Shown here piece by piece: positions 1 through 64,000 of a DNA stretch of 64,000 nucleotides (positions are counted from its first letter, which is position 1; the number at the start of each line of letters is the position of its first letter). Below the pieces are notes generated by a model. That model was not told the origin of the DNA and made no database searches. It was given only the letters and a program-made list of their open reading frames with translations. This DNA is from Mucilaginibacter ginkgonis. GTDB taxonomy: Bacteria > Bacteroidota > Bacteroidia > Sphingobacteriales > Sphingobacteriaceae. The stretch covers positions 930,001 to 994,000 of the forward strand of contig NZ_CP066775.1 in assembly GCF_009754905.2 (NCBI RefSeq), written 5' to 3'. A program made the translations under genes and the position numbers.

Positions 1-238
1 AACGTTTTCATTTGATGATAAATAAATCACAAAACGTAAAACCATTGTCTTTAAAAGAGCGTAAATTAAACAAAAAGAAATTGTTTTGTATAGCAGTTAA
101 TTTTGAGTTTGCGATGTGAACAGTATATTATATAATTGTATCATATCTGCGACAGACCTTCAATGCTGATTATTATAGTTACCTTTCCAAAGATTAAGCC
201 TAATTCCCTAATTAATTTACTGATTTAACCAATTACAG
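1..238. other. AT-rich leader region upstream of the desaturase
   Basis: No gene is visible here. A match to the Bacteroidota -7 box (TAATTTTG, 98-105) lies on the + strand, but I see no good -33 TTG at the usual 19-base spacing. If used, it would give a leader of about 125 bases. The upstream gene, if any, lies outside the window. Confidence 0.3.
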
Positions 239-1279
239 ATGTCATTTTTAGACACCGTGTTAGAGCCGCCTGCGTATGGTTGGCAAGATGCTTATGGACA
301 GCTGATCAAGCCTTCCCTGAAGCAAATGATAGGCGAGTTTTTTTCCAGATTAAACGTTTTTCAGAACAAGAAGAATTGGCTCTCCTTTTTTTGCTGGCTC
401 ACAATTGCCATGTTGGTCCCATTCTTTGTGCTTTTTTTAATTAAATACCTAAGTGTTACAACCTTCATAGCAGCATTTGTTTACAGTATGATCATAATGG
501 GTACGCATGGTACTATTTGGCATCATAGGTATTGTACACATAATGCTTACACATTTCGCAATAAATTTTGGCGTTTCGTGACGCAAAATCTGACGTTGAA
601 GATCATTCCCGAAGAGATTTATGTGGTTTCGCATCATGTGCACCATGCCAAGTCCGACCAACCCGGCGATCCATACAACGCCCAAGGCGGTTTCTTTTAT
701 TGTTTCCTGGCCGATGTTAACCATCAGCCCATAAGCAAAAGTTTATGCGAAAAGGATTACGCCAAATGCGTTAATATGATGAAGCATACCGGCGTCAAAG
801 TAAATAGTTACGAGCAATACCAAAAATATGGTTCGTTGGCAAAGCCGCTGAACACAGTTGTAGGAGTGGTGCTGAGTTGGGCGTTTTGGTTTACAGCTTT
901 TTACCTCATCGGTGGCATTTCCTTAGCAGTAGCGTTATTCGCGGCAGCCGGATTTTGGGCCGTTGGGGTGCGCACTTTTAATTATGAAGGGCATGGTAAG
1001 GGTGAGGATAGGCGCCGTGACGGTATTGACCATAACCGCAGTGATATGTCTATCAATCAATTGTGGCCCGGTATTGTAGCAGGCGAGTGGCATAATAACC
1101 ATCATCTATACCCTAAAAGTGCTAGGTCTGGTTTTAAGCCACACCAGGTAGATTCTGCCTGGTATTATATCAAATTCTTACATACGATAGGGGCGGTTAG
1201 CAAGTATAACGATGCGAAGAAGCAGTTTTATGACGAATATATAAATCAACATAAAGTTGAATGCGCGTCAACCGTTTGA
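239..1279 (+). CDS. fatty acid desaturase (acyl-CoA desaturase type)
   Basis: This is a membrane di-iron desaturase that should introduce a double bond into fatty acyl chains of membrane lipids. All three histidine boxes are visible: HRYCTH (about residues 96-101), HHVHH (132-136) and HNNHH (285-289). Hydrophobic segments flank the first box (around 47-90) and lie between boxes two and three (about 210-245), as in the integral membrane desaturase family. The length of 346 residues is normal. The ATG start is followed by a hydrophilic N-terminus. It is followed 64 bases later by a small secreted protein and then a shared terminator. Regiospecificity cannot be read from the sequence. Confidence 0.9.
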   Translation: MSFLDTVLEPPAYGWQDAYGQLIKPSLKQMIGEFFSRLNVFQNKKNWLSFFCWLTIAMLVPFFVLFLIKYLSVTTFIAAFVYSMIIMGTHGTIWHHRYCTHNAYTFRNKFWRFVTQNLTLKIIPEEIYVVSHHVHHAKSDQPGDPYNAQGGFFYCFLADVNHQPISKSLCEKDYAKCVNMMKHTGVKVNSYEQYQKYGSLAKPLNTVVGVVLSWAFWFTAFYLIGGISLAVALFAAAGFWAVGVRTFNYEGHGKGEDRRRDGIDHNRSDMSINQLWPGIVAGEWHNNHHLYPKSARSGFKPHQVDSAWYYIKFLHTIGAVSKYNDAKKQFYDEYINQHKVECASTV

Positions 1280-1343
1280 TATTGCCTTTAAGGCTAACAA
1301 ACATTTTGTAATTGAGCATGTTAGCATTGCAAAACATATTAAC

Positions 1344-1550
1344 ATGAAGAGACTTATTTTAACCCTAACCGTTTTGATCTGTGTAATGACGATGTCATTC
1401 GCACAAAAAACAGAACATCAAACAGAAAACAAAGTTGTAGTACGCAGAACGGCCACTGTAGGTATGCGCGTGCACAATATCTTCCATCCTAAACACAAAC
1501 ACTACTCGGGTTACCGCGTAAAACACAAAACAACTTATAAAAAGATGTAA
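1344..1550 (+). CDS. small secreted His/Lys-rich protein, unknown function
   Basis: This encodes 68 residues. It starts with a clear signal peptide (KR followed by a hydrophobic run, ending MSFAQ), leaving a mature part of about 47 residues rich in Lys, His, Arg and Val and ending KTTYKKM. An in-frame upstream ATG at 1257 overlaps the desaturase and would place a hydrophilic stretch before the signal peptide, so 1344 is preferred. It sits just before a strong terminator, so it is probably transcribed with the desaturase. I do not recognise a family. The basic, His-rich mature part could bind metal or a polyanion, but that is a guess. Confidence 0.6.
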   Translation: MKRLILTLTVLICVMTMSFAQKTEHQTENKVVVRRTATVGMRVHNIFHPKHKHYSGYRVKHKTTYKKM

Positions 1551-1551
1551 T

Positions 1552-1582
1552 AAAAAGGGAGCGGTAACCGCTCCCTTTTTTT
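1552..1582. terminator. bidirectional intrinsic terminator
   Basis: A perfect stem of 8 bp (GGGAGCGG/CCGCTCCC, loop TAA) is flanked by five A and seven T. It ends the desaturase unit on the + strand and faces the 3' end of glgX on the - strand. Confidence 0.9.
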
Positions 1583-1630
1583 GTTGCCCGGAATTGTTTC
1601 AGGATATTAAATGTACGCGAACAGATAACC

Positions 1631-3748
1631 CTAATTTGCCGATAATAATACGACACTTCTGCCGGCGATATTAATAACATCTTCAGGCTGATAGACCTCA
1701 TTGTCATTCAGCTCTTTAGCGGTATTGATCAACTCACGCCACTGATTGCTATATGCCAAAGGCGGCAGTTTAAAGTCAACGGGATCTGCACCCGCGTTGA
1801 AGATCAGGTAAAAATCGTCGTCTTTCAACTGTTCGCCGTTTACATCGCGTGCCTGTAAGCCATCGCCGTTTAAAAATACCGCAACAGCTTTAGCCGCACC
1901 TTGCTGCCAACTTTCCTCGCTCATAACATTACCGTCAGGCAAAAACCATTCAATGTCTTTGATGCCGCCTTCGCCCACGTCCCGGCCGCAAAACCATTGT
2001 TTGCGCCTGAATGCGGGGTGATCTTGCCTGATTTTTATTAGTTGCTGCGTAAATTTAAGCAGGTTTTTGTCGGCAGTATTCCAGTTAAGCCACGATATCT
2101 CATTATCCTGGCAGTAAGCATTGTTGTTGCCCAGCTGCGTGCGGCTTATTTCATCGCCGGCCACCAGCATCGGTATCCCTTGAGACAGAAACATCGTTGT
2201 TAAAAAATTTCGTTTTTGCCGTTCGCGAGTAGTATTTATTCCGTGATCATCCGTTGGGCCTTCTGCACCATAATTACATGAGCGGTTATGATCTCCGCCA
2301 TCTGTGTTGTTATCGCCGTTGGCTTCGTTATGCTTTTCGTTATAGGTTACAAGGTCATTAAGGGTAAAACCGTCATGAGCGGTTATGAAATTTACGCTTG
2401 CTGCAGGGTGGCGCATATCATTTTGATAAAGGTCAGGGCTGCCGGTAATGCGCTGTGCAAACTCGGCCAGCATACCGTCTTCGCCGCGCCAAAAATCGCG
2501 TATCGTATCCCGGTATTTGCCATTCCACTCGCGCCATCCCGACGGAAACTTTCCAACCTGGTAACCACCTTCGCCTACGTCCCAAGGCTCCGCGATCAGT
2601 TTTACTTGAGATATCACAGGATCCTGGTAAATGATCTCAAAGAAAGAGCTTAACTGATTAACCTCGTGCAACTCGCGTGCGAGTGCCGACGCGAGGTCGA
2701 ACCTAAAGCCATCTACGTGCATCTCTGTGATCCAGTAGCGCAGGCTGTCCATGATCAATCGTAAAACTGAAGACAGGTTAGCATTCAAGGTATTGCCCGT
2801 CCCGGTGTAATCCATGTAGTAGCGCTTGTTATCATCCACCAAACGGTAATAGGCTTCATTATCGATTCCCCTAAAACAAATCGTCGGCCCTAACTGATTT
2901 CCTTCGGCAGTGTGGTTGTATACAACATCTAATATTACCTCTATACCTGCTTTATGCAGGTCCTTTACCATTTGCTTAAACTCATTCACTTGCTCGCCCA
3001 TCACGCCGTTGCAGCAGTACAAAACCTCCGGCGCAAAGTAGCCTATTGTATTATATCCCCAATAGTTGGTTAAGCCTTTAGCCTTCAAAAATCCATCAGC
3101 CAGGAAATGGTGCACCGGCATCAGTTCAATGGCTGTTGTACCCAAGTCTTTTAGGTATTTGATGGTGAACGGGTTGGCCAAACCTTTGTAGGTACCGCGT
3201 TCATTTTCGGGAATATCCGGGCACAATTTGGTAAAACCGCGGACGTGAGCCTCGTAAATAATGGTATCCGTCATCGGGATCTTTAGGTGCTTGTCGCCTT
3301 CCCAGTCAAAATTACAGTCAATGACTACGCTTTTGGGGAGGTAAGGAGCACTGTCGAGATCATTAAAACTAAGGTCTTCATCCGGGTGGCCAACTTCATA
3401 GCCAAATAATGAGTCGTGCCATTCAATTGGGCCCGCAATAGCTTTCGCGTATGGGTCAATCAATAATTTGTTGGCGTTAAAGCGCTGACCGTTAGCCGGG
3501 TCATAAGGGCCTTCGACACGAAAGCCATACAACTGCGACGCTTTTAAGCCCGGCACAAAGCCGTGCCATATCTGGTGTGTACGTTCAGTAAGCGGTATGC
3601 GGGCATATTCTTGTTTATCGTCTACGGAATTAAAGAGGCAAACTAAAACGCCTGTTGCATTGCGTGCAAACAGGGCGAAATTTACACCATCTTCTTTAAA
3701 TGTAGCGCCTAGCGGATAGGGGTCACCGGGGTAGGTTTTGATATCCAT
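1631..3748 (-). CDS. glgX: glycogen debranching enzyme GlgX (GH13 isoamylase type)
   Basis: This enzyme hydrolyses alpha-1,6 branches in glycogen limit dextrins in the cytoplasm. The N-terminal CBM48-like beta domain (PYPLGATFKEDGVNFALFA) precedes the GH13 barrel. The four GH13 conserved regions are present: DVVYNHTAEG, GFRFDLAS, LIAEPWD and FITAHDGF. These give the nucleophile Asp about 351, the acid/base Glu about 387 and the Asp about 459. I chose the ATG at 3748 (705 residues, MDIKTYPGDPYP) because it fits the family start; an ATG eight codons upstream (3772) is possible. It is divergent from the PD40 gene and convergent with the desaturase unit. No glycogen synthase neighbours are in the window. 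Confidence 0.93.
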   Translation of the reverse strand: MDIKTYPGDPYPLGATFKEDGVNFALFARNATGVLVCLFNSVDDKQEYARIPLTERTHQIWHGFVPGLKASQLYGFRVEGPYDPANGQRFNANKLLIDPYAKAIAGPIEWHDSLFGYEVGHPDEDLSFNDLDSAPYLPKSVVIDCNFDWEGDKHLKIPMTDTIIYEAHVRGFTKLCPDIPENERGTYKGLANPFTIKYLKDLGTTAIELMPVHHFLADGFLKAKGLTNYWGYNTIGYFAPEVLYCCNGVMGEQVNEFKQMVKDLHKAGIEVILDVVYNHTAEGNQLGPTICFRGIDNEAYYRLVDDNKRYYMDYTGTGNTLNANLSSVLRLIMDSLRYWITEMHVDGFRFDLASALARELHEVNQLSSFFEIIYQDPVISQVKLIAEPWDVGEGGYQVGKFPSGWREWNGKYRDTIRDFWRGEDGMLAEFAQRITGSPDLYQNDMRHPAASVNFITAHDGFTLNDLVTYNEKHNEANGDNNTDGGDHNRSCNYGAEGPTDDHGINTTRERQKRNFLTTMFLSQGIPMLVAGDEISRTQLGNNNAYCQDNEISWLNWNTADKNLLKFTQQLIKIRQDHPAFRRKQWFCGRDVGEGGIKDIEWFLPDGNVMSEESWQQGAAKAVAVFLNGDGLQARDVNGEQLKDDDFYLIFNAGADPVDFKLPPLAYSNQWRELINTAKELNDNEVYQPEDVINIAGRSVVLLSAN

Positions 3749-3850
3749 TGTAGGTTGAAAAGGCACTAACATATAAAATGTTTGCCTAAAGGCTTTTTAT
3801 TGTACGGAATATGTAAATTGACCTCACCAATTAAACCATTCAATTTCTTT

Positions 3851-5380
3851 ATGACAACTATCTTCCGTTGCCTTGCTGCCGGCATTGTCGCTGTGGCTTC
3901 TTTTCAAACGCGGTCCTTTGCCCAGGGACCGGGTATCTTTGACGGGCAAAGCGACATCGGCGCCGTTAAACATCCCGGCACAGTAGTTTATCATCCAAGG
4001 GAACAAAATTATGTTATCGCCGGCTCGGGCGCTAATGTTTGGGCCAACGCAGACGAGTTCCATTTTGTATGGAAGAAAATGCACGGCGACTTTCTATTGC
4101 GTATGACAGGTGCTTTTGTCAATAAAACAAAGGAAGAGCACAGCAAGTGGGGATGGATGATCCGCACAAGCCTCGATAAAGCCTCGGCCCATGTGTCTGC
4201 CGTTGCGCATGCCAATGGCTTAACTTCAATGCAGTACCGCAAAACCGCAGGTGCTGTTACCGAAGAAATGCAATCAAAGATCAACGGTGCAGATGTAATT
4301 CAATTAGAACGCATTGGCGGCGTGTTTATAATGTCTGTTGCCCGCAACGGCGAAACGTTTACGACAGATACCCTGCGTAGCGTTAGTTTGAACGATGATG
4401 TGTACGCCGGCCTTTTTGTTTGTGCCCATAACGCAGCGAACGTAGAGACCGCAGAGTTTAACAACGTGCGGATAGTTGTGCCGGCCAATAAGAACATGAC
4501 CGGTTATCAGAAATACATCGGCAGCGATATTGAAATATTAGACACCTGGAACAAAACCAGCCGTATTATTTATCAGTCTGATAAATCTATTCAGGCACCA
4601 AACTGGACCGCCGACAACAAATCTTTGATCTACAATAAGGACGGCCTGCTTTATAAATATAACCTGGCGACTAATGTACCTGCAGTATTAAACACCGGGA
4701 CGGTTAACCAAAACAATAACGACCACGTTATTTCTTTTGACAACAAATGGCTCACAATTAGCAGTTCTACTGCAGGCTCTGATGGTTCCATTGGCTGGGT
4801 TGTACCAATTAATGGGGGAGAACCTCGTCGCATAACACCTATCGGTCCAAGCTATATGCATGGCTGGTCGCCCGATGGTAAATATCTTGTCTTTACAGGG
4901 ATGCGTAATAAGGATTTTGATGTCTATCGCGTACCTGTCGCGGGCGGCGAAGAGGTGCGTCTAACAGATACAAAAGGTCTCGACGATGGTCCCGAGTATA
5001 CACCTGATGGCAAGTACATTTATTTCAACTCCGTACGCACGGGTTTAATGCAAATATGGCGAATGAAGCCTGACGGCAGCGAGCAAACGCAGATCACCCA
5101 CGATGAATTCAATAATTGGTTTCCGCATATATCACCTGATGGGAAGAACATTGTATTTGTAACCTTTCTTAAAAATGAGGTTGCCGCCGGCGACCATCCG
5201 TTTTACAAACACGTTTATTTGCGCATGATGCCGATAAACGGCGGCGAACCCAAAGTGGTAGCCTACTTATATGGCGGCCAGGGAACTATTAACACACCAT
5301 CATGGGCGCCGGATAGCCGCCACCTCGCCTTTGTAAGCAACAGCTCATTGTTATTCCCAACTTTCCCAATCGAAAAATAA
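3851..5380 (+). CDS. exported TolB/PD40 beta-propeller protein with N-terminal jelly-roll domain
   Basis: The protein has 509 residues starting at ATG 3851, which places a signal peptide (FRCLAAGIVAVASF..SFAQ) at the N-terminus; the longer frame from TTG 3782 lacks one. Residues about 27-210 look like a concanavalin-like/DUF1349-type beta-sandwich (WKKMHGDFLLR, WGWMIRTS). Residues about 230-505 are WD40-like PD40 blades, each with the pattern SPDGKYLVF or TPDGKYIYF. This fold is usual in periplasmic TolB-like and sugar-binding proteins. It ends one base before the next isomerase gene, so they are co-transcribed. A substrate-recognition or scaffold role in the sugar-oxidation locus is inference. 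Confidence 0.8.
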   Translation: MTTIFRCLAAGIVAVASFQTRSFAQGPGIFDGQSDIGAVKHPGTVVYHPREQNYVIAGSGANVWANADEFHFVWKKMHGDFLLRMTGAFVNKTKEEHSKWGWMIRTSLDKASAHVSAVAHANGLTSMQYRKTAGAVTEEMQSKINGADVIQLERIGGVFIMSVARNGETFTTDTLRSVSLNDDVYAGLFVCAHNAANVETAEFNNVRIVVPANKNMTGYQKYIGSDIEILDTWNKTSRIIYQSDKSIQAPNWTADNKSLIYNKDGLLYKYNLATNVPAVLNTGTVNQNNNDHVISFDNKWLTISSSTAGSDGSIGWVVPINGGEPRRITPIGPSYMHGWSPDGKYLVFTGMRNKDFDVYRVPVAGGEEVRLTDTKGLDDGPEYTPDGKYIYFNSVRTGLMQIWRMKPDGSEQTQITHDEFNNWFPHISPDGKNIVFVTFLKNEVAAGDHPFYKHVYLRMMPINGGEPKVVAYLYGGQGTINTPSWAPDSRHLAFVSNSSLLFPTFPIEK

Positions 5381-5381
5381 G

Positions 5382-6293
5382 ATGAATACAACACGCAGAC
5401 AATTTATAAAATCTACATCGCTGGCAGTGGCCGGGGCGGCGTTGATCAATAAAGATGCATTTGCAGCACCAATGAAATACACCGGCCTGCAACTCTATTC
5501 TGTAAGGGATGCTATGCAAAAAAACCCTGCCGATACGCTTAAAAAACTTTCTGCAGGCGGCTATAAATATGTAGAACATGCGGGATACGATGATGGTAGG
5601 TTTTACGGTTATGCGCCAAAAGATTTCAAGAAATTATTGGATGATCTGGGTTTGAAAATGCTTAGCGGCCACAGCCGTTTCTCAGTTACTGAGTGGGATA
5701 GCGCAAAAAATGATTTCACTGACGTATGGAAGCAAACAGTTGCCGATAGCGCTTTGGTAGGCCAACAATTTGTGATCAATCCCTGGCTTGATGAAAACCT
5801 TCGCGGCGATACAGAAACGCTTAAAAAGTTAATGCATTTGTACAACAAAAGCGGAGAGCTGTGTAAGGCCCACGGAATGAAATTCGGTTATCACAATCAC
5901 AATTTTGAGTTTACGGTAAAAATGGGTGATGGTAACCTATATGATTACATCCTTCAAAATACCGAGCCATCATTGGTTGCCCAGCAAATGGACTTTGGTA
6001 ATATGGTAGGCCCTGGTGCAAAAGCAATGGACTACATTAAAAAGTATCCCGGCAGGTTCCAGTTGCTGCACGTAAAGGACGAAATTAAAAGCGACGGCAA
6101 AGGCGAAATGAGTGATGGCTACGATAGCTGCATTTTAGGGGAGGGCATTTTACCGGTTAAAGAGAACCTGGCTTTAGCCACTAAGATAGGTGGCACCACA
6201 CATTACATGATAGAGCAGGAAAGTTATCAGGGCAAAGACCCGGTAGACTGTTGCATAAAAGATCTAAAGATCATGAAGAAGTGGGGCTACTAA
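5382..6293 (+). CDS. Tat-exported sugar phosphate isomerase/epimerase-like TIM-barrel protein
   Basis: This 303-residue protein of the xylose isomerase-like (AP_endonuc_2) superfamily starts with a Tat-like signal (TRRQFIK, then a hydrophobic stretch, cleavage near DAFA at about 28). Likely metal and catalytic positions are visible in order: HNHNFEF, QMDFGNM, LLHVKDE and MIEQESY. A periplasmic location rules out an ordinary phosphosugar substrate and suggests it acts on free or 3-keto sugars. It directly follows the PD40 gene with a 1-base gap. It is related to the 17542 protein (shared GIQLYT/GLQLYS, HNHNFEF and HVKD motifs), so the two are paralogues. The exact reaction is unknown; C-glycoside deglycosidases also belong to this fold. 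Confidence 0.85.
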   Translation: MNTTRRQFIKSTSLAVAGAALINKDAFAAPMKYTGLQLYSVRDAMQKNPADTLKKLSAGGYKYVEHAGYDDGRFYGYAPKDFKKLLDDLGLKMLSGHSRFSVTEWDSAKNDFTDVWKQTVADSALVGQQFVINPWLDENLRGDTETLKKLMHLYNKSGELCKAHGMKFGYHNHNFEFTVKMGDGNLYDYILQNTEPSLVAQQMDFGNMVGPGAKAMDYIKKYPGRFQLLHVKDEIKSDGKGEMSDGYDSCILGEGILPVKENLALATKIGGTTHYMIEQESYQGKDPVDCCIKDLKIMKKWGY

Positions 6294-6370
6294 ACCCCCA
6301 CTAATCTCCCCCTGAAGGGGGAGACTCTAAATAAAAGCCCGCCCCTTCAGGGGAGGGTTGGGAGGGGTTA
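6294..6370. repeat. paired GC-rich hairpin repeats in inverted orientation
   Basis: The left unit (6294-6330) carries CTCCCCC-TGAA-GGGGGAG and the right unit (6333-6370) carries CCCC-TTCA-GGGG. The right unit is an imperfect reverse complement of the left, so the pair can also fold into one long hairpin. It begins at the stop codon of the isomerase and could end transcription or protect the mRNA 3' end. Confidence 0.75.
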
Positions 6371-6444
6371 CTTGTAAAATTGACGATAACCACCTATGCA
6401 GCATCTTATAAATTATATATTGCGTTAGGTAAATTTAAAAAATC

Positions 6445-6477
6445 AAAAGCCCGACTTTTGAAGGAGGGTTAGAAGGA
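6445..6477. repeat. degenerate third copy of the GC-rich repeat
   Basis: AAAAGCCCGACTTTTGAAGG and the following bases match the right unit at 6333-6370 position by position, but the hairpin core has decayed to A/T. It lies directly upstream of the dehydrogenase small-subunit gene. The short motif AAAAGCCCG recurs at 9591, upstream of the second GMC gene. Confidence 0.5.
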
Positions 6478-6483
6478 TCAAAA

Positions 6484-7086
6484 ATGTTTAAACCTATTGA
6501 CAGGCGAACAGCCTTAACAAACCTGGCGCTGATCATCGGCGGAGCGGCCTTGCTCCCCGCATGCGATAAACCAGCCGGCAAGGCTTCGATCGCGTTAAAG
6601 AAGATCAGCATAGATGCAGATCAGGAGCAATTTATTGCTGACGTAGCTGAAACCATCATACCTAAAACAGACACACCAGGTGCTAAAGACTTAAAGGTGC
6701 ATTTATTTGTGATGAAAATGGTAGATGATTGCTTTAGTCCGGATGATCAAAAAGCCTTTGTTGATGGCTTGGACAAGATGGCAAAGCAAGCCAAAGATAA
6801 ATTGGGCAAGCCGTTCGGCCAGGCTACGCAACAACAGCGCGAAGCGTTTCTTACAGAGATAGACAATAAAAAGATCCAACAGAAAAAAGACAGTCAGGTA
6901 AAAGGCAAAAGCGGCAATGCTACCCCACAGGATGATGTACTGGCATTTTATAGCATGGTAAAAGGCGAGACCATTTTTGGTTATACCTACTCAAAGTACT
7001 TTATGACCAAGCAAATTGTTTATGAGTTGGTGCCAGGCAGGTACAATCCAAAATTGCCGGTGTCACAATTAAAGCGCGTATCGTAA
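6484..7086 (+). CDS. gluconate 2-dehydrogenase subunit 3 family protein (Tat lipoprotein small subunit)
   Basis: This 200-residue protein is of the gluconate 2-dehydrogenase subunit 3 family, the small partner of GMC flavoprotein dehydrogenases. The N-terminus has twin arginines (DRRTALTNLA), a hydrophobic segment and a lipobox (LLPAC, Cys 27), so it is probably a Tat-exported lipoprotein. The core has the family pattern FIADVAETIIPKTDTPGAKD. Its TAA stop overlaps the ATG of the GMC gene (TAATG), indicating translational coupling. By analogy with known glucose, fructose and glucoside dehydrogenases of this type, its signal peptide would carry the signal-less GMC subunit across the membrane. 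A paralogue is at 12831. Confidence 0.88.
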   Translation: MFKPIDRRTALTNLALIIGGAALLPACDKPAGKASIALKKISIDADQEQFIADVAETIIPKTDTPGAKDLKVHLFVMKMVDDCFSPDDQKAFVDGLDKMAKQAKDKLGKPFGQATQQQREAFLTEIDNKKIQQKKDSQVKGKSGNATPQDDVLAFYSMVKGETIFGYTYSKYFMTKQIVYELVPGRYNPKLPVSQLKRVS

Positions 7087-8801
7087 TGGCAAATTTAAAT
7101 ACAGAGGCAATAAAACAACATACGTTCGATGCTATCGTAATAGGCTCTGGCATGAGCGGGGGCTGGGCAGCCAAAGAGTTTACAGAGAAAGGCTTGAACA
7201 CCTTAATGCTGGAACGGGGCCGCGATGTTAAGCATTTGGTTGATTATCCTACAACCAATATGTATCCCTATGAATTTGCGCACCGCGGGCAGATCCCGTA
7301 CGACGTGCAGCAAGCCAACCCGGTAATGAACCGCTGCTACATTTTTCATGAAGATGCAGAACATTTTTGCGTGAAGGACGCCCAGCACCCTTACGTACAA
7401 GAAAAGCCTTTTGACTGGATACGCGGTTACCAGGTAGGTGGTAAATCTTTGCTTTGGGCACGCCAAACCCAACGCTGGAGCGACTACGACTTTGAAGGCC
7501 CTGCCCGCGACGGTTTCGCTGTAGACTGGCCAATACGTTATAAAGATATTGCGCCATGGTATAGCTATGTGGAAAAGTTTGCAGGCATTGCTGGCAACAG
7601 GGATGGTTTGGACAACCTACCCGATGGTGAGTTTTTACCAGGCTTCCCGCTTAATGTTGTGGAACAATATTTCAGCAATTTCGTAGCTAAGAACTACCCC
7701 GGACGCCACGTGATCAGCGCACGCTGCGCACATTTAAGCAAGCCAAATCAAATACATTTGGATCAGGGCCGTGCCAAATGCCAGAACCGGGTGCTATGCC
7801 AACGAGGCTGCCCGTTTGGCGGATATTTTAGTGCCAACTCATCAACCATCCCCTGGGCGCTTAAGACCGGGAAACTTACTCTTCGGCCGTTCTCAGTGGT
7901 TCAAGAGATCATTTATGATGATGCAAAGAATAAAGCGACCGGTGTGCGCATCATTGATACCAATACCAAGCAGGTAATGGAGTTTTATGCCAAGGTGATC
8001 TTTGTTAATGCCGCCGCAATAAACACCAATCTGGTGTTACTAAATTCAAAATCTAAACGCTTCCCTAACGGATTAGGTAACGATAGCGGTGTATTGGGTA
8101 AATACGTTGCCTTCCATAATTACCGTGCACGTGCCTGGGGCGAATACGATGGCGAAATGGAATGGACCACAGACGGCCGCAACCCTGCAGGTGGTGGCTA
8201 CCTTCCACGTTTCAGGAACGTTAAAAAACAGGAAACCAATTTCCTTCGCGGTTATGCGGCAGGTTTTAGTGCATACCGCCAGATGCAAACAGATGAAAAT
8301 GGTGTTGGCGAGTCATTAAAGCGTAACTTAATGAACCCTAAATTGAGTGGCTGGAAAGTTGGCTCACACATGATGGGGGAAACCATCCCGAAAGAAACCA
8401 ATACGGTGAGCCTTGACGAGTCCAAAAAAGACGAATGGGGTGTTCCGCAATTAAAGATCAACATCTCTTATGATGATAATGATGAGAAGATGATCAAAGA
8501 CTACCAGGAACAAATGACCGAGATGTTTACAAAGGCAGGGTTCAAAAACGTAAATGTCATGGACAGCAAGCAGGCGCCGGGTTTAGATATACACGAGATG
8601 GGTGGCTGCCGCATGGGTAACGATCCAAAAACATCTATGCTTAACAAATGGCACCAGATGCACGCGGTAAATAACGTGTTTGTAACTGACGGGGCCAGCA
8701 TGACTTCAACGTCAACACAAAATCCGTCATTAACTTATATGGCATTTACTGCCCGCGCAGTTGATTACGCGGTGAGTGAAATGAAAAAGGGGAATATATA
8801 G
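7086..8801 (+). CDS. GMC oxidoreductase, large subunit of a periplasmic sugar/glycoside dehydrogenase
   Basis: This 571-residue flavoprotein should oxidise a sugar hydroxyl with FAD. The N-terminus holds the Rossmann motif GSGMSGGWAAKE (about 19-30). A cysteine motif C-x5-C-x3-C (residues 232, 238, 242; KCQNRVLCQRGCPFG) matches the [3Fe-4S] site known from bacterial FAD glucose dehydrogenase. The C-terminus carries the catalytic His (503, in HEMGGCRMG) and Asn (546, in QNPSLTYMA). There is no signal peptide, as expected for export with its small subunit, whose gene overlaps by one base. It is a paralogue of the GMC at 9624. Glucoside 3-dehydrogenase is the likeliest activity given the DUF1080 neighbour; sugar specificity is inferred. 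Confidence 0.88.
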   Translation: MANLNTEAIKQHTFDAIVIGSGMSGGWAAKEFTEKGLNTLMLERGRDVKHLVDYPTTNMYPYEFAHRGQIPYDVQQANPVMNRCYIFHEDAEHFCVKDAQHPYVQEKPFDWIRGYQVGGKSLLWARQTQRWSDYDFEGPARDGFAVDWPIRYKDIAPWYSYVEKFAGIAGNRDGLDNLPDGEFLPGFPLNVVEQYFSNFVAKNYPGRHVISARCAHLSKPNQIHLDQGRAKCQNRVLCQRGCPFGGYFSANSSTIPWALKTGKLTLRPFSVVQEIIYDDAKNKATGVRIIDTNTKQVMEFYAKVIFVNAAAINTNLVLLNSKSKRFPNGLGNDSGVLGKYVAFHNYRARAWGEYDGEMEWTTDGRNPAGGGYLPRFRNVKKQETNFLRGYAAGFSAYRQMQTDENGVGESLKRNLMNPKLSGWKVGSHMMGETIPKETNTVSLDESKKDEWGVPQLKINISYDDNDEKMIKDYQEQMTEMFTKAGFKNVNVMDSKQAPGLDIHEMGGCRMGNDPKTSMLNKWHQMHAVNNVFVTDGASMTSTSTQNPSLTYMAFTARAVDYAVSEMKKGNI

Positions 8802-8823
8802 GCCTCAATTTATAATCTACAAT

Positions 8824-8899
8824 TGTCATTTCGAGCGGAGCGAGAAATCTTCTGCTTCATAAAAACCGCAGAAGATCCCTCTCTGCGTTCGGGATGACA
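8824..8899. repeat. REP-like inverted repeat, TGTCATTTCGAGCG family
   Basis: Two 32-base arms (8824-8855 and 8868-8899) run from TGTCAT to ATCTTCTGC and its complement, with a 12-base loop. The arms differ at several internal positions. This is a second REP family, distinct from the TGTCATTGCGAG type seen elsewhere in the window. Confidence 0.8.
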
Positions 8900-8917
8900 G
8901 TCTTTTAGATAATCGAG

Positions 8918-8950
8918 GATTGCTTCGTCATTTCATTCTTCGCAATGACG
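8918..8950. repeat. half copy of the TGTCATTGCGAG REP family
   Basis: GATTGCTTCGTCATTTCATT and the following CTTCGCAATGACG match one arm of the repeat at 13439-13510. The other arm is absent. Confidence 0.6.
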
Positions 8951-9210
8951 AATTGTGAGATGTTTTTCAAAATCAAGCTGTCCCGATAGCATCAGGGATC
9001 GTCGATATCTCAAAGGACAATATCTTTTACGCTCATTCGCCGCTAAGGCTCGACACTTCTTTTGGCCGTCAAAAGAATTAACCAAGAAAACTCGCGGCTG
9101 CACTCTGCGCTACAATGTTTCTGCTGGTTTCACGGCTTGGGATTACAGCGCAGACTGATGCCGCATTTTTCGGTGTCGTTAATTCAGTGTCAACAACTTT
9201 AAAAGAAGTT

Positions 9211-9304
9211 ACGCGTTAGCGATTGAAGCGGTTACCGGCCTGTGCATAAGGCCTGCAGGCGTATAACGTAAAGCGCGGGCTGGGAAGCGGCAACGCCAGA
9301 AATG
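9211..9304 (+). ncRNA. structured intergenic element, copy 1 (possible RNA)
   Basis: About 94 bases run from CGCGTTAGCGATTGAAG to CAACGCCAGAAATG. The ends pair (GCGTT 9213-9217 with AACGC 9292-9296) and an inner hairpin forms (GGCCT 9257-9261 with AGGCC 9269-9273). A second copy lies at 14604-14704, with the same terminal sequences, the same closing helix and a different inner hairpin. The element type resembles dispersed structured repeats I associate with Bacteroidota genomes (for example the Flavo-1 motif); that identity is unverified. Strand is assigned by conserved sequence only. Confidence 0.45.
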
Positions 9305-9514
9305 CACCCTGCTGCTTATTGTTAAGCGTCATTAACGAAAGATCTTTTTGACTCAGGCTTATACGTTTATTTTGCCGGTGAACTATTCTGTAATTAACCT
9401 AATGAAGTTTGTCTATTCGAATTAAAATCCCCCGCTAAATCCTCAAAATGATGCTTCATTGTAACATACCTGATGCAATAGGCAGCCCCTTACTTAGAAT
9501 TATTATAAATAAGT

Positions 9515-9549
9515 CTATTGTGTGTGAAAAACACAATAGGCGCTTTTTT
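9515..9549 (+). terminator. terminator-like hairpin upstream of the second GMC gene
   Basis: CTATTGTGT and ACACAATAG form a perfect 9-bp stem with a 7-base loop, followed by GCGC and six T. It ends nothing obvious on the + strand, so it may end an unannotated short transcript covering the structured element, or act as an attenuator for the GMC gene. Confidence 0.6.
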
Positions 9550-9623
9550 CTCAAATAAAAATTTTCATACATTAGGCGAGGGTTTTATCTAAAAGCCCGC
9601 TAAAACCAAATTATTCCTTCATT

Positions 9624-11309
9624 ATGTCAGCAACGAACACGTACGATGCCATAGTTATTGGGTCCGGTATTTCGGGCGGATGGGCAGCAAAAGAACTTAC
9701 AGAGAAAGGTCTTAAAACCATTATGCTTGAACGCGGCCGCGACATCGTACACATTAAAGATTACGTAAACGCCAACAAAGCACCATGGGAGTTTCCGCAC
9801 CGCGGTGGCAAAACCCAGGAGATGGTTAAAGATTATCCGGTGTTGAACCGCGATTATCCTTTAAACGAAACCAACCTCGATTATTGGGTAAATGAAAAAG
9901 AAAGCCCTTACGAAGAGGTTAAACCTTTTGACTGGTTCCGCGGATACCACGTTGGCGGCCGATCTTTGATGTGGGGCAGGCAATCATACCGCTGGCACGA
10001 CACAGATTTTGAAGCGAATTTAAAAGACGGCGTAGGTACCGACTGGCCTATCCGTTACGCCGACCTTGCACCATGGTATAGCTATGCAGAGAAATTTGCA
10101 GGTATATCCGGTAACCGCGATGGCGTGCCGATACTTCCGGATGGCGATTTTATGCCTGCAATGGAAATGAACATTGTGGAGAAGGATATGAAGAAACGCT
10201 TTGTAGAGCACTACAATGAGCAGCGCCACTTCATTATCGGTCGTACCGCAAATATTACAGTTCCGCACGAGGGGCGTACTAATTGCCAATACCGTAACAA
10301 ATGCTGGTTAGGCTGTCCGTTCGGTGCTTACTTCAGCACGCAATCGGCTACATTACCGGCAGCCCAGAAGACAGGTAACCTTACCTTACGTCCATGGAGC
10401 ATAGTAACACGTATCCTTTATGACAAGGACACTAAAAAGGCAAAGGGCGTTGAAGTTTTAGACGCGCAAACCAAACAAACCTATGAGTACTACGCAAAGA
10501 TCGTATTCGTAAACGCTTCGGCTATCAACTCTGCGTGGATCCTGATGAACTCTGCAACTGATATCTGGCCGGGAGGTTTGGGCAGCAGCAGCGATCAGTT
10601 GGGTCACAATATTATGGACCACCACCTTAATGTAGGTGCCGGCGGTGTTGCGGAAGGTTATGAAGATAAATATACATTCGGTCGCCGTGCAAACGGTATC
10701 TATATTCCTCGTTACCGCAACCTTAATGGCGAAAAACGCGATTATATTCGCGGGTTTGGTTACCAGGGTAGCGCAGGCCGAGAGCGCTGGAGCCGTGATA
10801 TTCCGGAATTGAATGTTGGCGGCGACTTCAAAGACGCGTTATCAGAACCGGGCCAATGGACATTTGGTATGAGCGGTTTTGGTGAAACACTACCATACCA
10901 CGAAAACAAAATGACCCTGAGCAAAGACAAAAAAGATGCATGGGGCTTACCTATTCCTGTTATTGACGCTGTTATTCGCGATAACGAAAAGAAAATGCGT
11001 GTAGACATGCAGGCAGACGCGGTTGAGATGTTAGAAGCAGCAGGGTTAAAACATGTAACTCCTTTTGTACAAGACGCTGTGTTGGGTAAAGGTATCCATG
11101 AGATGGGCACTGCACGTATGGGCCGCGATCCAAAATCTTCTGTTCTTAACGGATGGAATCAGGTTTGGGATGCGCAGAACGTATTTGTGACAGATGGTGC
11201 TGCAATGGCTTCTTCTGCCTGCCAAAACCCGTCATTGACATATATGGCATTGACTGCACGTGCAGCCAACTACGCAGTAGAGCAGTTGAAAAAAGGCAAT
11301 TTAGCATAA
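9624..11309 (+). CDS. GMC oxidoreductase, second large dehydrogenase subunit
   Basis: This 561-residue paralogue of the 7086 protein has the FAD motif GSGISGGWAAKE and the C-x5-C-x3-C motif at residues 221, 227 and 231 (CQYRNKCWLGCPFG). It also has His 492 in HEMGTARMG and Asn 535 in QNPSLTYMA. It lacks a signal peptide, so it should also depend on a Tat-bearing partner, most simply the small subunit at 12831. It is followed 19 bases later by a Gfo/Idh gene. Two dehydrogenases in one locus suggest two glycoside configurations or two oxidation positions; this is inference. Pairing with the 6484 subunit instead cannot be excluded. Confidence 0.88.
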   Translation: MSATNTYDAIVIGSGISGGWAAKELTEKGLKTIMLERGRDIVHIKDYVNANKAPWEFPHRGGKTQEMVKDYPVLNRDYPLNETNLDYWVNEKESPYEEVKPFDWFRGYHVGGRSLMWGRQSYRWHDTDFEANLKDGVGTDWPIRYADLAPWYSYAEKFAGISGNRDGVPILPDGDFMPAMEMNIVEKDMKKRFVEHYNEQRHFIIGRTANITVPHEGRTNCQYRNKCWLGCPFGAYFSTQSATLPAAQKTGNLTLRPWSIVTRILYDKDTKKAKGVEVLDAQTKQTYEYYAKIVFVNASAINSAWILMNSATDIWPGGLGSSSDQLGHNIMDHHLNVGAGGVAEGYEDKYTFGRRANGIYIPRYRNLNGEKRDYIRGFGYQGSAGRERWSRDIPELNVGGDFKDALSEPGQWTFGMSGFGETLPYHENKMTLSKDKKDAWGLPIPVIDAVIRDNEKKMRVDMQADAVEMLEAAGLKHVTPFVQDAVLGKGIHEMGTARMGRDPKSSVLNGWNQVWDAQNVFVTDGAAMASSACQNPSLTYMALTARAANYAVEQLKKGNLA

Positions 11310-11328
11310 CATCAACCAACAAAAACCA

Positions 11329-12792
11329 ATGAGCGATAAACCAGAAGAGAAGAAAACCGGTCAGGTAACCCGCCGCGATTTTATCCGCACGGGTAGTGTT
11401 GCCGCTGCAGCGTTTATGATTGTGCCTAGGCACGTTTTAGGCGGTAAAGGCTTCATTGCGCCAAGCGACCGTTTAGTTATTGCCAGCGTGGGCGTTGGTG
11501 GTAAAGGCGAAAGCGATATTGCTAACTTTTACAAAAGTGGTAAAGCGGAGATAGCTTTCCTGTGTGATGTTGACGACCGCCGCGCGGCTAACACCGTAAA
11601 GAAGTTCCCTAAAGCAAAATATTACAAAGATTGGCGTGAGATGTACGACAAGGAGCATAAAAACTTCGATGCCGTATCTGTTTCAACGCCCGATCATAAC
11701 CATGCCATCATTACTTACCATGCCATGCAACTGGGCAAGCACGTGTACGTGCAAAAGCCGTTGACACATGATATTTATGAGGCACGCCTGCTTACAGAAG
11801 CGGCAAAAAAATACAAAGTGGTAACCCAAATGGGCAACCAGGGAGCCTCTAATGATGGTACCCGTCAGCTGGCAGAATGGTACGATGCAGGCCTTATAGG
11901 CGATGTGCATACCGTTTATTGCTGGACAAACCGCCCGGTGTGGCCGCAAGGTATTCCATGGCCAACAACCAAGGCAGATATCCCTAAAGAACTGGATTGG
12001 AACCTTTGGCTGGGTACAGCCCCGCAGAAAGATTACGTAGATAAGCTTGTTCCGTTCAACTGGCGTGGCTGGTGGGATTACGGTACCGGGGCTTTAGGCG
12101 ATATGGGCTGCCACCTGGTAGAGGCACCTTTCCGTGTGTTAGGTATCCGCTACGCGAAAGATGTACAGGCGAGTGTAGGCAGTGTTTATGTTGATGAATT
12201 TAAACAAGGTCACTTCCCTGACAGCTGCCCTCCATCAAGCCACATTACGCTAACTTTCCCTAAAACCAATAAAACCAAAGGCGACATTACCCTGCACTGG
12301 ATGGACGGCGGCATACAGCCCGAACGCCCTGAAGAGTTAGGCGCTGACGAAAGGTTTGGTGATGATGGCAACGGTACATTGTTCATCGGTACCAAAGGCA
12401 AAATGATAGCCAGTACTTATGGATTAAACCCGCAGTTGCTGCCAACATCGCGCACCAAGGATGCCAATGTAAAACAAGAGTACGAGCGTGTACCTGGTCA
12501 GCAGGAAGGCCACTACGGCCAATGGGTAGAAGCTTGTATAGCTGGTTACGGTAAAAAAGAAGTAAGCTCACCATTCGAGATCGCCGGTCCGTTGACAGAG
12601 GCATTATTGATGGCCAATCTTGCAGTACGCGGCCACGAATTGGGCACCATGAATAATGGCAGGTTCCAGTACGTACCGGGCCACAGCAAGAAATTGCTGT
12701 GGGATAACGCCAACATGCGCGTAACTAATTTCGACGAGGTAAACCAGTTTGTAAAGCGCGAATACCGCAGCGGCTGGACATTGGGAGCATAA
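11329..12792 (+). CDS. Tat-signal Gfo/Idh/MocA family oxidoreductase
   Basis: This 487-residue protein starts with a Tat-like signal (TRRDFIRTGSVAAAAFM), then an NAD(P)-binding Rossmann fold (IASVGVGGKGESDI), the QKPLTHD motif where this family keeps its catalytic Lys, and the long C-terminal domain typical of the secreted Bacteroidota subgroup. Members of this family oxidise or reduce sugar hydroxyls with tightly bound NAD. Gfo/Idh proteins are known partners in 3-keto-glycoside pathways of Bacteroides. Here it lies between the second GMC gene and the second small-subunit gene, with short gaps of 19 and 38 bases. The exact substrate and direction cannot be told. Confidence 0.85.
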   Translation: MSDKPEEKKTGQVTRRDFIRTGSVAAAAFMIVPRHVLGGKGFIAPSDRLVIASVGVGGKGESDIANFYKSGKAEIAFLCDVDDRRAANTVKKFPKAKYYKDWREMYDKEHKNFDAVSVSTPDHNHAIITYHAMQLGKHVYVQKPLTHDIYEARLLTEAAKKYKVVTQMGNQGASNDGTRQLAEWYDAGLIGDVHTVYCWTNRPVWPQGIPWPTTKADIPKELDWNLWLGTAPQKDYVDKLVPFNWRGWWDYGTGALGDMGCHLVEAPFRVLGIRYAKDVQASVGSVYVDEFKQGHFPDSCPPSSHITLTFPKTNKTKGDITLHWMDGGIQPERPEELGADERFGDDGNGTLFIGTKGKMIASTYGLNPQLLPTSRTKDANVKQEYERVPGQQEGHYGQWVEACIAGYGKKEVSSPFEIAGPLTEALLMANLAVRGHELGTMNNGRFQYVPGHSKKLLWDNANMRVTNFDEVNQFVKREYRSGWTLGA

Positions 12793-12830
12793 CCAATTAA
12801 CTTAATTACGAATAACTTATTTACTAAGAT

Positions 12831-13403
12831 ATGAACAGAAGAGACGCCATTGGAAGAGTAGCCTTGTTAATGGGCGGCGCGGTTATAGGCGCGGAGTTTT
12901 TTGTGTCAGGTTGTAAATCGCCTGTTGCAGGTGACGTTAAAGACCTGGCAAAACCGGAAACCATTGCTTACATGGATGAAGTAGCCGAGACTATTTTACC
13001 ACGCACCAGCACTCCGGGAGCTAAAGACGCAAAAGTAGGCGCCTTTATGAATGTAATGGTACGCGATTGCTACGCGCCGGAAGATCAAAAGGTATTTACC
13101 GAAGGCCTAGGCAAGATCGATGACGCTACTGAGAGAAAATACAGCGTTAAATTTATAAAAGCCGATGCTAAACAGCGCGCGGCCGTGTTAGCAGATCTTG
13201 ACAAAGAAGCAGCAGCTTACAACAAAAGCAAAAAGAAAGAAGACCCTAACCATTTTTATACCATGGTTAAACAGTTAACCCTGTTGGGCTACTTCACTTC
13301 TGAAGAAGGCTGTACCAAAGCGCTGCGTTATTTACCTATACCGGGTAAGTTTGATGGTAATTATCCTTACAAAAAAGGGGATAAGGCCTGGGCGCTGGCA
13401 TAA
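12831..13403 (+). CDS. gluconate 2-dehydrogenase subunit 3 family protein, second small subunit
   Basis: This 190-residue paralogue of the 6484 protein has a signal MNRRDAIGRVALLMGG with twin arginines and a lipobox ending VSGC (Cys 28), so it is a likely Tat-exported lipoprotein. The family core YMDEVAETILPRTSTPGAKD matches the 6484 protein closely. It probably serves as export partner and electron-transfer aid of the signal-less GMC subunit at 9624, although the Gfo/Idh gene separates the two. It is followed by a small stem (ATTGCCCC/GGGGCAAT, 13413-13431) and then a REP element, which may bound its transcript. Confidence 0.85.
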   Translation: MNRRDAIGRVALLMGGAVIGAEFFVSGCKSPVAGDVKDLAKPETIAYMDEVAETILPRTSTPGAKDAKVGAFMNVMVRDCYAPEDQKVFTEGLGKIDDATERKYSVKFIKADAKQRAAVLADLDKEAAAYNKSKKKEDPNHFYTMVKQLTLLGYFTSEEGCTKALRYLPIPGKFDGNYPYKKGDKAWALA

Positions 13404-13438
13404 CAAGAAGCTATTGCCCCGATGGGGCAATCTTAATT

Positions 13439-13510
13439 TGTCATTGCGAGGAACGAAGCAATCTCATAGGATGATCTTATGCCCGGATTGCTTCGTTCCT
13501 CGCAATGACA
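13439..13510. repeat. perfect REP-like inverted repeat, TGTCATTGCGAG family
   Basis: The two 25-base arms (13439-13463 and 13486-13510) are perfect reverse complements, with a 22-base loop. This is the best-preserved member; related or partial copies lie at 8918, 17413, 19246, 50698 and 58685. Perfect arms suggest recent movement or ongoing maintenance. Confidence 0.9.
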
Positions 13511-13537
13511 TAAAGCGACTACATTAATACCTAATAC

Positions 13538-14590
13538 ATGGTTACTATCAAAGGACCGGCATTATTTATAGCACAGTTTATTGGTGATAAGGCCCCGTTT
13601 AACGACCTTAAATCCATAAGTGAGTGGGCGGCCGGTTTGGGTTATAAAGGGTTACAGTTGCCCACAGGCGATGCCCGTTTCATCGACCTGCAAAAAGCCG
13701 CCGAAAGCAAGACCTATGCCGACGAAGTTAAAGGCATTGTCAACGCTGCCGGATTAGAGATCACAGAACTTTCTACACACATACAAGGCCAGCTGGTGGC
13801 CGTGAACCCGGTTTACGATCACCTGTTTGATGGCTTTGCTCCCGAGGCTTACCGCAATAACCCTAAGGCGCGCCAGGAATGGGCCGTACAGCAGGTTAAG
13901 TACGCTGCCAAGGCATCACAAAACCTGGGTTTGCAGGCAAGCGTGACCTTTAGCGGCGCGTTTGCATGGCCATTTGTATACCCATGGCCTCAGCGGCCGG
14001 CCGGAATGGTTGATGAAGCTTTTACCGAACTGGCTAAACGCTGGACGCCGATCCTTAACTACTACGATGAACAGGGCATTGACCTTTGCTACGAGATACA
14101 TCCCGGTGAAGATCTGCATGATGGCGTGACGTTTGAAATGTTCCTGGAGAAGGTAAACAATCACAAGCGCGCAAACCTGCTTTATGATCCTTCGCATTTT
14201 GTTTTGCAGTGCCTTGATTACCTGGAATATATAGACATCTATCACGAGCGCATCAAAATGATGCACGTAAAAGACGCCGAATTTAATTCGACGGGCAGGC
14301 AGGGTGTATACGGCGGTTACCAAAACTGGATAGACCGTGCCGGCCGCTTCCGGTCACTGGGCGATGGGCAGGTTGACTTTAAGTCGATTTTTAGTAAATT
14401 GGCTCAGTACGATTTTCCGGGATGGGCAGTACTTGAATGGGAGTGTGCTTTAAAACATCCCGAAGACGGCGCAAGAGAAGGTGCTAAGTTTATAGCCGAT
14501 CATATTATACACGTTACAGACCGTGTTTTTGACGATTTTGCCGCATCAGGCATCAACAGTGAGATGAATAAGAAGACTTTAGGAATATAA
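13538..14590 (+). CDS. cytosolic sugar phosphate isomerase/epimerase-like TIM-barrel protein
   Basis: The protein has 350 residues of the xylose isomerase-like TIM-barrel superfamily. Unlike its neighbours it has no signal peptide, so it should act in the cytoplasm. Likely metal ligands are visible: Glu in CYEIHPGEDLHDG, Asp in LLYDPSHF, His in MMHVKDAEF and Glu in AVLEWECALKHP. It is longer than the other barrel proteins of the locus and different in sequence, so it is not a recent duplicate. It could isomerise or epimerise an imported keto-sugar. The gap on its left holds the perfect REP and the gap on its right holds the second structured element. Confidence 0.85.
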   Translation: MVTIKGPALFIAQFIGDKAPFNDLKSISEWAAGLGYKGLQLPTGDARFIDLQKAAESKTYADEVKGIVNAAGLEITELSTHIQGQLVAVNPVYDHLFDGFAPEAYRNNPKARQEWAVQQVKYAAKASQNLGLQASVTFSGAFAWPFVYPWPQRPAGMVDEAFTELAKRWTPILNYYDEQGIDLCYEIHPGEDLHDGVTFEMFLEKVNNHKRANLLYDPSHFVLQCLDYLEYIDIYHERIKMMHVKDAEFNSTGRQGVYGGYQNWIDRAGRFRSLGDGQVDFKSIFSKLAQYDFPGWAVLEWECALKHPEDGAREGAKFIADHIIHVTDRVFDDFAASGINSEMNKKTLGI

Positions 14591-14603
14591 AAGAAAAAGG
14601 AAA

Positions 14604-14704
14604 TGCGTTAGGGATAGAAGTGTAAAATCCCGCAGTGCCGCTTAAGCGGCGCGAGGAGTTGAAACGAATAGCCCGACCCGCTTAATGCGGGTAACGCCGA
14701 AATG
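14604..14704 (+). ncRNA. structured intergenic element, copy 2 (possible RNA)
   Basis: Terminal helix GCGTTA (14605-14610) pairs with TAACGC (14692-14697). Inside are GGGAT with ATCCC (14611-14615, 14627-14631), the perfect palindrome GCCGCTTAAGCGGC (14637-14650), and ACCCGC with GCGGGT (14676-14681, 14687-14692). It shares both ends with copy 1 at 9211: GCGTTAG-GAT-GAAG and AACGCC-GAAATG. Different inner loops under the same closing helix argue for a conserved fold. It could be a small RNA, an untranslated-region element or a mobile repeat. Confidence 0.5.
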
Positions 14705-14817
14705 ATTAAAATTAGAAGACGACACCTTAATAACCAACAACTCTAAATAAAAAAATATAAAAGCTATGCTATTAAGTATAGTAGCTAACAAAAACTAAAT
14801 ACTACACCAATAACACC

Positions 14818-15258
14818 ATGAAGAAGACATTGATCATTTTATCATTTGCATCTATACTTGCCGCCTGCGGTGGTTCTAAGGATGACAAGTTAAGCACAGA
14901 TACAACAGTTGCGGCCAACCAATCTGCTGTTGCGCACAACTCAGACGCGGCAATGGATACCGCCAATAAAAACATAGGTACAGAGAACACTACAACTGCG
15001 GTTGCAAGCTCGTCTAAAGGCGCGCAGCTTTTAGCCAAAAATGACTGCCTTACCTGCCATAAGGAGCATGAAAAACTTGTTGGCCCTGCTTATGCCGATG
15101 TAGCTAAGAAATACAGCTCTGGCGATGTAGATAAACTAGCCGATAAAGTAATCAAAGGCGGATCGGGCAGCTGGGGCGACGTACCAATGACACCGCACCC
15201 ATCGCTTTCTGTTGATGATGCTAAAGAGATGGTTAAATATATTTTAACCGTTAAGTAA
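14818..15258 (+). CDS. mono-haem c-type cytochrome lipoprotein
   Basis: The 146-residue protein has a lipoprotein signal (LASILAACGG region; Cys 17), a Ser/Thr/Ala-rich linker to about residue 65, then a cytochrome c domain with CLTCH (Cys 77, Cys 80, His 81) and Met 124 in VPMTPHPSLS as the likely sixth ligand. It resembles the cytochrome c551/552 type. It is anchored in the periplasm and is a natural electron acceptor for the GMC dehydrogenases of this locus. The MFS gene starts one base after its stop, so they are co-transcribed. A general respiratory role is the alternative. Confidence 0.9.
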   Translation: MKKTLIILSFASILAACGGSKDDKLSTDTTVAANQSAVAHNSDAAMDTANKNIGTENTTTAVASSSKGAQLLAKNDCLTCHKEHEKLVGPAYADVAKKYSSGDVDKLADKVIKGGSGSWGDVPMTPHPSLSVDDAKEMVKYILTVK

Positions 15259-15259
15259 G

Positions 15260-16510
15260 ATGAATACATCTGTAAAGATCAGGCTGTCTGTCATGATGTT
15301 CCTGGAGTTTTTTATCTGGGGCGCATGGTTTGTAACCTTAGGAACTTATCTGCTAAAGAACCTGCATACTACAGGTACAGAAGTTGGCGTAGCATTTCTC
15401 ACGCAGTCTATCGGGGCCATTGTGGCACCGTTTATTATCGGATTGATAGCTGATAAATTCTTTTCAGCGCAAAAGATCTTAGGGGTTTTACATATTGCCG
15501 GCGCCATTCTGATGTGGATGTGCTCAACCGCGCCCGATTTTAAAGCGTTTTATCCATATGTATTGATCTATATGATCATTTACATGCCAACGCTGGCGCT
15601 GGTTAACTCTATATCTTTCCGTCAGATGACCAACCCAAGCAAAGAATTTCCGCCGATAAGGGTATTGGGTACTTTGGGCTGGATAGTTGCCGGCTTTACT
15701 ATCGGTTGGTTAGGCTGGGAGCAGCACGGTACGCTTGATCTTACATTTAAAACCGCAGCTGCGGCCTCACTTATTTTAGGTTTATTCAGCTTTACTTTGC
15801 CTGCAACTCCGCCGGCAAAAGCGGGTCAAACGACTTCAATTGGCGACATTCTTGGTTTGGATGCTATCGGTTTATTGAAGAATCGCTCATTCCTTGTGTT
15901 CTTTTTAGCATCGGTAGCAATATGCGTACCGCTGGCTTTCTATTACAACTTTACTAATCCATTCCTTAACGAGGTAGGCATGCAGGGTGCGGCAGGCAAA
16001 CAGGCTTTCGGCCAGGTGTCAGAGCTATTGTTCATGGTGGCTATGCCTTTCTTCTTTGTACGCTTAGGCGTTAAAAAGATGCTTGCTTTCGGTATGATAG
16101 CCTGGGTATTGCGTTACATCTTCTTTGCGTACGGAAACATCGACACCAATTACTGGATGCTGATAGCAGGTATTGTAATGCACGGTATGTGTTATGATTT
16201 CTTCTTCGTGACCGGACAGATCTACACCGATAATTTGGCAGGCGAGCGCTTCAAAAGTGCGGCACAAGGCTTTATTACCCTTGCTACTTATGGCGTAGGT
16301 ATGCTAATCGGCTTCTTGATCTCGGGCCCGATAGTGGATTCTTACAAAACAGGCGAAACGCACAACTGGACTCAGATCTGGTTGATCCCTGCGGGTATTG
16401 CGGCAGTAGTATTGGTGATATTTCTGTTACTGTTTAAGGATAAAACAAGCATGAATACAGATCCGTCTTTGAACCTGGACGAGCAAAAAGATATGCGTTT
16501 AGACGTTTAA
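15260..16510 (+). CDS. MFS transporter, nucleoside:H+ symporter-like (NupG/XapB type)
   Basis: This 416-residue protein has about 12 hydrophobic helices. The N-terminus (MFLEFFIWGAWFVTLGTYL) and the TM1-TM2 region are typical of the nucleoside:proton symporter family of MFS permeases, whose Bacteroidota members often sit in sugar-catabolic clusters. It probably carries the sugar or keto-sugar product across the inner membrane. It starts one base after the cytochrome gene and ends 9 bases before the next barrel gene, giving a cytochrome-permease-isomerase unit. The substrate is inferred from context only. Confidence 0.85.
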   Translation: MNTSVKIRLSVMMFLEFFIWGAWFVTLGTYLLKNLHTTGTEVGVAFLTQSIGAIVAPFIIGLIADKFFSAQKILGVLHIAGAILMWMCSTAPDFKAFYPYVLIYMIIYMPTLALVNSISFRQMTNPSKEFPPIRVLGTLGWIVAGFTIGWLGWEQHGTLDLTFKTAAAASLILGLFSFTLPATPPAKAGQTTSIGDILGLDAIGLLKNRSFLVFFLASVAICVPLAFYYNFTNPFLNEVGMQGAAGKQAFGQVSELLFMVAMPFFFVRLGVKKMLAFGMIAWVLRYIFFAYGNIDTNYWMLIAGIVMHGMCYDFFFVTGQIYTDNLAGERFKSAAQGFITLATYGVGMLIGFLISGPIVDSYKTGETHNWTQIWLIPAGIAAVVLVIFLLLFKDKTSMNTDPSLNLDEQKDMRLDV

Positions 16511-16519
16511 TCAACAGGC

Positions 16520-17404
16520 ATGTCACAAAACCGCAGATCAGCAATAAAAAATATTCTTACCGGTACAGCTGCTGTATCGGCAGGGGGAATGCTGTCATCT
16601 TTCAAAGACGTCAAATTCGATGTGGAAGTCAACAAACCGCTGAAAGGGAATATCAACCACTCGGCTTGCTGGTGGATCTATCACGAATACGGTTTGGATA
16701 AAGTATGCAGCACTTTTAAGCAAATGGGCTTAAAAGGCCTCGACTTGGTTGGCCCTAAAGAATGGCCAACGCTTAAAAAGTACGGCATTGATTCGCCGAT
16801 GTGCAATGGGGCGGAGATAAGCCTTACCGAGGGTTTTAACGATAAAAAGTACCACGATAAGCTGATAGCCAACTACAGTGAGATGATCCCGCTTGTGGGC
16901 AAGGCAGGGTATAAAAACCTTATCTGTTTCAGCGGCTCGCGCCGTGGCATGAGCGACGAAGAGGGTTGGAGCAACTGTGTAACCGGCCTGCAAAAATTGC
17001 TTCCGCTTGCAGAGAAACACGGCGTTACCCTGGTGATGGAATTACTGAACAGCAAAATAGACCACAAGGATTATCAATGCGACCGCGCATGGTGGGGCGC
17101 TGAATTGGGCAAACGTCTGGGTTCAGAAAATTTTAAGTTGTTGTTTGATATCTATCATATGCAGATAGATGAGGGTGATGTCATCCGCAACATTGAGCAA
17201 TACCATCATTACATAGCGCATTACCACACAGGCGGCGTACCGGGCAGGCATGAAATAGATGACACGCAGGAACTGTATTATCCTGCTATTATGAAAGCCA
17301 TTGTAAAGACAGGATTTAAAGGATACGTAGCGCAAGAATTTTCGCCGTTAAACCCTGATAAGTTTGCCGCGTTAAAGAAATGTGTGCATATCTGTGATGT
17401 ATAA
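16520..17404 (+). CDS. hydroxypyruvate isomerase-like TIM-barrel protein with Tat-like signal
   Basis: The 294-residue protein has an NRRSAIKNILTGTAAVSAGG signal-like N-terminus with twin arginines. The barrel is of the hydroxypyruvate isomerase (Hyi-like) branch: Glu in LVMELLNSKIDHK, Asp in LLFDIYHMQID, His in HYHTGGVPGRHE and Glu in VAQEFSPLNP. No lipobox or clear AXA site stands out (AGGMLSSF), so export is likely but not certain. The short gap to the MFS gene (9 bases) puts it in that transcript. A keto-sugar isomerase role fits the locus; true hydroxypyruvate activity is less likely for an exported protein. Confidence 0.8.
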   Translation: MSQNRRSAIKNILTGTAAVSAGGMLSSFKDVKFDVEVNKPLKGNINHSACWWIYHEYGLDKVCSTFKQMGLKGLDLVGPKEWPTLKKYGIDSPMCNGAEISLTEGFNDKKYHDKLIANYSEMIPLVGKAGYKNLICFSGSRRGMSDEEGWSNCVTGLQKLLPLAEKHGVTLVMELLNSKIDHKDYQCDRAWWGAELGKRLGSENFKLLFDIYHMQIDEGDVIRNIEQYHHYIAHYHTGGVPGRHEIDDTQELYYPAIMKAIVKTGFKGYVAQEFSPLNPDKFAALKKCVHICDV

Positions 17405-17412
17405 AACAAAAG

Positions 17413-17504
17413 TGTCATTGCGAGCCGCAAAACGCGGCGCGGCAATCCTAGCATATCCGGATGCAATTACCGTCCTCTAGACTGCTTCGTTTGTCGCAAT
17501 GACA
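17413..17504. repeat. diverged REP-like inverted repeat, TGTCATTGCGAG family
   Basis: The outer sequence TGTCATTGCGAG and its complement TCGCAATGACA at the far end are kept. The inner part of the left arm has been replaced by CCGCAAAACGCGGCGCGG. It lies between two barrel genes of the locus. Confidence 0.7.
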
Positions 17505-17541
17505 ATGCAAATTTTAAGAAGTAAAACCAATTATAGTACCT

Positions 17542-18408
17542 ATGACTACAAGAAGACAGTTTTTAAGCAACGCCGGGTTATTGACAGCAGGCGCGTTCTT
17601 AGCCCCGCACATGGCATCGGCAAAGATCAACGCGAAAGCAGGTATACAACTTTACACCCTGCGTGAGCAATTACCAAAAGATCCGAAAGGCGTTATCGCG
17701 AAAGTAGCGCAAGCGGGCTACAAAGAGGTGGAAACCTTCGGCTACTCAAAGGCAAACGGTTTCTGGGGTTTAAGCGCGTCAGAATTTAGCCAGACATTAA
17801 AGGCTAATGGCTTGACCACCTGCAGCGGCCACTATGGTACAGGCGTAGAGACCGGTAACATGGCTATGCTTGATGAGTGTATTGAAGCCGCAAAGGTAAC
17901 CGGTCAGGAATACGTGATCATTCCATACCTGGGCGACCAATACCGTAAAACCGCGTCTGACATTAAATCATTTGTAGAAAAGGTAAACAAAGCTGCTGAA
18001 CACGCGAAAAACGCGGGCGTAAAATTGGGATACCATAACCACAATTTCGAGTTTACCAATGTTGGCGGTACTACGCTTGCAGACGAATTGTTAAAGGGTA
18101 CCAGCAAAGCAAATTTTAGCTTTGAGATGGACATTTATTGGGTTGTACGCAGCGGACAAGACCCTATCCAGTGGATCAAAAAATATCCGGGCCGTTTCCA
18201 GTTGGTACATGTTAAGGACATGGACAAAGGCCAGCCGGAATTGAATACCGAGATTGGCAAAGGCAGCATAGATTTTAAAAAGATTGTTGCAGAGGCCAAA
18301 TTGGCCGGCATACAGCATTACGTTGTTGAGCAGGAGAACTTCAAAATAGACCCTTACATTAGCATCACAGAAAGCGCTAAGTATATAAAGAATACCCTGT
18401 TCGCTTAA
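17542..18408 (+). CDS. Tat-exported sugar phosphate isomerase/epimerase-like TIM-barrel protein, second copy
   Basis: This 288-residue protein begins MTTRRQFLSNAGLL, a Tat-like signal with cleavage near MASA (about 27). Likely active-site segments are YHNHNFEF, FEMDIYWV, LVHVKDMD and VVEQENF. It matches the 5382 protein in motif order and spacing, so the two are paralogues, but it is clearly diverged. It is followed 12 bases later by the DUF1080 hydrolase gene, which suggests that isomerase and hydrolase act in sequence on one periplasmic intermediate. The reaction is not known. Confidence 0.85.
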   Translation: MTTRRQFLSNAGLLTAGAFLAPHMASAKINAKAGIQLYTLREQLPKDPKGVIAKVAQAGYKEVETFGYSKANGFWGLSASEFSQTLKANGLTTCSGHYGTGVETGNMAMLDECIEAAKVTGQEYVIIPYLGDQYRKTASDIKSFVEKVNKAAEHAKNAGVKLGYHNHNFEFTNVGGTTLADELLKGTSKANFSFEMDIYWVVRSGQDPIQWIKKYPGRFQLVHVKDMDKGQPELNTEIGKGSIDFKKIVAEAKLAGIQHYVVEQENFKIDPYISITESAKYIKNTLFA

Positions 18409-18420
18409 TTATAACAGATT

Positions 18421-19233
18421 ATGAAAAAGATAAAATTTGTTTTCACTGCACTATTGGCCGGCGGCCTTTATATGGCACAAGCGCAAACAACCGCTAAGCA
18501 CGAGGATACCGAAGTGTATGAACCGGTACCGAAGGTGGTAACACCGGGTAAATTGATGTCAGAGGGTGCTCCTTCCGACGCTATCGTATTATTTGATGGT
18601 AAGAACCTTGACCAATGGGTTAAAGTTATTGACGGTAGCCCCGCCACCTGGACCGTTAAGGACGGGTTATTGACCGTTGATAAGACAGGTGGCAACATAG
18701 AAACAAAGCAGAAGTTCACTAACTACCAGCTGCATATAGAGTGGCGTGTACCGGCTAATATTACCGGCAGCGGTCAGCTTCGCGGTAACAGTGGGATCTT
18801 CCTGGCTTCTTTAGGCAAGGGCGATCTTGGTTACGAGCTTCAAGTACTTGATTCTTATAACAACCCTACCTACTCTAACGGTATGGCGGGCAGTATTTAC
18901 AAACAGTTTATTCCGCTGGCAAACGCGGCACGTAAACCCGGCGAATGGCAAACTTATGATGTGGTTTGGACAGCGCCAACTTTTTCTGCCGATGGCAAAA
19001 TGGCTACCCCTGCGCGTGTGACTGTTTTATTTAATGGTGTACTGGTAGAAAATAATGTGGAGCTATTAGGCCCAACGCAATACGTTGGCAAGCCATCCTA
19101 CACCACCGCACATGGTGCCGCGCCTATAAAATTGCAGGCACACGGTGATAAGAGCGAACCCATCAGCTTCCGTAACATCTGGGTGCGTGAAGTGTCTTTG
19201 CAAACACCAACTGTAGAAGCTAAAAAGATGTAA
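18421..19233 (+). CDS. secreted DUF1080 protein, 3-keto-disaccharide hydrolase family
   Basis: The 270-residue protein has a normal signal peptide (KKIKFVFTALLAGGLYMAQAQ) and a DUF1080 concanavalin-like domain. Family landmarks are IVLFDGKNLDQW (about 55-66), GNSGIFL, YELQVLDSYNNPTYSNG, PGEWQTYDVVW and the final IKLQAHGDKSEPISFRNIWV. Characterised members cleave 3-keto-glycosides or 3-keto-disaccharides. It is the strongest clue that the oxidoreductases upstream make 3-keto sugars. It is the last gene of the locus, ends at a strong terminator, and is followed by an IS element. Confidence 0.9.
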   Translation: MKKIKFVFTALLAGGLYMAQAQTTAKHEDTEVYEPVPKVVTPGKLMSEGAPSDAIVLFDGKNLDQWVKVIDGSPATWTVKDGLLTVDKTGGNIETKQKFTNYQLHIEWRVPANITGSGQLRGNSGIFLASLGKGDLGYELQVLDSYNNPTYSNGMAGSIYKQFIPLANAARKPGEWQTYDVVWTAPTFSADGKMATPARVTVLFNGVLVENNVELLGPTQYVGKPSYTTAHGAAPIKLQAHGDKSEPISFRNIWVREVSLQTPTVEAKKM

Positions 19234-19245
19234 TCGATCTCCTTC

Positions 19246-19287
19246 CCGTCATTGCGGGGGATCTCCTACTGAGCAGGTTCCCAATTG
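19246..19287. repeat. decayed REP remnant
   Basis: CCGTCATTGCGGGGGATCTC followed by CCCAATTGCTTATCGCATG keeps the outline of the TGTCATTGCGAG family but no longer forms good arms. Confidence 0.45.
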
Positions 19288-19301
19288 CTTATCGCATGCA
19301 T

Positions 19302-19338
19302 AAAAAAAAGCGGCGTACAATAGTGCGCCGCTTTTTTT
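19302..19338. terminator. strong intrinsic terminator after the DUF1080 gene
   Basis: Eight A precede a 9-bp stem (GCGGCGTAC with GTGCGCCGC, one G-T pair, loop AATA), and seven T follow. It works on paper in both directions and marks the right end of the sugar-oxidation locus. Confidence 0.9.
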
Positions 19339-19428
19339 ATGAACGTGGTATTCAAAGCATTTCACGGAACCGAAACTTTAAGCAGTGACTTGTCCTGAAA
19401 TAAGTTTACAGAAAAGTAGAGGAACAAG

Positions 19429-19737
19429 ATGGACAAATGGAAAGCGGAGCGTATCATACATGAGCGTGAGATCATGGGTAAGAGTTTGCGTACCTTAGCA
19501 AAAAAGTACGGCGTATCACCCACAACTATTTCCCGCATAGTGAACAAGGACAAGTTAAACGAAAAGGCATTGAGAAGTTCGAAGAAGACAGTTCTTCCCG
19601 ATGATGTGTCTTTATTGAAAGCGATGTTACGGACAGAGCAGCTAAAGAATGAGCTGCTGAATAACATCATAGATATAGCAGATAAGGAGCTGGGTACCAA
19701 CATCAGAAAAAAGTCTGGCACCAGGCAGTCGGAGTAA
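19429..19737 (+). CDS. IS3-family OrfA, helix-turn-helix DNA-binding protein
   Basis: This 102-residue protein has a helix-turn-helix of the Hin/IS30/homeodomain-like type (SLRTLAKKYGVSPTTISRIV, about 20-39) followed by a likely coiled-coil segment (LLKAMLRTEQLKNELLNNII), as in IS3 OrfA proteins that bind the ends of the element. Near the end of the frame lies A AAA AAG (19707-19713), in the correct phase for -1 slippage. The frame then stops two bases before the orfB ATG. OrfA alone normally represses transposition, while the fused OrfAB is the transposase; that is family knowledge. Confidence 0.88.
   Translation: MDKWKAERIIHEREIMGKSLRTLAKKYGVSPTTISRIVNKDKLNEKALRSSKKTVLPDDVSLLKAMLRTEQLKNELLNNIIDIADKELGTNIRKKSGTRQSE
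19707..19713 (+). promoter_or_regulatory. programmed -1 frameshift heptamer (A AAA AAG)
   Basis: The heptamer is in the OrfA reading phase A_AAA_AAG. The -1 frame stays open through it into orfB (KKVWHQAVGVSMQKR), so slippage gives an OrfAB fusion. A stem GCAGCC-GCG-GGCTGC (19750-19764) lies 36 bases downstream and may stimulate it. Confidence 0.75.
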
Positions 19738-19739
19738 GC

Positions 19740-20612
19740 ATGCAAAAACGCAGCCGCGGGCTGCGCGAGTTATGCAGACTGCTTGGTTACAGTTCACAAG
19801 CCTATTACCAGCATCACCGGTCCACAGAAATGCGGACTTTTAAACAAGAAGAAATCATTCAGCAAGTAATGGCACACCGTCGCCGCCAGCCGCGGCTGGG
19901 TGCAAGGAAACTGCTTGAACTGATACGGCCCGGCATAGGGCGGGATGCATTCTTTGAGCTTTTGAGAGAAAACGGCTTGCTGGTGCGCAGGAAAATATAC
20001 CGTACGCGTACCACCTTTTCCTGCCACCGCTTTAAGAAATACCCCGACCTGACGGGCGGCCTGGTGCCTGCAGCGCCGGGGCGGCTGTGGGTGAGCGATA
20101 TCACTTACATCCGCGTGGGGCAGGGCTTTGCTTACCTGAGCCTGGTCACGGATGCTTACAGCCGAAAGATCATTGGCTTCTGTCTGAGCCATGATCTTTC
20201 TACCGGCAGCTGCCTTACAGCACTTGAAATGGCCTTATCACAAAAGCAACCCGACACCCCGCTGATCCATCATTCGGATCGCGGCACGCAATATTGCAGC
20301 GGTACCTATACAGCACTTTTGATCAAAGAAGGCATTGGTATCAGTATGACCCAAAGCGGGAACCCGCGTGATAATGCCATTGCAGAACGTGTAAACGGTA
20401 TACTTAAACTTGAACTGTTAAATGAGGCTTACAAAAACCTGAGCGGTGCAACACGTGCGGTACGCAGCGCTATAAATACTTACAACAACTTAAGGCCGCA
20501 CAGCAGTATAGATATGATGACACCACAGGCAGCACACCGGGAATCCGGACCCCTCAGGCGGCGATGGCGAAACTATTATCCCAATCATCAACAAATAACA
20601 GAGCAAGTGTAA
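19740..20612 (+). CDS. IS3-family OrfB, DDE transposase catalytic domain
   Basis: The 290-residue protein has an N-terminal HTH_21-like segment (VMAHRRRQPRLGARKLLELI), then an rve/integrase core with the DDE triad: Asp in WVSDITY (about residue 120), Asp in HHSDRGTQY (about 180) and Glu in NAIAERVNGILKLE (about 216). The C-terminus has the usual INTYNNLRPHSSIDMMTPQ. It has an ATG start of its own but is in the -1 frame of orfA, so most active product is expected as a fusion made by frameshifting. No disruption is seen. Confidence 0.92.
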   Translation: MQKRSRGLRELCRLLGYSSQAYYQHHRSTEMRTFKQEEIIQQVMAHRRRQPRLGARKLLELIRPGIGRDAFFELLRENGLLVRRKIYRTRTTFSCHRFKKYPDLTGGLVPAAPGRLWVSDITYIRVGQGFAYLSLVTDAYSRKIIGFCLSHDLSTGSCLTALEMALSQKQPDTPLIHHSDRGTQYCSGTYTALLIKEGIGISMTQSGNPRDNAIAERVNGILKLELLNEAYKNLSGATRAVRSAINTYNNLRPHSSIDMMTPQAAHRESGPLRRRWRNYYPNHQQITEQV

Positions 20613-20695
20613 ACCCCTTTAAGGACTAAAATAAAAAGTGTAAATTCAATTCAGTATTAACAATTAAAAGTGTCAACTTTTTTTAGGACAGGTCA

Positions 20696-20936
20696 CAGAC
20701 TTCAAGGCTAAAAACGCTTGATGCCTGAAACACTTTTATGACTTAAAAGTCACTTTTCGCTGAAACACTGACATAGTAGTGCTTGTAAATAAAGGCTGTA
20801 ACAGACTGATAGAGAGCCAAGAGCAGGATTGTGTCACATACTTAAAAGAATAGAACGACTATTTCAAGTGTTTCAGATGAAACAGTGAAACACCCCTTTG
20901 CTAAATTTAAGACGCACGAATTGCGCCGCCACTTCA
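20696..20936. other. non-coding gap with repeated TGAAACAC motifs
   Basis: No gene is present. TGAAACAC or its complement GTGTTTCA appears at 20726-20733, 20761-20768, 20868-20875 and 20886-20893. The last two form a stem (loop of 10), which competes with an inner stem GTTTC-AGAT-GAAAC (20870-20883). A palindrome GACTTAAAAGTC lies at 20740-20751. This may be an operator array or decayed element; nothing identifies it. Confidence 0.4.
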
Positions 20937-22259
20937 TTAAGAATTATCCGCTTTTGGTTCTTTGGCTTCTTGGTCAACTTCCTGCGTTTCACGAACGTAG
21001 CTTGTCAGGATCAACCTGCTGCCGCCATTGTTGCTGATGTAGTTAAATATCCAATTCAGGAATACAGATACCTTGTTTCTGAATCCCAGCAAGAAGGCGA
21101 TGTGCACAAACCACCAGATCATCCAAGCTATGAAACCTTGTGTATGTATCTTCCAGATATCGGCAACGGCCTTATTACGGCCAATGGTCGCCAACGAGCC
21201 TTTGTCGAAGTATTTGAATGAGTTAGTAGGTTTGCTGTCGATAATGTTCCTTATCGTCTTAGCAACGTGCTTACCCATTTGTATGGCCACCTGTGCAACA
21301 CCCGGGTGCCCTTTAGGATACTCGGTAGTGATCATAGACGCCACGTCGCCGATGGCGTAAACATTTGTCGTGCCGTTTACCAGGCAAGTTTCGTCAACCT
21401 TTATTTTGTTGCCGCGTTCTATTATATCCTTTGAAATACCATCGGGGATAACGCCCATTACACCGGCACTCCATATCACATTCTTGGTTGCTATTTCCTG
21501 GCCGCCCTCAAACTTGATAACGTTGCCGTCGTAACTGTTCACTTTAACGCCCAGCAGCACCTCTACGCCCATGTCTTTCAGGAAACGCTCGGCACCCTTT
21601 GAACTGCTTTCAGAAAACGGCCCCAAAACCTTTGGCAGAAAGTCGACCAGGTAGACATGCATTTCCTCTTTTTTCAATTCGGGGTAATCTTTGCATAGCA
21701 CATGGTTTTTTAACTCGGCCAATGCACCAGCTAATTCCACACCGGTAGGGCCGGCTCCAACAAGCACGAAATTCAGATATGGAGCACGGTCTTCAGCAGT
21801 TTTTGCACGGGTAGCTTCCTCAATGTTTTGCAGTAATAGATAACGCAGGTTAAGTGCTTCGGGTATGCTTTTCATCGGCATGGCATAATGCTCTATCTCC
21901 TTATTGCCAAAGAAGTTGGTGGTAGAGCCCGTGGCTATAACTAAATAGTCGTAATCAAAATCGCCAATGTTGGTGCTCACCTTATTTTGGGTAGTGTCGA
22001 TATTGTTCACTTCGGCAATGCGGAAGGTAAAATTCTTTTGCCCGTCGAAGTTCTTTCGCAGCGAAAACGCTATAGCCTCAGCTTCGAGGCTACCGGTAGC
22101 TACCTGGTATAAAAGCGGCTGAAATACGTGATAGTTGTGCTTATCCAGCATCAGCACCTCTACGGGCGCATTAGCCAGTCCCATTGCTACCTGCATGCCG
22201 CCGAAGCCGCCGCCAATGATTAATACACGTGGAAATTTAGATTGATCTGTGAGGGCCAT
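20937..22259 (-). CDS. ndh: type II NADH dehydrogenase (NDH-2)
   Basis: This 440-residue FAD enzyme oxidises NADH and reduces quinone without pumping protons, at the inner face of the cytoplasmic membrane. The first Rossmann motif IIGGGFGGMQ is at about 14-23 and the NADH-binding motif VLVGAGPTGVELAGAL at about 168-183. There is also the conserved NVYAIGDVA segment. The C-terminal part has a hydrophobic/amphipathic anchor (FIAWMIWWFVHIAFLLGF) typical of NDH-2. It follows secDF on the - strand but is separated from it by the secDF terminator, so it has its own promoter. Confidence 0.93.
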   Translation of the reverse strand: MALTDQSKFPRVLIIGGGFGGMQVAMGLANAPVEVLMLDKHNYHVFQPLLYQVATGSLEAEAIAFSLRKNFDGQKNFTFRIAEVNNIDTTQNKVSTNIGDFDYDYLVIATGSTTNFFGNKEIEHYAMPMKSIPEALNLRYLLLQNIEEATRAKTAEDRAPYLNFVLVGAGPTGVELAGALAELKNHVLCKDYPELKKEEMHVYLVDFLPKVLGPFSESSSKGAERFLKDMGVEVLLGVKVNSYDGNVIKFEGGQEIATKNVIWSAGVMGVIPDGISKDIIERGNKIKVDETCLVNGTTNVYAIGDVASMITTEYPKGHPGVAQVAIQMGKHVAKTIRNIIDSKPTNSFKYFDKGSLATIGRNKAVADIWKIHTQGFIAWMIWWFVHIAFLLGFRNKVSVFLNWIFNYISNNGGSRLILTSYVRETQEVDQEAKEPKADNS

Positions 22260-22288
22260 ACGTTACAGTTTATCTGCTTATGCTATAA

Positions 22289-22320
22289 CAAAAAAAGCCC
22301 CGAATGTTCTTCGGGGCTTT
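22289..22320 (-). terminator. intrinsic terminator of secDF
   Basis: On the - strand, AAAGCCCCGAA pairs with TTCGGGGCTTT (11 bp, 5-base loop) and the stem runs into seven T. Confidence 0.9.
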
Positions 22321-22343
22321 GATTATTATGAATTTGATAATCT

Positions 22344-25337
22344 TTATTTCAAGTCTTTTTTGCCGAAGTCGACAATTACCGGGGTAGCTACGCAAATAGA
22401 TGAGTACGTACCGAAGCACACACCGATCAGCAATGCGAATGAGAAGCCGCGGATAACGTCACCACCAAAGATGAACAACACGATCAACACAAATATCACC
22501 GTCAATGCTGTGATAATGGTACGGCTTAACGTGCTGTTAATAGCGCGGTTGATAACCACTTTAGTGTCTTCGTTTTTGCCAACGTTTTGGTTCAGGAACT
22601 CACGGATACGGTCGAATACAACAACGGTATCATTAATGGAGTAACCAATTACTGTCAGGATAGCCGCGATAAAGTTTTGGTCGATATCAAGTGCAAATGG
22701 TAGGTAGCCATTGAAAAGTGAGAAGAATGACAATACCAATAATGCATCGTGCGCGGTAGCGATCATCGCACCCAAGCTAAACTGCCATCTGCGGAAACGA
22801 ATCAGAATATAAACCGAAATTACCGCGATAGCGAACAATACCGTCCAGATAGCGGATGTTTTAATACTTTCCGCAATTGTGGGGCCTACCTTTTGTTGGC
22901 TTGGTATGGTAAAGTTAGGATTTACCTTGCTTAAACTCTGACGTAAAGTTTGTTCAACCTTATTATCAGTAGCGGTAGAGTTGTCATCTATCAGATAATC
23001 TGTAGTAATGTTTACCTGCTGATTGTTATTTACGTAAGTTTTAACAATGGCTTTACCCTCGCCGAAAGTAGCGGTCAGGTTTTTACGCACGTCTTCTACA
23101 TTCACATCCTTATCAAACCTAACCACATACGTGCGGCCTCCGCGGAAATCTACACCGTAGCTAAAGCCGCGGGTAAACATAGAGATGATACCTGCTAAAA
23201 TGAATATACCCGAGAAAGCGTAGAACTTAAACCTGTTTTTAACGAAGGCGTAGTTCGCATTTTTAAAGGTATGCGCGCTCCACGGGTTAGAAAATTTAAT
23301 ATCCCAGCCTTTATCAAGCATCCACTCGAAAATTAGGCGGGAGATCAGCAATGAACAGAACAATGAAGTTACGATACCGATCATCAACGTGGTAGCGAAA
23401 CCTTGTACAGGACCTGTACCGAAGATGAACAGGATCAAACCGGTTAAGAACGTACTGATGTTCGAGTCGAGGATAGACGACAAGGCATGTTTAAAGCCGT
23501 CTGCAATGCTGATGCGTAAAGATTTGCCCAGAGCCATCTCCTCACGTACACGTTCGTAAATCAACACGTTAGCATCTACAGATATACCCAGGATCAGCAC
23601 GATACCCGCAACGCCCGGAAGTGTCAACACAGCACCAATGTTGGTCAACACCCCCATCAGGAAGAAAACGTTGATAAACACGGCAACAACCGCTACCGTA
23701 CCTGCGCGGTTGTAGTATGCGATGGTGAATACCAATACTACCACTAAACCGATCAATGATGACATTAAGCCATCGTTAATAGCTTCCTGGCCTAATGTAG
23801 GGCCAACTACATCTTCTGCCACGATGCGGGCAGGAGCAGGCAAACGGCCTGCTTTAAGAATGTTTGCTAAGTCTTTTGTTTCTTCTTGTGAAAAGTTACC
23901 CGAGATAGATGAACGGCCGCCGCTGATCTCGTTGCTTACGCGCGGAGCGGAAACGACGTTATCATCAAGGACGATAGCGATTGAGCGGTTGTCATTCTCG
24001 TTAGTTGGGCTGCCGGCCGCCGCTGCTGTAACCTCGCGCCATTTCTCTGCACCTTCAGAGTTCATGTCCATGGTCACTTCATAACCACCCTGAGCCTGGT
24101 TAATGTCAGAGTTAGCGTCAGTGATTACCTCACCAGAAAGAACAGGACCGTTGTTGATGCCAGATAATTTGATAGCGTATAATTCAAATATCGATTTACC
24201 CTGTGTGTTTTTATTTGCTTTGGCAGACCATAAGAAACGCAGATTTTGCGGAATAATGGCTTTAACCTCTGGCATGCGCAGGTAAGCGTCAACCTTGGCG
24301 GTATCTATTACTTGTGAGTAACCAACTACAGGGCCCGGGCCATATTGCTGCTGACCGTTAGCATTAGGGAATATTGCAGGGTTAAGAACAGCAAAGAACG
24401 GGTTTTGAGCCAGCGCGTTTGTTTTATCTGTACTGGTATCTTTAGCTGTGCTTTTTTGAACTTTGTTTAAAAGAGAACCCAGTTTAGAAGAGTCTTTCTT
24501 AGCCGGTGCGGCAGCAGCCACTTTAGCTTTAGCAGTATCTGCTTTAACCGTATCCTTTTTAGTCGATTTGCTTTTCGCTGCTACAAGGCTGTTGATATTT
24601 GCCAGAAGAGGGGCAACTTCGGCATTCTCACCGGTTTCGTAGAACTCAAGTTTCGCAGAACCTTGCAACAGTTTACGCACGCGGTCTTTTTCTGTAACGC
24701 CCGGTAGTTCAACCAAAATGCGGTTGGTGCCCGATTGTAATTGAATGTTCGGACCGGTTACACCAAATTTGTCTATACGTGTAGTTAAAATGTGGAATGA
24801 CTGCTGAACAGCTGCATTGGCCTGGTCTTTCAAAAAGCTTTCAACTTCTGCGTTAGAAGAATTGAACTTGATTTTTTCCTGGTTTTCTTTTGTCGCGAAT
24901 ATTGGCGCCAATTTACCCTCAGGAGCAATTTGCTTGTATTGGTTCATGAACAGGGTAATGTAGTTACCCGGGTCTGTATGCGAAAGTATCTCTGTTTTAG
25001 AAAGCGCCTGGTTAAAAGCAGGGTCGGGGTTATTGTCAGACAAAGTTTTGATCAACTCGCCCAAAGAAATTTGCATGGTAACGTTCATACCACCTTTAAG
25101 GTCCAGACCTAAGGCCAGCTCGCGGTCTTTACAATATTGGTAGGTATGTTTAAGTAACGGGTATACAGGCTGGGTAGATATCGAGTCTAAATATCTCTTT
25201 TCTTTTTCTGCATTTCCTTTGGCATAAACTTTAGCGTCGTTTTCTACTTTGCGGGTTACCCAAGTAAACGAAAGCTGGTATAAACAAACAATTGCCAACA
25301 AAATGGCGAAAAACTTTACAACCCCTTTACCTTGCAT
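22344..25337 (-). CDS. secDF: fused protein translocase subunit SecDF
   Basis: This 997-residue fusion of SecD and SecF uses the proton-motive force to help Sec-dependent export through SecYEG. The SecD half has TM1 (KFFAILLAIVCLYQLSF), the P1 start LGLDLKGGMNV and a long periplasmic domain with an Ala/Lys/Ser/Thr-rich insert (about residues 255-305). The SecD membrane block follows (GVAGIVLILGISVDANVLIYERVREE). The SecF half starts at about 690 (FSGIFILAGIISM, GVDFRGGRTYVVRF) and ends with its own membrane block (YSINDTVVVFDRIRE). Fusion of the two is normal in Bacteroidota. A good -7 box lies upstream (25389-25396). Confidence 0.95.
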   Translation of the reverse strand: MQGKGVVKFFAILLAIVCLYQLSFTWVTRKVENDAKVYAKGNAEKEKRYLDSISTQPVYPLLKHTYQYCKDRELALGLDLKGGMNVTMQISLGELIKTLSDNNPDPAFNQALSKTEILSHTDPGNYITLFMNQYKQIAPEGKLAPIFATKENQEKIKFNSSNAEVESFLKDQANAAVQQSFHILTTRIDKFGVTGPNIQLQSGTNRILVELPGVTEKDRVRKLLQGSAKLEFYETGENAEVAPLLANINSLVAAKSKSTKKDTVKADTAKAKVAAAAPAKKDSSKLGSLLNKVQKSTAKDTSTDKTNALAQNPFFAVLNPAIFPNANGQQQYGPGPVVGYSQVIDTAKVDAYLRMPEVKAIIPQNLRFLWSAKANKNTQGKSIFELYAIKLSGINNGPVLSGEVITDANSDINQAQGGYEVTMDMNSEGAEKWREVTAAAAGSPTNENDNRSIAIVLDDNVVSAPRVSNEISGGRSSISGNFSQEETKDLANILKAGRLPAPARIVAEDVVGPTLGQEAINDGLMSSLIGLVVVLVFTIAYYNRAGTVAVVAVFINVFFLMGVLTNIGAVLTLPGVAGIVLILGISVDANVLIYERVREEMALGKSLRISIADGFKHALSSILDSNISTFLTGLILFIFGTGPVQGFATTLMIGIVTSLFCSLLISRLIFEWMLDKGWDIKFSNPWSAHTFKNANYAFVKNRFKFYAFSGIFILAGIISMFTRGFSYGVDFRGGRTYVVRFDKDVNVEDVRKNLTATFGEGKAIVKTYVNNNQQVNITTDYLIDDNSTATDNKVEQTLRQSLSKVNPNFTIPSQQKVGPTIAESIKTSAIWTVLFAIAVISVYILIRFRRWQFSLGAMIATAHDALLVLSFFSLFNGYLPFALDIDQNFIAAILTVIGYSINDTVVVFDRIREFLNQNVGKNEDTKVVINRAINSTLSRTIITALTVIFVLIVLFIFGGDVIRGFSFALLIGVCFGTYSSICVATPVIVDFGKKDLK

Positions 25338-25388
25338 TTTCTCTTAAATATGTAATTATTCGGTTTATTGCTATTTTAAACAAGTCGG

Positions 25389-25396
25389 CAAATCTA
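25389..25396 (-). promoter_or_regulatory. predicted -7 promoter box for secDF
   Basis: TAGATTTG on the - strand matches the Bacteroidota consensus TAnnTTTG. It gives a leader of about 45 bases. No clear -33 TTG is seen. Confidence 0.4.
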
Positions 25397-25451
25397 ACAA
25401 ATTTTTGCTAGCCCGTAATTTAAAATTGAAACAAAAAATAGGGTGTTACTG

Positions 25452-25934
25452 TTACGCGCGCTCCAGCGTAATAAAGGAGTATGGATAAGGATTTTTTTCG
25501 TCGGAAGGATGGTCCACGCGGCTAATTTCTTTCCAGTCATTCTTATCCAACTCCGGGAAGAAAGTATCGGCGTCAAAAGAATGATGAACCAGGGTTAGAT
25601 AAACACGAGATACCATTGGCAAAGACTGGCGATATATTTCTGCCCCGCCAATTACGAATACCTCTGCTTCGTTCCTGCATAGATCAATGGCCTCATCAAT
25701 GTTATGTGTTACTTCACAGCCCGGAATTTGCATAGCCTGCCTGGTGATAATAATGTTCCGGCGGTTAGGAAGAGGTTTGCCTATAGAGTCAAAAGTTTTG
25801 CGGCCCATAATAACGGCATGACCGCTGGTAATATCTTTAAAATGCTTTAAGTCTGCGGGCATGCGCCATAATAAGGCGTTGTACTTGCCTATGGCATTAT
25901 CCGGAGCAGTGGCGACAACAACAGAAAGGGTCAT
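25452..25934 (-). CDS. folA: dihydrofolate reductase
   Basis: This 160-residue enzyme reduces dihydrofolate to tetrahydrofolate with NADPH. Landmarks are the start SVVVATAPDNAIGKYNALLW, the MPADLKHFK helix, VIMGRKTFDSIGKPLPNR, and the IGGAEIYRQSLP NADPH-binding segment. Normal DHFR length. Its ATG overlaps the stop codon of the doc toxin gene (ATGA), and thyA lies further upstream on the same strand. So the usual thyA-folA pair is kept as one transcript but with a toxin-antitoxin pair inserted between them. Confidence 0.95.
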   Translation of the reverse strand: MTLSVVVATAPDNAIGKYNALLWRMPADLKHFKDITSGHAVIMGRKTFDSIGKPLPNRRNIIITRQAMQIPGCEVTHNIDEAIDLCRNEAEVFVIGGAEIYRQSLPMVSRVYLTLVHHSFDADTFFPELDKNDWKEISRVDHPSDEKNPYPYSFITLERA

Positions 25935-26311
25935 TTTATTGACGCAACGTTAGATTTTAACAAAGCAAGAATATCTTCATAGCGTAATTCGCCTGTACTG
26001 GCAGCAATCACGAAATTGTACTTTTCATCTTCTGTAGCTTCTAATGTCAGATTATCTTTTAGAAGAATTACGCGTGCCATAGCGTAGGCAATCCTTTTAT
26101 TGCCGTCGATGAAAGGATGATTAATTATCAAACTTTCAAAAATTGCTGCTGCCTTTTCAAATGCGGAAGGATATAAATCTTGTTGATCGAATGTTGCAAA
26201 TGGGCGGTTAATAGCAGCTTCCAACCCGGCAATATCCCGTATGCCTTTGCTTCCGCCATAAGCGTCAATCAGGACGTTATGAATGCGTTCGACATCCAAC
26301 AAGTTAATCAT
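25931..26311 (-). CDS. Doc/Fic-family toxin (death-on-curing type)
   Basis: The 126-residue protein of the Fic/Doc family has the core motif HPFIDGNKR (65-73), which matches the Doc pattern H-x-F-x-D-x-N-K-R. Doc of phage P1 phosphorylates elongation factor Tu; Fic proteins transfer AMP. The Lys in GNKR rather than the Gly-Arg of true Fic suggests Doc-like kinase activity, by family knowledge. The upstream 60-residue gene overlaps by 4 bases and is the likely antitoxin, and the 3' end overlaps folA by 4 bases. The active-site residues are intact, so the toxin may be functional. Confidence 0.85.
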   Translation of the reverse strand: MINLLDVERIHNVLIDAYGGSKGIRDIAGLEAAINRPFATFDQQDLYPSAFEKAAAIFESLIINHPFIDGNKRIAYAMARVILLKDNLTLEATEDEKYNFVIAASTGELRYEDILALLKSNVASIK

Positions 26312-26490
26312 CGAGCCAATCTTCTCAAAAGATTATCATCTTCGTCCATTATTCTCTGTAGATGTTTATCAAGATCATTAGAGATTTGTTGTTCTATGGT
26401 GTATTTCAAAACGTTCTCCAATTTCTCTTCAGATAGTTTTTCCAACTCGGCATCAATCCGATTTTTTAATTCGATCGCTGTCATACCCAA
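26308..26490 (-). CDS. putative antitoxin of the Doc toxin
   Basis: This 60-residue, highly charged helical protein (KNRIDAELEKLSEEKLENVLKY..) sits directly upstream of doc with an ATGA overlap. Its size, charge and position are those of a type II antitoxin. The C-terminal part (DEDDNLLRRLAR) could be the segment that covers the toxin active site. It shows no clear Phd DNA-binding domain, so its family is not recognised and autoregulation is uncertain. It starts 16 bases after the thyA stop. Confidence 0.65.
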   Translation of the reverse strand: MGMTAIELKNRIDAELEKLSEEKLENVLKYTIEQQISNDLDKHLQRIMDEDDNLLRRLAR

Positions 26491-26506
26491 ATTTACGAAT
26501 AAATCC

Positions 26507-27301
26507 TTATACCGCTACAGCGCCTTTAATATGCGGCCACGGGTCGTAATTTTCTAAGGTGAAGTCGTCGAACTTAAAATCGAATATATTTTTTACCTCC
26601 GGGTTGATTTTCATGGTTGGCAATGGCCTCGGTTCGCGGCTTAACTGCAGTTGAGCCTGCTCTATGTGATTGTTATACAAATGCGCGTCGCCAAAAGTGT
26701 GAATGAAATCGCCTGGCTGCAGATCACACACTTGTGCCATCATCATGGTAAGCAGGGCGTAAGAAGCGATATTAAACGGTACGCCTAGAAAGATATCCGC
26801 ACTGCGCTGATAAAGCTGACAGGAAAGCTTGCCATCTGCTACGTAAAATTGGAACAAGCTATGGCAGGGCGGCAAAGCCATGCCGTCTATGTCGGCAACA
26901 TTCCAGGCAGATACCATTATACGGCGCGAGTCGGGGTTATTTTTGATCGTGTTCACTACCTGGCTAATCTGATCAATATGGCGGCCATCCGGCGTAGGCC
27001 ATGAGCGCCACTGGTATCCATAAACAGGGCCAAGGTTTCCATCAGCATCGGCCCACTCGTCCCAAATGCGCACACCATTATCCTTTAAATATTTAATGTT
27101 TGTGTCACCGCTCAGGAACCAAATCAACTCATGGATGATAGATTTAAGGTGCAACTTTTTAGTTGTCACTAAAGGAAACCCATCCTGCAGGCTAAAACGC
27201 ATTTGGTAGCCAAATACGCTTAAAGTACCTGTGCCGGTCCTATCATGTTTCTGTGCGCCGTTTTCTAAAACGTGGCGCATCAGGTCGAGGTATTGTTTCA
27301 T
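26507..27301 (-). CDS. thyA: thymidylate synthase
   Basis: This 264-residue enzyme methylates dUMP to dTMP using methylene-tetrahydrofolate. It has the same length as E. coli ThyA. The catalytic cysteine is Cys 146 in [12 protein letters not shown], followed by [18 protein letters not shown]. The N-terminal [11 protein letters not shown] dUMP loop is present. It is the first gene of the unit thyA-antitoxin-doc-folA; folA regenerates the folate that thyA consumes. Confidence 0.96.
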
Positions 27302-27428
27302 TGTGGTTTTAGTTACTGGTTTATCAAGTATTAGTACCCGAGTTTATCATTGAGTGAAACCTAAAAAGTTGGTAACACAGCCGCTCGATAACCAAAAGAC
27401 AAATAAAAAAAATAACACTAACGTATCC

Positions 27429-27436
27429 TACATTTG
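27429..27436 (+). promoter_or_regulatory. predicted -7 promoter box for ispE
   Basis: TACATTTG matches TAnnTTTG. It ends at the G of an in-frame GTG (27436), which argues that this GTG is promoter sequence and that ATG 27460 is the real start. Confidence 0.45.
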
Positions 27437-27459
27437 TGCATAACTGTAGAATAAGTTTT

Positions 27460-28263
27460 ATGATCGTTTTCCCTAATGCCAAGATCAATATCGGCCTAAA
27501 CGTAATTGCTAAACGCGCCGATGGTTATCATAATTTGGAAACGATTTTTTATCCGGTAAAAATTTACGATGCCTTAGAAGCCATTACAGCCCCTGTAATG
27601 CATTTTGCTTCTTCGGGGATAAATATCCCGGGAGGTGACGAAAAAAACCTTTGTATAAAAGCTTATGAGCTCGTTTCTCGCGACCATCCGCTTCCGAGAG
27701 TAAATATCCATCTGCATAAGCACATCCCCATAGGCGCCGGCTTAGGCGGCGGGTCTGCAGACGCAGCCTTCTTTTTAAAGCAACTCAATACACTAAGTGA
27801 TCTTAATTTAAGTGATGATGATTTGGAAAACTATGCACGTCAACTTGGCGCCGACTGCGCATTTTTTATCCGCAACAAACCTGTTTACGCTACGCAAAAA
27901 GGAGATGTCTTTAAAGAGGCCGAATTAGATCTCACCAAATACTATCTGGTAGTAGCGATGCCCGATGTTCACGTGTCCACAGCAGATGCTTATAGCGGGG
28001 TAGTGGCACAGGACGGAACTGCTGATTTGCGTGACTCGATTAAGTTGCCTGTAGCAGAGTGGAAGCATGAAATCAAAAATGATTTTGAGAGATCCGTATT
28101 CAAGAAATTCCCGGTTATCGAAGACTTGAAAAATGAGCTTTACAAAGCAGGGGCTTTGTATGCAAGTATGAGCGGAAGCGGTGCAGCTGTCTTCGGGATA
28201 TTTGAAGTTCAGCCTAATCTCAGCCACCTTGAAAAATCTTGCCGAATATTTTACAAAGTGTAA
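27460..28263 (+). CDS. ispE: 4-diphosphocytidyl-2-C-methyl-D-erythritol kinase
   Basis: This 267-residue GHMP kinase of the MEP isoprenoid pathway phosphorylates CDP-methylerythritol. The substrate-binding start FPNAKINIGLNVIAKRADGYHNLETIF and the ATP loop PIGAGLGGGSADAAFFL (about 95-111) are clear. The C-terminal GHMP motif YASMSGSGAAVFGIF is intact. I chose ATG 27460 over an in-frame GTG eight codons upstream because family members begin at MIVFPNAKIN and the GTG overlaps a promoter box. It is convergent with the small membrane protein at 28273. Confidence 0.94.
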   Translation: MIVFPNAKINIGLNVIAKRADGYHNLETIFYPVKIYDALEAITAPVMHFASSGINIPGGDEKNLCIKAYELVSRDHPLPRVNIHLHKHIPIGAGLGGGSADAAFFLKQLNTLSDLNLSDDDLENYARQLGADCAFFIRNKPVYATQKGDVFKEAELDLTKYYLVVAMPDVHVSTADAYSGVVAQDGTADLRDSIKLPVAEWKHEIKNDFERSVFKKFPVIEDLKNELYKAGALYASMSGSGAAVFGIFEVQPNLSHLEKSCRIFYKV

Positions 28264-28272
28264 CGAGATTTC

Positions 28273-28554
28273 TTAACTAATGTAATCGCGGTCTTCGTCG
28301 CTCATCGTCTTACCCGCAGGCGGAGCGTCCGTGTCTTCATGCCGGTCAAAGTCAGACACCCGCCGCGACTTTCTTGGCCTGCCCATTATAACTCCCATGA
28401 TAAACGCGGCGACAAAGATGCCAGTAAAGATCACAAGCTTGGGCATGTAAAACTCTCCGAATAGAATGGTCACCTTAACCTCGCCTGTGTTCTGCATAAA
28501 AATGATGGTGAGCAAAATAGTTGCTATCAAAATAAAAATTGTTGGCAGCCGCAT
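28273..28554 (-). CDS. LapA-like (DUF1049) small inner-membrane protein
   Basis: The 93-residue protein has two hydrophobic helices (about 4-20 and 38-60) joined by a short loop and followed by a charged cytoplasmic tail (RPRKSRRVSDFDRHEDTD). This layout and the QNTGEVKVTILFGEFYMP loop are typical of the LapA/DUF1049 family, members of which in E. coli help control LPS synthesis through LpxC turnover. Whether that role holds in this phylum is unknown. A -7 box (28581-28588) lies just upstream. Confidence 0.75.
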   Translation of the reverse strand: MRLPTIFILIATILLTIIFMQNTGEVKVTILFGEFYMPKLVIFTGIFVAAFIMGVIMGRPRKSRRVSDFDRHEDTDAPPAGKTMSDEDRDYIS

Positions 28555-28580
28555 GTCTTAAATTTTGGTAAGCCAATATG

Positions 28581-28588
28581 CAAATTTA
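28581..28588 (-). promoter_or_regulatory. predicted -7 promoter box for the LapA-like gene
   Basis: TAAATTTG on the - strand matches TAnnTTTG; the leader would be about 20 bases. Confidence 0.4.
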
Positions 28589-29226
28589 AACTCAACAAAA
28601 AAGGGTGACGGGATAGGAGTGACCCTTCGCCTGATGCTTTGGCACGGTTATAGCATATTTCATTTTAGTTAATTGTAATCCGATTGCGCTGTTACTCCTC
28701 GCCGTACATTAACAATATGCAAAAACAAAAATCTTCCCCTGGTTTTTTGCTGTCCGTGTGTAGTTTCTTTACACTTACTAAAATCCGGCTCTAAAATATC
28801 TTAGGAGTATTTATTATTTAAGTTAGATATCTCAATTTACTGAAAATCAGCATAATAACAATCTTCATACTTTCAAGGAAATGCATTTACTAATATATTT
28901 AGTAATTAAACAGTCATTTGTGGAAAAAATCTTAAACTACTTATTTATATAATTTAATCAATTAATTGATTATCAATTATAAATAATTAATAAATTTTAA
29001 ATTTAATTGAATTCGCTGCGGAGATAATTGACCAATTTAAACCTCTGCGGTATGTTCTGGTTTTTAAAAGGCAAATATAAAACGTACACTAAGCCTGATT
29101 TTCAAGAAATGGTATTTCGGGACGTATCGGTGGAAATGAAACGACGTGATTTCAATCACTGGGACATAAACATGTCCAGTATTTAACAAATAGTTAAACG
29201 TAATTTTTGATACAAATAGCTTCGAT
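28589..29226. other. long AT-rich intergenic region
   Basis: The part 28785-29030 is almost pure A/T with runs such as AATTAATTGATTATCAATTA. No RNA gene or terminator is recognised. One short frame (29052-29186) is listed separately. Confidence 0.5.
29052..29186 (+). CDS. possible small protein of 44 residues
   Basis: An ATG-started frame encodes a hydrophilic peptide with MFWFLKGKYKTYTKPDFQEM at the start and RRDFNHWDINMSS near the end. Its composition looks protein-like, but there is no family match I can name, no clear promoter, and no neighbour on this strand. It may be the remnant of a longer gene or chance. Confidence 0.22.
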   Translation: MFWFLKGKYKTYTKPDFQEMVFRDVSVEMKRRDFNHWDINMSSI

Positions 29227-30135
29227 CTACTTTGCGCGGCGGCGGCTAATGTGCTTTTGAGCGAACGGAAATAAGAACACTGTCGATAAAATAAGAATTG
29301 CCCCAATCCAAAATCCAAGCGTCAATAGGCGCAGTTCACCAAAGAAAAGAAAAGACATAACGATGCCGTAAACCGGCTCAAGGTTGGTAATCAATGCCAC
29401 CTTAAAAGCAGAGAACTCGCGCATAACAGACACGCCTGCAACGTAGGCTAGGGAGGTGCACACCGTTCCTAATAGTAGCAGGTAACCAAAGTCTTGACTA
29501 CCCGGGACAGCAAAATTTGCAAAGCCTCCGGTAGCTGCTAGGAATAGTGAGATCCAGATTAGGGCGCCTGCTAATTCGTAAAACGCTATAACAGGCGCTT
29601 CTAATTTCTTAACCTGCCGTGCATTTATAATGGAAAACAGGCTGGCAAAAATTGCACTAAAAAGGCCCATAATAATACCCTTAGTGTATCGGGATTCAAA
29701 TTTGAAGATGATAATGATTCCGGCAATAATTAAAATACCCGCGGCGATTTCCAATTTCGAGATGGCTTTTTTATTGATCAACGGTTCGAAAATCGCGGTA
29801 AAAAGTGTGATAGATGAAAGGCAAACTAAGGCTACCGAAAGGGTGGAAGCCTTTATGGAACCGAAGAATAATATCCAGTGCCCGCCTACTAGGGCGCCTG
29901 TTAGAAACAGTTTTATAAACGTTTTCCGGTCAACTTTGAAGACTACCTTCCGTATGTTGAAATAAAGAAAAAGGGTGGCAAATGCGATCAGGACGCGGTA
30001 CCAGACAAGGTTAATGGCTGATATGGAAATAAGCTTTCCAAGTACACCGGTAAAGCCCCAGATGAAAACGGTAAAATGAAGGATCAGCAGGTTTTTATTA
30101 ATGCCTGCTTCGCCAGTATGGTTGGTTTGTTGCAT
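29227..30135 (-). CDS. EamA/RhaT family drug-metabolite (DMT) transporter
   Basis: This 302-residue membrane protein has about ten hydrophobic helices arranged as two EamA repeats (about 15-145 and 155-290), as in the drug/metabolite transporter superfamily. The segment FSIINARQVKKLEAPVIAFYE and the second-repeat ALITNLEPVYGIVMSFLFFGE are typical. The substrate cannot be predicted; amino acids or metabolite efflux are common. Its start is adjacent to the LptF/G stop, so it is read as the last gene of tgt-lptF/G-eamA. Confidence 0.85.
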   Translation of the reverse strand: MQQTNHTGEAGINKNLLILHFTVFIWGFTGVLGKLISISAINLVWYRVLIAFATLFLYFNIRKVVFKVDRKTFIKLFLTGALVGGHWILFFGSIKASTLSVALVCLSSITLFTAIFEPLINKKAISKLEIAAGILIIAGIIIIFKFESRYTKGIIMGLFSAIFASLFSIINARQVKKLEAPVIAFYELAGALIWISLFLAATGGFANFAVPGSQDFGYLLLLGTVCTSLAYVAGVSVMREFSAFKVALITNLEPVYGIVMSFLFFGELRLLTLGFWIGAILILSTVFLFPFAQKHISRRRAK

Positions 30136-31233
30136 CTATTTTGGCGCCTTACGGAGCAGGTAATAACCCAGCAACCCGAAGGCAACATTGGGTATAAAGA
30201 CCGCCACTATAGGAGGCATTCCACCCTTAACTGAGAACACGAAGGCAAACCTGTCTACCACTATGTAAGTGAAGCAAAGGAAAATGCCAATGCCCAGCGG
30301 AAGGCCCACACCACCCCTCACTTTACGGGAGGATATAGCCACGCCTATGATCATCAACACGTAAGACGAAAGCGGGTAGACAAAGCGCCGGTATTTCTCA
30401 AAAAGCATATCTGTAAGCGCACCTGTACCGCGAATCTCTTCGCGTTTAATATTCTTGTTCAGCTCAGACATTACCATAGCCCGGTAGATGTTGTCGTGCA
30501 CCTCAAAATCGGCCGGGCGCATATCTAAAACAGTATCAATTTTGGGCCCCGTGTAAAGCGTTTCATGTAACCCGTTTACAGTCCTGCGGGTAAAATTCGT
30601 TATGGACCAGGTGTGCTTAAGCGAGTCGTAGGTAATAGTATTAGAGGTCAATTTTTCGCGCATCTGGTCGCCGTCAAATTTCTCTAAAACAAAGTCGAAA
30701 CCTGTGTGGCTTTCCGCGTTAAAAGACTGTAGGTACACAAAGGTGTGCTTATCCAGTTGCATGTGTACCTCACTTTTTGTTGGATCAGTTTCGTTAAAAT
30801 AGGTGTTTTCAAACTGCACGTCCAGCTTATTGGTATAAGGGATTAAGTACAGGTTGGCGAAAAAGAAAACAATAAAAATAATAGACGATGAAAAGAAATA
30901 CGGCCTCAAAAACCTGTTGAAACTCGCTTTACCACTTAGGATAGGCACAATTTCTGTTTGGTTGGCCATCTTAGCCGTAAAAAATATTACAGCCAGGAAA
31001 TTGATTAGCGGTAAAAGGATATTGGTATAAAACGGCAGATAACCGGCGTAGTATTGAAATATAATGGCCGAGATGGGCGCATGGGCTTTTAAAAAGTTGT
31101 CGAGGTGTTCTGATACATCAAAAACAACGATGATCACCATAAATAAAGCCACCGTAAAACTAAAGGTGCCCAAGTATTTACGGATAATATACCAATCGAT
31201 TATTTTAAGATATTTATCAAACAACCGCTTCAT
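30136..31233 (-). CDS. LptF/LptG family permease of the LPS export system
   Basis: The 365-residue protein of the YjgP/YjgQ family has three TM helices at each end (starting WYIIRKYLGTFSFTVALFMV) around a periplasmic beta-rich domain (about 125-265). LptF/LptG form the membrane part of the ABC machine that pulls lipopolysaccharide from the inner membrane. The protein could be LptF or LptG; the segment MANQTEIVPILSGK is the coupling helix. It starts 2 bases after the tgt stop, a pairing common in this phylum. Confidence 0.88.
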   Translation of the reverse strand: MKRLFDKYLKIIDWYIIRKYLGTFSFTVALFMVIIVVFDVSEHLDNFLKAHAPISAIIFQYYAGYLPFYTNILLPLINFLAVIFFTAKMANQTEIVPILSGKASFNRFLRPYFFSSSIIFIVFFFANLYLIPYTNKLDVQFENTYFNETDPTKSEVHMQLDKHTFVYLQSFNAESHTGFDFVLEKFDGDQMREKLTSNTITYDSLKHTWSITNFTRRTVNGLHETLYTGPKIDTVLDMRPADFEVHDNIYRAMVMSELNKNIKREEIRGTGALTDMLFEKYRRFVYPLSSYVLMIIGVAISSRKVRGGVGLPLGIGIFLCFTYIVVDRFAFVFSVKGGMPPIVAVFIPNVAFGLLGYYLLRKAPK

Positions 31234-31235
31234 CC

Positions 31236-32366
31236 TTATAACCGCTGACCTAATTTTTTAACCATCACATTTTTCCAGTCGTAAAACTCGCCGCTAATAA
31301 TCTTTTCCCGCGCCTGTCGTACAAGCCACAGATAGAAATGCAGGTTATGCAAACTGGCCAACTGTGCGCCCAGCATTTCTCCGGCTACCATCAGGTGTCT
31401 TAAATATGCCTTGGTGTGTTGCGTATCAGCCCATAGGTCACTGTTTGCTTCAATTGGTGAAAAATCGTCTTTCCATTTCTCATTACGAATATTAATGATC
31501 CCTTCTTTAGTGAAAAGCATACCGTTACGTGCGTTGCGGGTAGGCATCACGCAATCGAACATATCTACGCCAAGCGCAATGTTCTCTAAAATATTAACCG
31601 GCGTACCTACGCCCATCAAATAGCGTGGCTTTTGCTGCGGTAATATGTCGCACACTAGCTCTGTCATGGCATACATTTCTTCGGCAGGCTCACCTACAGA
31701 AAGACCTCCTATAGCATTACCTTCTCGTTCAAATGACGCAATAACTTCTGCCGATTTTACCCTCAAATCTTTGTACACAGATCCCTGCACGATTGGAAAC
31801 AGGGTTTGGCTGTAGCCGTACTTGGGCTCAGTAGAATCAAACCTGTCGCAGCAGCGCTTTAACCAGCGATGCGTCATTTCGATAGAGCGGCGGGCATAAT
31901 TGTACTCGCAAGGGTAAGGGGTGCATTCATCAAAAGCCATGATGATATCACCGCCTATGGTACGCTGAATATCCATCGCCCCTTCGGGCGTAAATAAATG
32001 TTTCGACCCGTCGATATGAGAGCGAAAGGTCACACCTTCTTCTTTTATCTTGCGTACATCAGTTAATGAGTATACCTGGTAACCGCCGCTATCGGTAAGG
32101 ATAGGTCCGTCCCAACCATTAAAACGATGTAAACCACCAGCTTTCTCCAGCACATTAAGACCGGGGCGTAAATATAGATGATAGGTGTTACCTAAAATGA
32201 TCTGCGCCTTAATATCATCCCGCAACTCATGCTGATGCACCGCTTTAACTGTTCCCGCGGTGCCCACAGGCATAAAAATTGGCGTTTGAATAGTGCCGTG
32301 GTCGGTAGTGAGTTGGCCCGCGCGGGCTTTAGAAAGTGGGTCTTGCGCTGTTAAAGTAAATTTCAT
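31236..32366 (-). CDS. tgt: tRNA-guanine transglycosylase (queuosine pathway), lacking the usual zinc cysteines
   Basis: This 376-residue enzyme exchanges guanine 34 of certain tRNAs for the queuosine precursor. The catalytic Asp segments ILTDSGGYQVYSL and LGVDMFDCVMPTRNARNG are intact. At the C-terminus the usual C-x-C-x2-C zinc site is replaced: the family's DCYTC region reads NSDLWADTQHTKAYLRHL, with no cysteine, while the ligand His is kept in SLHNLHFY. The enzyme is otherwise full length, so zinc independence or a different fold stabiliser is likely. First gene of the unit with lptF/G and eamA. Confidence 0.93.
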   Translation of the reverse strand: MKFTLTAQDPLSKARAGQLTTDHGTIQTPIFMPVGTAGTVKAVHQHELRDDIKAQIILGNTYHLYLRPGLNVLEKAGGLHRFNGWDGPILTDSGGYQVYSLTDVRKIKEEGVTFRSHIDGSKHLFTPEGAMDIQRTIGGDIIMAFDECTPYPCEYNYARRSIEMTHRWLKRCCDRFDSTEPKYGYSQTLFPIVQGSVYKDLRVKSAEVIASFEREGNAIGGLSVGEPAEEMYAMTELVCDILPQQKPRYLMGVGTPVNILENIALGVDMFDCVMPTRNARNGMLFTKEGIINIRNEKWKDDFSPIEANSDLWADTQHTKAYLRHLMVAGEMLGAQLASLHNLHFYLWLVRQAREKIISGEFYDWKNVMVKKLGQRL

Positions 32367-32376
32367 TGTAGGGCTA

Positions 32377-32384
32377 CAAAAATA
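32377..32384 (-). promoter_or_regulatory. predicted -7 promoter box for tgt
   Basis: TATTTTTG on the - strand matches TAnnTTTG. It would place transcription only a few bases before the ATG, giving a very short leader. Confidence 0.4.
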
Positions 32385-32471
32385 ACATTTTCAAGGGGTT
32401 AAATTGTACGCTGCATTGTTAAGTAAATTCATTGTTTTTTAACACTTTTGTCAATTATTCTATAGCTGGTT

Positions 32472-33593
32472 TTGAACGTTTTAATCTACTATGCATTTGC
32501 GGCTTTAGCCGGCATTTGTTTCTTATTCCAGGTGTTGTATTTGTTGATCAGGCAAAGCAGCCTCAATAAATACCTTTCGACACAAGAACCGGCAAACGTG
32601 AACATCCCTGTTTCTGTAGTGATATGCGCGCGGAATGAGGCAGAAAACCTGCAGCGATTTCTTCCGGCGTTTCTTAATCAAAAATATCCGGTCTTTGAAG
32701 TTGTCTTGGTAAACGATTGCTCGGTAGACGATTCCAAATGGATTTTGGAGGCCATGGAAAAGGAATATTCCAACCTTAAGATTGTTACCGTTACAGAGAG
32801 CCGCAACTTTGTGACCGGTAAGAAATTCGCCGTAACAATGGGCATCAAAGCCGCTAAATATGATTGCCTTTTGTTTACCGATGCGGACTGCGAACCTGCA
32901 TCCGAGAATTGGATCAGCCTTATGGCAGCAGAGTTTAGCAACCCGGAGAATGACATTGTATTAGGGTACTCTCCCTATCACAAAACCGGCGGACTGTTAA
33001 ACGCGATGATCCGCTTTGAAACAATCAAAACGGCTATCAACTACCTTTCTGCCGCTGTGAAAGGTGATGCCTATATGGGCGTTGGCCGTAACATGGGCTA
33101 TCGCAAACAATTGTTTTTTGACAATAAAGGCTTCGCATCGCACATGCACATCATGTCCGGCGATGACGATATCTTTGTAAATCAGAATGCAACATCAACT
33201 AACGTTGCGATAATTACAGATCATCAGTCTTTTACTTTAAGTGAGCCTAAGAGGACCTTTGGTCAGTGGATAAGGCAAAAAAGGCGGCATATGGGTGCCG
33301 GCAAAATGTATAAAACGCGTCATAAGCGTTTGCTAACGTTAGATGCATTTACGGGGTTGTTATTTTATGCAGCCTTATTTGTTTGTATAGGTAATCCAAT
33401 TACTTTGTATAGCGCACTAGGAATGTTGGTATTGAGGTGGCTGCTGCAATTGATCATCTACATCAAACCTTTTAAACATTTTTGGGGTAAAGACCTTTTA
33501 TGGTTAATGCCTTTTTATGATCTCTTTTATTATTTGAGCATTAACGTTTTTGGCTTGATGGGCGCTTTTGGCAGAACTAAGAAATGGAAGTAA
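32472..33593 (+). CDS. family 2 glycosyltransferase, membrane-bound
   Basis: The 373-residue protein has an N-terminal membrane helix (about 4-22), a GT-A domain and C-terminal helices (about 290-330 and beyond). The donor-site motifs are SVVICARNEAENLQ, VVLVNDCSVDD and the DxD-like FTDADCEP; the acceptor-side QXXRW-like motif reads GQWIRQKRRHM. It probably makes a cell-envelope polysaccharide or glycolipid. A stop codon (TAG 32463) lies just upstream in frame and the first start available is TTG 32472, so an unusual start is likely. Its 3' end overlaps the sigma factor gene by 10 bases. Confidence 0.85.
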   Translation: MNVLIYYAFAALAGICFLFQVLYLLIRQSSLNKYLSTQEPANVNIPVSVVICARNEAENLQRFLPAFLNQKYPVFEVVLVNDCSVDDSKWILEAMEKEYSNLKIVTVTESRNFVTGKKFAVTMGIKAAKYDCLLFTDADCEPASENWISLMAAEFSNPENDIVLGYSPYHKTGGLLNAMIRFETIKTAINYLSAAVKGDAYMGVGRNMGYRKQLFFDNKGFASHMHIMSGDDDIFVNQNATSTNVAIITDHQSFTLSEPKRTFGQWIRQKRRHMGAGKMYKTRHKRLLTLDAFTGLLFYAALFVCIGNPITLYSALGMLVLRWLLQLIIYIKPFKHFWGKDLLWLMPFYDLFYYLSINVFGLMGAFGRTKKWK

Positions 33594-34189
33594 ATCACAA
33601 CTTTACTGAAAATGCCAGGAAAGATTTCCAAATGGTGCAAAAAGCATTAGGCGGAGATCAGAAAGCGTATGCCGCGCTCATGAAAAGGTATAAGGATTCC
33701 ATTTACCAGATATGTATTAAAATGGTAAACAACAAGGAAGATGCTATGGATCTTACTGTTGATACCTTTGCGAAAGCCTTTGATAAGTTAAGTAATTTTC
33801 AGCCCCAATTTGCCTTTACAACATGGCTGTTTCGTATCGCAACAAATAACTGTATTGATTTTCTTCGGCGTAAAAAACTGGAAACGGTTTCTTTAGATGA
33901 GATGATAGATGTGGAAGACAATTTGCCCATGCAGATCAAAACCCCTGACCTTGACCCGGAGGAAGTTTCGATAAAAAAGCAGCAAAACAACAACCTTAAA
34001 GTACTGATAGATAGTTTGCCATCGCGACATCGCAATCTTATTATACTGAGGTATTTTGACGAACTTTCATATGAGGAAATAGCCCAGCAATTGAGTTTGC
34101 CCTTGGGAACAGTGAAAGCCCAATTATACAGGGCTAAGTTCTTGCTAGGCAAGATATTGGATAATCAAAAGAATGTAGATGACCTCTGA
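33584..34189 (+). CDS. ECF-type sigma-70 family RNA polymerase sigma factor
   Basis: This 201-residue sigma factor has region 2 (about 26-95, ending TTWLFRIATNNCIDFLRRKK) and region 4 (about 138-192, LPSRHRNLIILRYFDELSYEEIAQQLSLPLGTVKAQLYRAK). There is no region 3, so it is of the extracytoplasmic-function class. No anti-sigma gene sits beside it. It overlaps the glycosyltransferase by 10 bases at one end and rsmG by 11 bases at the other, so its translation is tied to housekeeping genes. Its regulon is unknown. Confidence 0.9.
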   Translation: MEVNHNFTENARKDFQMVQKALGGDQKAYAALMKRYKDSIYQICIKMVNNKEDAMDLTVDTFAKAFDKLSNFQPQFAFTTWLFRIATNNCIDFLRRKKLETVSLDEMIDVEDNLPMQIKTPDLDPEEVSIKKQQNNNLKVLIDSLPSRHRNLIILRYFDELSYEEIAQQLSLPLGTVKAQLYRAKFLLGKILDNQKNVDDL

Positions 34190-34805
34190 TCTTGTAACCA
34201 AATACTTTACGGACCTGTCTGAAATCCAAATAAAGCAGATAGATCAATTGCAGGTGCTCTATGAACACTGGAATAGCCAGATCAATGTAATATCGAGAAA
34301 AGATATCGCCGAGTTGTATGAACGCCACGTGCTGCATTCATTGGGCATTGCCAAAGTTGCGTCGTTTTTGCCTGAGGAGCGCGTTTTAGATGTCGGCACC
34401 GGAGGCGGGTTTCCGGGTATTCCGTTGGCTATCTTGTTCCCGAAGACCAACTTCCATTTGGTTGATTCTATCGGGAAAAAAATTAAGGTTGTAAATGAAG
34501 TTGCATCCGGCTTAGGTTTAAAAAACGTGACTTCCAGCCACACACGGGCCGAGCAGGTTGGCGGTAAATTTAATTTCGTAGTGTCAAGAGCGGTAACGCG
34601 GTTGGCCGATTTTTATCCGTGGATTAAGGACAAGTTCTCGAAACGCAATGATAACCAGATAGCAAACGGAATTCTGTATCTAAAAGGCGGCGACCTTACT
34701 GACGAGATCAAAGAGTCTAAACTTAAAGTGCAAAGTTTTGATTTGAAAGACTACTTTGACGAAGACTTTTTCGAGACAAAAAAAGTTCTCTACATAAAAG
34801 CCTGA
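34179..34805 (+). CDS. rsmG: 16S rRNA m7G527 methyltransferase
   Basis: This 208-residue SAM-dependent enzyme methylates G527 in the 530 loop of 16S rRNA. The SAM-binding motif VLDVGTGGGFPGIPLAI (about 68-84) and the FVVSRAVTRLADFYPW segment identify it. Normal length for the family. Loss of rsmG gives streptomycin tolerance in other bacteria. Its first 11 bases overlap the sigma factor gene. Confidence 0.93.
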   Translation: MTSDLVTKYFTDLSEIQIKQIDQLQVLYEHWNSQINVISRKDIAELYERHVLHSLGIAKVASFLPEERVLDVGTGGGFPGIPLAILFPKTNFHLVDSIGKKIKVVNEVASGLGLKNVTSSHTRAEQVGGKFNFVVSRAVTRLADFYPWIKDKFSKRNDNQIANGILYLKGGDLTDEIKESKLKVQSFDLKDYFDEDFFETKKVLYIKA

Positions 34806-34837
34806 TTTTCTCATCAAATATTTATTTTGATGCCGAA

Positions 34838-35938
34838 ATGTCCCTTATCCATCAAGTCGCTTTAAGCTTTATAAAAAACGTAGGGCCGGTTATGGCCAAA
34901 TCAATGCTGGCTTACGCCGGCAGCGCCGAAGACGTTTTTAAGATTCCACCATCTAAATTTCTACGCGCTCCGGGCATAGGGCAGAAAACGATAGATCAAC
35001 TCGACCTGAATTCTGCTTTAAAGCTTGCTGAAAAAGAGGTTGCGTTTGTAGATAAGCATGACATTGACGTAATCTTTTTCAACGACCCGAGATATCCTAA
35101 ACGCTTGAAGCTTTGCAATGACAGCCCGATTTTACTGTATGCAAAAGGTAAGATGGACCTTAATACACAACGTGTGATCAGCATTGTGGGTACGCGTAAA
35201 GCAACAGATTATGGCCGGCTATTGTGCCAGGAGTTAGTTACTGATTTGAAAAGTTATGGTGTTACCATCCTTAGCGGTTTGGCCTATGGTATTGACGTTA
35301 CCGCGCATAAAGAGTGTATCAAGCAAGACGTACAAACTGTTGGCGTGTTGGGGCATGGCTTGGACAGGCTATATCCTGCAAGCCACCGCGGCACCGCAGA
35401 TAAGATGATGGCGAATGGCGGATTGCTGACCGAATATCCGTCGAACACCATTGCCGACCGCGAAAATTTCCCGGCGCGTAATCGCATCGTAGCGGGTATG
35501 GCAGACGCCACAGTAGTGGTCGAGGCCGGTATAAAAGGCGGTGCCTTAATCACAGCTGAGATCGCCAATTCTTACAACCGTGATGTATTTGCCTTTCCCG
35601 GGAGGGTAGGTGATGAATACTCTGAAGGTTGTAATTTTTTAATAAGACACAATAAAGCAGGCTTGCTTACCTGCGCCGAAGACCTGGCTTACATTTTAGG
35701 CTGGCAAAAGCAAGATGACCAGGTACCGGTAAAGCAAAATCAGTTAATGCTGGCAATGGACCTAACTACTGATGAGCGCTTCATCATGGAAATATTGGGG
35801 CAGAACGCAGGTATAGCTATAGATGACCTGACCATCAAAACCGGTATGCCGATGAGCTTGCTGGCTATGAATATTTTGAACCTCGAAATGCAGGGATTTA
35901 TCCGCTCTATGCCAGGAAAAACTTACGCGATAAATTAG
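34838..35938 (+). CDS. dprA: DNA-processing protein DprA
   Basis: This 366-residue protein binds incoming single-stranded DNA and loads RecA during natural transformation. An N-terminal helix-hairpin-helix region (about 1-65) precedes the Rossmann-like domain, with SIVGTRKATDYGR, LSGLAYGIDVTAH, FPARNRIVAGMADATVVVEA and KGGALITAEIA. The C-terminal winged-helix part covers about 305-366. It is convergent with sixA, overlapping by 4 bases. Confidence 0.95.
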   Translation: MSLIHQVALSFIKNVGPVMAKSMLAYAGSAEDVFKIPPSKFLRAPGIGQKTIDQLDLNSALKLAEKEVAFVDKHDIDVIFFNDPRYPKRLKLCNDSPILLYAKGKMDLNTQRVISIVGTRKATDYGRLLCQELVTDLKSYGVTILSGLAYGIDVTAHKECIKQDVQTVGVLGHGLDRLYPASHRGTADKMMANGGLLTEYPSNTIADRENFPARNRIVAGMADATVVVEAGIKGGALITAEIANSYNRDVFAFPGRVGDEYSEGCNFLIRHNKAGLLTCAEDLAYILGWQKQDDQVPVKQNQLMLAMDLTTDERFIMEILGQNAGIAIDDLTIKTGMPMSLLAMNILNLEMQGFIRSMPGKTYAIN

Positions 35939-36405
35939 CTTTCGCTTTCCCAAACGATACGGCCTGTACTCGCGGAAACTTCTTGCCAGCTATCGAAATC
36001 AAATTGCAGAAGCACGGCTCCGGAAGTATGCAGATTAATAAACTGGCCACTTAAGTAAGTGGCTATCGAACTAAAGCCAGGATTGTGTCCGGCAAGCATC
36101 ACCGAATGATATTGTTCGTCAATTGATGTTATGATTTTTAGAAGCGTGTTATCGCCAGCCTCATAAATGCGGTGGTCTTCCGCAGTGTTTGAAATATTCA
36201 GATGATCGGCAATGATACGCGCTGTTGCTTTTGCACGCGCAGCATCGCTGGTAATAATAGTCTCTATGTTTAGGTTCTTAGCTTTGAGTTGCGTGCTTAC
36301 TTGCTCAACATCTGCAACGCCAGACTTTTTTAATTCGCGGCCAAAATCGCCTTGCGGACTATCGTCCGCTGCCTTTCCATGTCTTACTAGCAGCAACTGT
36401 TTCAT
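35935..36405 (-). CDS. sixA: SixA-type phosphohistidine phosphatase (histidine phosphatase family)
   Basis: The 156-residue protein has the RHG signature at the N-terminus (LLLVRHGKAADDS), the second catalytic His in VMLAGHNPGFSS and an Arg in SDAARAKATARII. SixA removes phosphate from histidine in HPt domains or the PTS. An HPt protein is encoded at 43641, about 7 kb away, but no direct link is shown. The symbol is by similarity in size and motifs. Confidence 0.82.
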   Translation of the reverse strand: MKQLLLVRHGKAADDSPQGDFGRELKKSGVADVEQVSTQLKAKNLNIETIITSDAARAKATARIIADHLNISNTAEDHRIYEAGDNTLLKIITSIDEQYHSVMLAGHNPGFSSIATYLSGQFINLHTSGAVLLQFDFDSWQEVSASTGRIVWESES

Positions 36406-36410
36406 AGGCG

Positions 36411-37052
36411 TTATCTGATAAAATAACCCAGGCTAACGGTGAACATGCGGCTTTTAATAGCGTCTGTACCGGTATCTGTAAAACGGGTAGATGCGATATT
36501 TCTTAATCCAAATTGGTAGCTTACATCAAAAAGAAGATTGTTTCTAAGCCTGATACCGGTGGTGAAATCCAAACCAAAATCGTCGCGGCGAAGGTCCAGG
36601 TCCGGGCCAAATTCTAATTTGTCTGATGTGGCGCTGCTGGGGGTTTGATAATAAACGTTTCCGCCAATATGCCTCGAGTAGTATATTCCGGGGCCAATAT
36701 AGACATACCCTAAACGACCTGCATCTATGTTTCGCACAATGGTCAACGGAAGATCCACCGACGTAACGCGTTGCGTTGTTGTAACCGCGTCTTCCACAAT
36801 AATCGCCCCTTTACGGGATACCGTCACGCCACCTTGTAACTCAAGATGTTGCGGTAACGCATAAGTGGCTAAACCGCCAAAACTAAATGAGCCAACGGTA
36901 TTTACACCTACAACATCGGGATTGTCAATTTGCTGATAAGCCAAACCACCGCCAAGTTTCACTGCCAAATTAATCTTCTGTGCATGAACAGTAAGACTGG
37001 TGGCGCAAAAACTTAAAAAAAGAAAGACGAGTCTTAAGCGATTAAGAAACAT
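36411..37052 (-). CDS. outer-membrane beta-barrel protein (OMP_b-brl type)
   Basis: The 213-residue protein starts at the ATG at 37052, giving the signal peptide FLNRLRLVFLFLSFCATSLTVHAQ cut to under 30 residues. A longer frame from 37133 lies inside the GT9 gene and would bury the signal. The mature part alternates short beta strands, and the chain ends with FTVSLGYFIR, a beta-signal with an aromatic penultimate pair. It resembles PorT-like 8-strand barrels common in Bacteroidota. It overlaps the 3' end of the GT9 gene by 11 bases. Function is unknown. Confidence 0.75.
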   Translation of the reverse strand: MFLNRLRLVFLFLSFCATSLTVHAQKINLAVKLGGGLAYQQIDNPDVVGVNTVGSFSFGGLATYALPQHLELQGGVTVSRKGAIIVEDAVTTTQRVTSVDLPLTIVRNIDAGRLGYVYIGPGIYYSRHIGGNVYYQTPSSATSDKLEFGPDLDLRRDDFGLDFTTGIRLRNNLLFDVSYQFGLRNIASTRFTDTGTDAIKSRMFTVSLGYFIR

Positions 37053-38013
37053 GATTCGCAAAATTAATGATAGTTTCTTCGGGAATGTCATACATGCATT
37101 TAAAATGACCAAGGGGGCATTTAGGCAATCCAAATTTAGAACATGGCCGGCAGGGGAGATCTATACCAATAACCTCGGCGTTTTCAACGTGATAGGGCTG
37201 TACGCCTAACAACTCCGGAATGGTGCCTCCCCAGATAGAAGCGATGGGACGGTTAAAAGCTTCTGCAATGTGAGTAAGTCCGGTATCAAAACCAATAACG
37301 TTTACAGCATTAGCAACGAGAAACACTGACTGGTCAAGCGTTGTCCTGCCGCAAGCGTTATAAATGTTGTCGCCCACAGCGGCGGCGATTTTATCGCCAT
37401 TGGCTTTAACGTCTTCGCCACCAAGCAATAGTATAGGTTTGTTTATTCCTCTGCAAACATCAATGATCTTACTATTGGGCATCCGCTTGGTAAAATGCGT
37501 GGCACCGATTATAAACGCAACATATCCACCATGATGAGTTAAAGGAAGGAGATCTTTTAAGTCGTAATTCTGCTTTATATAGTAATCTATCGGTTTGCCA
37601 TCATTGGTTATACCGAGAAATTTCAAGGTTTTTAGGTATCTGTCAACGAGATGCGTTGATGGCACCAATTTTAAGTTGAATTTAAGGCTGAGCCATTTGC
37701 GCAAACGTTGTTTTTTGTAAGTCGAAGATTTTACTCCCGTCCTGAGCTTTATGATTGACGTACGCAGGTTATTGTGCAGGTCTATAATGTAATCATAATT
37801 CTCTGCTTTTACATCAGCGATAGTCTCGCTAAGGGTTTGCTTTAATAATAGCAGCTTATCTAAATGCGGATTGCCATCATAAATATACCTGAATGCCGGT
37901 TTGGTTAAAAAATGAACTTCGGCGCCCGGCAATTGTTGTTTTAAACATCTCACTACCGGTGTGGTATAGATGATGTCGCCCATGGCACTAAAGCGCATAA
38001 TCAATATCTTCAT
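37042..38013 (-). CDS. family 9 glycosyltransferase (heptosyltransferase-like)
   Basis: This 323-residue GT-B enzyme starts with [20 protein letters not shown], the usual opening of family 9 (heptosyltransferases WaaC/WaaF and relatives). Further family segments are IIDLHNNLRTS, FIIGATHFTKRMP and NVIGFDTGLTHIAEAFNRP. A cysteine-rich C-terminus (CRPCSKFGLPKCPLGHFKC) is common in this branch and may bind metal. It shares its start region with the rfaE2 stop (one base), so it is part of the LPS-core heptose operon. Confidence 0.9.
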   Translation of the reverse strand: MKILIMRFSAMGDIIYTTPVVRCLKQQLPGAEVHFLTKPAFRYIYDGNPHLDKLLLLKQTLSETIADVKAENYDYIIDLHNNLRTSIIKLRTGVKSSTYKKQRLRKWLSLKFNLKLVPSTHLVDRYLKTLKFLGITNDGKPIDYYIKQNYDLKDLLPLTHHGGYVAFIIGATHFTKRMPNSKIIDVCRGINKPILLLGGEDVKANGDKIAAAVGDNIYNACGRTTLDQSVFLVANAVNVIGFDTGLTHIAEAFNRPIASIWGGTIPELLGVQPYHVENAEVIGIDLPCRPCSKFGLPKCPLGHFKCMYDIPEETIINFANHVS

Positions 38014-38513
38014 CAGCGGTTGGCAGCTTTTATCCTCTCGATGATGGATGTGGATGAAAATCCGTCTACGAAATCTATAGTTTTAACTTCACCGCCGTTT
38101 GCCAGCACTTCTTTGGCACCAACAATGTTATTGATGGCGTAGTCGCTTCCTTTTACTAAGATATCGGGCAGCAATTCACTGATAAGACGGACAGGGGTGT
38201 CTTCATCAAACATAACGACAAGGTCTATAAACGAAAAAGCGGCTAATAATAAAGCGCGGGCTTCCTCAGGATTCACCGGGCGCTCGGGACCTTTAATTCT
38301 TTTTACGGATACATCAGCGTTAAGGCCGATGACTAATTTATCGCCCAGTTCTTTGGCTTTAGCCAGGTAAGTGATATGCCCCGGGTGTACTAAATCAAAT
38401 ACCCCGTTTGTAAATACAACCTTTTCACCGTCATTTTGCCATAAGATAATCTGTTCTTTTGCCTTAGCAAAGGGTTTGATCTTCTTAGAAATGGTATCGA
38501 TGATGGCGGCCAT
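38013..38513 (-). CDS. rfaE2: D-glycero-beta-D-manno-heptose 1-phosphate adenylyltransferase
   Basis: This 166-residue cytidylyltransferase-like enzyme makes ADP-heptose for LPS core. The nucleotide-binding HxGH motif is in [19 protein letters not shown] and the substrate part in [18 protein letters not shown]. In E. coli this is the C-terminal half of HldE; here it is a separate gene that follows its kinase partner by one base. Confidence 0.93.
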
Positions 38514-38514
38514 A

Positions 38515-39492
38515 TCAGTTGTTAGTTATGTGTTTCAAGATATCATCTACGGTAGTGACCGCGTTACCAACGTGTTTGATCACAATGGCGGCCGCATGGT
38601 TAGCCAATACGCATGCCTCCTCAACTGAAAATCCGCTGGCAACAAAATAGGCTATTGCTGCCAGTACAGTGTCCCCCGCGCCGGTAACATCAAACACTTC
38701 CGTGGCTTTTACAGGCAGCATAGTGGTGCCACCAAGGCTTATGATTGCCATTCCTTCTTCAGAGAGCGTTACCACCAGATATTTAATGCCAGTTTGTGAA
38801 AGAATAATATCGCCCGCTTTTTGCAGTGATGCTACATCCCCGATCCCGGTGATTTTTGCAGCCTCTGCCAATTCCTTCCTGTTAGGCTTTATAATGAACG
38901 CGCCGGCGTATTTACTGTAATCTGGCCCCTTTGGATCTATGATAACTTTTTTACCTGCTTCGTTTGCAGCATTGATAATATACTGAGTAAGCGTTGGCGT
39001 AAATAAGCCCTTGTTGTAATCTGACAGCAATATAATGTCTGCCTGTGCTATCAACCTATCAAGTTTTATTAGTAAGTCTTTTTCTATTTCCGCAATCAAT
39101 GGCTTGTTACTTTCAACATCTACGCGCAACATTTGGTAATTGCCCGATAGATAGCGTGTTTTAACTGTAGTGGGGCGGGAAATATCTGTGCTTAAATTTC
39201 GTGCCGATATACCTTTTGCTTCGAGAAGAACCTTTAATTCGTCTGAGGCAGCATCATTGCCAGTGATTCCTACCAAAGTAACCTTTGCCCCCAGGGACAC
39301 TAAGTTTTGCGCAACGTTTGCGGCGCCGCCAACAGTGGCAGTCTCTTTATTTACGTGAACAATTGGGACAGGTGCCTCCGGCGATATCCTGCTGGCCGAT
39401 CCCCAAACATAACGGTCGAGCATAAGGTCGCCAACCACTAAAATATTTGGTTGTTTGGTCTTATCTAACTTGCGTAGTTTATCTGCTAACAT
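38515..39492 (-). CDS. rfaE1: D-glycero-beta-D-manno-heptose-7-phosphate kinase
   Basis: This 325-residue PfkB-family kinase makes heptose 1,7-bisphosphate for LPS core. PfkB landmarks are [13 protein letters not shown] near the start, [12 protein letters not shown], the [12 protein letters not shown] segment and [17 protein letters not shown] with the catalytic Asp. I chose ATG 39492 ([12 protein letters not shown]); an in-frame ATG at 39540 would overlap the PolX gene. It is the N-terminal half of E. coli HldE and lies next to rfaE2 and GT9. Confidence 0.93.
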
Positions 39493-39499
39493 GATTGGC

Positions 39500-41167
39500 T
39501 TACGGCTTTTTCTTTTTAAATATTTCTGTGATAGCTGCAAGATCGTGTGCGTTCAAACAATGCTCTCTAGTGAGGCCGGCTTTCCTTGCAACCAATACAC
39601 CATATTTCATGTCGTGAAAACTTTCAACCCGGTGCGCATCGGGGTTAATGGATAACATCACACCTTTGGTTAAGGCATATCCCTGCCAGCGCCAGTCGAG
39701 ATCCAGTCTCAGCGGGTTGGCATTTATCTCTATGACCACATTATTTGCAGCGCAGGCATCTATCACCTTCTCGTAATTAATTTCGTATCCTTTACGGGTT
39801 AATAAAAGACGCCCGGTGGGGTGGCCCAAGATAGTAGTGTATGGATTCTCGATTGCTTTTATTAGCCTGGCAGTAGCTTTGCTTTTCTCCATGCGTAGAT
39901 TGGAGTGCACCGATGCAACTACAAAGTCGAACGTCTTTAATACTTCGTCAGGGTAATCAAGCGAGCCGTCATTTAAGATATCTGCCTCTGTGCCTTTAAA
40001 AATATGAAAGTTGTCTAGCTCTTTATTTAATGCATCTATCTCTTTATGCTGAGCGTAAACCCGCTCTATACTTAAACCCTTGGCATAGATAGCACTTTTA
40101 CTGTGGTCGCAAATACCCAGATATTGCAGCTTAAGTTCGTTGCGGCAGTAAAGCGCCATGTCTTTGATGCTATTTACACCATCGCTCCAATCACTGTGGT
40201 TATGCAGGGTGCCAACCAGGTCGCCCGGGGTGATGAGTTCTGTAGGGATTGCTGAGTTCAGTATATCCGTGCCTTCGCGAAGTTCAGGATGTATCCATAG
40301 AAGGCCGGCCTTTAGATAAATGAGCTGTTCGCTTTCCGGTTGGTCAATATCCTGGTCGGCAATGCGCTTAAGCACTTCGTCAACGTGTTCTTCCGACCCG
40401 GTTTGTTTAAACAATTCTTTAAAATAATAGCGTTTTTCAACACAGATCAGTTCCACCATTAAGCCGTTTTCCAACTCACCTGTCAAATGGCACTCATCAA
40501 TTTTAAAATTCATTAGCAATTCAGCATCGGTTATCGCGCTGATGCCTATCGACGGATCACGGGTGCCGATTACTATCGACAGTTCATTAATGATCTCGCA
40601 ATTGCGACGGTACTGTCCACTAAAATCCATCAGCGAATCGGGGAGGACAGCCTTTAATGAATCAAACAGTTTAGCAGCTTCCGGTTCTACTTGCGCATAC
40701 AGGAAACTGCCGTTACTCGCCATGCGGAATTCGATCATTTTTTTGATCTCTTCCTGAGTTTTTAAACCAAAACCTTTTGCTTCGACCAAACGGTTCTCGT
40801 TACAGGCATATAAGAGTTCACCAATATTTTCGATATGCAGATCCCGCCAAATGATGGCGATCTTTTTAGGTCCGAGTCCTTTAATGCCTAGCATCTCGAC
40901 AACGCCTTCCGGCGTGGATTGCAGCAGAGCTTCCAGGTCTGTAATGGAGTCAGTCTTTATTAGTTCTTCAATCTTTGCAGCGGTACTTTTACCAATACCT
41001 TCAATTTTTTCTATTTCACCAGCCGGCTTGCCGGCAATCTTAAAAGGCAGCTTATCAATTTTGAAAGCCGCGTTAGCAATAGATTTTATCTTGAAGGGAT
41101 TTTCTTCATGAAGCTCCATAAGGTGCGAAAGCAACCTAAGGGTACGTGCAATTTTTTTATTCTCCAT
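39500..41167 (-). CDS. PolX-like protein with helix-hairpin-helix and PHP domain
   Basis: The 555-residue protein belongs to the bacterial PolX family (pol-beta-like 8-kDa and fingers part with HhH motifs IEGIGKSTAAKI and IKGLGPKKIAIIW, then a C-terminal PHP phosphoesterase). In the palm domain, where active PolX has a GDIDIL-type Asp pair, it reads YRRNCEIINELSIVIG, so the polymerase metal ligands look lost. The PHP metal motifs are present: HNHSDWSDG, GICDHSK, FKGTEADIL, ASVHSNL and NPDAHR. So it likely acts as a nuclease/phosphatase rather than a polymerase. Start ATG 41167 (MENKKIART) is preferred. Confidence 0.88.
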   Translation of the reverse strand: MENKKIARTLRLLSHLMELHEENPFKIKSIANAAFKIDKLPFKIAGKPAGEIEKIEGIGKSTAAKIEELIKTDSITDLEALLQSTPEGVVEMLGIKGLGPKKIAIIWRDLHIENIGELLYACNENRLVEAKGFGLKTQEEIKKMIEFRMASNGSFLYAQVEPEAAKLFDSLKAVLPDSLMDFSGQYRRNCEIINELSIVIGTRDPSIGISAITDAELLMNFKIDECHLTGELENGLMVELICVEKRYYFKELFKQTGSEEHVDEVLKRIADQDIDQPESEQLIYLKAGLLWIHPELREGTDILNSAIPTELITPGDLVGTLHNHSDWSDGVNSIKDMALYCRNELKLQYLGICDHSKSAIYAKGLSIERVYAQHKEIDALNKELDNFHIFKGTEADILNDGSLDYPDEVLKTFDFVVASVHSNLRMEKSKATARLIKAIENPYTTILGHPTGRLLLTRKGYEINYEKVIDACAANNVVIEINANPLRLDLDWRWQGYALTKGVMLSINPDAHRVESFHDMKYGVLVARKAGLTREHCLNAHDLAAITEIFKKKKP

Positions 41168-41192
41168 ATATAACCGGCACCGTAAAAGTACA

Positions 41193-41222
41193 AAAGCCAC
41201 CTGTTAGTTTGCAGATGGCTTT
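41193..41222 (-). terminator. probable terminator after sppA
   Basis: On the - strand AAAGCCATC pairs with GGTGGCTTT (9 bp with one G-T pair, 12-base loop), followed by TTGTACTTTT. The T tract is interrupted, so strength is moderate. Confidence 0.5.
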
Positions 41223-41289
41223 GTTATAATTTAAAACCAGGTTATTTGTTTTAACATTAACCGCAGGCCGGAGTTACGTACCCTGATGC

Positions 41290-43053
41290 CTACTTAATGT
41301 TCACCTGATATGCTAAACGTGCTTGCGGCGTGCGCATCATGCTTTGCAGCGACTTAATTTGTTCATAGTAGCTGTAGTTTTCGCCAAGCTCTTTTTTTAT
41401 CATATTTGCTTTCACATCTTCTGACATGCTGCTGCCCAATTTGCTAAAGATGCCTTTTTGCTCGGGGTAGGACACAAGTTTATAGTCCTTCAGATTAGCT
41501 TTCTTCGCCGCCGACTCAATGGCGTCATTGATGTTACCCAAACGATCAACAAGGCCAATCTTTAAAGCTTGCGTGCCTGTCCAAACACGGCCTTGGCCAA
41601 TGCTGTTGACGTACACCTGGGTTTTGTGACGCCCTTCCGCAACTGCCTGAGTAAATTCGTCGTAACCCCGGTTAACTTGTGTTTGCAAAATTGTCCGCTC
41701 TTCCGGCGTAAGCGGGCGGCTTATGTTGCCTAAATCAGAAAACTTGCCTGTTTTTACACCATCGAATGTTACACCCAATTTATCATTGAACAATTTTTGC
41801 ATGTTGGGAAGGATAGCAAATATGCCAATAGACCCCGTGATGGTATTAGGCTCTGCAATGATAGAGTCTGCTGCACATGAGATGTAGTAACCTCCCGATG
41901 CGGCATAATCGCCCATAGAAACAATAACCGGCTTCACCTTTTTGGTAAGCACAACTTCGCGCCATATAACGGCTGATGCCAGCGAACTTCCTCCCGGAGA
42001 ATTTACCCTTAATACAACCGCTTTAACTTTATCGTCCATACGCACTTTGCGCAAAGCGGCAGATAGCTTCTCAGAACCTATAGCGTTGTCGTCGCCATCA
42101 CCGCCGCCAATATCGCCCGAGGCGTATATCACTGCAATATTCTGCAAACCTGATGTTTTATCGGCCCTGTCATCATCACCTTTAGTATAATCTTCTATGT
42201 CAACGCTGCTCAGATCTTTCTTATGTTGAACGCCGATGCGATCTTTTAAGAGATCCAATACCTCGTCCTTGTATTTTAATCCGTCTACCAAGCGATATTT
42301 CAATGCATCTTCGGGATATTGTACGCGCAGGTTGTTAGCAACATCGCGAAGTGTATCAGTAGGTATATTTCGGCTAATGCTGATGTTGTTTATAAAATAG
42401 TCGTACAACGAACCGAGGTAAGATGTTACCTGCTCGCGATTGGCATCGCTCATTTTTGTAAGCACGAAAGGCTCTACCGCGCTTTTGTACGTCCCTACTT
42501 TAATGATCTGTGCTTCCACTCCTAGTTTATCAAGCGTGCCTTTCAGGAAAGTGATCTGTGAATCAAATCCGCCGAAATCAAAAATGCCTTTTGGGTTCAG
42601 ATAAACTTTATCGGCAACGCTGGCTAAATAGTAAAAGCTTTGTGTGTAGATCTCGCCATAAGCCACCACAAACTTGCCCGACTTCTTGAAATCTATCAGG
42701 GCCTTCCGAATTTCTTCCGTAGTTGCCTGGCCCGATAGCATATAGCTTTGGTTGAGAAATATGCCGCGAATATTATTGTCTGTTTTTGCCCGTTTTATGT
42801 TTTCAAGAATATCATCGAGGCCGATAGATTTATTATTAAAGCCCCAGAAGTTTATGCCGGCGAAAGGATTTTTTGGCGTGCGTTCTGATATAGGATGATC
42901 TATAGTGATAGTTAAGATGGAGTTTGAAGCAACACTAGCCGGTTTTGAAGTAGCGGCAGATACAATAATGCCTATCAATACAAAAAATAATATTACAGAA
43001 GTGATGATCAAGCCAACGATAGTGGCCAAAACAAACTTGAAAAATTGTTTCAT
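41290..43053 (-). CDS. sppA: signal peptide peptidase SppA, 67-kDa type
   Basis: This 587-residue inner-membrane serine protease degrades leftover signal peptides. It has one N-terminal TM helix (about 8-32) and two ClpP-like crotonase domains, as in E. coli SppA. The general-base Lys is in the N-terminal domain (LASVADKVYLNPKG) and the Ser nucleophile in MGDYAASGGYYISC of the second. Full-length for the long form. A -7 box at 43080-43087 lies 27 bases upstream. Confidence 0.93.
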   Translation of the reverse strand: MKQFFKFVLATIVGLIITSVILFFVLIGIIVSAATSKPASVASNSILTITIDHPISERTPKNPFAGINFWGFNNKSIGLDDILENIKRAKTDNNIRGIFLNQSYMLSGQATTEEIRKALIDFKKSGKFVVAYGEIYTQSFYYLASVADKVYLNPKGIFDFGGFDSQITFLKGTLDKLGVEAQIIKVGTYKSAVEPFVLTKMSDANREQVTSYLGSLYDYFINNISISRNIPTDTLRDVANNLRVQYPEDALKYRLVDGLKYKDEVLDLLKDRIGVQHKKDLSSVDIEDYTKGDDDRADKTSGLQNIAVIYASGDIGGGDGDDNAIGSEKLSAALRKVRMDDKVKAVVLRVNSPGGSSLASAVIWREVVLTKKVKPVIVSMGDYAASGGYYISCAADSIIAEPNTITGSIGIFAILPNMQKLFNDKLGVTFDGVKTGKFSDLGNISRPLTPEERTILQTQVNRGYDEFTQAVAEGRHKTQVYVNSIGQGRVWTGTQALKIGLVDRLGNINDAIESAAKKANLKDYKLVSYPEQKGIFSKLGSSMSEDVKANMIKKELGENYSYYEQIKSLQSMMRTPQARLAYQVNIK

Positions 43054-43079
43054 TTAAACGTGTAAAACTTTAAGCACAA

Positions 43080-43087
43080 CAAACTTA
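43080..43087 (-). promoter_or_regulatory. predicted -7 promoter box for sppA
   Basis: TAAGTTTG on the - strand matches TAnnTTTG; it predicts a leader of about 20 bases. Confidence 0.42.
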
Positions 43088-43136
43088 ACACAAGGTAACT
43101 ATTGTTAAGAGCAATAACACCGATATTTGTTACAAC

Positions 43137-43616
43137 ATGATTAATGTTTTTTTACTGCTGGGCAGTAACCTTGGCGACCGGCAAACTTATTTGAGTAAAG
43201 CGATAGATCATATCGAGCGGGACATTGCTCCTGTAATCTTGAAGTCGTCGGTTTATAAAACGCAATCATGGGGGAGAAGTGATCAGCCCGATTATCTGAA
43301 CCAGGTAATCATGCTTTCGACAGACAAGCCTGCACAAAAAATATTGGCGGATATACTAGCGATAGAAAAAGCACTCGGTCGCGAAAGACTGGAAAAGTGG
43401 GGCTCGCGCACGATAGATATCGACATTTTGTTTTATGGCGATGACATCATCTGTGAAGCTGACCTTACTGTACCCCATCCTCATTTGCACAAGCGGGGTT
43501 TTACTTTAGAACCGTTGGCTGAGATTGCACCTCGCCTTCATCATCCGGTGCTGAATAAGACCGTAACGGATTTGAAAAACGACCTTGCAGATACGTTGAA
43601 TATAAAAAAATTATAA
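43137..43616 (+). CDS. folK: 2-amino-4-hydroxy-6-hydroxymethyldihydropteridine pyrophosphokinase
   Basis: This 159-residue enzyme transfers pyrophosphate from ATP to the pterin in folate synthesis. Motifs are LLLGSNLGDRQTYL at the N-terminus, KTQSWGRSDQPDYLNQV, and the signature RTIDIDILFYGDD followed by VPHPHLHKRGFTLEPLAEIAP. It is divergent from sppA and 24 bases upstream of the HPt gene. Confidence 0.95.
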   Translation: MINVFLLLGSNLGDRQTYLSKAIDHIERDIAPVILKSSVYKTQSWGRSDQPDYLNQVIMLSTDKPAQKILADILAIEKALGRERLEKWGSRTIDIDILFYGDDIICEADLTVPHPHLHKRGFTLEPLAEIAPRLHHPVLNKTVTDLKNDLADTLNIKKL

Positions 43617-43640
43617 CTTTGGGTTTCAAAAAACGCCCTT

Positions 43641-44009
43641 ATGTCTGGTAACCAAGACCTTGACCTAACCTTCCTGTACGAAATAGCCGATGGCAGTAAT
43701 GAATTTATCGTGGAATCTATCGATATGTTTTTACAGCAGTCACCGCAGATGTTGAATGAGATCGACTTTGCTATCAGCGTTCAGGATTGGGCAATTGTTG
43801 GCGCTACCGCGCACAAAATAAAACCAAACCTTGGTTTTTTTGGAATGACGGCCAGCCAGGCAGCAATGCAGGAAGTTGAGCATATGGGTAAAAGCGGCAT
43901 GCCGGATGTAGCCTTACTTACCAGTAAGTTTAATGCCGTAAAGTCTGTTATTGAAGGTAATTTGACAGAGCTTGCCCGTATAAAAGCCGAGGCTGAGGCA
44001 AATCTTTAA
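43641..44009 (+). CDS. stand-alone HPt (histidine phosphotransfer) domain protein
   Basis: The 122-residue four-helix protein has the phosphotransfer motif ATAHKIKPNLGFFG, with His 58 as the phosphate-accepting residue. HPt proteins pass phosphate between response regulators in phosphorelays. No kinase or regulator gene is nearby in the window, so this is an orphan. It lies 24 bases after folK and may be co-transcribed with it. SixA-type phosphatases such as the 35935 protein dephosphorylate HPt domains elsewhere. Confidence 0.82.
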   Translation: MSGNQDLDLTFLYEIADGSNEFIVESIDMFLQQSPQMLNEIDFAISVQDWAIVGATAHKIKPNLGFFGMTASQAAMQEVEHMGKSGMPDVALLTSKFNAVKSVIEGNLTELARIKAEAEANL

Positions 44010-44023
44010 AATTTCGAGGGTAA

Positions 44024-44278
44024 TTAGATAGCGCTTACTTCAAAGCTATAGCTTTCCATAATAAGGTTGGCTAATAAGCTTTTGCACGCTTTTTCTACCT
44101 GTTCCTGCGCAGCAGTTTCATCTGTTGCTTCCAGTTCAAGAGTTATGTGCTTGCCAATGCGTACGTTCTCTATCGCTTGCAGGCCCAAGTTTTTCATGCT
44201 GCCGGTAACTGCTTTACCTTGAGGGTCAAGAATTTCTTTTTTTGGCATTACGTCTATCTCGGCCTTAAATCTGGTCAT
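44024..44278 (-). CDS. purS: phosphoribosylformylglycinamidine synthase subunit PurS
   Basis: This 84-residue subunit, with PurL and PurQ, forms the FGAM synthase of purine synthesis; it bridges the other two. The family start FKAEIDVMPKKEILDPQGKAV and the VRIGKHITLELEA segment are clear. Its ATG overlaps the pssA stop by 4 bases. purL and purQ are not in the window. Confidence 0.92.
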   Translation of the reverse strand: MTRFKAEIDVMPKKEILDPQGKAVTGSMKNLGLQAIENVRIGKHITLELEATDETAAQEQVEKACKSLLANLIMESYSFEVSAI

Positions 44279-44988
44279 TTTGCGATCTTAAATTGAATTA
44301 CAGAAAGTGCGATGTATATCAGTATCACCGCCGGTACAGCAGCAAATTTAAAAAATAGTATGAGTATGGCCGAAAACAAAAGCAGCACATAGCGAAAAAC
44401 ATTTTTATCCAAGTCGCGGCTTTTAAATTTTAATGACATCAGCGGCAGTTCTGCAACAAGCAGCGCGCACATGATTAGCGTAAAAATAGTAAGCACATAA
44501 GGGTTAAGAATAAATGTGCCCACCAGCGAATAATGATCGTGAAGGATAATAGGTAACGAAGCTATCAGTATAGCATTGGCCGGGGTAGGCAAGCCGATGA
44601 AATTTTCTGACTGGCGCTCGTCTGTATTGAACTTAGCTAGCCTTAACGCCGAGAACACGGGCAGCAAGAAAGCCACAAAGTTTAAATAATTGCTAACATG
44701 CGAAATTTGAGGTGCCTGTAAAAATAACTCGTATAGCATAACCGAGGGCAACACGCCAAAACTTACCATATCGGCAAGCGAATCAAGGTCTTTACCAATG
44801 CCGGAGAATGACTTTAATACACGCGATGCCAAACCATCAAAGAAATCGAAGATGGCCGCTAAAAAAATGCAGTATGCCGCAAAAATTAGGTTTTCTTGAA
44901 AAGCAAAAACGATACCCACGCAGCCGCTAAACAGGTTAGCACAGGTTATAGCATTAGGAACGTGGTATTTAACAGGCTTCTTCATCAA
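44275..44988 (-). CDS. pssA: CDP-diacylglycerol--serine O-phosphatidyltransferase
   Basis: This 237-residue membrane enzyme makes phosphatidylserine, the precursor of phosphatidylethanolamine. The CDP-alcohol phosphotransferase signature D-x2-DG-x2-SR-x8-G-x3-D-x3-D is visible as FDFFDGLASRVLK followed by GIGKDLDSLADMVSFG. About six to eight TM helices. An ATG one codon later is an alternative start. Coupled to purS through a 4-base overlap, an unrelated pathway. Confidence 0.92.
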   Translation of the reverse strand: MMKKPVKYHVPNAITCANLFSGCVGIVFAFQENLIFAAYCIFLAAIFDFFDGLASRVLKSFSGIGKDLDSLADMVSFGVLPSVMLYELFLQAPQISHVSNYLNFVAFLLPVFSALRLAKFNTDERQSENFIGLPTPANAILIASLPIILHDHYSLVGTFILNPYVLTIFTLIMCALLVAELPLMSLKFKSRDLDKNVFRYVLLLFSAILILFFKFAAVPAVILIYIALSVIQFKIAK

Positions 44989-45078
44989 ACGCGTGGTAAA
45001 TATAGCACGTATAGATTAAGGATTTATGAAATAAAGAATATAATGACTAACGACTTAATATCATTCGACATCATCAAT

Positions 45079-45109
45079 AAAAAAAAGCCCCCGGAAAATC
45101 CGGAGGCTT
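45079..45109 (-). terminator. intrinsic terminator of rho
   Basis: On the - strand GCCTCCGGA pairs with TCCGGGGGC (one G-T pair, short loop) and runs into eight or nine T. Confidence 0.88.
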
Positions 45110-45132
45110 AAAAAGTACGCTGACAATCTATT

Positions 45133-46854
45133 TTACGAATTCATCGAAATCAAAAACTCCTCGTTGGTTTTGGTGCCGCGCATTTGGGCTTGTAAGAATT
45201 CCATGCTCTCTTGCGAGTTCATGTCTGCTAGGTGGTTGCGCAAGATCCAGATGCGTTGCAGGGTGTCGCGTTCCAGTAACAAGTCGTCGCGGCGAGTGCT
45301 AGATGCCGTGAGGTCAATAGCAGGGAAAATACGTTTGTTAGACAGTTTACGGTCTAACTGTAACTCCATGTTACCCGTACCTTTAAACTCTTCAAATATC
45401 ACCTCATCCATTTTAGAGCCGGTTTCTGTAAGGGCGGTTGCGATGATAGTAAGTGAGCCGCCGTCTTCTATATTACGCGCCGCGCCGAAGAAACGTTTTG
45501 GTTTGTGTAAAGCATTGGCATCTACACCGCCTGATAATATTTTACCAGATGCCGGTGCCACTGTATTATAAGCACGCGCCAAACGGGTAATAGAATCCAG
45601 CAGGATAACTACATCATGGCCGCACTCTACCATGCGTTTTGCTTTTTCTAATACTATATTAGCGATTTTTACGTGGCGCTCTGCAGGTTCATCGAAAGTA
45701 GATGATACTACTTCTGCGCGCACGCTGCGGGCCATATCGGTTACCTCTTCCGGGCGTTCGTCTATTAACAAGATGATCAGGTAAACTTCAGGATGGTTTT
45801 TAGCGATGGCGTTGGCCACATCCTTTAATAACATGGTTTTACCCGTTTTTGGTTGCGCCACAATTAACCCACGCTGGCCCTTACCAATAGGAGAGAACAG
45901 GTCCATAATACGGGTTGAATTATTACCCGGATCTGTAAACAAGTTTAAACGTTCTTGTGGAAATAAAGGTGTCAGGTGATCAAACGGCACACGGTCGCGC
46001 ACCTCTGCAGGTATACGGCCGTTAATAGCCTCCACGCGCACCAATGGGAAGTATTTTTCGCCTTCTTTTGGCGGGCGTATGCTGCCACGAACCGTATCGC
46101 CGGTCTTTAAACCAAATAACTTGATCTGCGATTGCGATACATAAATATCATCGGGAGAGGTTAAATAATTATAGTCAGATGAGCGCAGGAAACCGTAACC
46201 ATCCGGCATGATCTCTAAAACGCCCTCGTTAATAATCACATTATCAAAATCGAGGTTAATGTCGGGCTGCTGTTGTTGCTGTTGACGGTTTTGATTGCCA
46301 TTACCATTATTTTGATTTTGATTGCGTTTTTCAAAACGCTGCTGTCGGTTCTCATTATTTTGCTGTTGTTGTATCGGTCTTTCAACTACCGGCTGGTCTG
46401 CCTGTGCCGGTGCTTGTTGAGATTCTGCGGCCGCTTGCGGCTGCTGCTCGTAACCTTGTGAAGGCTGCTCATTACTTTGCGACGACTGGTCATAGCCTTG
46501 CGAAGGTTGTTCGCCGTTGTCTTCCGTGTCAAAAAGAGTAGACTTTACAGGTGCATCCTGTACGTCGTCTTTTTTACCTTTGAGCGTACGTGATCTTTTA
46601 CCGCGAGGTTTATCTGTTGCAGACTCTTCAGTTGCTTCTATAGCGCTGTTGTCTGCTTTGGTATTTGTTTCGGCGTAGTTATTTGCCAATATATCTTGTT
46701 GTTGTCTTGCCTGTTCTATCAAGGTATTTTGTTCATTTATGCGGCTGATCAATTGCGGTTTACGCAGTTCATCGGCCCCTTCAATACCCATACTTTTTGC
46801 CATTTGGCGTAACTCTGACACGAGTTTGTCATTCAATTCAATTGTTTCAGACAT
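45133..46854 (-). CDS. rho: transcription termination factor Rho with large Gln/Asn-rich insert
   Basis: This 573-residue hexameric RNA helicase ends transcription of untranslated RNA. The first about 45 residues are the Rho N domain ([13 protein letters not shown]). Residues about 70-200 form a disordered insert rich in Gln, Asn and Ser with repeats of the type [19 protein letters not shown]. The cold-shock RNA-binding domain and the ATPase follow, with Walker [24 protein letters not shown] and [20 protein letters not shown]. The insert explains the length above the usual 420. Such inserts occur in Bacteroidota and in Bacteroides can drive phase separation of Rho. Confidence 0.96.
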
Positions 46855-47128
46855 GCGAGGAATTATAATTCAAAAAAGAAAATATGTTATAAGGAAGTTT
46901 CGCCCGTAATAAATGCTCAGCAACAAAAACTAAGTATTTGTATCAAAATCACTCTGTAAACCGGGATTTGCAATTGTTTCTCAGATGCAAGAAAACTTTA
47001 TTCGTCGGGAAAACAGCACAATGGTAATTATAAAATTTATATAATCCAAAAATTCGGAAAATAATTATTGGGCTTAACGTTTTGGTTTATTTTTAGTTTT
47101 TTTGGCAGCAAAATCAATCTATAAAACT

Positions 47129-47959
47129 ATGCTTTCGCGCCAACAACTAATTGATAAGATAAAACAGAAAAAATCTTTTCTATGTGTTGGGCTCGATACA
47201 GATATTACAAAGATCCCCGAATTTTTATTAGACAAAACCGACCCTGTCCTGGAGTTTAACAAGCAGATCATTGATGCCACCCGGGATCTTTGCGTGGCTT
47301 ATAAACCTAACTCGGCGTTCTATGAATGCAGGGGTGTGGCGGGATGGCAAAGCCTCATTGACACGTGGAAATATCTGCCAAAAGATACGTTAAGCATCAT
47401 TGACGCTAAACGTGGCGACATAGGCAATACATCTGACCAATATGCCAGGGCATTTTTCGACGAAGCGGTTACAGGTATGAGTTTCGACGCGATAACCGTT
47501 GCACCATATATGGGTAACGATAGTGTAAAGCCTTTTTTAGGGCATGGTAAATGGGTCATACTGCTTGCTTTAACGTCATCGGTCGGTAGTAGGGATTTTC
47601 AATACCTGGAAGTTGCAGAGGGCACTTTATATGAGCAAGTGATACAAAAGGCAAATACATGGGGCAATGCTAACAACCTGATGTTTGTTGTAGGCGCAAC
47701 TAAAAGCGAAGAGTTTACAGCCATCCGCAAACACGCGCCAGATAATTTCTTGTTAGTTCCCGGTGTTGGCGCACAAGGTGGCAGCCTTGCAGATGTTTGC
47801 AAATATGGAATGACGAAAGACTGTGGGTTGCTGGTCAACGCCTCAAGGTCTATTATTTACGCGTCTAACAGAAAAGACTTTGCAGACGCGGCTCGCGCTG
47901 AAGCCCAAACGCTACAATCAGAAATGCGGGCAGAATTAGAGAAGGTGGGAATTATCTGA
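47129..47959 (+). CDS. pyrF: orotidine 5'-phosphate decarboxylase
   Basis: This 276-residue enzyme makes UMP from OMP, the last step of de novo pyrimidine synthesis. It is of the long PyrF subfamily (group 2): [32 protein letters not shown] with the catalytic Lys-Asp pair, and the phosphate-binding part [11 protein letters not shown] and [12 protein letters not shown]. An in-frame TTG at 47102 would add nine residues; ATG 47129 is preferred as family members start there. pyrD lies about 6 kb further on the same strand. Confidence 0.95.
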
Positions 47960-47974
47960 AAAATAGAATATCTC

Positions 47975-48868
47975 TTATACCGGTTCAACAAATACCTGCT
48001 TGTAATGCCCATATTTGGATTGCACATTATCACGCAATTCTTTGATAACATTAGCCATTTCGGTGCTTGAAAGTTCGTTCTTAAAATTAATTTTTAAAAC
48101 CAGGATCACTTCTTCCGGGGCCAGGTAAGTTGACAAATAATGAACCACTTTTTGTACGCCTGAGTGGCTTTCAGTCAATGCAACAACATCAATTAACTCC
48201 GCCTTCGGTGGAGTTTCACCCATCAAAAGGCTTCGGCTTTCGCGCACAAGCAATATGGCGACAGAGGTTAGCAATACGCCAATCATGATCGACGCGATGC
48301 CGTCGCAGTAAGGATTATTCAACAATTGACCTAAAAATATACCCACAAAGGCGATCACGATACCAATCACATCAGCAGCATCTTCAAATAAGATAACGAA
48401 GGTCGATGGGTCTTTACTTTGCCGCACTGCTTCCCAAAACGGCGTTTTGCCACGCTGGTTATTGAATTCTTTTATCGCGGTGATGAATGAAATTCCATCA
48501 AAAACGAATGCAATACCTAAAACCGCGTAATTCCAAACCGGACTTTTCACTTCTTCGGGATGAATGAGGTGTTCGATGCCTTCATAGATCGAAAAACCGC
48601 CGCCCAACGCAAAAAACATCAGCGATACTACAAACGACCAGAAGTATAACTCGCGGCCATAACCAAACGGGCGTTCTTCGTCGGCAGGCTTTTGGCTTCG
48701 GCTTATGCCGAATAATAACAATATTTCATTGCTTGTATCAACAAGTGAGTGTATCCCTTCGGACACCATTGCAGAGCTGCCTGTAAAGAAAGCTGCAGCC
48801 AGTTTAGTCAGCGCGATAAGCAAATTTGCCCCGAGGGCTGTGTAAATTGGTGTTTTTGATGCTGCCAT
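47975..48868 (-). CDS. cation diffusion facilitator (CDF) family metal transporter
   Basis: This 297-residue inner-membrane antiporter exports divalent metals such as zinc. Six TM helices are seen; TM2 carries HSLVD (the HxxxD metal site) and TM5 EDAADVIG. A short C-terminal cytoplasmic domain follows (about 210-297). The Glu in place of the first TM5 ligand resembles the branch related to ZnT9. It is read from the same transcript as the thioesterase (1-base gap). Confidence 0.87.
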   Translation of the reverse strand: MAASKTPIYTALGANLLIALTKLAAAFFTGSSAMVSEGIHSLVDTSNEILLLFGISRSQKPADEERPFGYGRELYFWSFVVSLMFFALGGGFSIYEGIEHLIHPEEVKSPVWNYAVLGIAFVFDGISFITAIKEFNNQRGKTPFWEAVRQSKDPSTFVILFEDAADVIGIVIAFVGIFLGQLLNNPYCDGIASIMIGVLLTSVAILLVRESRSLLMGETPPKAELIDVVALTESHSGVQKVVHYLSTYLAPEEVILVLKINFKNELSSTEMANVIKELRDNVQSKYGHYKQVFVEPV

Positions 48869-48869
48869 A

Positions 48870-49397
48870 TTAATCTTCCTGGCTTGCCATAAACAGTGCT
48901 TTCAATTCGTGGGCATCTGCAGGTTCCATCTTGCCACCAAGTATCAAACGCAATTGCCTGCGGCGAAGCGCTCCATCATATAATGCAACTTCCTTTTCAG
49001 ATTCGGGTACCAATTCAGGAACCGGCACCGGTTGACCGTTTGATTCCAGGGCCACAAAAGTAAAGTATGCTTCGTTACTTTTTATCTTAGTTCCGGCGGG
49101 CAGGTTTTGCGCCCAAACGTCGAGCCGTACTTCTACAGATGTGTTGAAGGCCCGAGTGACTTTGCCCTCGATCATTACGCTATCACCCAATTTAATAGGT
49201 TGCTTAAAAGAAACGTTATCCACAGATGCAGTAACCACAATGCGGTTGCAATGTTTTTGAGCTGCCATACCTGCGCAGATATCCATCCAGTACATCAAGC
49301 GGCCGCCCATCAAATTGCCAAGCGTATTGGTGTCATTGGGCAGCACCAATTCGTTCATTACCGTGTAACTTTCTGCAGATTTCTTTTTAACGATCAT
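48870..49397 (-). CDS. acyl-CoA thioesterase, hotdog fold
   Basis: The 175-residue protein of the cytosolic BFIT/YciA-like hotdog family hydrolyses acyl-CoA. Landmarks are NTLGNLMGGRLMYWMDICAG with the catalytic Asp/Asn region, ASVDNVSFKQPIKLGD and the trailing helix-rich part. The length of 175 is normal for single-hotdog members with a C-terminal extension. Probable role is recycling CoA or limiting long-chain acyl-CoA; the preferred chain length is unknown. Confidence 0.88.
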   Translation of the reverse strand: MIVKKKSAESYTVMNELVLPNDTNTLGNLMGGRLMYWMDICAGMAAQKHCNRIVVTASVDNVSFKQPIKLGDSVMIEGKVTRAFNTSVEVRLDVWAQNLPAGTKIKSNEAYFTFVALESNGQPVPVPELVPESEKEVALYDGALRRRQLRLILGGKMEPADAHELKALFMASQED

Positions 49398-49436
49398 ATC
49401 TGCGAAGATAGGGTTAATGCCGTAAAACCTCTTCTC

Positions 49437-50729
49437 TTATTTGCGGGTGCCGGTAGTATTGATCTCTCTAAAACCTATCAACTCTTCCCAGCGGGCGCCG
49501 GGCGGACGATAGTAAACTAAAAACTGGTAGTTATTCTCTGTTTCGAAATGGTCGCCTTCAAAGAACGAATAGTTAGGCTTGCCGCTTGCATCAACTAAAA
49601 CGTATTGATAATCATAAACACCTTGTTTCAACAACGTATTGAAATAATACCTCCCTCGTTGTGCGTCAAAATCCATCTTGCCGGCGTCATTCACTTGCCA
49701 GTCGTTGAATTTACCCACTATGTATACAGATTGGTGGTTAGTAGCGCCCGATGCTGCCAGATTGAAATATGTCTGCGCGTAATCCCCGTCGTAACGCGGA
49801 TCGCGGCCTTCTTGGTTTATTATTCTGAAGCCTCCATTCAGATCATACCCAAACACATAAGAAATTTGGTCACGGTTCTGATCTGTAAGAAGAAGTACAG
49901 TATTTGCAGTATCCCTGAAAATACGCTGCACCCGCTCTGAATTTAATCGTAGCGAACGGGTGTCGATGTGACGAAATTCATTCCCGCCGGGAAAATCATT
50001 GATAGCAACATCATTATACATCAACGATAGGCCATTGATAAAAGTAGGGCGACTGTTTATTGTCGCGGTCTCTGGGCGGCCGTTTTGCATGATCACCGTG
50101 CGAATGTCGCTATAAGGGTTTTGCACACTAACACCGTTTACATCTATCTGGAAGTTGATCTTTTGATGTGTGGTTCTATTCGCAACGTTTGGTGATACCA
50201 TCAGTTGCGGAAACAAGTTGGCATGCGGATTTATCACATAAAACCGCCGGGTAATTACCGGTTTGTTCTGATCGCCGTCCTCATAAACTTTTAACAGATA
50301 ATTGCCTGATATCTTAGGCGCTATAGTGCCGTTTGGCAGTGCCAGCTGATAATGCACGTATTTTTGGATGGTGCTTATAGAGTTGCGGTAATCGAGGATG
50401 CGATCCTCAGTGAAACTTTGCAGGTACTCTACGGGTGAAATGCGGGAGGGATTCCACTCCGCGTCGCAATGCTCAATGGTATAAGTATAATTACGGATGT
50501 CGCGGCCAAGTTCATCAAAGTCAAATAGCAATTGTTCGCTACTGCCTAAAATGATAGCCGGGAATGACCCTTCCGACTTAGCGTTATAAAATTCTACTGT
50601 TTTGATAGATGGTTTATAAACCTTGTCTGTGTAGGTTATCTGAGCAGATGAAAAAAAGGGGAAAAACATTAAAATAAAAAAAAGCAAAAAAGCTATGTCA
50701 GGCTGAGCCTGTCGAAGCCTCTTCCGCAA
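49437..50729 (-). CDS. type IX secretion system plug protein (DUF5103 family)
   Basis: This about 430-residue exported protein of the DUF5103 family matches the T9SS plug, which closes the SprA translocon from the periplasm. Visible parts include [27 protein letters not shown] and the C-terminal [16 protein letters not shown] and [12 protein letters not shown]. The start is difficult: the hydrophobic core ([19 protein letters not shown]) needs a charged lead-in, and the only fitting one, [11 protein letters not shown] from TTG 50729, lies inside a REP repeat. The ATG at the MFF position (50669) gives a signal too short to work; a frame to 50855 is longer but overlaps the ABC-F gene. Confidence 0.8.
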
Positions 50730-50786
50730 GCCTCTAACGCCGCATATACTCTTGCGACGGGATTGCTTCGTGACTCGCAATGACAA
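50698..50786. repeat. REP repeat fused to the 5' end of the T9SS plug gene
   Basis: On the - strand it reads TGTCATTGCGAGTCACGAAG then CAATCCC, followed by AGGCTTCGACAGGCTCAGCC and TGACA. It joins one arm of the TGTCATTGCGAG family to a second sequence ending in TGACA. The gene's likely start codon and signal n-region fall inside it. Confidence 0.75.
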
Positions 50787-50812
50787 ATCGGATAAATAAG
50801 GGGAAAAGTTTA

Positions 50813-52732
50813 TCACGCTTCTAATTCCAATATCTGACCAGCTAAAGTTTCCCACTGATCCTGCGTTTGTTTAAGCTTGTTTTTTCGAGAGCTATAATTA
50901 CCGTTTACTTCGGCAAGTTTTGCTTTATCGTTATAAACTGCTGGTTCGGCCAGTTTATTTTCGAGGTCTTTAACTTCATTTTCCAGCGTTGTGATCTCGT
51001 CTTCCATGCGTTGCAAATCGTTATTCAGCTTTTTAATTTGTTTAGACTTGTCTTCGCTTTGTCCCTTAGATGGGGCAGGGTCTTTCTTTTCCTCTTTTTT
51101 TGGCTGAGGTGCAGGAAGGGCAGCCGAAGGCTGGCTTTTACGTTTAGATAGCCACTCCTCATACTCCTGGTACGTGCCCGGGTATTCTTTTATCTGCTGA
51201 TCTTCAATAAACCAGATCTTATTCGCTATGTTGTCCAGGAAATACCTGTCGTGCGATACAGCAATGAATGTACCCTCATACTGCTGCAACGCTTGTATCA
51301 ATATATTAACCGACTGCATATCCAAGTGATTGGTAGGCTCATCCAGTATCAAAAAGTTAGCATCGGCAGTTAATGCTTTGGCCAGCGCCACACGCGATTT
51401 TTCACCACCCGACAACACCTTTATCTTTTTAAATACATCGTCGCCGGTAAATAAAAAGCTTCCAAGAATAGAGCGCAACTCTGTTTCGGTATGTTTGGGC
51501 GCAAAGGCTTGTAACTCTTGCAGAATAGCATTTTCCAAATGAAGCGACTCTAACTGGTGCTGGGCGAAAAAGGTTTTGGTGACGTTATAACCTGTTTCGG
51601 CTTTGCCGGTAAAGTCATGGTCCGCACCTGCAACGATACGCAATAGAGTAGATTTACCACGACCGTTAGCGCCTATGAGCGCGATTTTGTCGCCTTTTTC
51701 AATAACAGCATCTGTATTGGTAAGAATAGGTAAGCCGGGATAGCTCTTGCTCAAATGCTCAATGTTGAAGACATGGCGGCCCGACTGTTTTGTGAACCTG
51801 AATTTGAAATTGACTGTAGGGTTGTAATCGTCCACATCGTCAATACGCTCCATTTTATCCAATTGCTTCAAGCGCGATTGTGCCATTTTAGCTTTGGTAC
51901 CCGCGCGGAAGCGTTCTATTAAACGCTCTTCCTGGCGAATCTTCGATTGTTGATTTTTATACTCAGCATGCTGTATCTCTTCACGCATGGCTTTCTCTTC
52001 CAGGTAAAAAGAGTAGTTGCCGGCGTAAACGGTAAGCTTACCACGCCGCGACTCAACTGTACGGTTTATCACCTTATCCAAGAACCACCTATCGTGCGAT
52101 ACGATGACGATAGCGCCTTCAAAGGCCTGCAAATAATTTTCCAGCCATTGTATAGATGGCAGGTCTAAGTGGTTGGTAGGCTCATCGAGTAATAAAATGT
52201 CGGGTGCCTGCAAAAGGATTTTGGCCAGCATTACACGCATCCGCCATCCGCCCGAAAATGTTGCGAGTTTACGGTGCGTATCTTCTTCGCTAAACCCCAG
52301 ACCTGCTAAAATCTCGTGGGCTTTATATTCGATATTGTAGCCGTCAAGCGCTTCAAACTCATGCTGCTTGTCGCTAAGCTTGTGTAAAAGGTCCTCGCTA
52401 TAATCGGTCTCCAGCTTTTTAAGCAGGTTTTCAATCTCTGTATGCAGCTGGTTTTGACGCTCAAATGCCTCCATCGCTACATGCAAAATTGACTTATCTG
52501 AAGCATAGGAAAGCAGGTCCTGATTTAAATAACCAATAGCGATGTCTTTCGACATGGAAACCGTACCAGACGTAGGAGAGTAGTCGCCAACAATGATCTT
52601 TAGCAATGTGGTTTTACCGGTACCATTGGCACCAATAAGGCCGATCTTTTCACCGGGTTTTATATGCCAGTTAGCTTCATCATACAGCGCGCGCGCACCA
52701 ATCTCAAACGTAAGGTTATTTATAGCGATCAT
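50813..52732 (-). CDS. ABC-F family ATPase (Uup/EttA-like)
   Basis: This 639-residue soluble protein has two ABC domains without membrane parts, the ABC-F architecture that acts on ribosomes. Walker A motifs are [15 protein letters not shown] and [15 protein letters not shown]; signatures are [13 protein letters not shown] and [13 protein letters not shown]; both DEPTNHLD boxes are present. The linker between domains (about 240-300) is rich in Arg and Lys. The last about 100 residues are a Lys/Glu coiled coil as in Uup. It probably resolves stalled ribosomes or branched DNA; an antibiotic-resistance role is less likely given the core context. Confidence 0.9.
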
Positions 52733-52739
52733 TTCGGCG

Positions 52740-52747
52740 CAAAGATA
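52740..52747 (-). promoter_or_regulatory. predicted -7 promoter box for the ABC-F gene
   Basis: TATCTTTG on the - strand matches TAnnTTTG and lies only 7 bases before the ATG, so the transcript would be nearly leaderless. Confidence 0.35.
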
Positions 52748-52813
52748 CGAAATGCCGCCCTAAGGAAATTATGATTAGCTAATATTGAATATCAGATGAT
52801 GAAGTGCAGACGA

Positions 52814-53221
52814 CTATTGCTTTTTCATCTTTAATGTCACCGGCGCGTTTTGCATCTTGAAAAATACCTGTCCCTTGGCGTCTTTACTTACTAACAAGTA
52901 TAAAACATATTGATCTGTCGTTGCGGGGCCTTTAATTTGCAATAGCTTATACGCCGGATCGTAAGTCCACTCAGCATCTTGGTTACGTTGCTGCATGTTG
53001 CCACCAGTAACGGTTACCCGGTGATCTGGCTTAAAAGTAAACGCCATCCGCGACATTGAAGCTTTAAACATATTTATCATGCCCGGGTTTTTCATCATTT
53101 TATTAGTCTGGTCAATGTTGACATCCTTAACCGTCCAGGTACCGATAAAATCTATGTCAAGCTTCTTTTGAGAGAAGGCAGCACCTAAAAAAAGGCCAAT
53201 TATAATTGCGAGCAGTTTCAT
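52814..53221 (-). CDS. small secreted lipocalin-like protein, unknown function
   Basis: The 135-residue protein starts with a short signal peptide (MKLLAIIIGLFLGAAFS). The mature part has the pattern of a small beta-barrel (IDFIGTWTVKDVNI opening, WTYDPAYKLLQIKG, VFFKMQNAPVTLKMKK), as in lipocalin-like proteins that open with a GTW motif. No named family is recognised. It lies one base after the GDSL hydrolase stop, so both are co-transcribed. Ligand unknown. Confidence 0.65.
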   Translation of the reverse strand: MKLLAIIIGLFLGAAFSQKKLDIDFIGTWTVKDVNIDQTNKMMKNPGMINMFKASMSRMAFTFKPDHRVTVTGGNMQQRNQDAEWTYDPAYKLLQIKGPATTDQYVLYLLVSKDAKGQVFFKMQNAPVTLKMKKQ

Positions 53222-53222
53222 T

Positions 53223-53978
53223 TTATCCTTTTACAGTTTCTAACCACGCTTGCGCCATCAAATTTGCCCCGGCCACACTCGGGTGCACACCATCAATGGT
53301 CCAATAGCTGCCTGGAGCAATAGACAGTGCCTTATCAAATATGGTTTGGTAAGGGATGAAAACCGCGTTATAGTCAGCGGCTATTTGTTTTGATGCTGCG
53401 CGGTATTCGTCAAACGCGGGGTACCACTTGTCATCAACCGCCTTTACACCTTTCACGGCGAAAGGCTCCCCAATGATCAATTGGATATTTGGTAACACCT
53501 GCTTTGTACGATCTAAAAGCTTGCGTAAATCAGCAACATAGACCTGCGATGTACCTTTGTAGCCATTTGTTAACGTGTGCCAAAAATCATTAACACCAAT
53601 GAGTATGCTCAACACATTTGGTTTTAAATCAAGACAATCTGCGTCCCAGCGCTCCGCCAGTTGATAAACTTTATTGCCGCTAATGCCTTTGTTATAGATC
53701 TTAAGGTTCTTGTCTGCATATTTGTTTAGCAGGGTGCCCGCCGCTGTTAACACATAGCCATTGCCGAACGTGTTAAAGTTGTTGGCGTCGTGCGTGTTTT
53801 TATCACGTCCCCAGTCGGTAATTGAATCACCCTGGAAAAGTACCGTGTCGCCGCTATTAAGTTTTATCTTGCTTTTCGCACTGCTTTCTGCAAATGCAGA
53901 TGAAATAAGCCCCGGAATGGTCACTGCGGCAACCGTTGCCGTTGCTGCTGTGGTTATAAAAGATCTGCGATTAGTCAT
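53223..53978 (-). CDS. exported SGNH/GDSL hydrolase
   Basis: The 251-residue protein starts MTNRRSFITTAATATVAAV, a Tat-like signal with cleavage near AFA. The SGNH blocks are all visible: GDSIT (Ser nucleophile) in LFQGDSITDWG, Gly in NKGISGNKVYQ, Asn in LIGVNDFWH, and Asp-x-x-His in TIDGVHPSVAG. It is a probable carbohydrate or lipid esterase (rhamnogalacturonan acetylesterase type), acting in the periplasm. The substrate cannot be fixed. Same twin-arginine theme as the sugar-oxidation locus, but about 34 kb away. Confidence 0.88.
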   Translation of the reverse strand: MTNRRSFITTAATATVAAVTIPGLISSAFAESSAKSKIKLNSGDTVLFQGDSITDWGRDKNTHDANNFNTFGNGYVLTAAGTLLNKYADKNLKIYNKGISGNKVYQLAERWDADCLDLKPNVLSILIGVNDFWHTLTNGYKGTSQVYVADLRKLLDRTKQVLPNIQLIIGEPFAVKGVKAVDDKWYPAFDEYRAASKQIAADYNAVFIPYQTIFDKALSIAPGSYWTIDGVHPSVAGANLMAQAWLETVKG

Positions 53979-53984
53979 AATTTT

Positions 53985-54073
53985 TGGTTCATAGCTAATA
54001 GTTCATAGTTAATAGTTGGCTTAGAGCATCGTCTAAATATGCCATGAACTATAATCAATGAACCATGAACTTG
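53985..54073. repeat. short imperfect direct and inverted repeats before pyrD
   Basis: Short related words such as ATAGCTAATAGTTCATAGTT and ATGAACTAT/CATGAAC are repeated on both strands. Similar TTCAT/ATGAAC strings occur in many intergenic gaps of related genomes, so this may be a dispersed repeat. Confidence 0.4.
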
Positions 54074-54136
54074 ACGAATGTAATTATTGTTTTCGATGTC
54101 AGGCCCTAAAAATTAAAAATCAATATCTTCGCTGTA

Positions 54137-55183
54137 ATGTATTCGCTTATACGGCCATTGCTTTTTCAATTCGACCCCGAGGATGTGCACCATTTTGTTA
54201 CGCGCAACCTCAAGGCATTTAACCGCTTCCCCGGCGGCGCTGCCTTATCGAAAGCAATGTGGCAAGTTGATGACGACCGTTTGGAGCGAGAAGTATTCGG
54301 CTTAAAGTTTAAGAATCCTGTAGGTCTTGCCGCAGGCTTCGATAAGAATGCAGAGTACATAAATGAAATGGCCAACCTTGGTTTCGGTTTTATAGAGATC
54401 GGCACGGTTACTCCTTTACCGCAACCCGGAAACGAAAAGCCCAGAATGTTTCGCCTGCCGGCGGACGAAGGCCTTATTAACAGGATGGGATTTAATAATA
54501 AAGGCGTGGATATGGCTGCCGGGCGTATAGCCATCTGGCGCAAAAGCCGTCCTGCGTCTCAGGAAAACATTATTGTCGGAGGCAACATCGGCAAAAATAA
54601 GCACACAGCTAATGAGGATGCGGTAAATGATTACATCAAATGCTTTGATAAGTTGTTCGATGTGGTTGATTACTTTGTAGTTAATGTAAGTTCGCCTAAT
54701 ACACCAGGTTTGCGTGCTTTACAAGATAAAAAACCACTCACAGAAATTTTGATGGCGTTGCAAAAGCGAAATCTTAAGGACGGCATACGTAAGCCGGTGC
54801 TGCTAAAGATAGCGCCCGATCTTACTAATGAGCAATTGGATGATATAATTGATATTGTCGCCGAAACAAAGATTGATGGTATTATAGCAACCAACACAAC
54901 CATAAACAGGGAAGGGCTAAAGTCGCCTGGACGGCTTGTTAAGCAAACAGGCGGATTAAGCGGCAAACCATTAACAGAGCGTGCTACGCAGGTAATCGGC
55001 TACCTACATACAAAATCAAACGGCTCTTTTCCAATAATAGGAGCGGGGGGTATACATAGCGCACAGGACGCTATAGATAAGCTGAACGCAGGTGCATCGT
55101 TGATACAACTATACACTGGTTTTATTTACCAGGGCCCCGGATTGATCGGGTCTATCAATAAAAAAATCCTGTCGGTTAAATAA
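54137..55183 (+). CDS. pyrD: dihydroorotate dehydrogenase (quinone), class 2
   Basis: This 348-residue membrane-associated flavoprotein oxidises dihydroorotate and reduces quinone. The N-terminal helix [20 protein letters not shown] is the class 2 membrane-contact part. FMN and substrate segments are [43 protein letters not shown] with the catalytic Ser, and [13 protein letters not shown]. It links pyrimidine synthesis with the respiratory chain. A TATCTTCG near-match to the -7 box lies 15 bases upstream. Confidence 0.95.
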
Positions 55184-55194
55184 CCAACAGGATT
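55160..55194 (-). terminator. terminator for the small basic gene, overlapping the pyrD stop
   Basis: A 13-bp stem with one mismatch (ATCCTGTCGGTTA with TAACCAACAGGAT, 2-base loop) is followed on the - strand by seven T. On the + strand the T tract is weak, so it mainly serves the - strand transcript of tRNA-Cys and the 55220-55390 gene. Confidence 0.8.
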
Positions 55195-55219
55195 TATATC
55201 ATTAACTTTCAGTAATAAA

Positions 55220-55390
55220 TTACTTGCTTAGCTGTGCTAAAACTTCGTTGTTCTTAGCTAACTGGCTGTTTTTTGGCTCTTTAGAACGGCTGCCAGGCTG
55301 TAGGTTAGTAGCTAATTTTAAAAACTGAACTTCTAAGCGGGAAAAAGTTTTATTTCTTCTGTCTTTTCTTTTTAAACGGGTAACACTCAT
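55220..55390 (-). CDS. small basic conserved protein, possible ribosomal protein
   Basis: This 56-residue protein is strongly basic at the N-terminus (VTRLKRKDRRNKTFSRLEVQ) and continues with FLKLATNLQPGSRSKEPKN. It starts 30 bases after tRNA-Cys on the same strand and ends at a good terminator, so it looks like a real short gene co-transcribed with the tRNA. Size and charge suggest a ribosome-bound protein. One candidate is the small extra large-subunit protein reported from the Flavobacterium ribosome (bL38), which I could not confirm. It is too short for most automatic gene calls. Confidence 0.65.
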   Translation of the reverse strand: MSVTRLKRKDRRNKTFSRLEVQFLKLATNLQPGSRSKEPKNSQLAKNNEVLAQLSK

Positions 55391-55420
55391 CGTCTTATAT
55401 TTTAATTATACCTTTTAATG

Positions 55421-55491
55421 AGGTCGGAAGCGGATTCGAACCGCTGTAAAAGGTTTTGCAGACCTCTGCCTAGCCACTCGGCCATCCGACC
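55421..55491 (-). tRNA. tRNA-Cys (GCA)
   Basis: 71 bases without encoded CCA. Acceptor stem GGTCGGA with TCCGACC is perfect, the D arm is GCCGAGTGGCTAGGC, the anticodon loop CTGCAAA gives GCA, and the T arm is GCGGTTCGAATCCGC. The 3' CCA must be added by enzyme. Confidence 0.96.
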
Positions 55492-55505
55492 CTTTTTTGG
55501 GATTG

Positions 55506-55535
55506 CAAAAATAGTAATTATTATTTGTAAGCCAA
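55506..55535 (-). promoter_or_regulatory. promoter of tRNA-Cys
   Basis: On the - strand, TTG (55533-55535) is followed after 19 bases by TATTTTTG (55506-55513), matching the Bacteroidota -33/-7 consensus in sequence and spacing. The start of the tRNA is about 14 bases downstream of the box. Confidence 0.65.
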
Positions 55536-55537
55536 CT

Positions 55538-56287
55538 TTATTTCAAGCTATTTCTGTATAGCTCAGAGCAAAATATGGCAGTCGCCACGGCAACATTCAA
55601 AGATTCAGCTTCGCCTACCTGAGGTATTGTTATCGGCTGCTGAATAATTTGCTGTAACTTTTCGCTGATGCCATTTCCTTCATTTCCCATTACGACTATC
55701 GCTTCGCTACCAAAATTTGTTTCGTAAATGCTTTTGCCGTTCAGTAACGCGCCGAATACCGGTAATTGTGCATTGGAAATTACAGTCTCCAAATCGGCAT
55801 AATGAACGGCAACTCGCGATAAGGAACCCATTGTTGCCTGAACCACCTTTGGATTGTAAACATCAACCGTATCTTCAGAACAGATCACATTTTTTATACC
55901 AAACCAGTCTGCCGTGCGGATGATGGTGCCCATATTGCCCGGGTCTTGCACACCATCAAGCACCAGTGAAAATTTATTTTTTAATAAAGCGCTGTTTAAA
56001 CTAAGCGGGGTGGGGATTGTTATTAGCGCCAATACTCCGGGAGGTGTTTTTAGGCTGCTGATGCGCGCCATATCGGCAACAGAAATTTCCAGAATGTTTA
56101 TATTCTTAGATAATTTCAGCATTTTTGAACCGAAGCCCAGAGTGTGATAAACAGTTTGGGTTTGGTAGCCCGAATGGCAAAATTCTAAAACAGATTTTAA
56201 TCCTTCGACTATAAATAAGTTATGCTGCCTTCGAAATTTTTTATGTTGTAAAGATGTTATTAAACTGATCTGTGATTTTGAGAGCAT
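55538..56287 (-). CDS. TrmH-family (SpoU) RNA 2'-O-methyltransferase
   Basis: This 249-residue protein has an N-terminal substrate-binding part (QHKKFRRQHNLFIVEGLKSV) and a C-terminal SPOUT knot with the three motifs: DPGNMGTIIRTADWFG, VVMGNEGNGISEKL and IPQVGEAESLNVAVATAIF. SPOUT enzymes methylate the ribose of tRNA or 23S rRNA using SAM. The target is not clear; RlmB-like or TsnR-like is possible. The ATG start at 56287 overlaps, on the opposite strand, the start of tamL by about 16 bases. Confidence 0.9.
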   Translation of the reverse strand: MLSKSQISLITSLQHKKFRRQHNLFIVEGLKSVLEFCHSGYQTQTVYHTLGFGSKMLKLSKNINILEISVADMARISSLKTPPGVLALITIPTPLSLNSALLKNKFSLVLDGVQDPGNMGTIIRTADWFGIKNVICSEDTVDVYNPKVVQATMGSLSRVAVHYADLETVISNAQLPVFGALLNGKSIYETNFGSEAIVVMGNEGNGISEKLQQIIQQPITIPQVGEAESLNVAVATAIFCSELYRNSLK

Positions 56288-58671
56288 ACTTTAAGCCGGC
56301 CGGTTACCGCTTTACAATATTAACCATTTTCCTGGTGCTTTTGCTTTCCGCGTGCAGCCTTACACGTACGCTAGGCCCTAACCAGGCGCTGGTGCGCAAC
56401 GTTTCTGTAAAAGGAATAGCCGAAGATGATTTCGCCGAAGAGTCGCTCCTATACATTGATAAAAGCCAGCAGCCGAATAATTACATCAACCTGCAACTAT
56501 ATCTTTTATTCAATAAAAAAGGTAAGAAAGACATCGGCGAAGCCCCATCCATCTTAGATAGCAACGATGTTGAGTACTCGCGCCAGCAGATACAGCGTTT
56601 TTTAAATAACAAAGGCTATTTAAAGGCCACGGTGACAGATTCGATCGTTGTAAAAAAGAAAAAGGCTAGTTTATTTTTTACCGCTAAAGAGGGGCCGTTG
56701 TTTAAGATCCGTAAACTGCAGGACAGTATCCAAGACCCCAAGGTAAGGCAGCTTTACCGCCGTACACGCAGTACCTTTTCGCACATACAACCCGGAGGCC
56801 GGTTTGATACCGATAGCCTGGCTTATGACCGCGACCAGTTTTACCTGGTAATGAAACGTAACGGTTATTTCGACTTTTACCGCCAGTACATCAATTTTAA
56901 TTACGATTCGACATTTAACTCCAGCGTAGTAGACGTGCGTGTGATCATCAATAACCCGACGGGTAAAAATGAGCACCCTGTATATACAGTTAATAACACA
57001 TTAGTATCCATTGCCAAAAGTAGCGGACGCACGCCGGGAAAGGCAGATACCATACAGGTTGATTCGCAATTGCGTTTTGTGGACTTTTCGGGCAAATTTA
57101 ACCCACGAACGGTAAGGCCATATATTTTTCTCAAAAAGGGCGACATCTATAACATAGACCAGCAAAACTTAACTACATCGCGGCTTTCTGAACTGAACGT
57201 TTTCCGTAATGTGCCCAACCCGGTTTATACTAAGCTGGCAGACAGTACCAACCGGCTCGATTCAAAAATAGACATCATCCCGTTACCGCGGTTCAGCGAC
57301 AGGGTAGAAGCCGAATTCCTTTTCAGCGGTGGTCGATACGGTTATAACCTTGGTAATACCTTCACAAATCGCAACGTTTTTAAAGGCGCAGAAGCGCTTA
57401 TTATTAAAACTAACTGGAGCGTGTTGTTTGATAACGGGCGTAACACGGCTACAACTAGCGGCATTGAAAACCAGGATTTAAAACTGGGTGCCAGTTTGGT
57501 ATTCCCGCGCATTGTGTCGCCGTGGAGTTTCCCAAGCCTGGGCAAATATGGTGTTCCGCATACCACGGTCTCAACCAACTTTCAGTTATTCTATCAGAAG
57601 GGCTTGGTACAGCGCGAAAGTTTCTTAAACTCTCTTACTTACGACTGGGCCGAGCTTTCCAATAAACTGCACAGCCTCACACCGATAAACATAGAGTACT
57701 CGCAAGGAACTATTGATCCGTTCGCTTATTCGCAATTGTTGGCTAATAACCGCTTTTCTTATATCTATCTAATTGGCAGAAAGATATTTACAGCTGGAAG
57801 CCAGTACACATATCAGCAAAATGCCAATAAATTAAGCTCGCTCGAGAGCTTCAATTACTTCCGTGGCTTTATTGATGTAGGCGGTAACACGCTCGACCTG
57901 TTAGCCAGGTTGACACACTCTGGCAGTGACAGCCTTGGCCGTAAGATATTTGGATTGCACTACGCGCAATACGCTAAAGTTGAATTAGATTTCAGGCGTT
58001 ACAACCATTTAGGCGGCGAGCAGCAGCTGATCTTCAGGGTCAACCCGGGAATCGGCATACCATATGGCAACAGCAGCCATGCGCCAAGTGATAACGGATT
58101 ATTCAACAGCAGCCAGTTGATATTTGAAAAAAACTTTTACGTGGGTGGTGCCAATGACATCCGTGCATGGTTACCGCGTACCCTCGGCCCCGGCAATTTT
58201 AACCGTGGCACGTATTATGGCGCAGATATAACTACCCGTGAGCGATTGAAATACCTCGACCAGTTTGGCGAGATCAAATTTGTAGGCAACCTGGAATACC
58301 GCTATAACGTAGCGCATGACTTCTTTGGCTCGAAATTAAATGGTGCAACATTCCTCGATTTTGGTAACGTTTGGCGTTTACATGACGAGCCCGATTTCCC
58401 CGGTGGGCAGTTCAAATTCGGCAATTTCTATAATTCGCTGGCGGCAGGTATAGGCACAGGTTTCAGGCTCGATCTTACCTTCTTCGTATTCAGGTTTGAT
58501 GCCGCGTTTAAATTTAAAGATCCGCAATTCCAGGGAGCCGACCAGTACGTGCTCATCAGGCATTTTAATGAGCTATTTAAACCGGGCCCGTTTAAAAATG
58601 CCTATTACGCCCTCAATGGCGAGAGCTACAACTTTATGCAGTTGAACTTCGGAATAGGTTTGCCGTTCTGA
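56272..58671 (+). CDS. tamL: TamL-type outer-membrane lipoprotein of the BamA/TamA superfamily
   Basis: This 799-residue protein has a lipoprotein signal (FLVLLLSAC), POTRA-like repeats (LNNKGYLKATVTDSIVV, VMKRNGYFDFYRQYINF, SRLSELNVFRNVP) and a C-terminal 16-strand barrel typical of BamA/TamA. The lipobox instead of a plain signal peptide is the Bacteroidota TamL variant, which partners with TamB for outer-membrane assembly. Starts possible are GTG 56272 and TTG 56278; no ATG fits before the signal. The start overlaps that of the divergent TrmH-like gene. Confidence 0.9.
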   Translation: MILRAYFKPAGYRFTILTIFLVLLLSACSLTRTLGPNQALVRNVSVKGIAEDDFAEESLLYIDKSQQPNNYINLQLYLLFNKKGKKDIGEAPSILDSNDVEYSRQQIQRFLNNKGYLKATVTDSIVVKKKKASLFFTAKEGPLFKIRKLQDSIQDPKVRQLYRRTRSTFSHIQPGGRFDTDSLAYDRDQFYLVMKRNGYFDFYRQYINFNYDSTFNSSVVDVRVIINNPTGKNEHPVYTVNNTLVSIAKSSGRTPGKADTIQVDSQLRFVDFSGKFNPRTVRPYIFLKKGDIYNIDQQNLTTSRLSELNVFRNVPNPVYTKLADSTNRLDSKIDIIPLPRFSDRVEAEFLFSGGRYGYNLGNTFTNRNVFKGAEALIIKTNWSVLFDNGRNTATTSGIENQDLKLGASLVFPRIVSPWSFPSLGKYGVPHTTVSTNFQLFYQKGLVQRESFLNSLTYDWAELSNKLHSLTPINIEYSQGTIDPFAYSQLLANNRFSYIYLIGRKIFTAGSQYTYQQNANKLSSLESFNYFRGFIDVGGNTLDLLARLTHSGSDSLGRKIFGLHYAQYAKVELDFRRYNHLGGEQQLIFRVNPGIGIPYGNSSHAPSDNGLFNSSQLIFEKNFYVGGANDIRAWLPRTLGPGNFNRGTYYGADITTRERLKYLDQFGEIKFVGNLEYRYNVAHDFFGSKLNGATFLDFGNVWRLHDEPDFPGGQFKFGNFYNSLAAGIGTGFRLDLTFFVFRFDAAFKFKDPQFQGADQYVLIRHFNELFKPGPFKNAYYALNGESYNFMQLNFGIGLPF

Positions 58672-58684
58672 GGTAAAATTTATT

Positions 58685-58739
58685 CTGCGACCTCCCACTG
58701 CGTCTTTGCGAGGAGTATTGACGACGAAGCAATCCCACA
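58685..58739. repeat. partial REP of the TGTCATTGCGAG family
   Basis: GTCTTTGCGAGGAGTATTGA followed by CGACGAAGCAATCCCAC keeps one arm with an insertion of a few bases. It lies in the gap after tamL. Confidence 0.55.
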
Positions 58740-58781
58740 CTATGCTTAACTTAATAGAATGAGTAATAAAGTTTCGTCTAA

Positions 58782-59195
58782 TTAGCCGAAGAAAAGATCA
58801 TCTTCAAATGTGTAATTCAGCAATTTTTCAATTCCTTTAAACCAAACATATGTGTGTTGCGGTAGTTCGAAAAACAATCGATAATGCTTTGCAAACTCCG
58901 CGAAAGTTAACGTGTAAGCATTATCCATTACGCCATCCCCAAAAACAACAACTTCTGCGTCATACGCTAAATTTTCTTTAAGCGCAATTTCGGCAAGAAA
59001 TTCCGGAACTTTCTCAAGCCCTTCAACAGTATCAGATGAAAGCGACTCTTGTATATCATCGACTTTTGACCAGTCAATCCTGTTTAACCCAATTGGGTAT
59101 TTCCGATCCAACAAAGAAAACCACTTCTCACTGCTCTCGTACGCCAAAATTAAATCGTTCAATTTCTCGACGACTTCTTTATCGTAATCGTTCAT
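58782..59195 (-). CDS. hypothetical acidic protein, 137 residues
   Basis: A soluble acidic protein without signal peptide (ends FTFEDDLFFG-like). Repeated short helices and strands suggest a compact alpha/beta fold (GDGVMDNAYTLTFAEFAKHY). No family is recognised; small cytoplasmic proteins of this type are sometimes immunity-like, but nothing here supports it. Its start is one base after the upstream gene's stop, so it is co-transcribed with the membrane protein at 59197. Confidence 0.6.
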   Translation of the reverse strand: MNDYDKEVVEKLNDLILAYESSEKWFSLLDRKYPIGLNRIDWSKVDDIQESLSSDTVEGLEKVPEFLAEIALKENLAYDAEVVVFGDGVMDNAYTLTFAEFAKHYRLFFELPQHTYVWFKGIEKLLNYTFEDDLFFG

Positions 59196-59196
59196 T

Positions 59197-59730
59197 CTAA
59201 AACAACCGCTTTAATCCATCAAATACACTCTCAAAGAAAGTAGGCACGCTTAAACCGTTATGATAATTAAAGTACAGGAAGATGATGAACAGGATAACGG
59301 CAATGATGATAAACTTTTTGAATAGCCACCCTGCCAGGATAATTGCAACCGGGATGACCAATAGCCAGATCCAGCTGATGTGAAGCGGGGTGATGTCATG
59401 CTCGTGTTTGTATAGATAGAAAAGCGATCCGTAGGTACCTGTATCATCGCTGTGTTTGATGTATACAAAACTTGACCGTTGTATCTTGTGGTGATAAAAA
59501 GCAGTGCCTTTGTCAAAGTTGAGCGTATCTACAAAGCCGTTTACAGAAAACACATAAGAGCCGCTGATGACTTCATCAACCTCATTGGCCGTATCTGCGG
59601 CGACTATAGCGATCTCGTCCTTAGCGAACGGATTAGCCTTAACCACAAAGTTTTTTAAAGAGCTTGTGTCAGCGAAACTATAAGCAGCCGACAGCAGGCA
59701 TATCAATGTGAAGATCAGTTTTTTGGTCAT
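59197..59730 (-). CDS. hypothetical exported protein with C-terminal membrane helices
   Basis: The 177-residue protein starts with a signal peptide (KKLIFTLICLLSAAYSFA). A soluble part rich in beta strands follows (about 22-118), then two hydrophobic helices (ISWIWLLVIPVAIILAGWLF and IIIAVILFIIFLYF). It looks like a periplasmic domain anchored by a C-terminal hairpin. No family is recognised. It lies between tspO and the 58782 gene on one strand. Confidence 0.6.
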   Translation of the reverse strand: MTKKLIFTLICLLSAAYSFADTSSLKNFVVKANPFAKDEIAIVAADTANEVDEVISGSYVFSVNGFVDTLNFDKGTAFYHHKIQRSSFVYIKHSDDTGTYGSLFYLYKHEHDITPLHISWIWLLVIPVAIILAGWLFKKFIIIAVILFIIFLYFNYHNGLSVPTFFESVFDGLKRLF

Positions 59731-59777
59731 GGCTATGGCCGGTGCAGTACACCTTCGGCGATTAAAAGTAATAAATA

Positions 59778-60269
59778 TTAGTTGTTTAGCAGGTAGATGC
59801 TAAAGTTTAAGGCAGTCGCAAAGCTTACCCATAAAAGGTAAGGCACCAACAACCATGCTGCGGGTTTACTTAGCCTGGCAAAGGCAAAAATATTAAAAAT
59901 GATGAGTAGCCATAAGACAATGATTATCACCAATCCGCCTAATATCTGGTGCATACCAAAGAATACGATAGACCAGATAAAATTGAAAAACAACTGTGTG
60001 AAATATATCGACCGGATGTTTTTGTAAGCTATGCTTGGCTCACGTTTTTTCCAGACCAGGTAGGCCGCCGTGGCGATCATAATATAAAGAATGGTCCAGG
60101 CAATGGGGAATGCCCATGACGGCGGTGTGAACGATGGCTTGTTGATCCGGCTGTACCAACCTTCAATTTCCGGCCGGGTAAAGAGGGAAGCAACTCCGCC
60201 AATGGCTAAAGTCATTGCCAAGCTAACGGCGTAGGGAATCGGCTGGAATTTTGAAGAAGTGTTCGGCAT
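59778..60269 (-). CDS. TspO/MBR family tryptophan-rich sensory protein
   Basis: This 163-residue protein has five TM helices. Family marks are GWYSRINKPSFTPPSWAFPIAW, YLVWKKRE and the helix ending in IWSIVFFGMHQI. TspO proteins bind porphyrins and help control tetrapyrrole and stress responses. It starts 36 bases after moeA on the same strand, so it may be a read-through passenger of the molybdenum cofactor operon. Confidence 0.9.
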   Translation of the reverse strand: MPNTSSKFQPIPYAVSLAMTLAIGGVASLFTRPEIEGWYSRINKPSFTPPSWAFPIAWTILYIMIATAAYLVWKKREPSIAYKNIRSIYFTQLFFNFIWSIVFFGMHQILGGLVIIIVLWLLIIFNIFAFARLSKPAAWLLVPYLLWVSFATALNFSIYLLNN

Positions 60270-60305
60270 GTGGTAGATACAAACCGGGTTATGGAAATGT
60301 TTAAG

Positions 60306-61493
60306 TTACAACCAATGAAGGGAAAATGCTTCATCCGTACCGAACTCGTCGCGTCCTTTTGCCAAAGTCAGTATCGCGTTGGCGGCAGCAAGCGAAACTA
60401 GATCACCAGAGGTCGAGGTTTCAACAGGGTGGGCAATTACTTTACCACGTTCTGTGGCAGCGTTCACCAATAAGTGTAGTGTAAGATCGGGCTTGAAGGT
60501 AAAAGGCTTGCTCAAAAATGCAGATGCAGGTCTCGACTGCTGCTTTAAGCAGGCATTTAGCCAACCTCTGAAATATAACTGGTAACAAACATATGTTGAT
60601 ACCGGGTTACCCGGGAAACCGAATATTAAAGCGCCGTTTGGCATTTTACCGAATAAGAAAGGTTTGCCCGGTCGCTGTGCAATGCCATGGAACTTTTCAC
60701 TAAAGCCCATCTCATTCAAGACACGGGGCAGATAATCGAATTTGCCCTTCGATACTGCACCAGATAATAATACAACATCATAATATGCGGTAATAGTAGT
60801 TAGCTGTTCCTTTAACAGCAATGCATTGTCGGGTAAATGATATTGTGAAGCAGTTATGCAATCTTTCTGCAAAGCTGTAGTCAGCATATAACTGTTAGAC
60901 TGCCTGATCTGATGCGGAAGGGGCATGGCTTTTACAGGTACCAGTTCGTCACCTGTGGCGCAAACGGCTATTTTCGGTAGATGGTAGACCTTAACCTTAT
61001 TATATCCCGAAGATGCTAACAGGCCAATTACCGCCGGTGTAATTCTCGCATCTTTCGCGATTAAAACTTCGCCTTGCTTAGAGTCTACACCCCGGCGATG
61101 CACATTCTGATAAGCTGCGACCATATCCGTATTTACAATAGCCGACCCGCTTCTGATGTCGCAAAGCTCGTACGGAATTACAGCATCTGTTCCTATTGGC
61201 AGCATAGCGCCGGTCATCACTTCAATACAGTTCTTTTTGTTCGTAAGTGTTACCTGAGGTTGCCCGGCTGCCTGGATCGCTTCCATTTTGAACTCACGAA
61301 TGCCGTCGATAAATACTGATGAAGCTATGGCAATGCCATCCATAGTGACACGATCAAAGGGTGGATAGTCGCGGTCGGCAATAATATCTTCAGCAAGCAC
61401 ACGGCCGGCAGCGATAAGAAGCGGTACTTCTTCCACGCCAAAGTTTTTGGCTTCTGCTAAAACGAGCGTTAGTGATTCGGCAACATCGATCAT
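60306..61493 (-). CDS. moeA: molybdopterin molybdotransferase
   Basis: This 395-residue enzyme inserts molybdate into adenylated molybdopterin. It has the four-domain MoeA layout, with RDYPPFDRVTMDGIAI at the start, the ligand-binding VCATGDELVPVK, LSGAVSKGKFDYLPRVL (usually SGGVSVGDYD) and FGFPGNPVSTYVCYQLY. Its ATG overlaps the moeB-like stop by 4 bases. The Ala and Lys changes in the SGAVSKGKFD loop are mild. Confidence 0.93.
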   Translation of the reverse strand: MIDVAESLTLVLAEAKNFGVEEVPLLIAAGRVLAEDIIADRDYPPFDRVTMDGIAIASSVFIDGIREFKMEAIQAAGQPQVTLTNKKNCIEVMTGAMLPIGTDAVIPYELCDIRSGSAIVNTDMVAAYQNVHRRGVDSKQGEVLIAKDARITPAVIGLLASSGYNKVKVYHLPKIAVCATGDELVPVKAMPLPHQIRQSNSYMLTTALQKDCITASQYHLPDNALLLKEQLTTITAYYDVVLLSGAVSKGKFDYLPRVLNEMGFSEKFHGIAQRPGKPFLFGKMPNGALIFGFPGNPVSTYVCYQLYFRGWLNACLKQQSRPASAFLSKPFTFKPDLTLHLLVNAATERGKVIAHPVETSTSGDLVSLAAANAILTLAKGRDEFGTDEAFSLHWL

Positions 61494-62608
61494 TTGGACA
61501 CTGATGTTTCCGGATATACAATAAACTGCTCATCAAATTCATCGAACCACGACTCGAGACCACCCTCAACATTTTGTACCTGGCTTCCGGGATGTATTTG
61601 TTTGATGATTTCTGCCGCTCTTGCGCTTCGGCCGCCAATTTCGCATATCAAAATCAATGGAACATCGATTTGCCTATTGCTGAAATACGCTTTGACATTG
61701 ACCAATGGGACATTTCGCGAAAAACTCAAATGCTCTGCGGTAAACTCTTTGGGTTCGCGTACGTCAATCAGTTCGAAGGGTGTACCACCTTCATGCATTT
61801 TATATAATTCATGCACATCAATGGTAGAACTTGATTCGCAATGCGGCGTATCATAAGTTGGTTGTAGCGTTTTGATAAATTTGTTTTGCGCATTTACTTT
61901 CAGTTTGATCTTGTACTGCTCGTCGCGCAGCAGATCAAAGACCTGTAAATAGCCGCTTAAATTATCGCCAATACCGGTTATAACTTTTACGGCCTGCAAC
62001 GCTTGCTGACAGCCAATAATGCCGGGCGCTATGCCCAAAACTCCGGCCGTATCACAATTAGGTATTTCATTTTCTGCGGGAGGGTGGGGATACACACACC
62101 GATAAGTAGGCCCGCCCTGGTAATTAAATACGCTTACATGCCCTTCAAATTGCTGCACAGCACCGTACACAAAAGGTTTGTTCAGGATCACACAGGCGTC
62201 ATTAATCAGGTACCGGGTGCCAAAATTGTCGCTGGCATCGATCACGAAATTATACTCGCTTATTGTTGAGAGCGCATCTTTCGTATTTAGAAAATGCAGA
62301 TGAGATTTAAATTTAACTTTCGAATTCAGCTTAAAAAGTTTTTCCATTGCAACCTCTGCCTTCAAAAGTCCAATGTCTTCTTCACTGTATAAAACCTGCC
62401 TGTGCAGATTGTCAGCTTTTATTATGTCGCCGTCTATGATTCCGATGGTGCCTACGCCCATCCCGGTAAGGTATTGCAAAACGGGAACGCCCAATCCGCC
62501 TGCGCCAACAACCAGCACTTTCGCCACCGCTAATTTCTGCTGTGCATCCTTACCAAATCCTGCAAGTTTTACCTGCCTGTCATATCTGTCTTTAATCATA
62601 TCAGCCAC
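61490..62608 (-). CDS. MoeB/ThiF-like adenylyltransferase with C-terminal rhodanese domain
   Basis: This 372-residue protein has an N-terminal E1-like domain (VLVVGAGGLGVPVLQYLTGM, IIDGDIIKADNLHRQ, DASDNFGTRYLIND) that activates the C-terminus of MoaD or ThiS. A rhodanese domain follows (about 270-370) with active-site loop LICEIGGRSARA, Cys present. Such fusions (MOCS3/MoeZ type) both adenylate and sulfurate the carrier protein. Located between moaA and moeA, so molybdopterin synthesis is the likely role. Confidence 0.9.
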   Translation of the reverse strand: MADMIKDRYDRQVKLAGFGKDAQQKLAVAKVLVVGAGGLGVPVLQYLTGMGVGTIGIIDGDIIKADNLHRQVLYSEEDIGLLKAEVAMEKLFKLNSKVKFKSHLHFLNTKDALSTISEYNFVIDASDNFGTRYLINDACVILNKPFVYGAVQQFEGHVSVFNYQGGPTYRCVYPHPPAENEIPNCDTAGVLGIAPGIIGCQQALQAVKVITGIGDNLSGYLQVFDLLRDEQYKIKLKVNAQNKFIKTLQPTYDTPHCESSSTIDVHELYKMHEGGTPFELIDVREPKEFTAEHLSFSRNVPLVNVKAYFSNRQIDVPLILICEIGGRSARAAEIIKQIHPGSQVQNVEGGLESWFDEFDEQFIVYPETSVSK

Positions 62609-63593
62609 CTAAAACAGACATGGACGTATTAAAGGAATGCGGTATCATTTTTTCTGCAGCGAAGCCGTCTTTTGCGCGCTTTGCCACAGCACCCAACAGC
62701 AGGTTTTCTAACTCTTCTTTGCTTGCGCCATTCCGCAACACGTCGCGCAGATTGGCGTTCGGTGCGCCGTATAAACAAGTACGTAGTTCACCCGTGGCAG
62801 ATAAGCGTATGCGGTTACAGGTGCCGCAAAACGTGCGGCTAAATGAGGGGATAATACCAAATGACCCGACATAACCAGGGACTTTGTAATTAACAGATGT
62901 AGATGATGGCCCGCTTTCAACACCATCTAACTCAGGATAATGCATTTTAATATGTTCCAAAATCTTTACATGGTCCCAGCCGTCATGGGCAAAGTGTTCG
63001 CTGCCGTTAAAAGGCATTTCTTCCAAGAAGCGGACGGCAAGATTGTGGTTCCTGGTTAATTCAACAAATGGAAGAATATCTTCTACATTCTTGCGCTCTG
63101 CTACCACGCTATTTAACTTGATGTCGAAACCATCCTCTAACATCGTCATGATCGCGCCAAATACTCCATTAAAACTATCGCGGCGTGTGATCTGGTGAAA
63201 CCGGGTGGCATCCAGCGAATCCAGGCTGATGTTCAATTTCGTGATGCCCAACTCTTTTAATACCGATTGGTGCCTTGCAGTCAAGGTGCCATTTGTGGTT
63301 ACAGTAATGTCTTTTAGGTTTTCGATGGTTCGAAGGCGATACAAAAACGGAATAATGCCATCTCTTACAAAAGGTTCGCCGCCGGTGATGCGTATCTTGT
63401 CTACACCCAACCCACAGAATACCTGCGCCAGGCGAAACATCTCATCAAATGATAACAGGTCAGCGCGTTTGGCAAAGTTTATACCTTCTTCGGGCATGCA
63501 ATAGTAGCACCTAAAGTTACAGCGGTCTGTAACAGAAAGGCGCAGATAATTGAGCCTGCGGCCATATTGGTCAACTAATAAACTTTGGTTCAT
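62601..63593 (-). CDS. moaA: GTP 3',8-cyclase MoaA
   Basis: This 330-residue radical-SAM enzyme starts molybdopterin synthesis from GTP. The N-terminal Fe-S cluster ligands are Cys 25, 29 and 32 (DRCNFRCYYCMPEEG); the C-terminal cluster motif is FCGTCNRIRLSATGELRTCL. The final GG of the chain (SVLGG) is essential in MoaA and is present. It overlaps the moeB-like gene by 8 bases and follows moaE by 3 bases. Confidence 0.95.
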   Translation of the reverse strand: MNQSLLVDQYGRRLNYLRLSVTDRCNFRCYYCMPEEGINFAKRADLLSFDEMFRLAQVFCGLGVDKIRITGGEPFVRDGIIPFLYRLRTIENLKDITVTTNGTLTARHQSVLKELGITKLNISLDSLDATRFHQITRRDSFNGVFGAIMTMLEDGFDIKLNSVVAERKNVEDILPFVELTRNHNLAVRFLEEMPFNGSEHFAHDGWDHVKILEHIKMHYPELDGVESGPSSTSVNYKVPGYVGSFGIIPSFSRTFCGTCNRIRLSATGELRTCLYGAPNANLRDVLRNGASKEELENLLLGAVAKRAKDGFAAEKMIPHSFNTSMSVLGG

Positions 63594-63596
63594 TTA

Positions 63597-64000
63597 TTAC
63601 GGATGGGCATTTACCCAAACACTTTCATCTTCGTAAAACTCTTTTTTCCAAATCGGCACAGTGCGTTTTAATTCGTCAATTAAAAACCTGCATGCCTCAA
63701 ACGATGCGTCACGGTGGGCTGATGATACACCTGTTAACACAACAGCTTCGCCCGGTTTTTTAGTGCCGGTTACGTGAATTATCGCTATTGCCAGCAGAGG
63801 CCATCGTTCTGCTGCTGCCTCAGCCACTTTTTGCATCTCTTTAAGCGCCATAGGCTCATAAGCTTCAAACGCCAATTGCCTCACTTTTTTGCCTTTGCTA
63901 TTATCCCGGACGGTACCTAAAAATACGTTTACCGCGCCGGCACCATCGTTATTGAGGTATTTGTACGCCTCTTGTATATCAATATGGTCAATGATCTTGA
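63597..64000 (-). CDS. moaE: molybdopterin synthase catalytic subunit MoaE (5' end outside window)
   Basis: The frame is open to the right edge, so the first residues are missing; about 133 residues are visible, near full length. Family marks are AVNVFLGTVRDNSKGKKV at the N-terminal part, LLAIAIIHVTGTKKPGEAVV, SAHRDASFEACRFLIDELK and VPIWKKEFYEDESVWV with the catalytic Lys residues. MoaE adds sulfur to precursor Z with MoaD. A GTG at 63884 is internal and not the start. Genes for moaD and moaC are probably further right. Confidence 0.92.
   Translation of the reverse strand, partial: KIIDHIDIQEAYKYLNNDGAGAVNVFLGTVRDNSKGKKVRQLAFEAYEPMALKEMQKVAEAAAERWPLLAIAIIHVTGTKKPGEAVVLTGVSSAHRDASFEACRFLIDELKRTVPIWKKEFYEDESVWVNAHP

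Follow-up and report, generated by a model that had tools for sequence, protein, structure and literature searches.

Where does the T9SS plug protein begin when most of the DNA in front of its hydrophobic core consists of interspersed repeats? The question is raised by a window of 64,000 nucleotides, positions 930001-994000 of a Mucilaginibacter genome (G000, the window's own genome; G denotes a genome and L a locus) of 3.70 Mb on a single contig. A preliminary description had suggested that a repeat insertion replaced the native start of the plug gene and was co-opted as part of its signal peptide.

The plug gene of the window and its repeats

The plug product matched NF052315 with 410.7 bits (cut-off 100) over positions 2-384 of the 385 of the profile, a whole-protein match at equivalog level, and PF17116 with 147.8 bits. 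Its open frame begins at GTG 50855 and runs through both repeat arms into the plug, and no ATG start of the MK type is found in it. According to a simple hydropathy and charge count the N-terminus is composed of a basic n-region, a hydrophobic core and a predicted cleavage site near AQ. The sequence and the list of open reading frames (ORFs) agree with the preliminary description as regards the frame, the core (15 residues followed by SSAQ) and the presence of TTG 50729. The features of the region are listed in Table 1.

Table 1. Features around the beginning of the plug gene (positions in the window).
Feature	Position	Strand	Remarks
T9SS plug gene	49437..50786	(-)	Given from TTG 50786, the start held most likely; ORF list, profile matches
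ABC-F ATPase gene	50813..52732	(-)	Upstream of and co-directional with plug; Pfam ABC_tran, ABC_tran_Xtn, ABC_tran_CTD
Family-A repeat arm	about 50754..50788	(-)	TGTCATTGCGAGTCACGAAGCAATCC... (also written TGTCATTGCGAG...); 30 of the 41 other own-genome matches listed
Family-B repeat arm	about 50686..50723	(-)	AGGCTTCGACAGGCTCAGCCTGACA at 50720-50696; frame reads RLRQAQPD; 11 of the 41 other own-genome matches listed
Hydrophobic core and predicted cleavage region, 19 residues	50640..50696	(-)	Sequence, hydropathy rule
Candidate start TTG, preferred	50784..50786	(-)	30-residue n-region; context in 39th percentile; position used in L017 and L133
Candidate start TTG of the preliminary description	50727..50729	(-)	11-residue n-region, net charge +3; context in 1st percentile
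Candidate start GTG	50814..50816	(-)	Overlaps ABC-F stop (GTGA); context in 6th percentile

The n-region had been attributed to a repeated 20-mer, AGGCTTCGACAGGCTCAGCC, found exactly at 50701-50720 on the minus strand. This 20-mer does belong to a genuine multi-copy repeat; a second arm, of family A (TTGTCATTGCGAGTCACGAAGCAATCC at 50786-50760, minus strand), had been overlooked. The family-B arm reads CTTCGACAGGCTCAGCCTGACA, and most of 50696-50786, beyond the 20-mer alone, is repeat-like. A search of the 161 bases from 50640 to 50800 against their own genome, with 40 of the 86 first-look candidates scored, gave at least 42 matches (itself and 41 others) at E<=0.001, and among the matches listed the 41 others sorted into two blocks, 30 at family A and 11 at family B. 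The repeats are multi-copy and mostly intergenic, in the manner of REP or MITE elements, since 31 of the 36 other distinct clusters of G000 lie outside ORFs and five overlap one. Family B gave 44 matches in G034 and family A gave 19 in G080 and 130 in G156, with none in the reversed controls; the 19 matches of G080 correspond to 13 places in 6.34 Mb, one of which falls within the plug signal peptide of this genome. A third family, C, has the pattern CCCCTCT...AGAGGGG and occurs at the plug loci L038, L175 and L188; the copy-number counts cover families A and B.

No inverted arm pair was found in the window element, which folds less strongly than those of relatives, with -37.6 kcal/mol. Since its arms belong to different families, A and then B, it is a mixed element that lacks the clean palindrome seen in its relatives; one further A/B mixed cluster exists in G000 (L262). 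A link between the repeats and a transposase was rejected, because the 1.5-kb flanks of the two Y1_Tnp-like genes of G000 (L041 and L042, one above the Pfam cut-off) contained none of the A, B or C arms that would be expected there of RAYT-mobilised elements.

The in-frame starts available are GTG 50855 (inside the ABC-F gene), GTG 50816, TTG 50786, TTG 50780, TTG 50729, TTG 50687 and ATG 50669. TTG 50729 is thus not the only one that adds a charged n-region, as had been claimed, given that the first four share its frame. Scored with an upstream matrix made from 124 ordinary starts of the genus (106 plug, 18 PorV), the contexts of these seven codons fall, in the same order, in the 2nd, 6th, 39th, 15th, 1st, 6th and 77th percentiles, the last being the highest of all. 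The choice of TTG 50729 is therefore doubtful when compared with TTG 50786. The latter reads TTG TCA TTG CGA, and ATG TCA TTG CGA opens the plug genes of L017 and L133 at the same position of the A repeat. Moreover, L128 and L135 begin with MSFR at this position, in a version of the arm with one mismatch. We give about an even chance to translation in the window starting at TTG 50786, the tip of the family-A arm. Otherwise GTG 50816 or TTG 50729 would be the start, and with any of the three the n-region would be encoded by the repeat. The ABC-F gene stops with TGA 50815-50813, and GTG 50816 would allow translational coupling with it. What counts against a start in the repeat is that TTG 50687 and ATG 50669 lie 3' of it and that ATG 50669 has the best context; this ATG leaves 10 residues, which is too short for a signal peptide.

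Starts at TTG are common in Mucilaginibacter. By a simple rule, only TTG or GTG was found before the core in 27 of 30 SprA loci, ATG in one and neither in two. PorV has an ATG in 29 of 30 loci, and the PorV of G000 itself only a TTG.

Repeats at the plug gene across the genus

A plug match was obtained in 144 of 149 genomes of the genus. Leaving out the fragmentary matches of G110 and G112 there were 142 loci with upstream sequence, and with L233 (G124) also excluded 141 were analysed, including those of M. polytrichastri (L125), M. galii (L015), M. aquatilis (L135) and M. pankratovii (L188). L034 was mis-anchored and is counted as having no repeat. The plug match of G014 (L040), a genome 71% complete, contains one in-frame TAA.

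In 25 of the 141 loci the stretch from the start used to the cleavage site contains an arm of family A, B or C; another 25 have one only upstream, and the other 91 have none. The median n-region of the three groups has 31, 3 and 3 residues, respectively. Eighteen of the 25 carry family A, four family B (L011, L015, L179, L195) and three family C, and L179 has an A arm inside as well as the B arm. Examples of such N-termini are MKPVIARYEAIPNYTRQPCKATLHIGDCFVPRNDARFLR-LVYLLLF (L217), MIHVIARHEAISKQ...RDCFVPRNDAR-VIGTIAIILILL (L161) and MLRQAQHD-SLSLACYFCVILFF (L015). Three further loci (L186, L209, L214) have long n-regions that appear by eye to be repeat-derived and stand outside the count of 25. 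Some of the repeat n-regions, such as those of L015 and L134, have a net charge of zero by the start chosen, which counts against a repeat-encoded n-region. In 20 additional plug loci, mostly from other genera of the family, no arm was found within 300 nt with patterns made for Mucilaginibacter.

The arms are concentrated near the signal peptide. In 80 named loci, the 500 nt that precede the cleavage site, divided into 100-nt bins, held arms in 3, 2, 5, 14 and 8 loci; outside this stretch arms were counted once further upstream, once in the mature gene, six times in the spacer on the 3' side and 10 times beyond. No arm was found in the signal peptide or the 500 nt upstream in 30 SprA loci, nor in 30 PorV loci; 25 of 141 plugs against 0 of 60 controls gives a Fisher p of 1e-4, computed over species that are not independent. 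SprA (loci L335-L364) seems to start at TTG genus-wide. The T9SS sortase profile NF033707, intended for a PorU control, had no match above its cut-off in the 41 genomes of the genus searched.

Throughout 20 stretches of 20 kb and the window there were 356 ORFs and 24 repeat clusters. Of these clusters, 21 lie between ORFs and the other three inside one: the first in the plug, the second in an over-extended ORF (L237) and the third, a lone B arm, at codon 1328. The 643-residue ORF of L237 was discarded as a case of a repeat inside a gene, since by our reading a plausible start, MSKTTDELFKN..., follows the repeat.

The plug is not the sole gene affected, as there are two other candidates for a repeat-supplied start, and such starts seem to be rare elsewhere. 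In G000 an acyltransferase with Pfam support (PF01757; 255-1538, minus strand, of L271, G000:C1:2163028-2166055) has a frame that starts in a family-A repeat, its N-terminus reading MSLRGTKQSRHPD... from the repeat (ATG TCA TTG CGA GGA), with no other ATG for about 100 codons. In L257, also of G000, an ATG stands immediately 3' of the repeat; the remaining ORF-overlapping clusters of this genome involve short ORFs of 91-152 residues without support. G080 and G156 together gave 29 distinct clusters in 30 loci, eight of which overlap an ORF, the G080 plug included. One G156 locus (L278, 1495-2613, plus strand) encodes a GH43 protein whose N-terminus resembles a signal peptide and for which the nearest ATG upstream falls within a family-A 3' arm, an alternative start being the TTG (TTG AAA AAA) just 3' of the repeat.

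The recurrence of the trait was followed on a tree built from 140 mature plug sequences, 24 of them of the repeat-inside class, one mature sequence being too short to include. The trait requires 14 changes, and supported branches force at least 11 of these. Its distribution is also clustered (14 changes against a shuffled mean of 22.5), which indicates that single gains were partly inherited. Four sister comparisons (L161 with L023/L159, L143 with L156, L150 with L160, and L125 with L123/L124/L012) align closely in the 3' end of the ABC-F gene and in the mature plug, and in all of them the in-frame repeat occupies the place of the short MK, MR or MN start of the relative. Between L206/L217/L225 and L200 the spacers cannot be aligned, and only the ends of the hydrophobic regions do. 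Regarding the window, the comparison with repeat-free relatives proposed in the preliminary description favours its suggestion of a replaced and co-opted start: the plug of G015, 64% identical, has a short native start, MKRVQ, and other relatives have independent or differently built repeat-encoded n-regions. That repeats would have replaced the beginning of the plug gene several times within Mucilaginibacter is well supported by these alignments.

Probable origin of the plug n-region in repeats

We consider it probable that the repeats took over the start of the plug gene and are read in frame as its n-region. Short palindromic interspersed repeats would insert again and again between the ABC-F and plug genes, in a spacer that would be permissive, and in several lineages, that of the window among them, a repeat would take over the plug start, the short native n-region being lost or displaced. 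Once the native start is gone, the repeat could persist only with an open frame through it and a start codon at hand, and when read in frame it would give a longer, mostly basic n-region before the hydrophobic core. The n-region of a Sec signal peptide needs little beyond positive charge and an open frame, and this is the reason why it might tolerate repeats. From the sequences we infer translation through the repeat, export by Sec and cleavage near AQ.

The frame and the conservation of these segments bear on this reading. In the signal-peptide class the plug frame is open through 17 of 21 full elements (the other four being chained to a second element), against one of 19 in the upstream class, a comparison which is partly circular because the former class is defined by an open path; elsewhere full A elements are open in 59 of 198 frames. 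Conservation of the n-region, taken as its nucleotide difference against the difference at 4-fold sites of the mature gene, is mixed across ten pairs. The two differences are 0/13%, 5/23%, 5/27%, 5/48% and 8/55% in five pairs and 30/61%, 33/48% and 21/48% in three, and in two the n-region differs more than the mature gene (41% vs 36%, 43% vs 29%).

A different origin of the same segments is that the signal-peptide part, repeat included, was swapped between species by short recombination, many cases being transfers instead of separate insertions. This possibility, which we regard as unlikely, is suggested mainly by L143 and L150, which are 89% identical over the spacer and signal peptide and only 77% and 76% in the flanks. 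In the mature gene the repeat-free sister species share 91% identity with them, and the nearest other copies of the middle of the element in G111 and G141 reach only 70-73% identity along its length, although G111 is only 61% complete. The pattern could reflect constraint or exchange, and strong constraint with two losses would fit it equally well. Moreover, the repeat n-regions across the genus are of different families, lengths and frames, so that one travelling cassette does not explain them. Either by insertion or by exchange, the n-region is, on the evidence of its sequence, encoded by the repeat.

Around the start, stronger structure is predicted for the repeat class, with a median of -46.1 kcal/mol against -21.6 kcal/mol. 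In L217 (-69.0 kcal/mol), L161 (-61.7), L133 (-59.5) and L017 (-44.1) the predicted hairpins overlap or closely follow the plug start codon. A strong hairpin at this place should hinder initiation and so counts against a start in the repeat. The same structure makes a throttling effect plausible, and it is conceivable, if unlikely, that the repeat has been domesticated as a signal-peptide module open to exchange, in which the start-codon hairpin and the long basic n-region would throttle or time the synthesis and export of the plug, selection keeping the module or swapping it between species. If this were true, a secretion machine would repeatedly have drawn a coding and regulatory part from mobile repeats.

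Start-proximal hairpins would be easier to tolerate if the repeat were an untranslated leader, with translation beginning in or just after its end (at TTG 50687, ATG 50669 or a non-standard codon, for example ATA 50696) and almost no n-region. Such an arrangement has some points in its favour, as the context of ATG 50669 is A+T-rich and in the 77th percentile of the 124 starts, and 25 of the 141 loci do have the repeat only upstream of an ordinary start. Nevertheless, the product of ATG 50669 would be too short, that of TTG 50687 would have no charged n-region and starts from a 6th-percentile context, and in L017, L128, L135 and L161 there is no ATG, GTG or TTG between the 5' arm of the repeat and the core. 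The partly circular excess of open plug frames given above (17/21 against 1/19 upstream and 59/198 elsewhere) argues against it too, and we judge a leader to be somewhat less likely still than exchange.

Decay of the plug towards a pseudogene under relaxed selection is very improbable: the long end branch of the window plug (0.35 against a median of 0.067) would allow for relaxed constraint, though the gene is intact, with 410.7 bits to its equivalog, the mature sequences are full-length across the class in the tree rows used, and the G000 plug is not clearly more divergent than that of G015 (54-66% identity to five relatives against 57-66%), with SprA at 71-79% against 75-79% and PorV at 64-70% against 63-66%.

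Comparison with known systems

The reading of the repeats as the start of the plug, which we prefer, has some consequences. Conversion of repeats to coding sequence has mostly been described as scattered cases, and here it would affect one conserved gene again and again within one genus. This recurrence, together with the close repeat-free relatives, makes the birth of N-terminal coding sequence and the tolerance of the n-region testable. In these species automatic annotation may have miscalled the start of the plug gene, and the question is posed of how ribosomes initiate beside predicted hairpins of -44 to -69 kcal/mol, as in four relatives. In the literature searched, with few subscription journals among it, no account of these repeats or of repeat-built signal peptides was found, and the papers containing one of four repeat strings concern other subjects as far as their extracts go. 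What appears to be new is the recurrence at the signal peptide of one gene, the participation of three repeat families and the strong predicted start-codon hairpins.

REP elements, including those associated with tyrosine transposases (RAYT), are small, palindromic, present in high copy number and mostly intergenic. The Mucilaginibacter repeats of families A and B resemble them in size, copy number and mostly intergenic position, and those of the window's relatives also in their predicted palindromic hairpins; they differ from REPs with RAYT in that no transposase link was found for the two Y1_Tnp-like genes of G000.

Autotransporters with long signal peptides (ESPR) carry an unusually long N-terminal extension, according to the extract of the source consulted (PMC2805444). 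As in these, a long extension precedes an ordinary hydrophobic core in the plug; the likeness is one of length, and the plug extension, unlike the ESPR as described there, is repeat-derived, variable between species and missing in most relatives.

The closest known kind seems to be the Rickettsia palindromic elements (RPEs), described in the portion of the source consulted as short, palindromic and inserted in frame inside protein genes, many of them unrelated (PMC10969869). The likeness lies in a palindromic element that is in frame and would be read as part of a protein, the frame being open through both arms of the window and through 17 of the 21 full elements of the signal-peptide class. 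Compared by description, in Mucilaginibacter it is the signal-peptide n-region of one gene that is hit repeatedly across the genus, with no fewer than three repeat families involved, and, unlike in the RPEs as characterised in that text, the repeat would often supply the start region itself.
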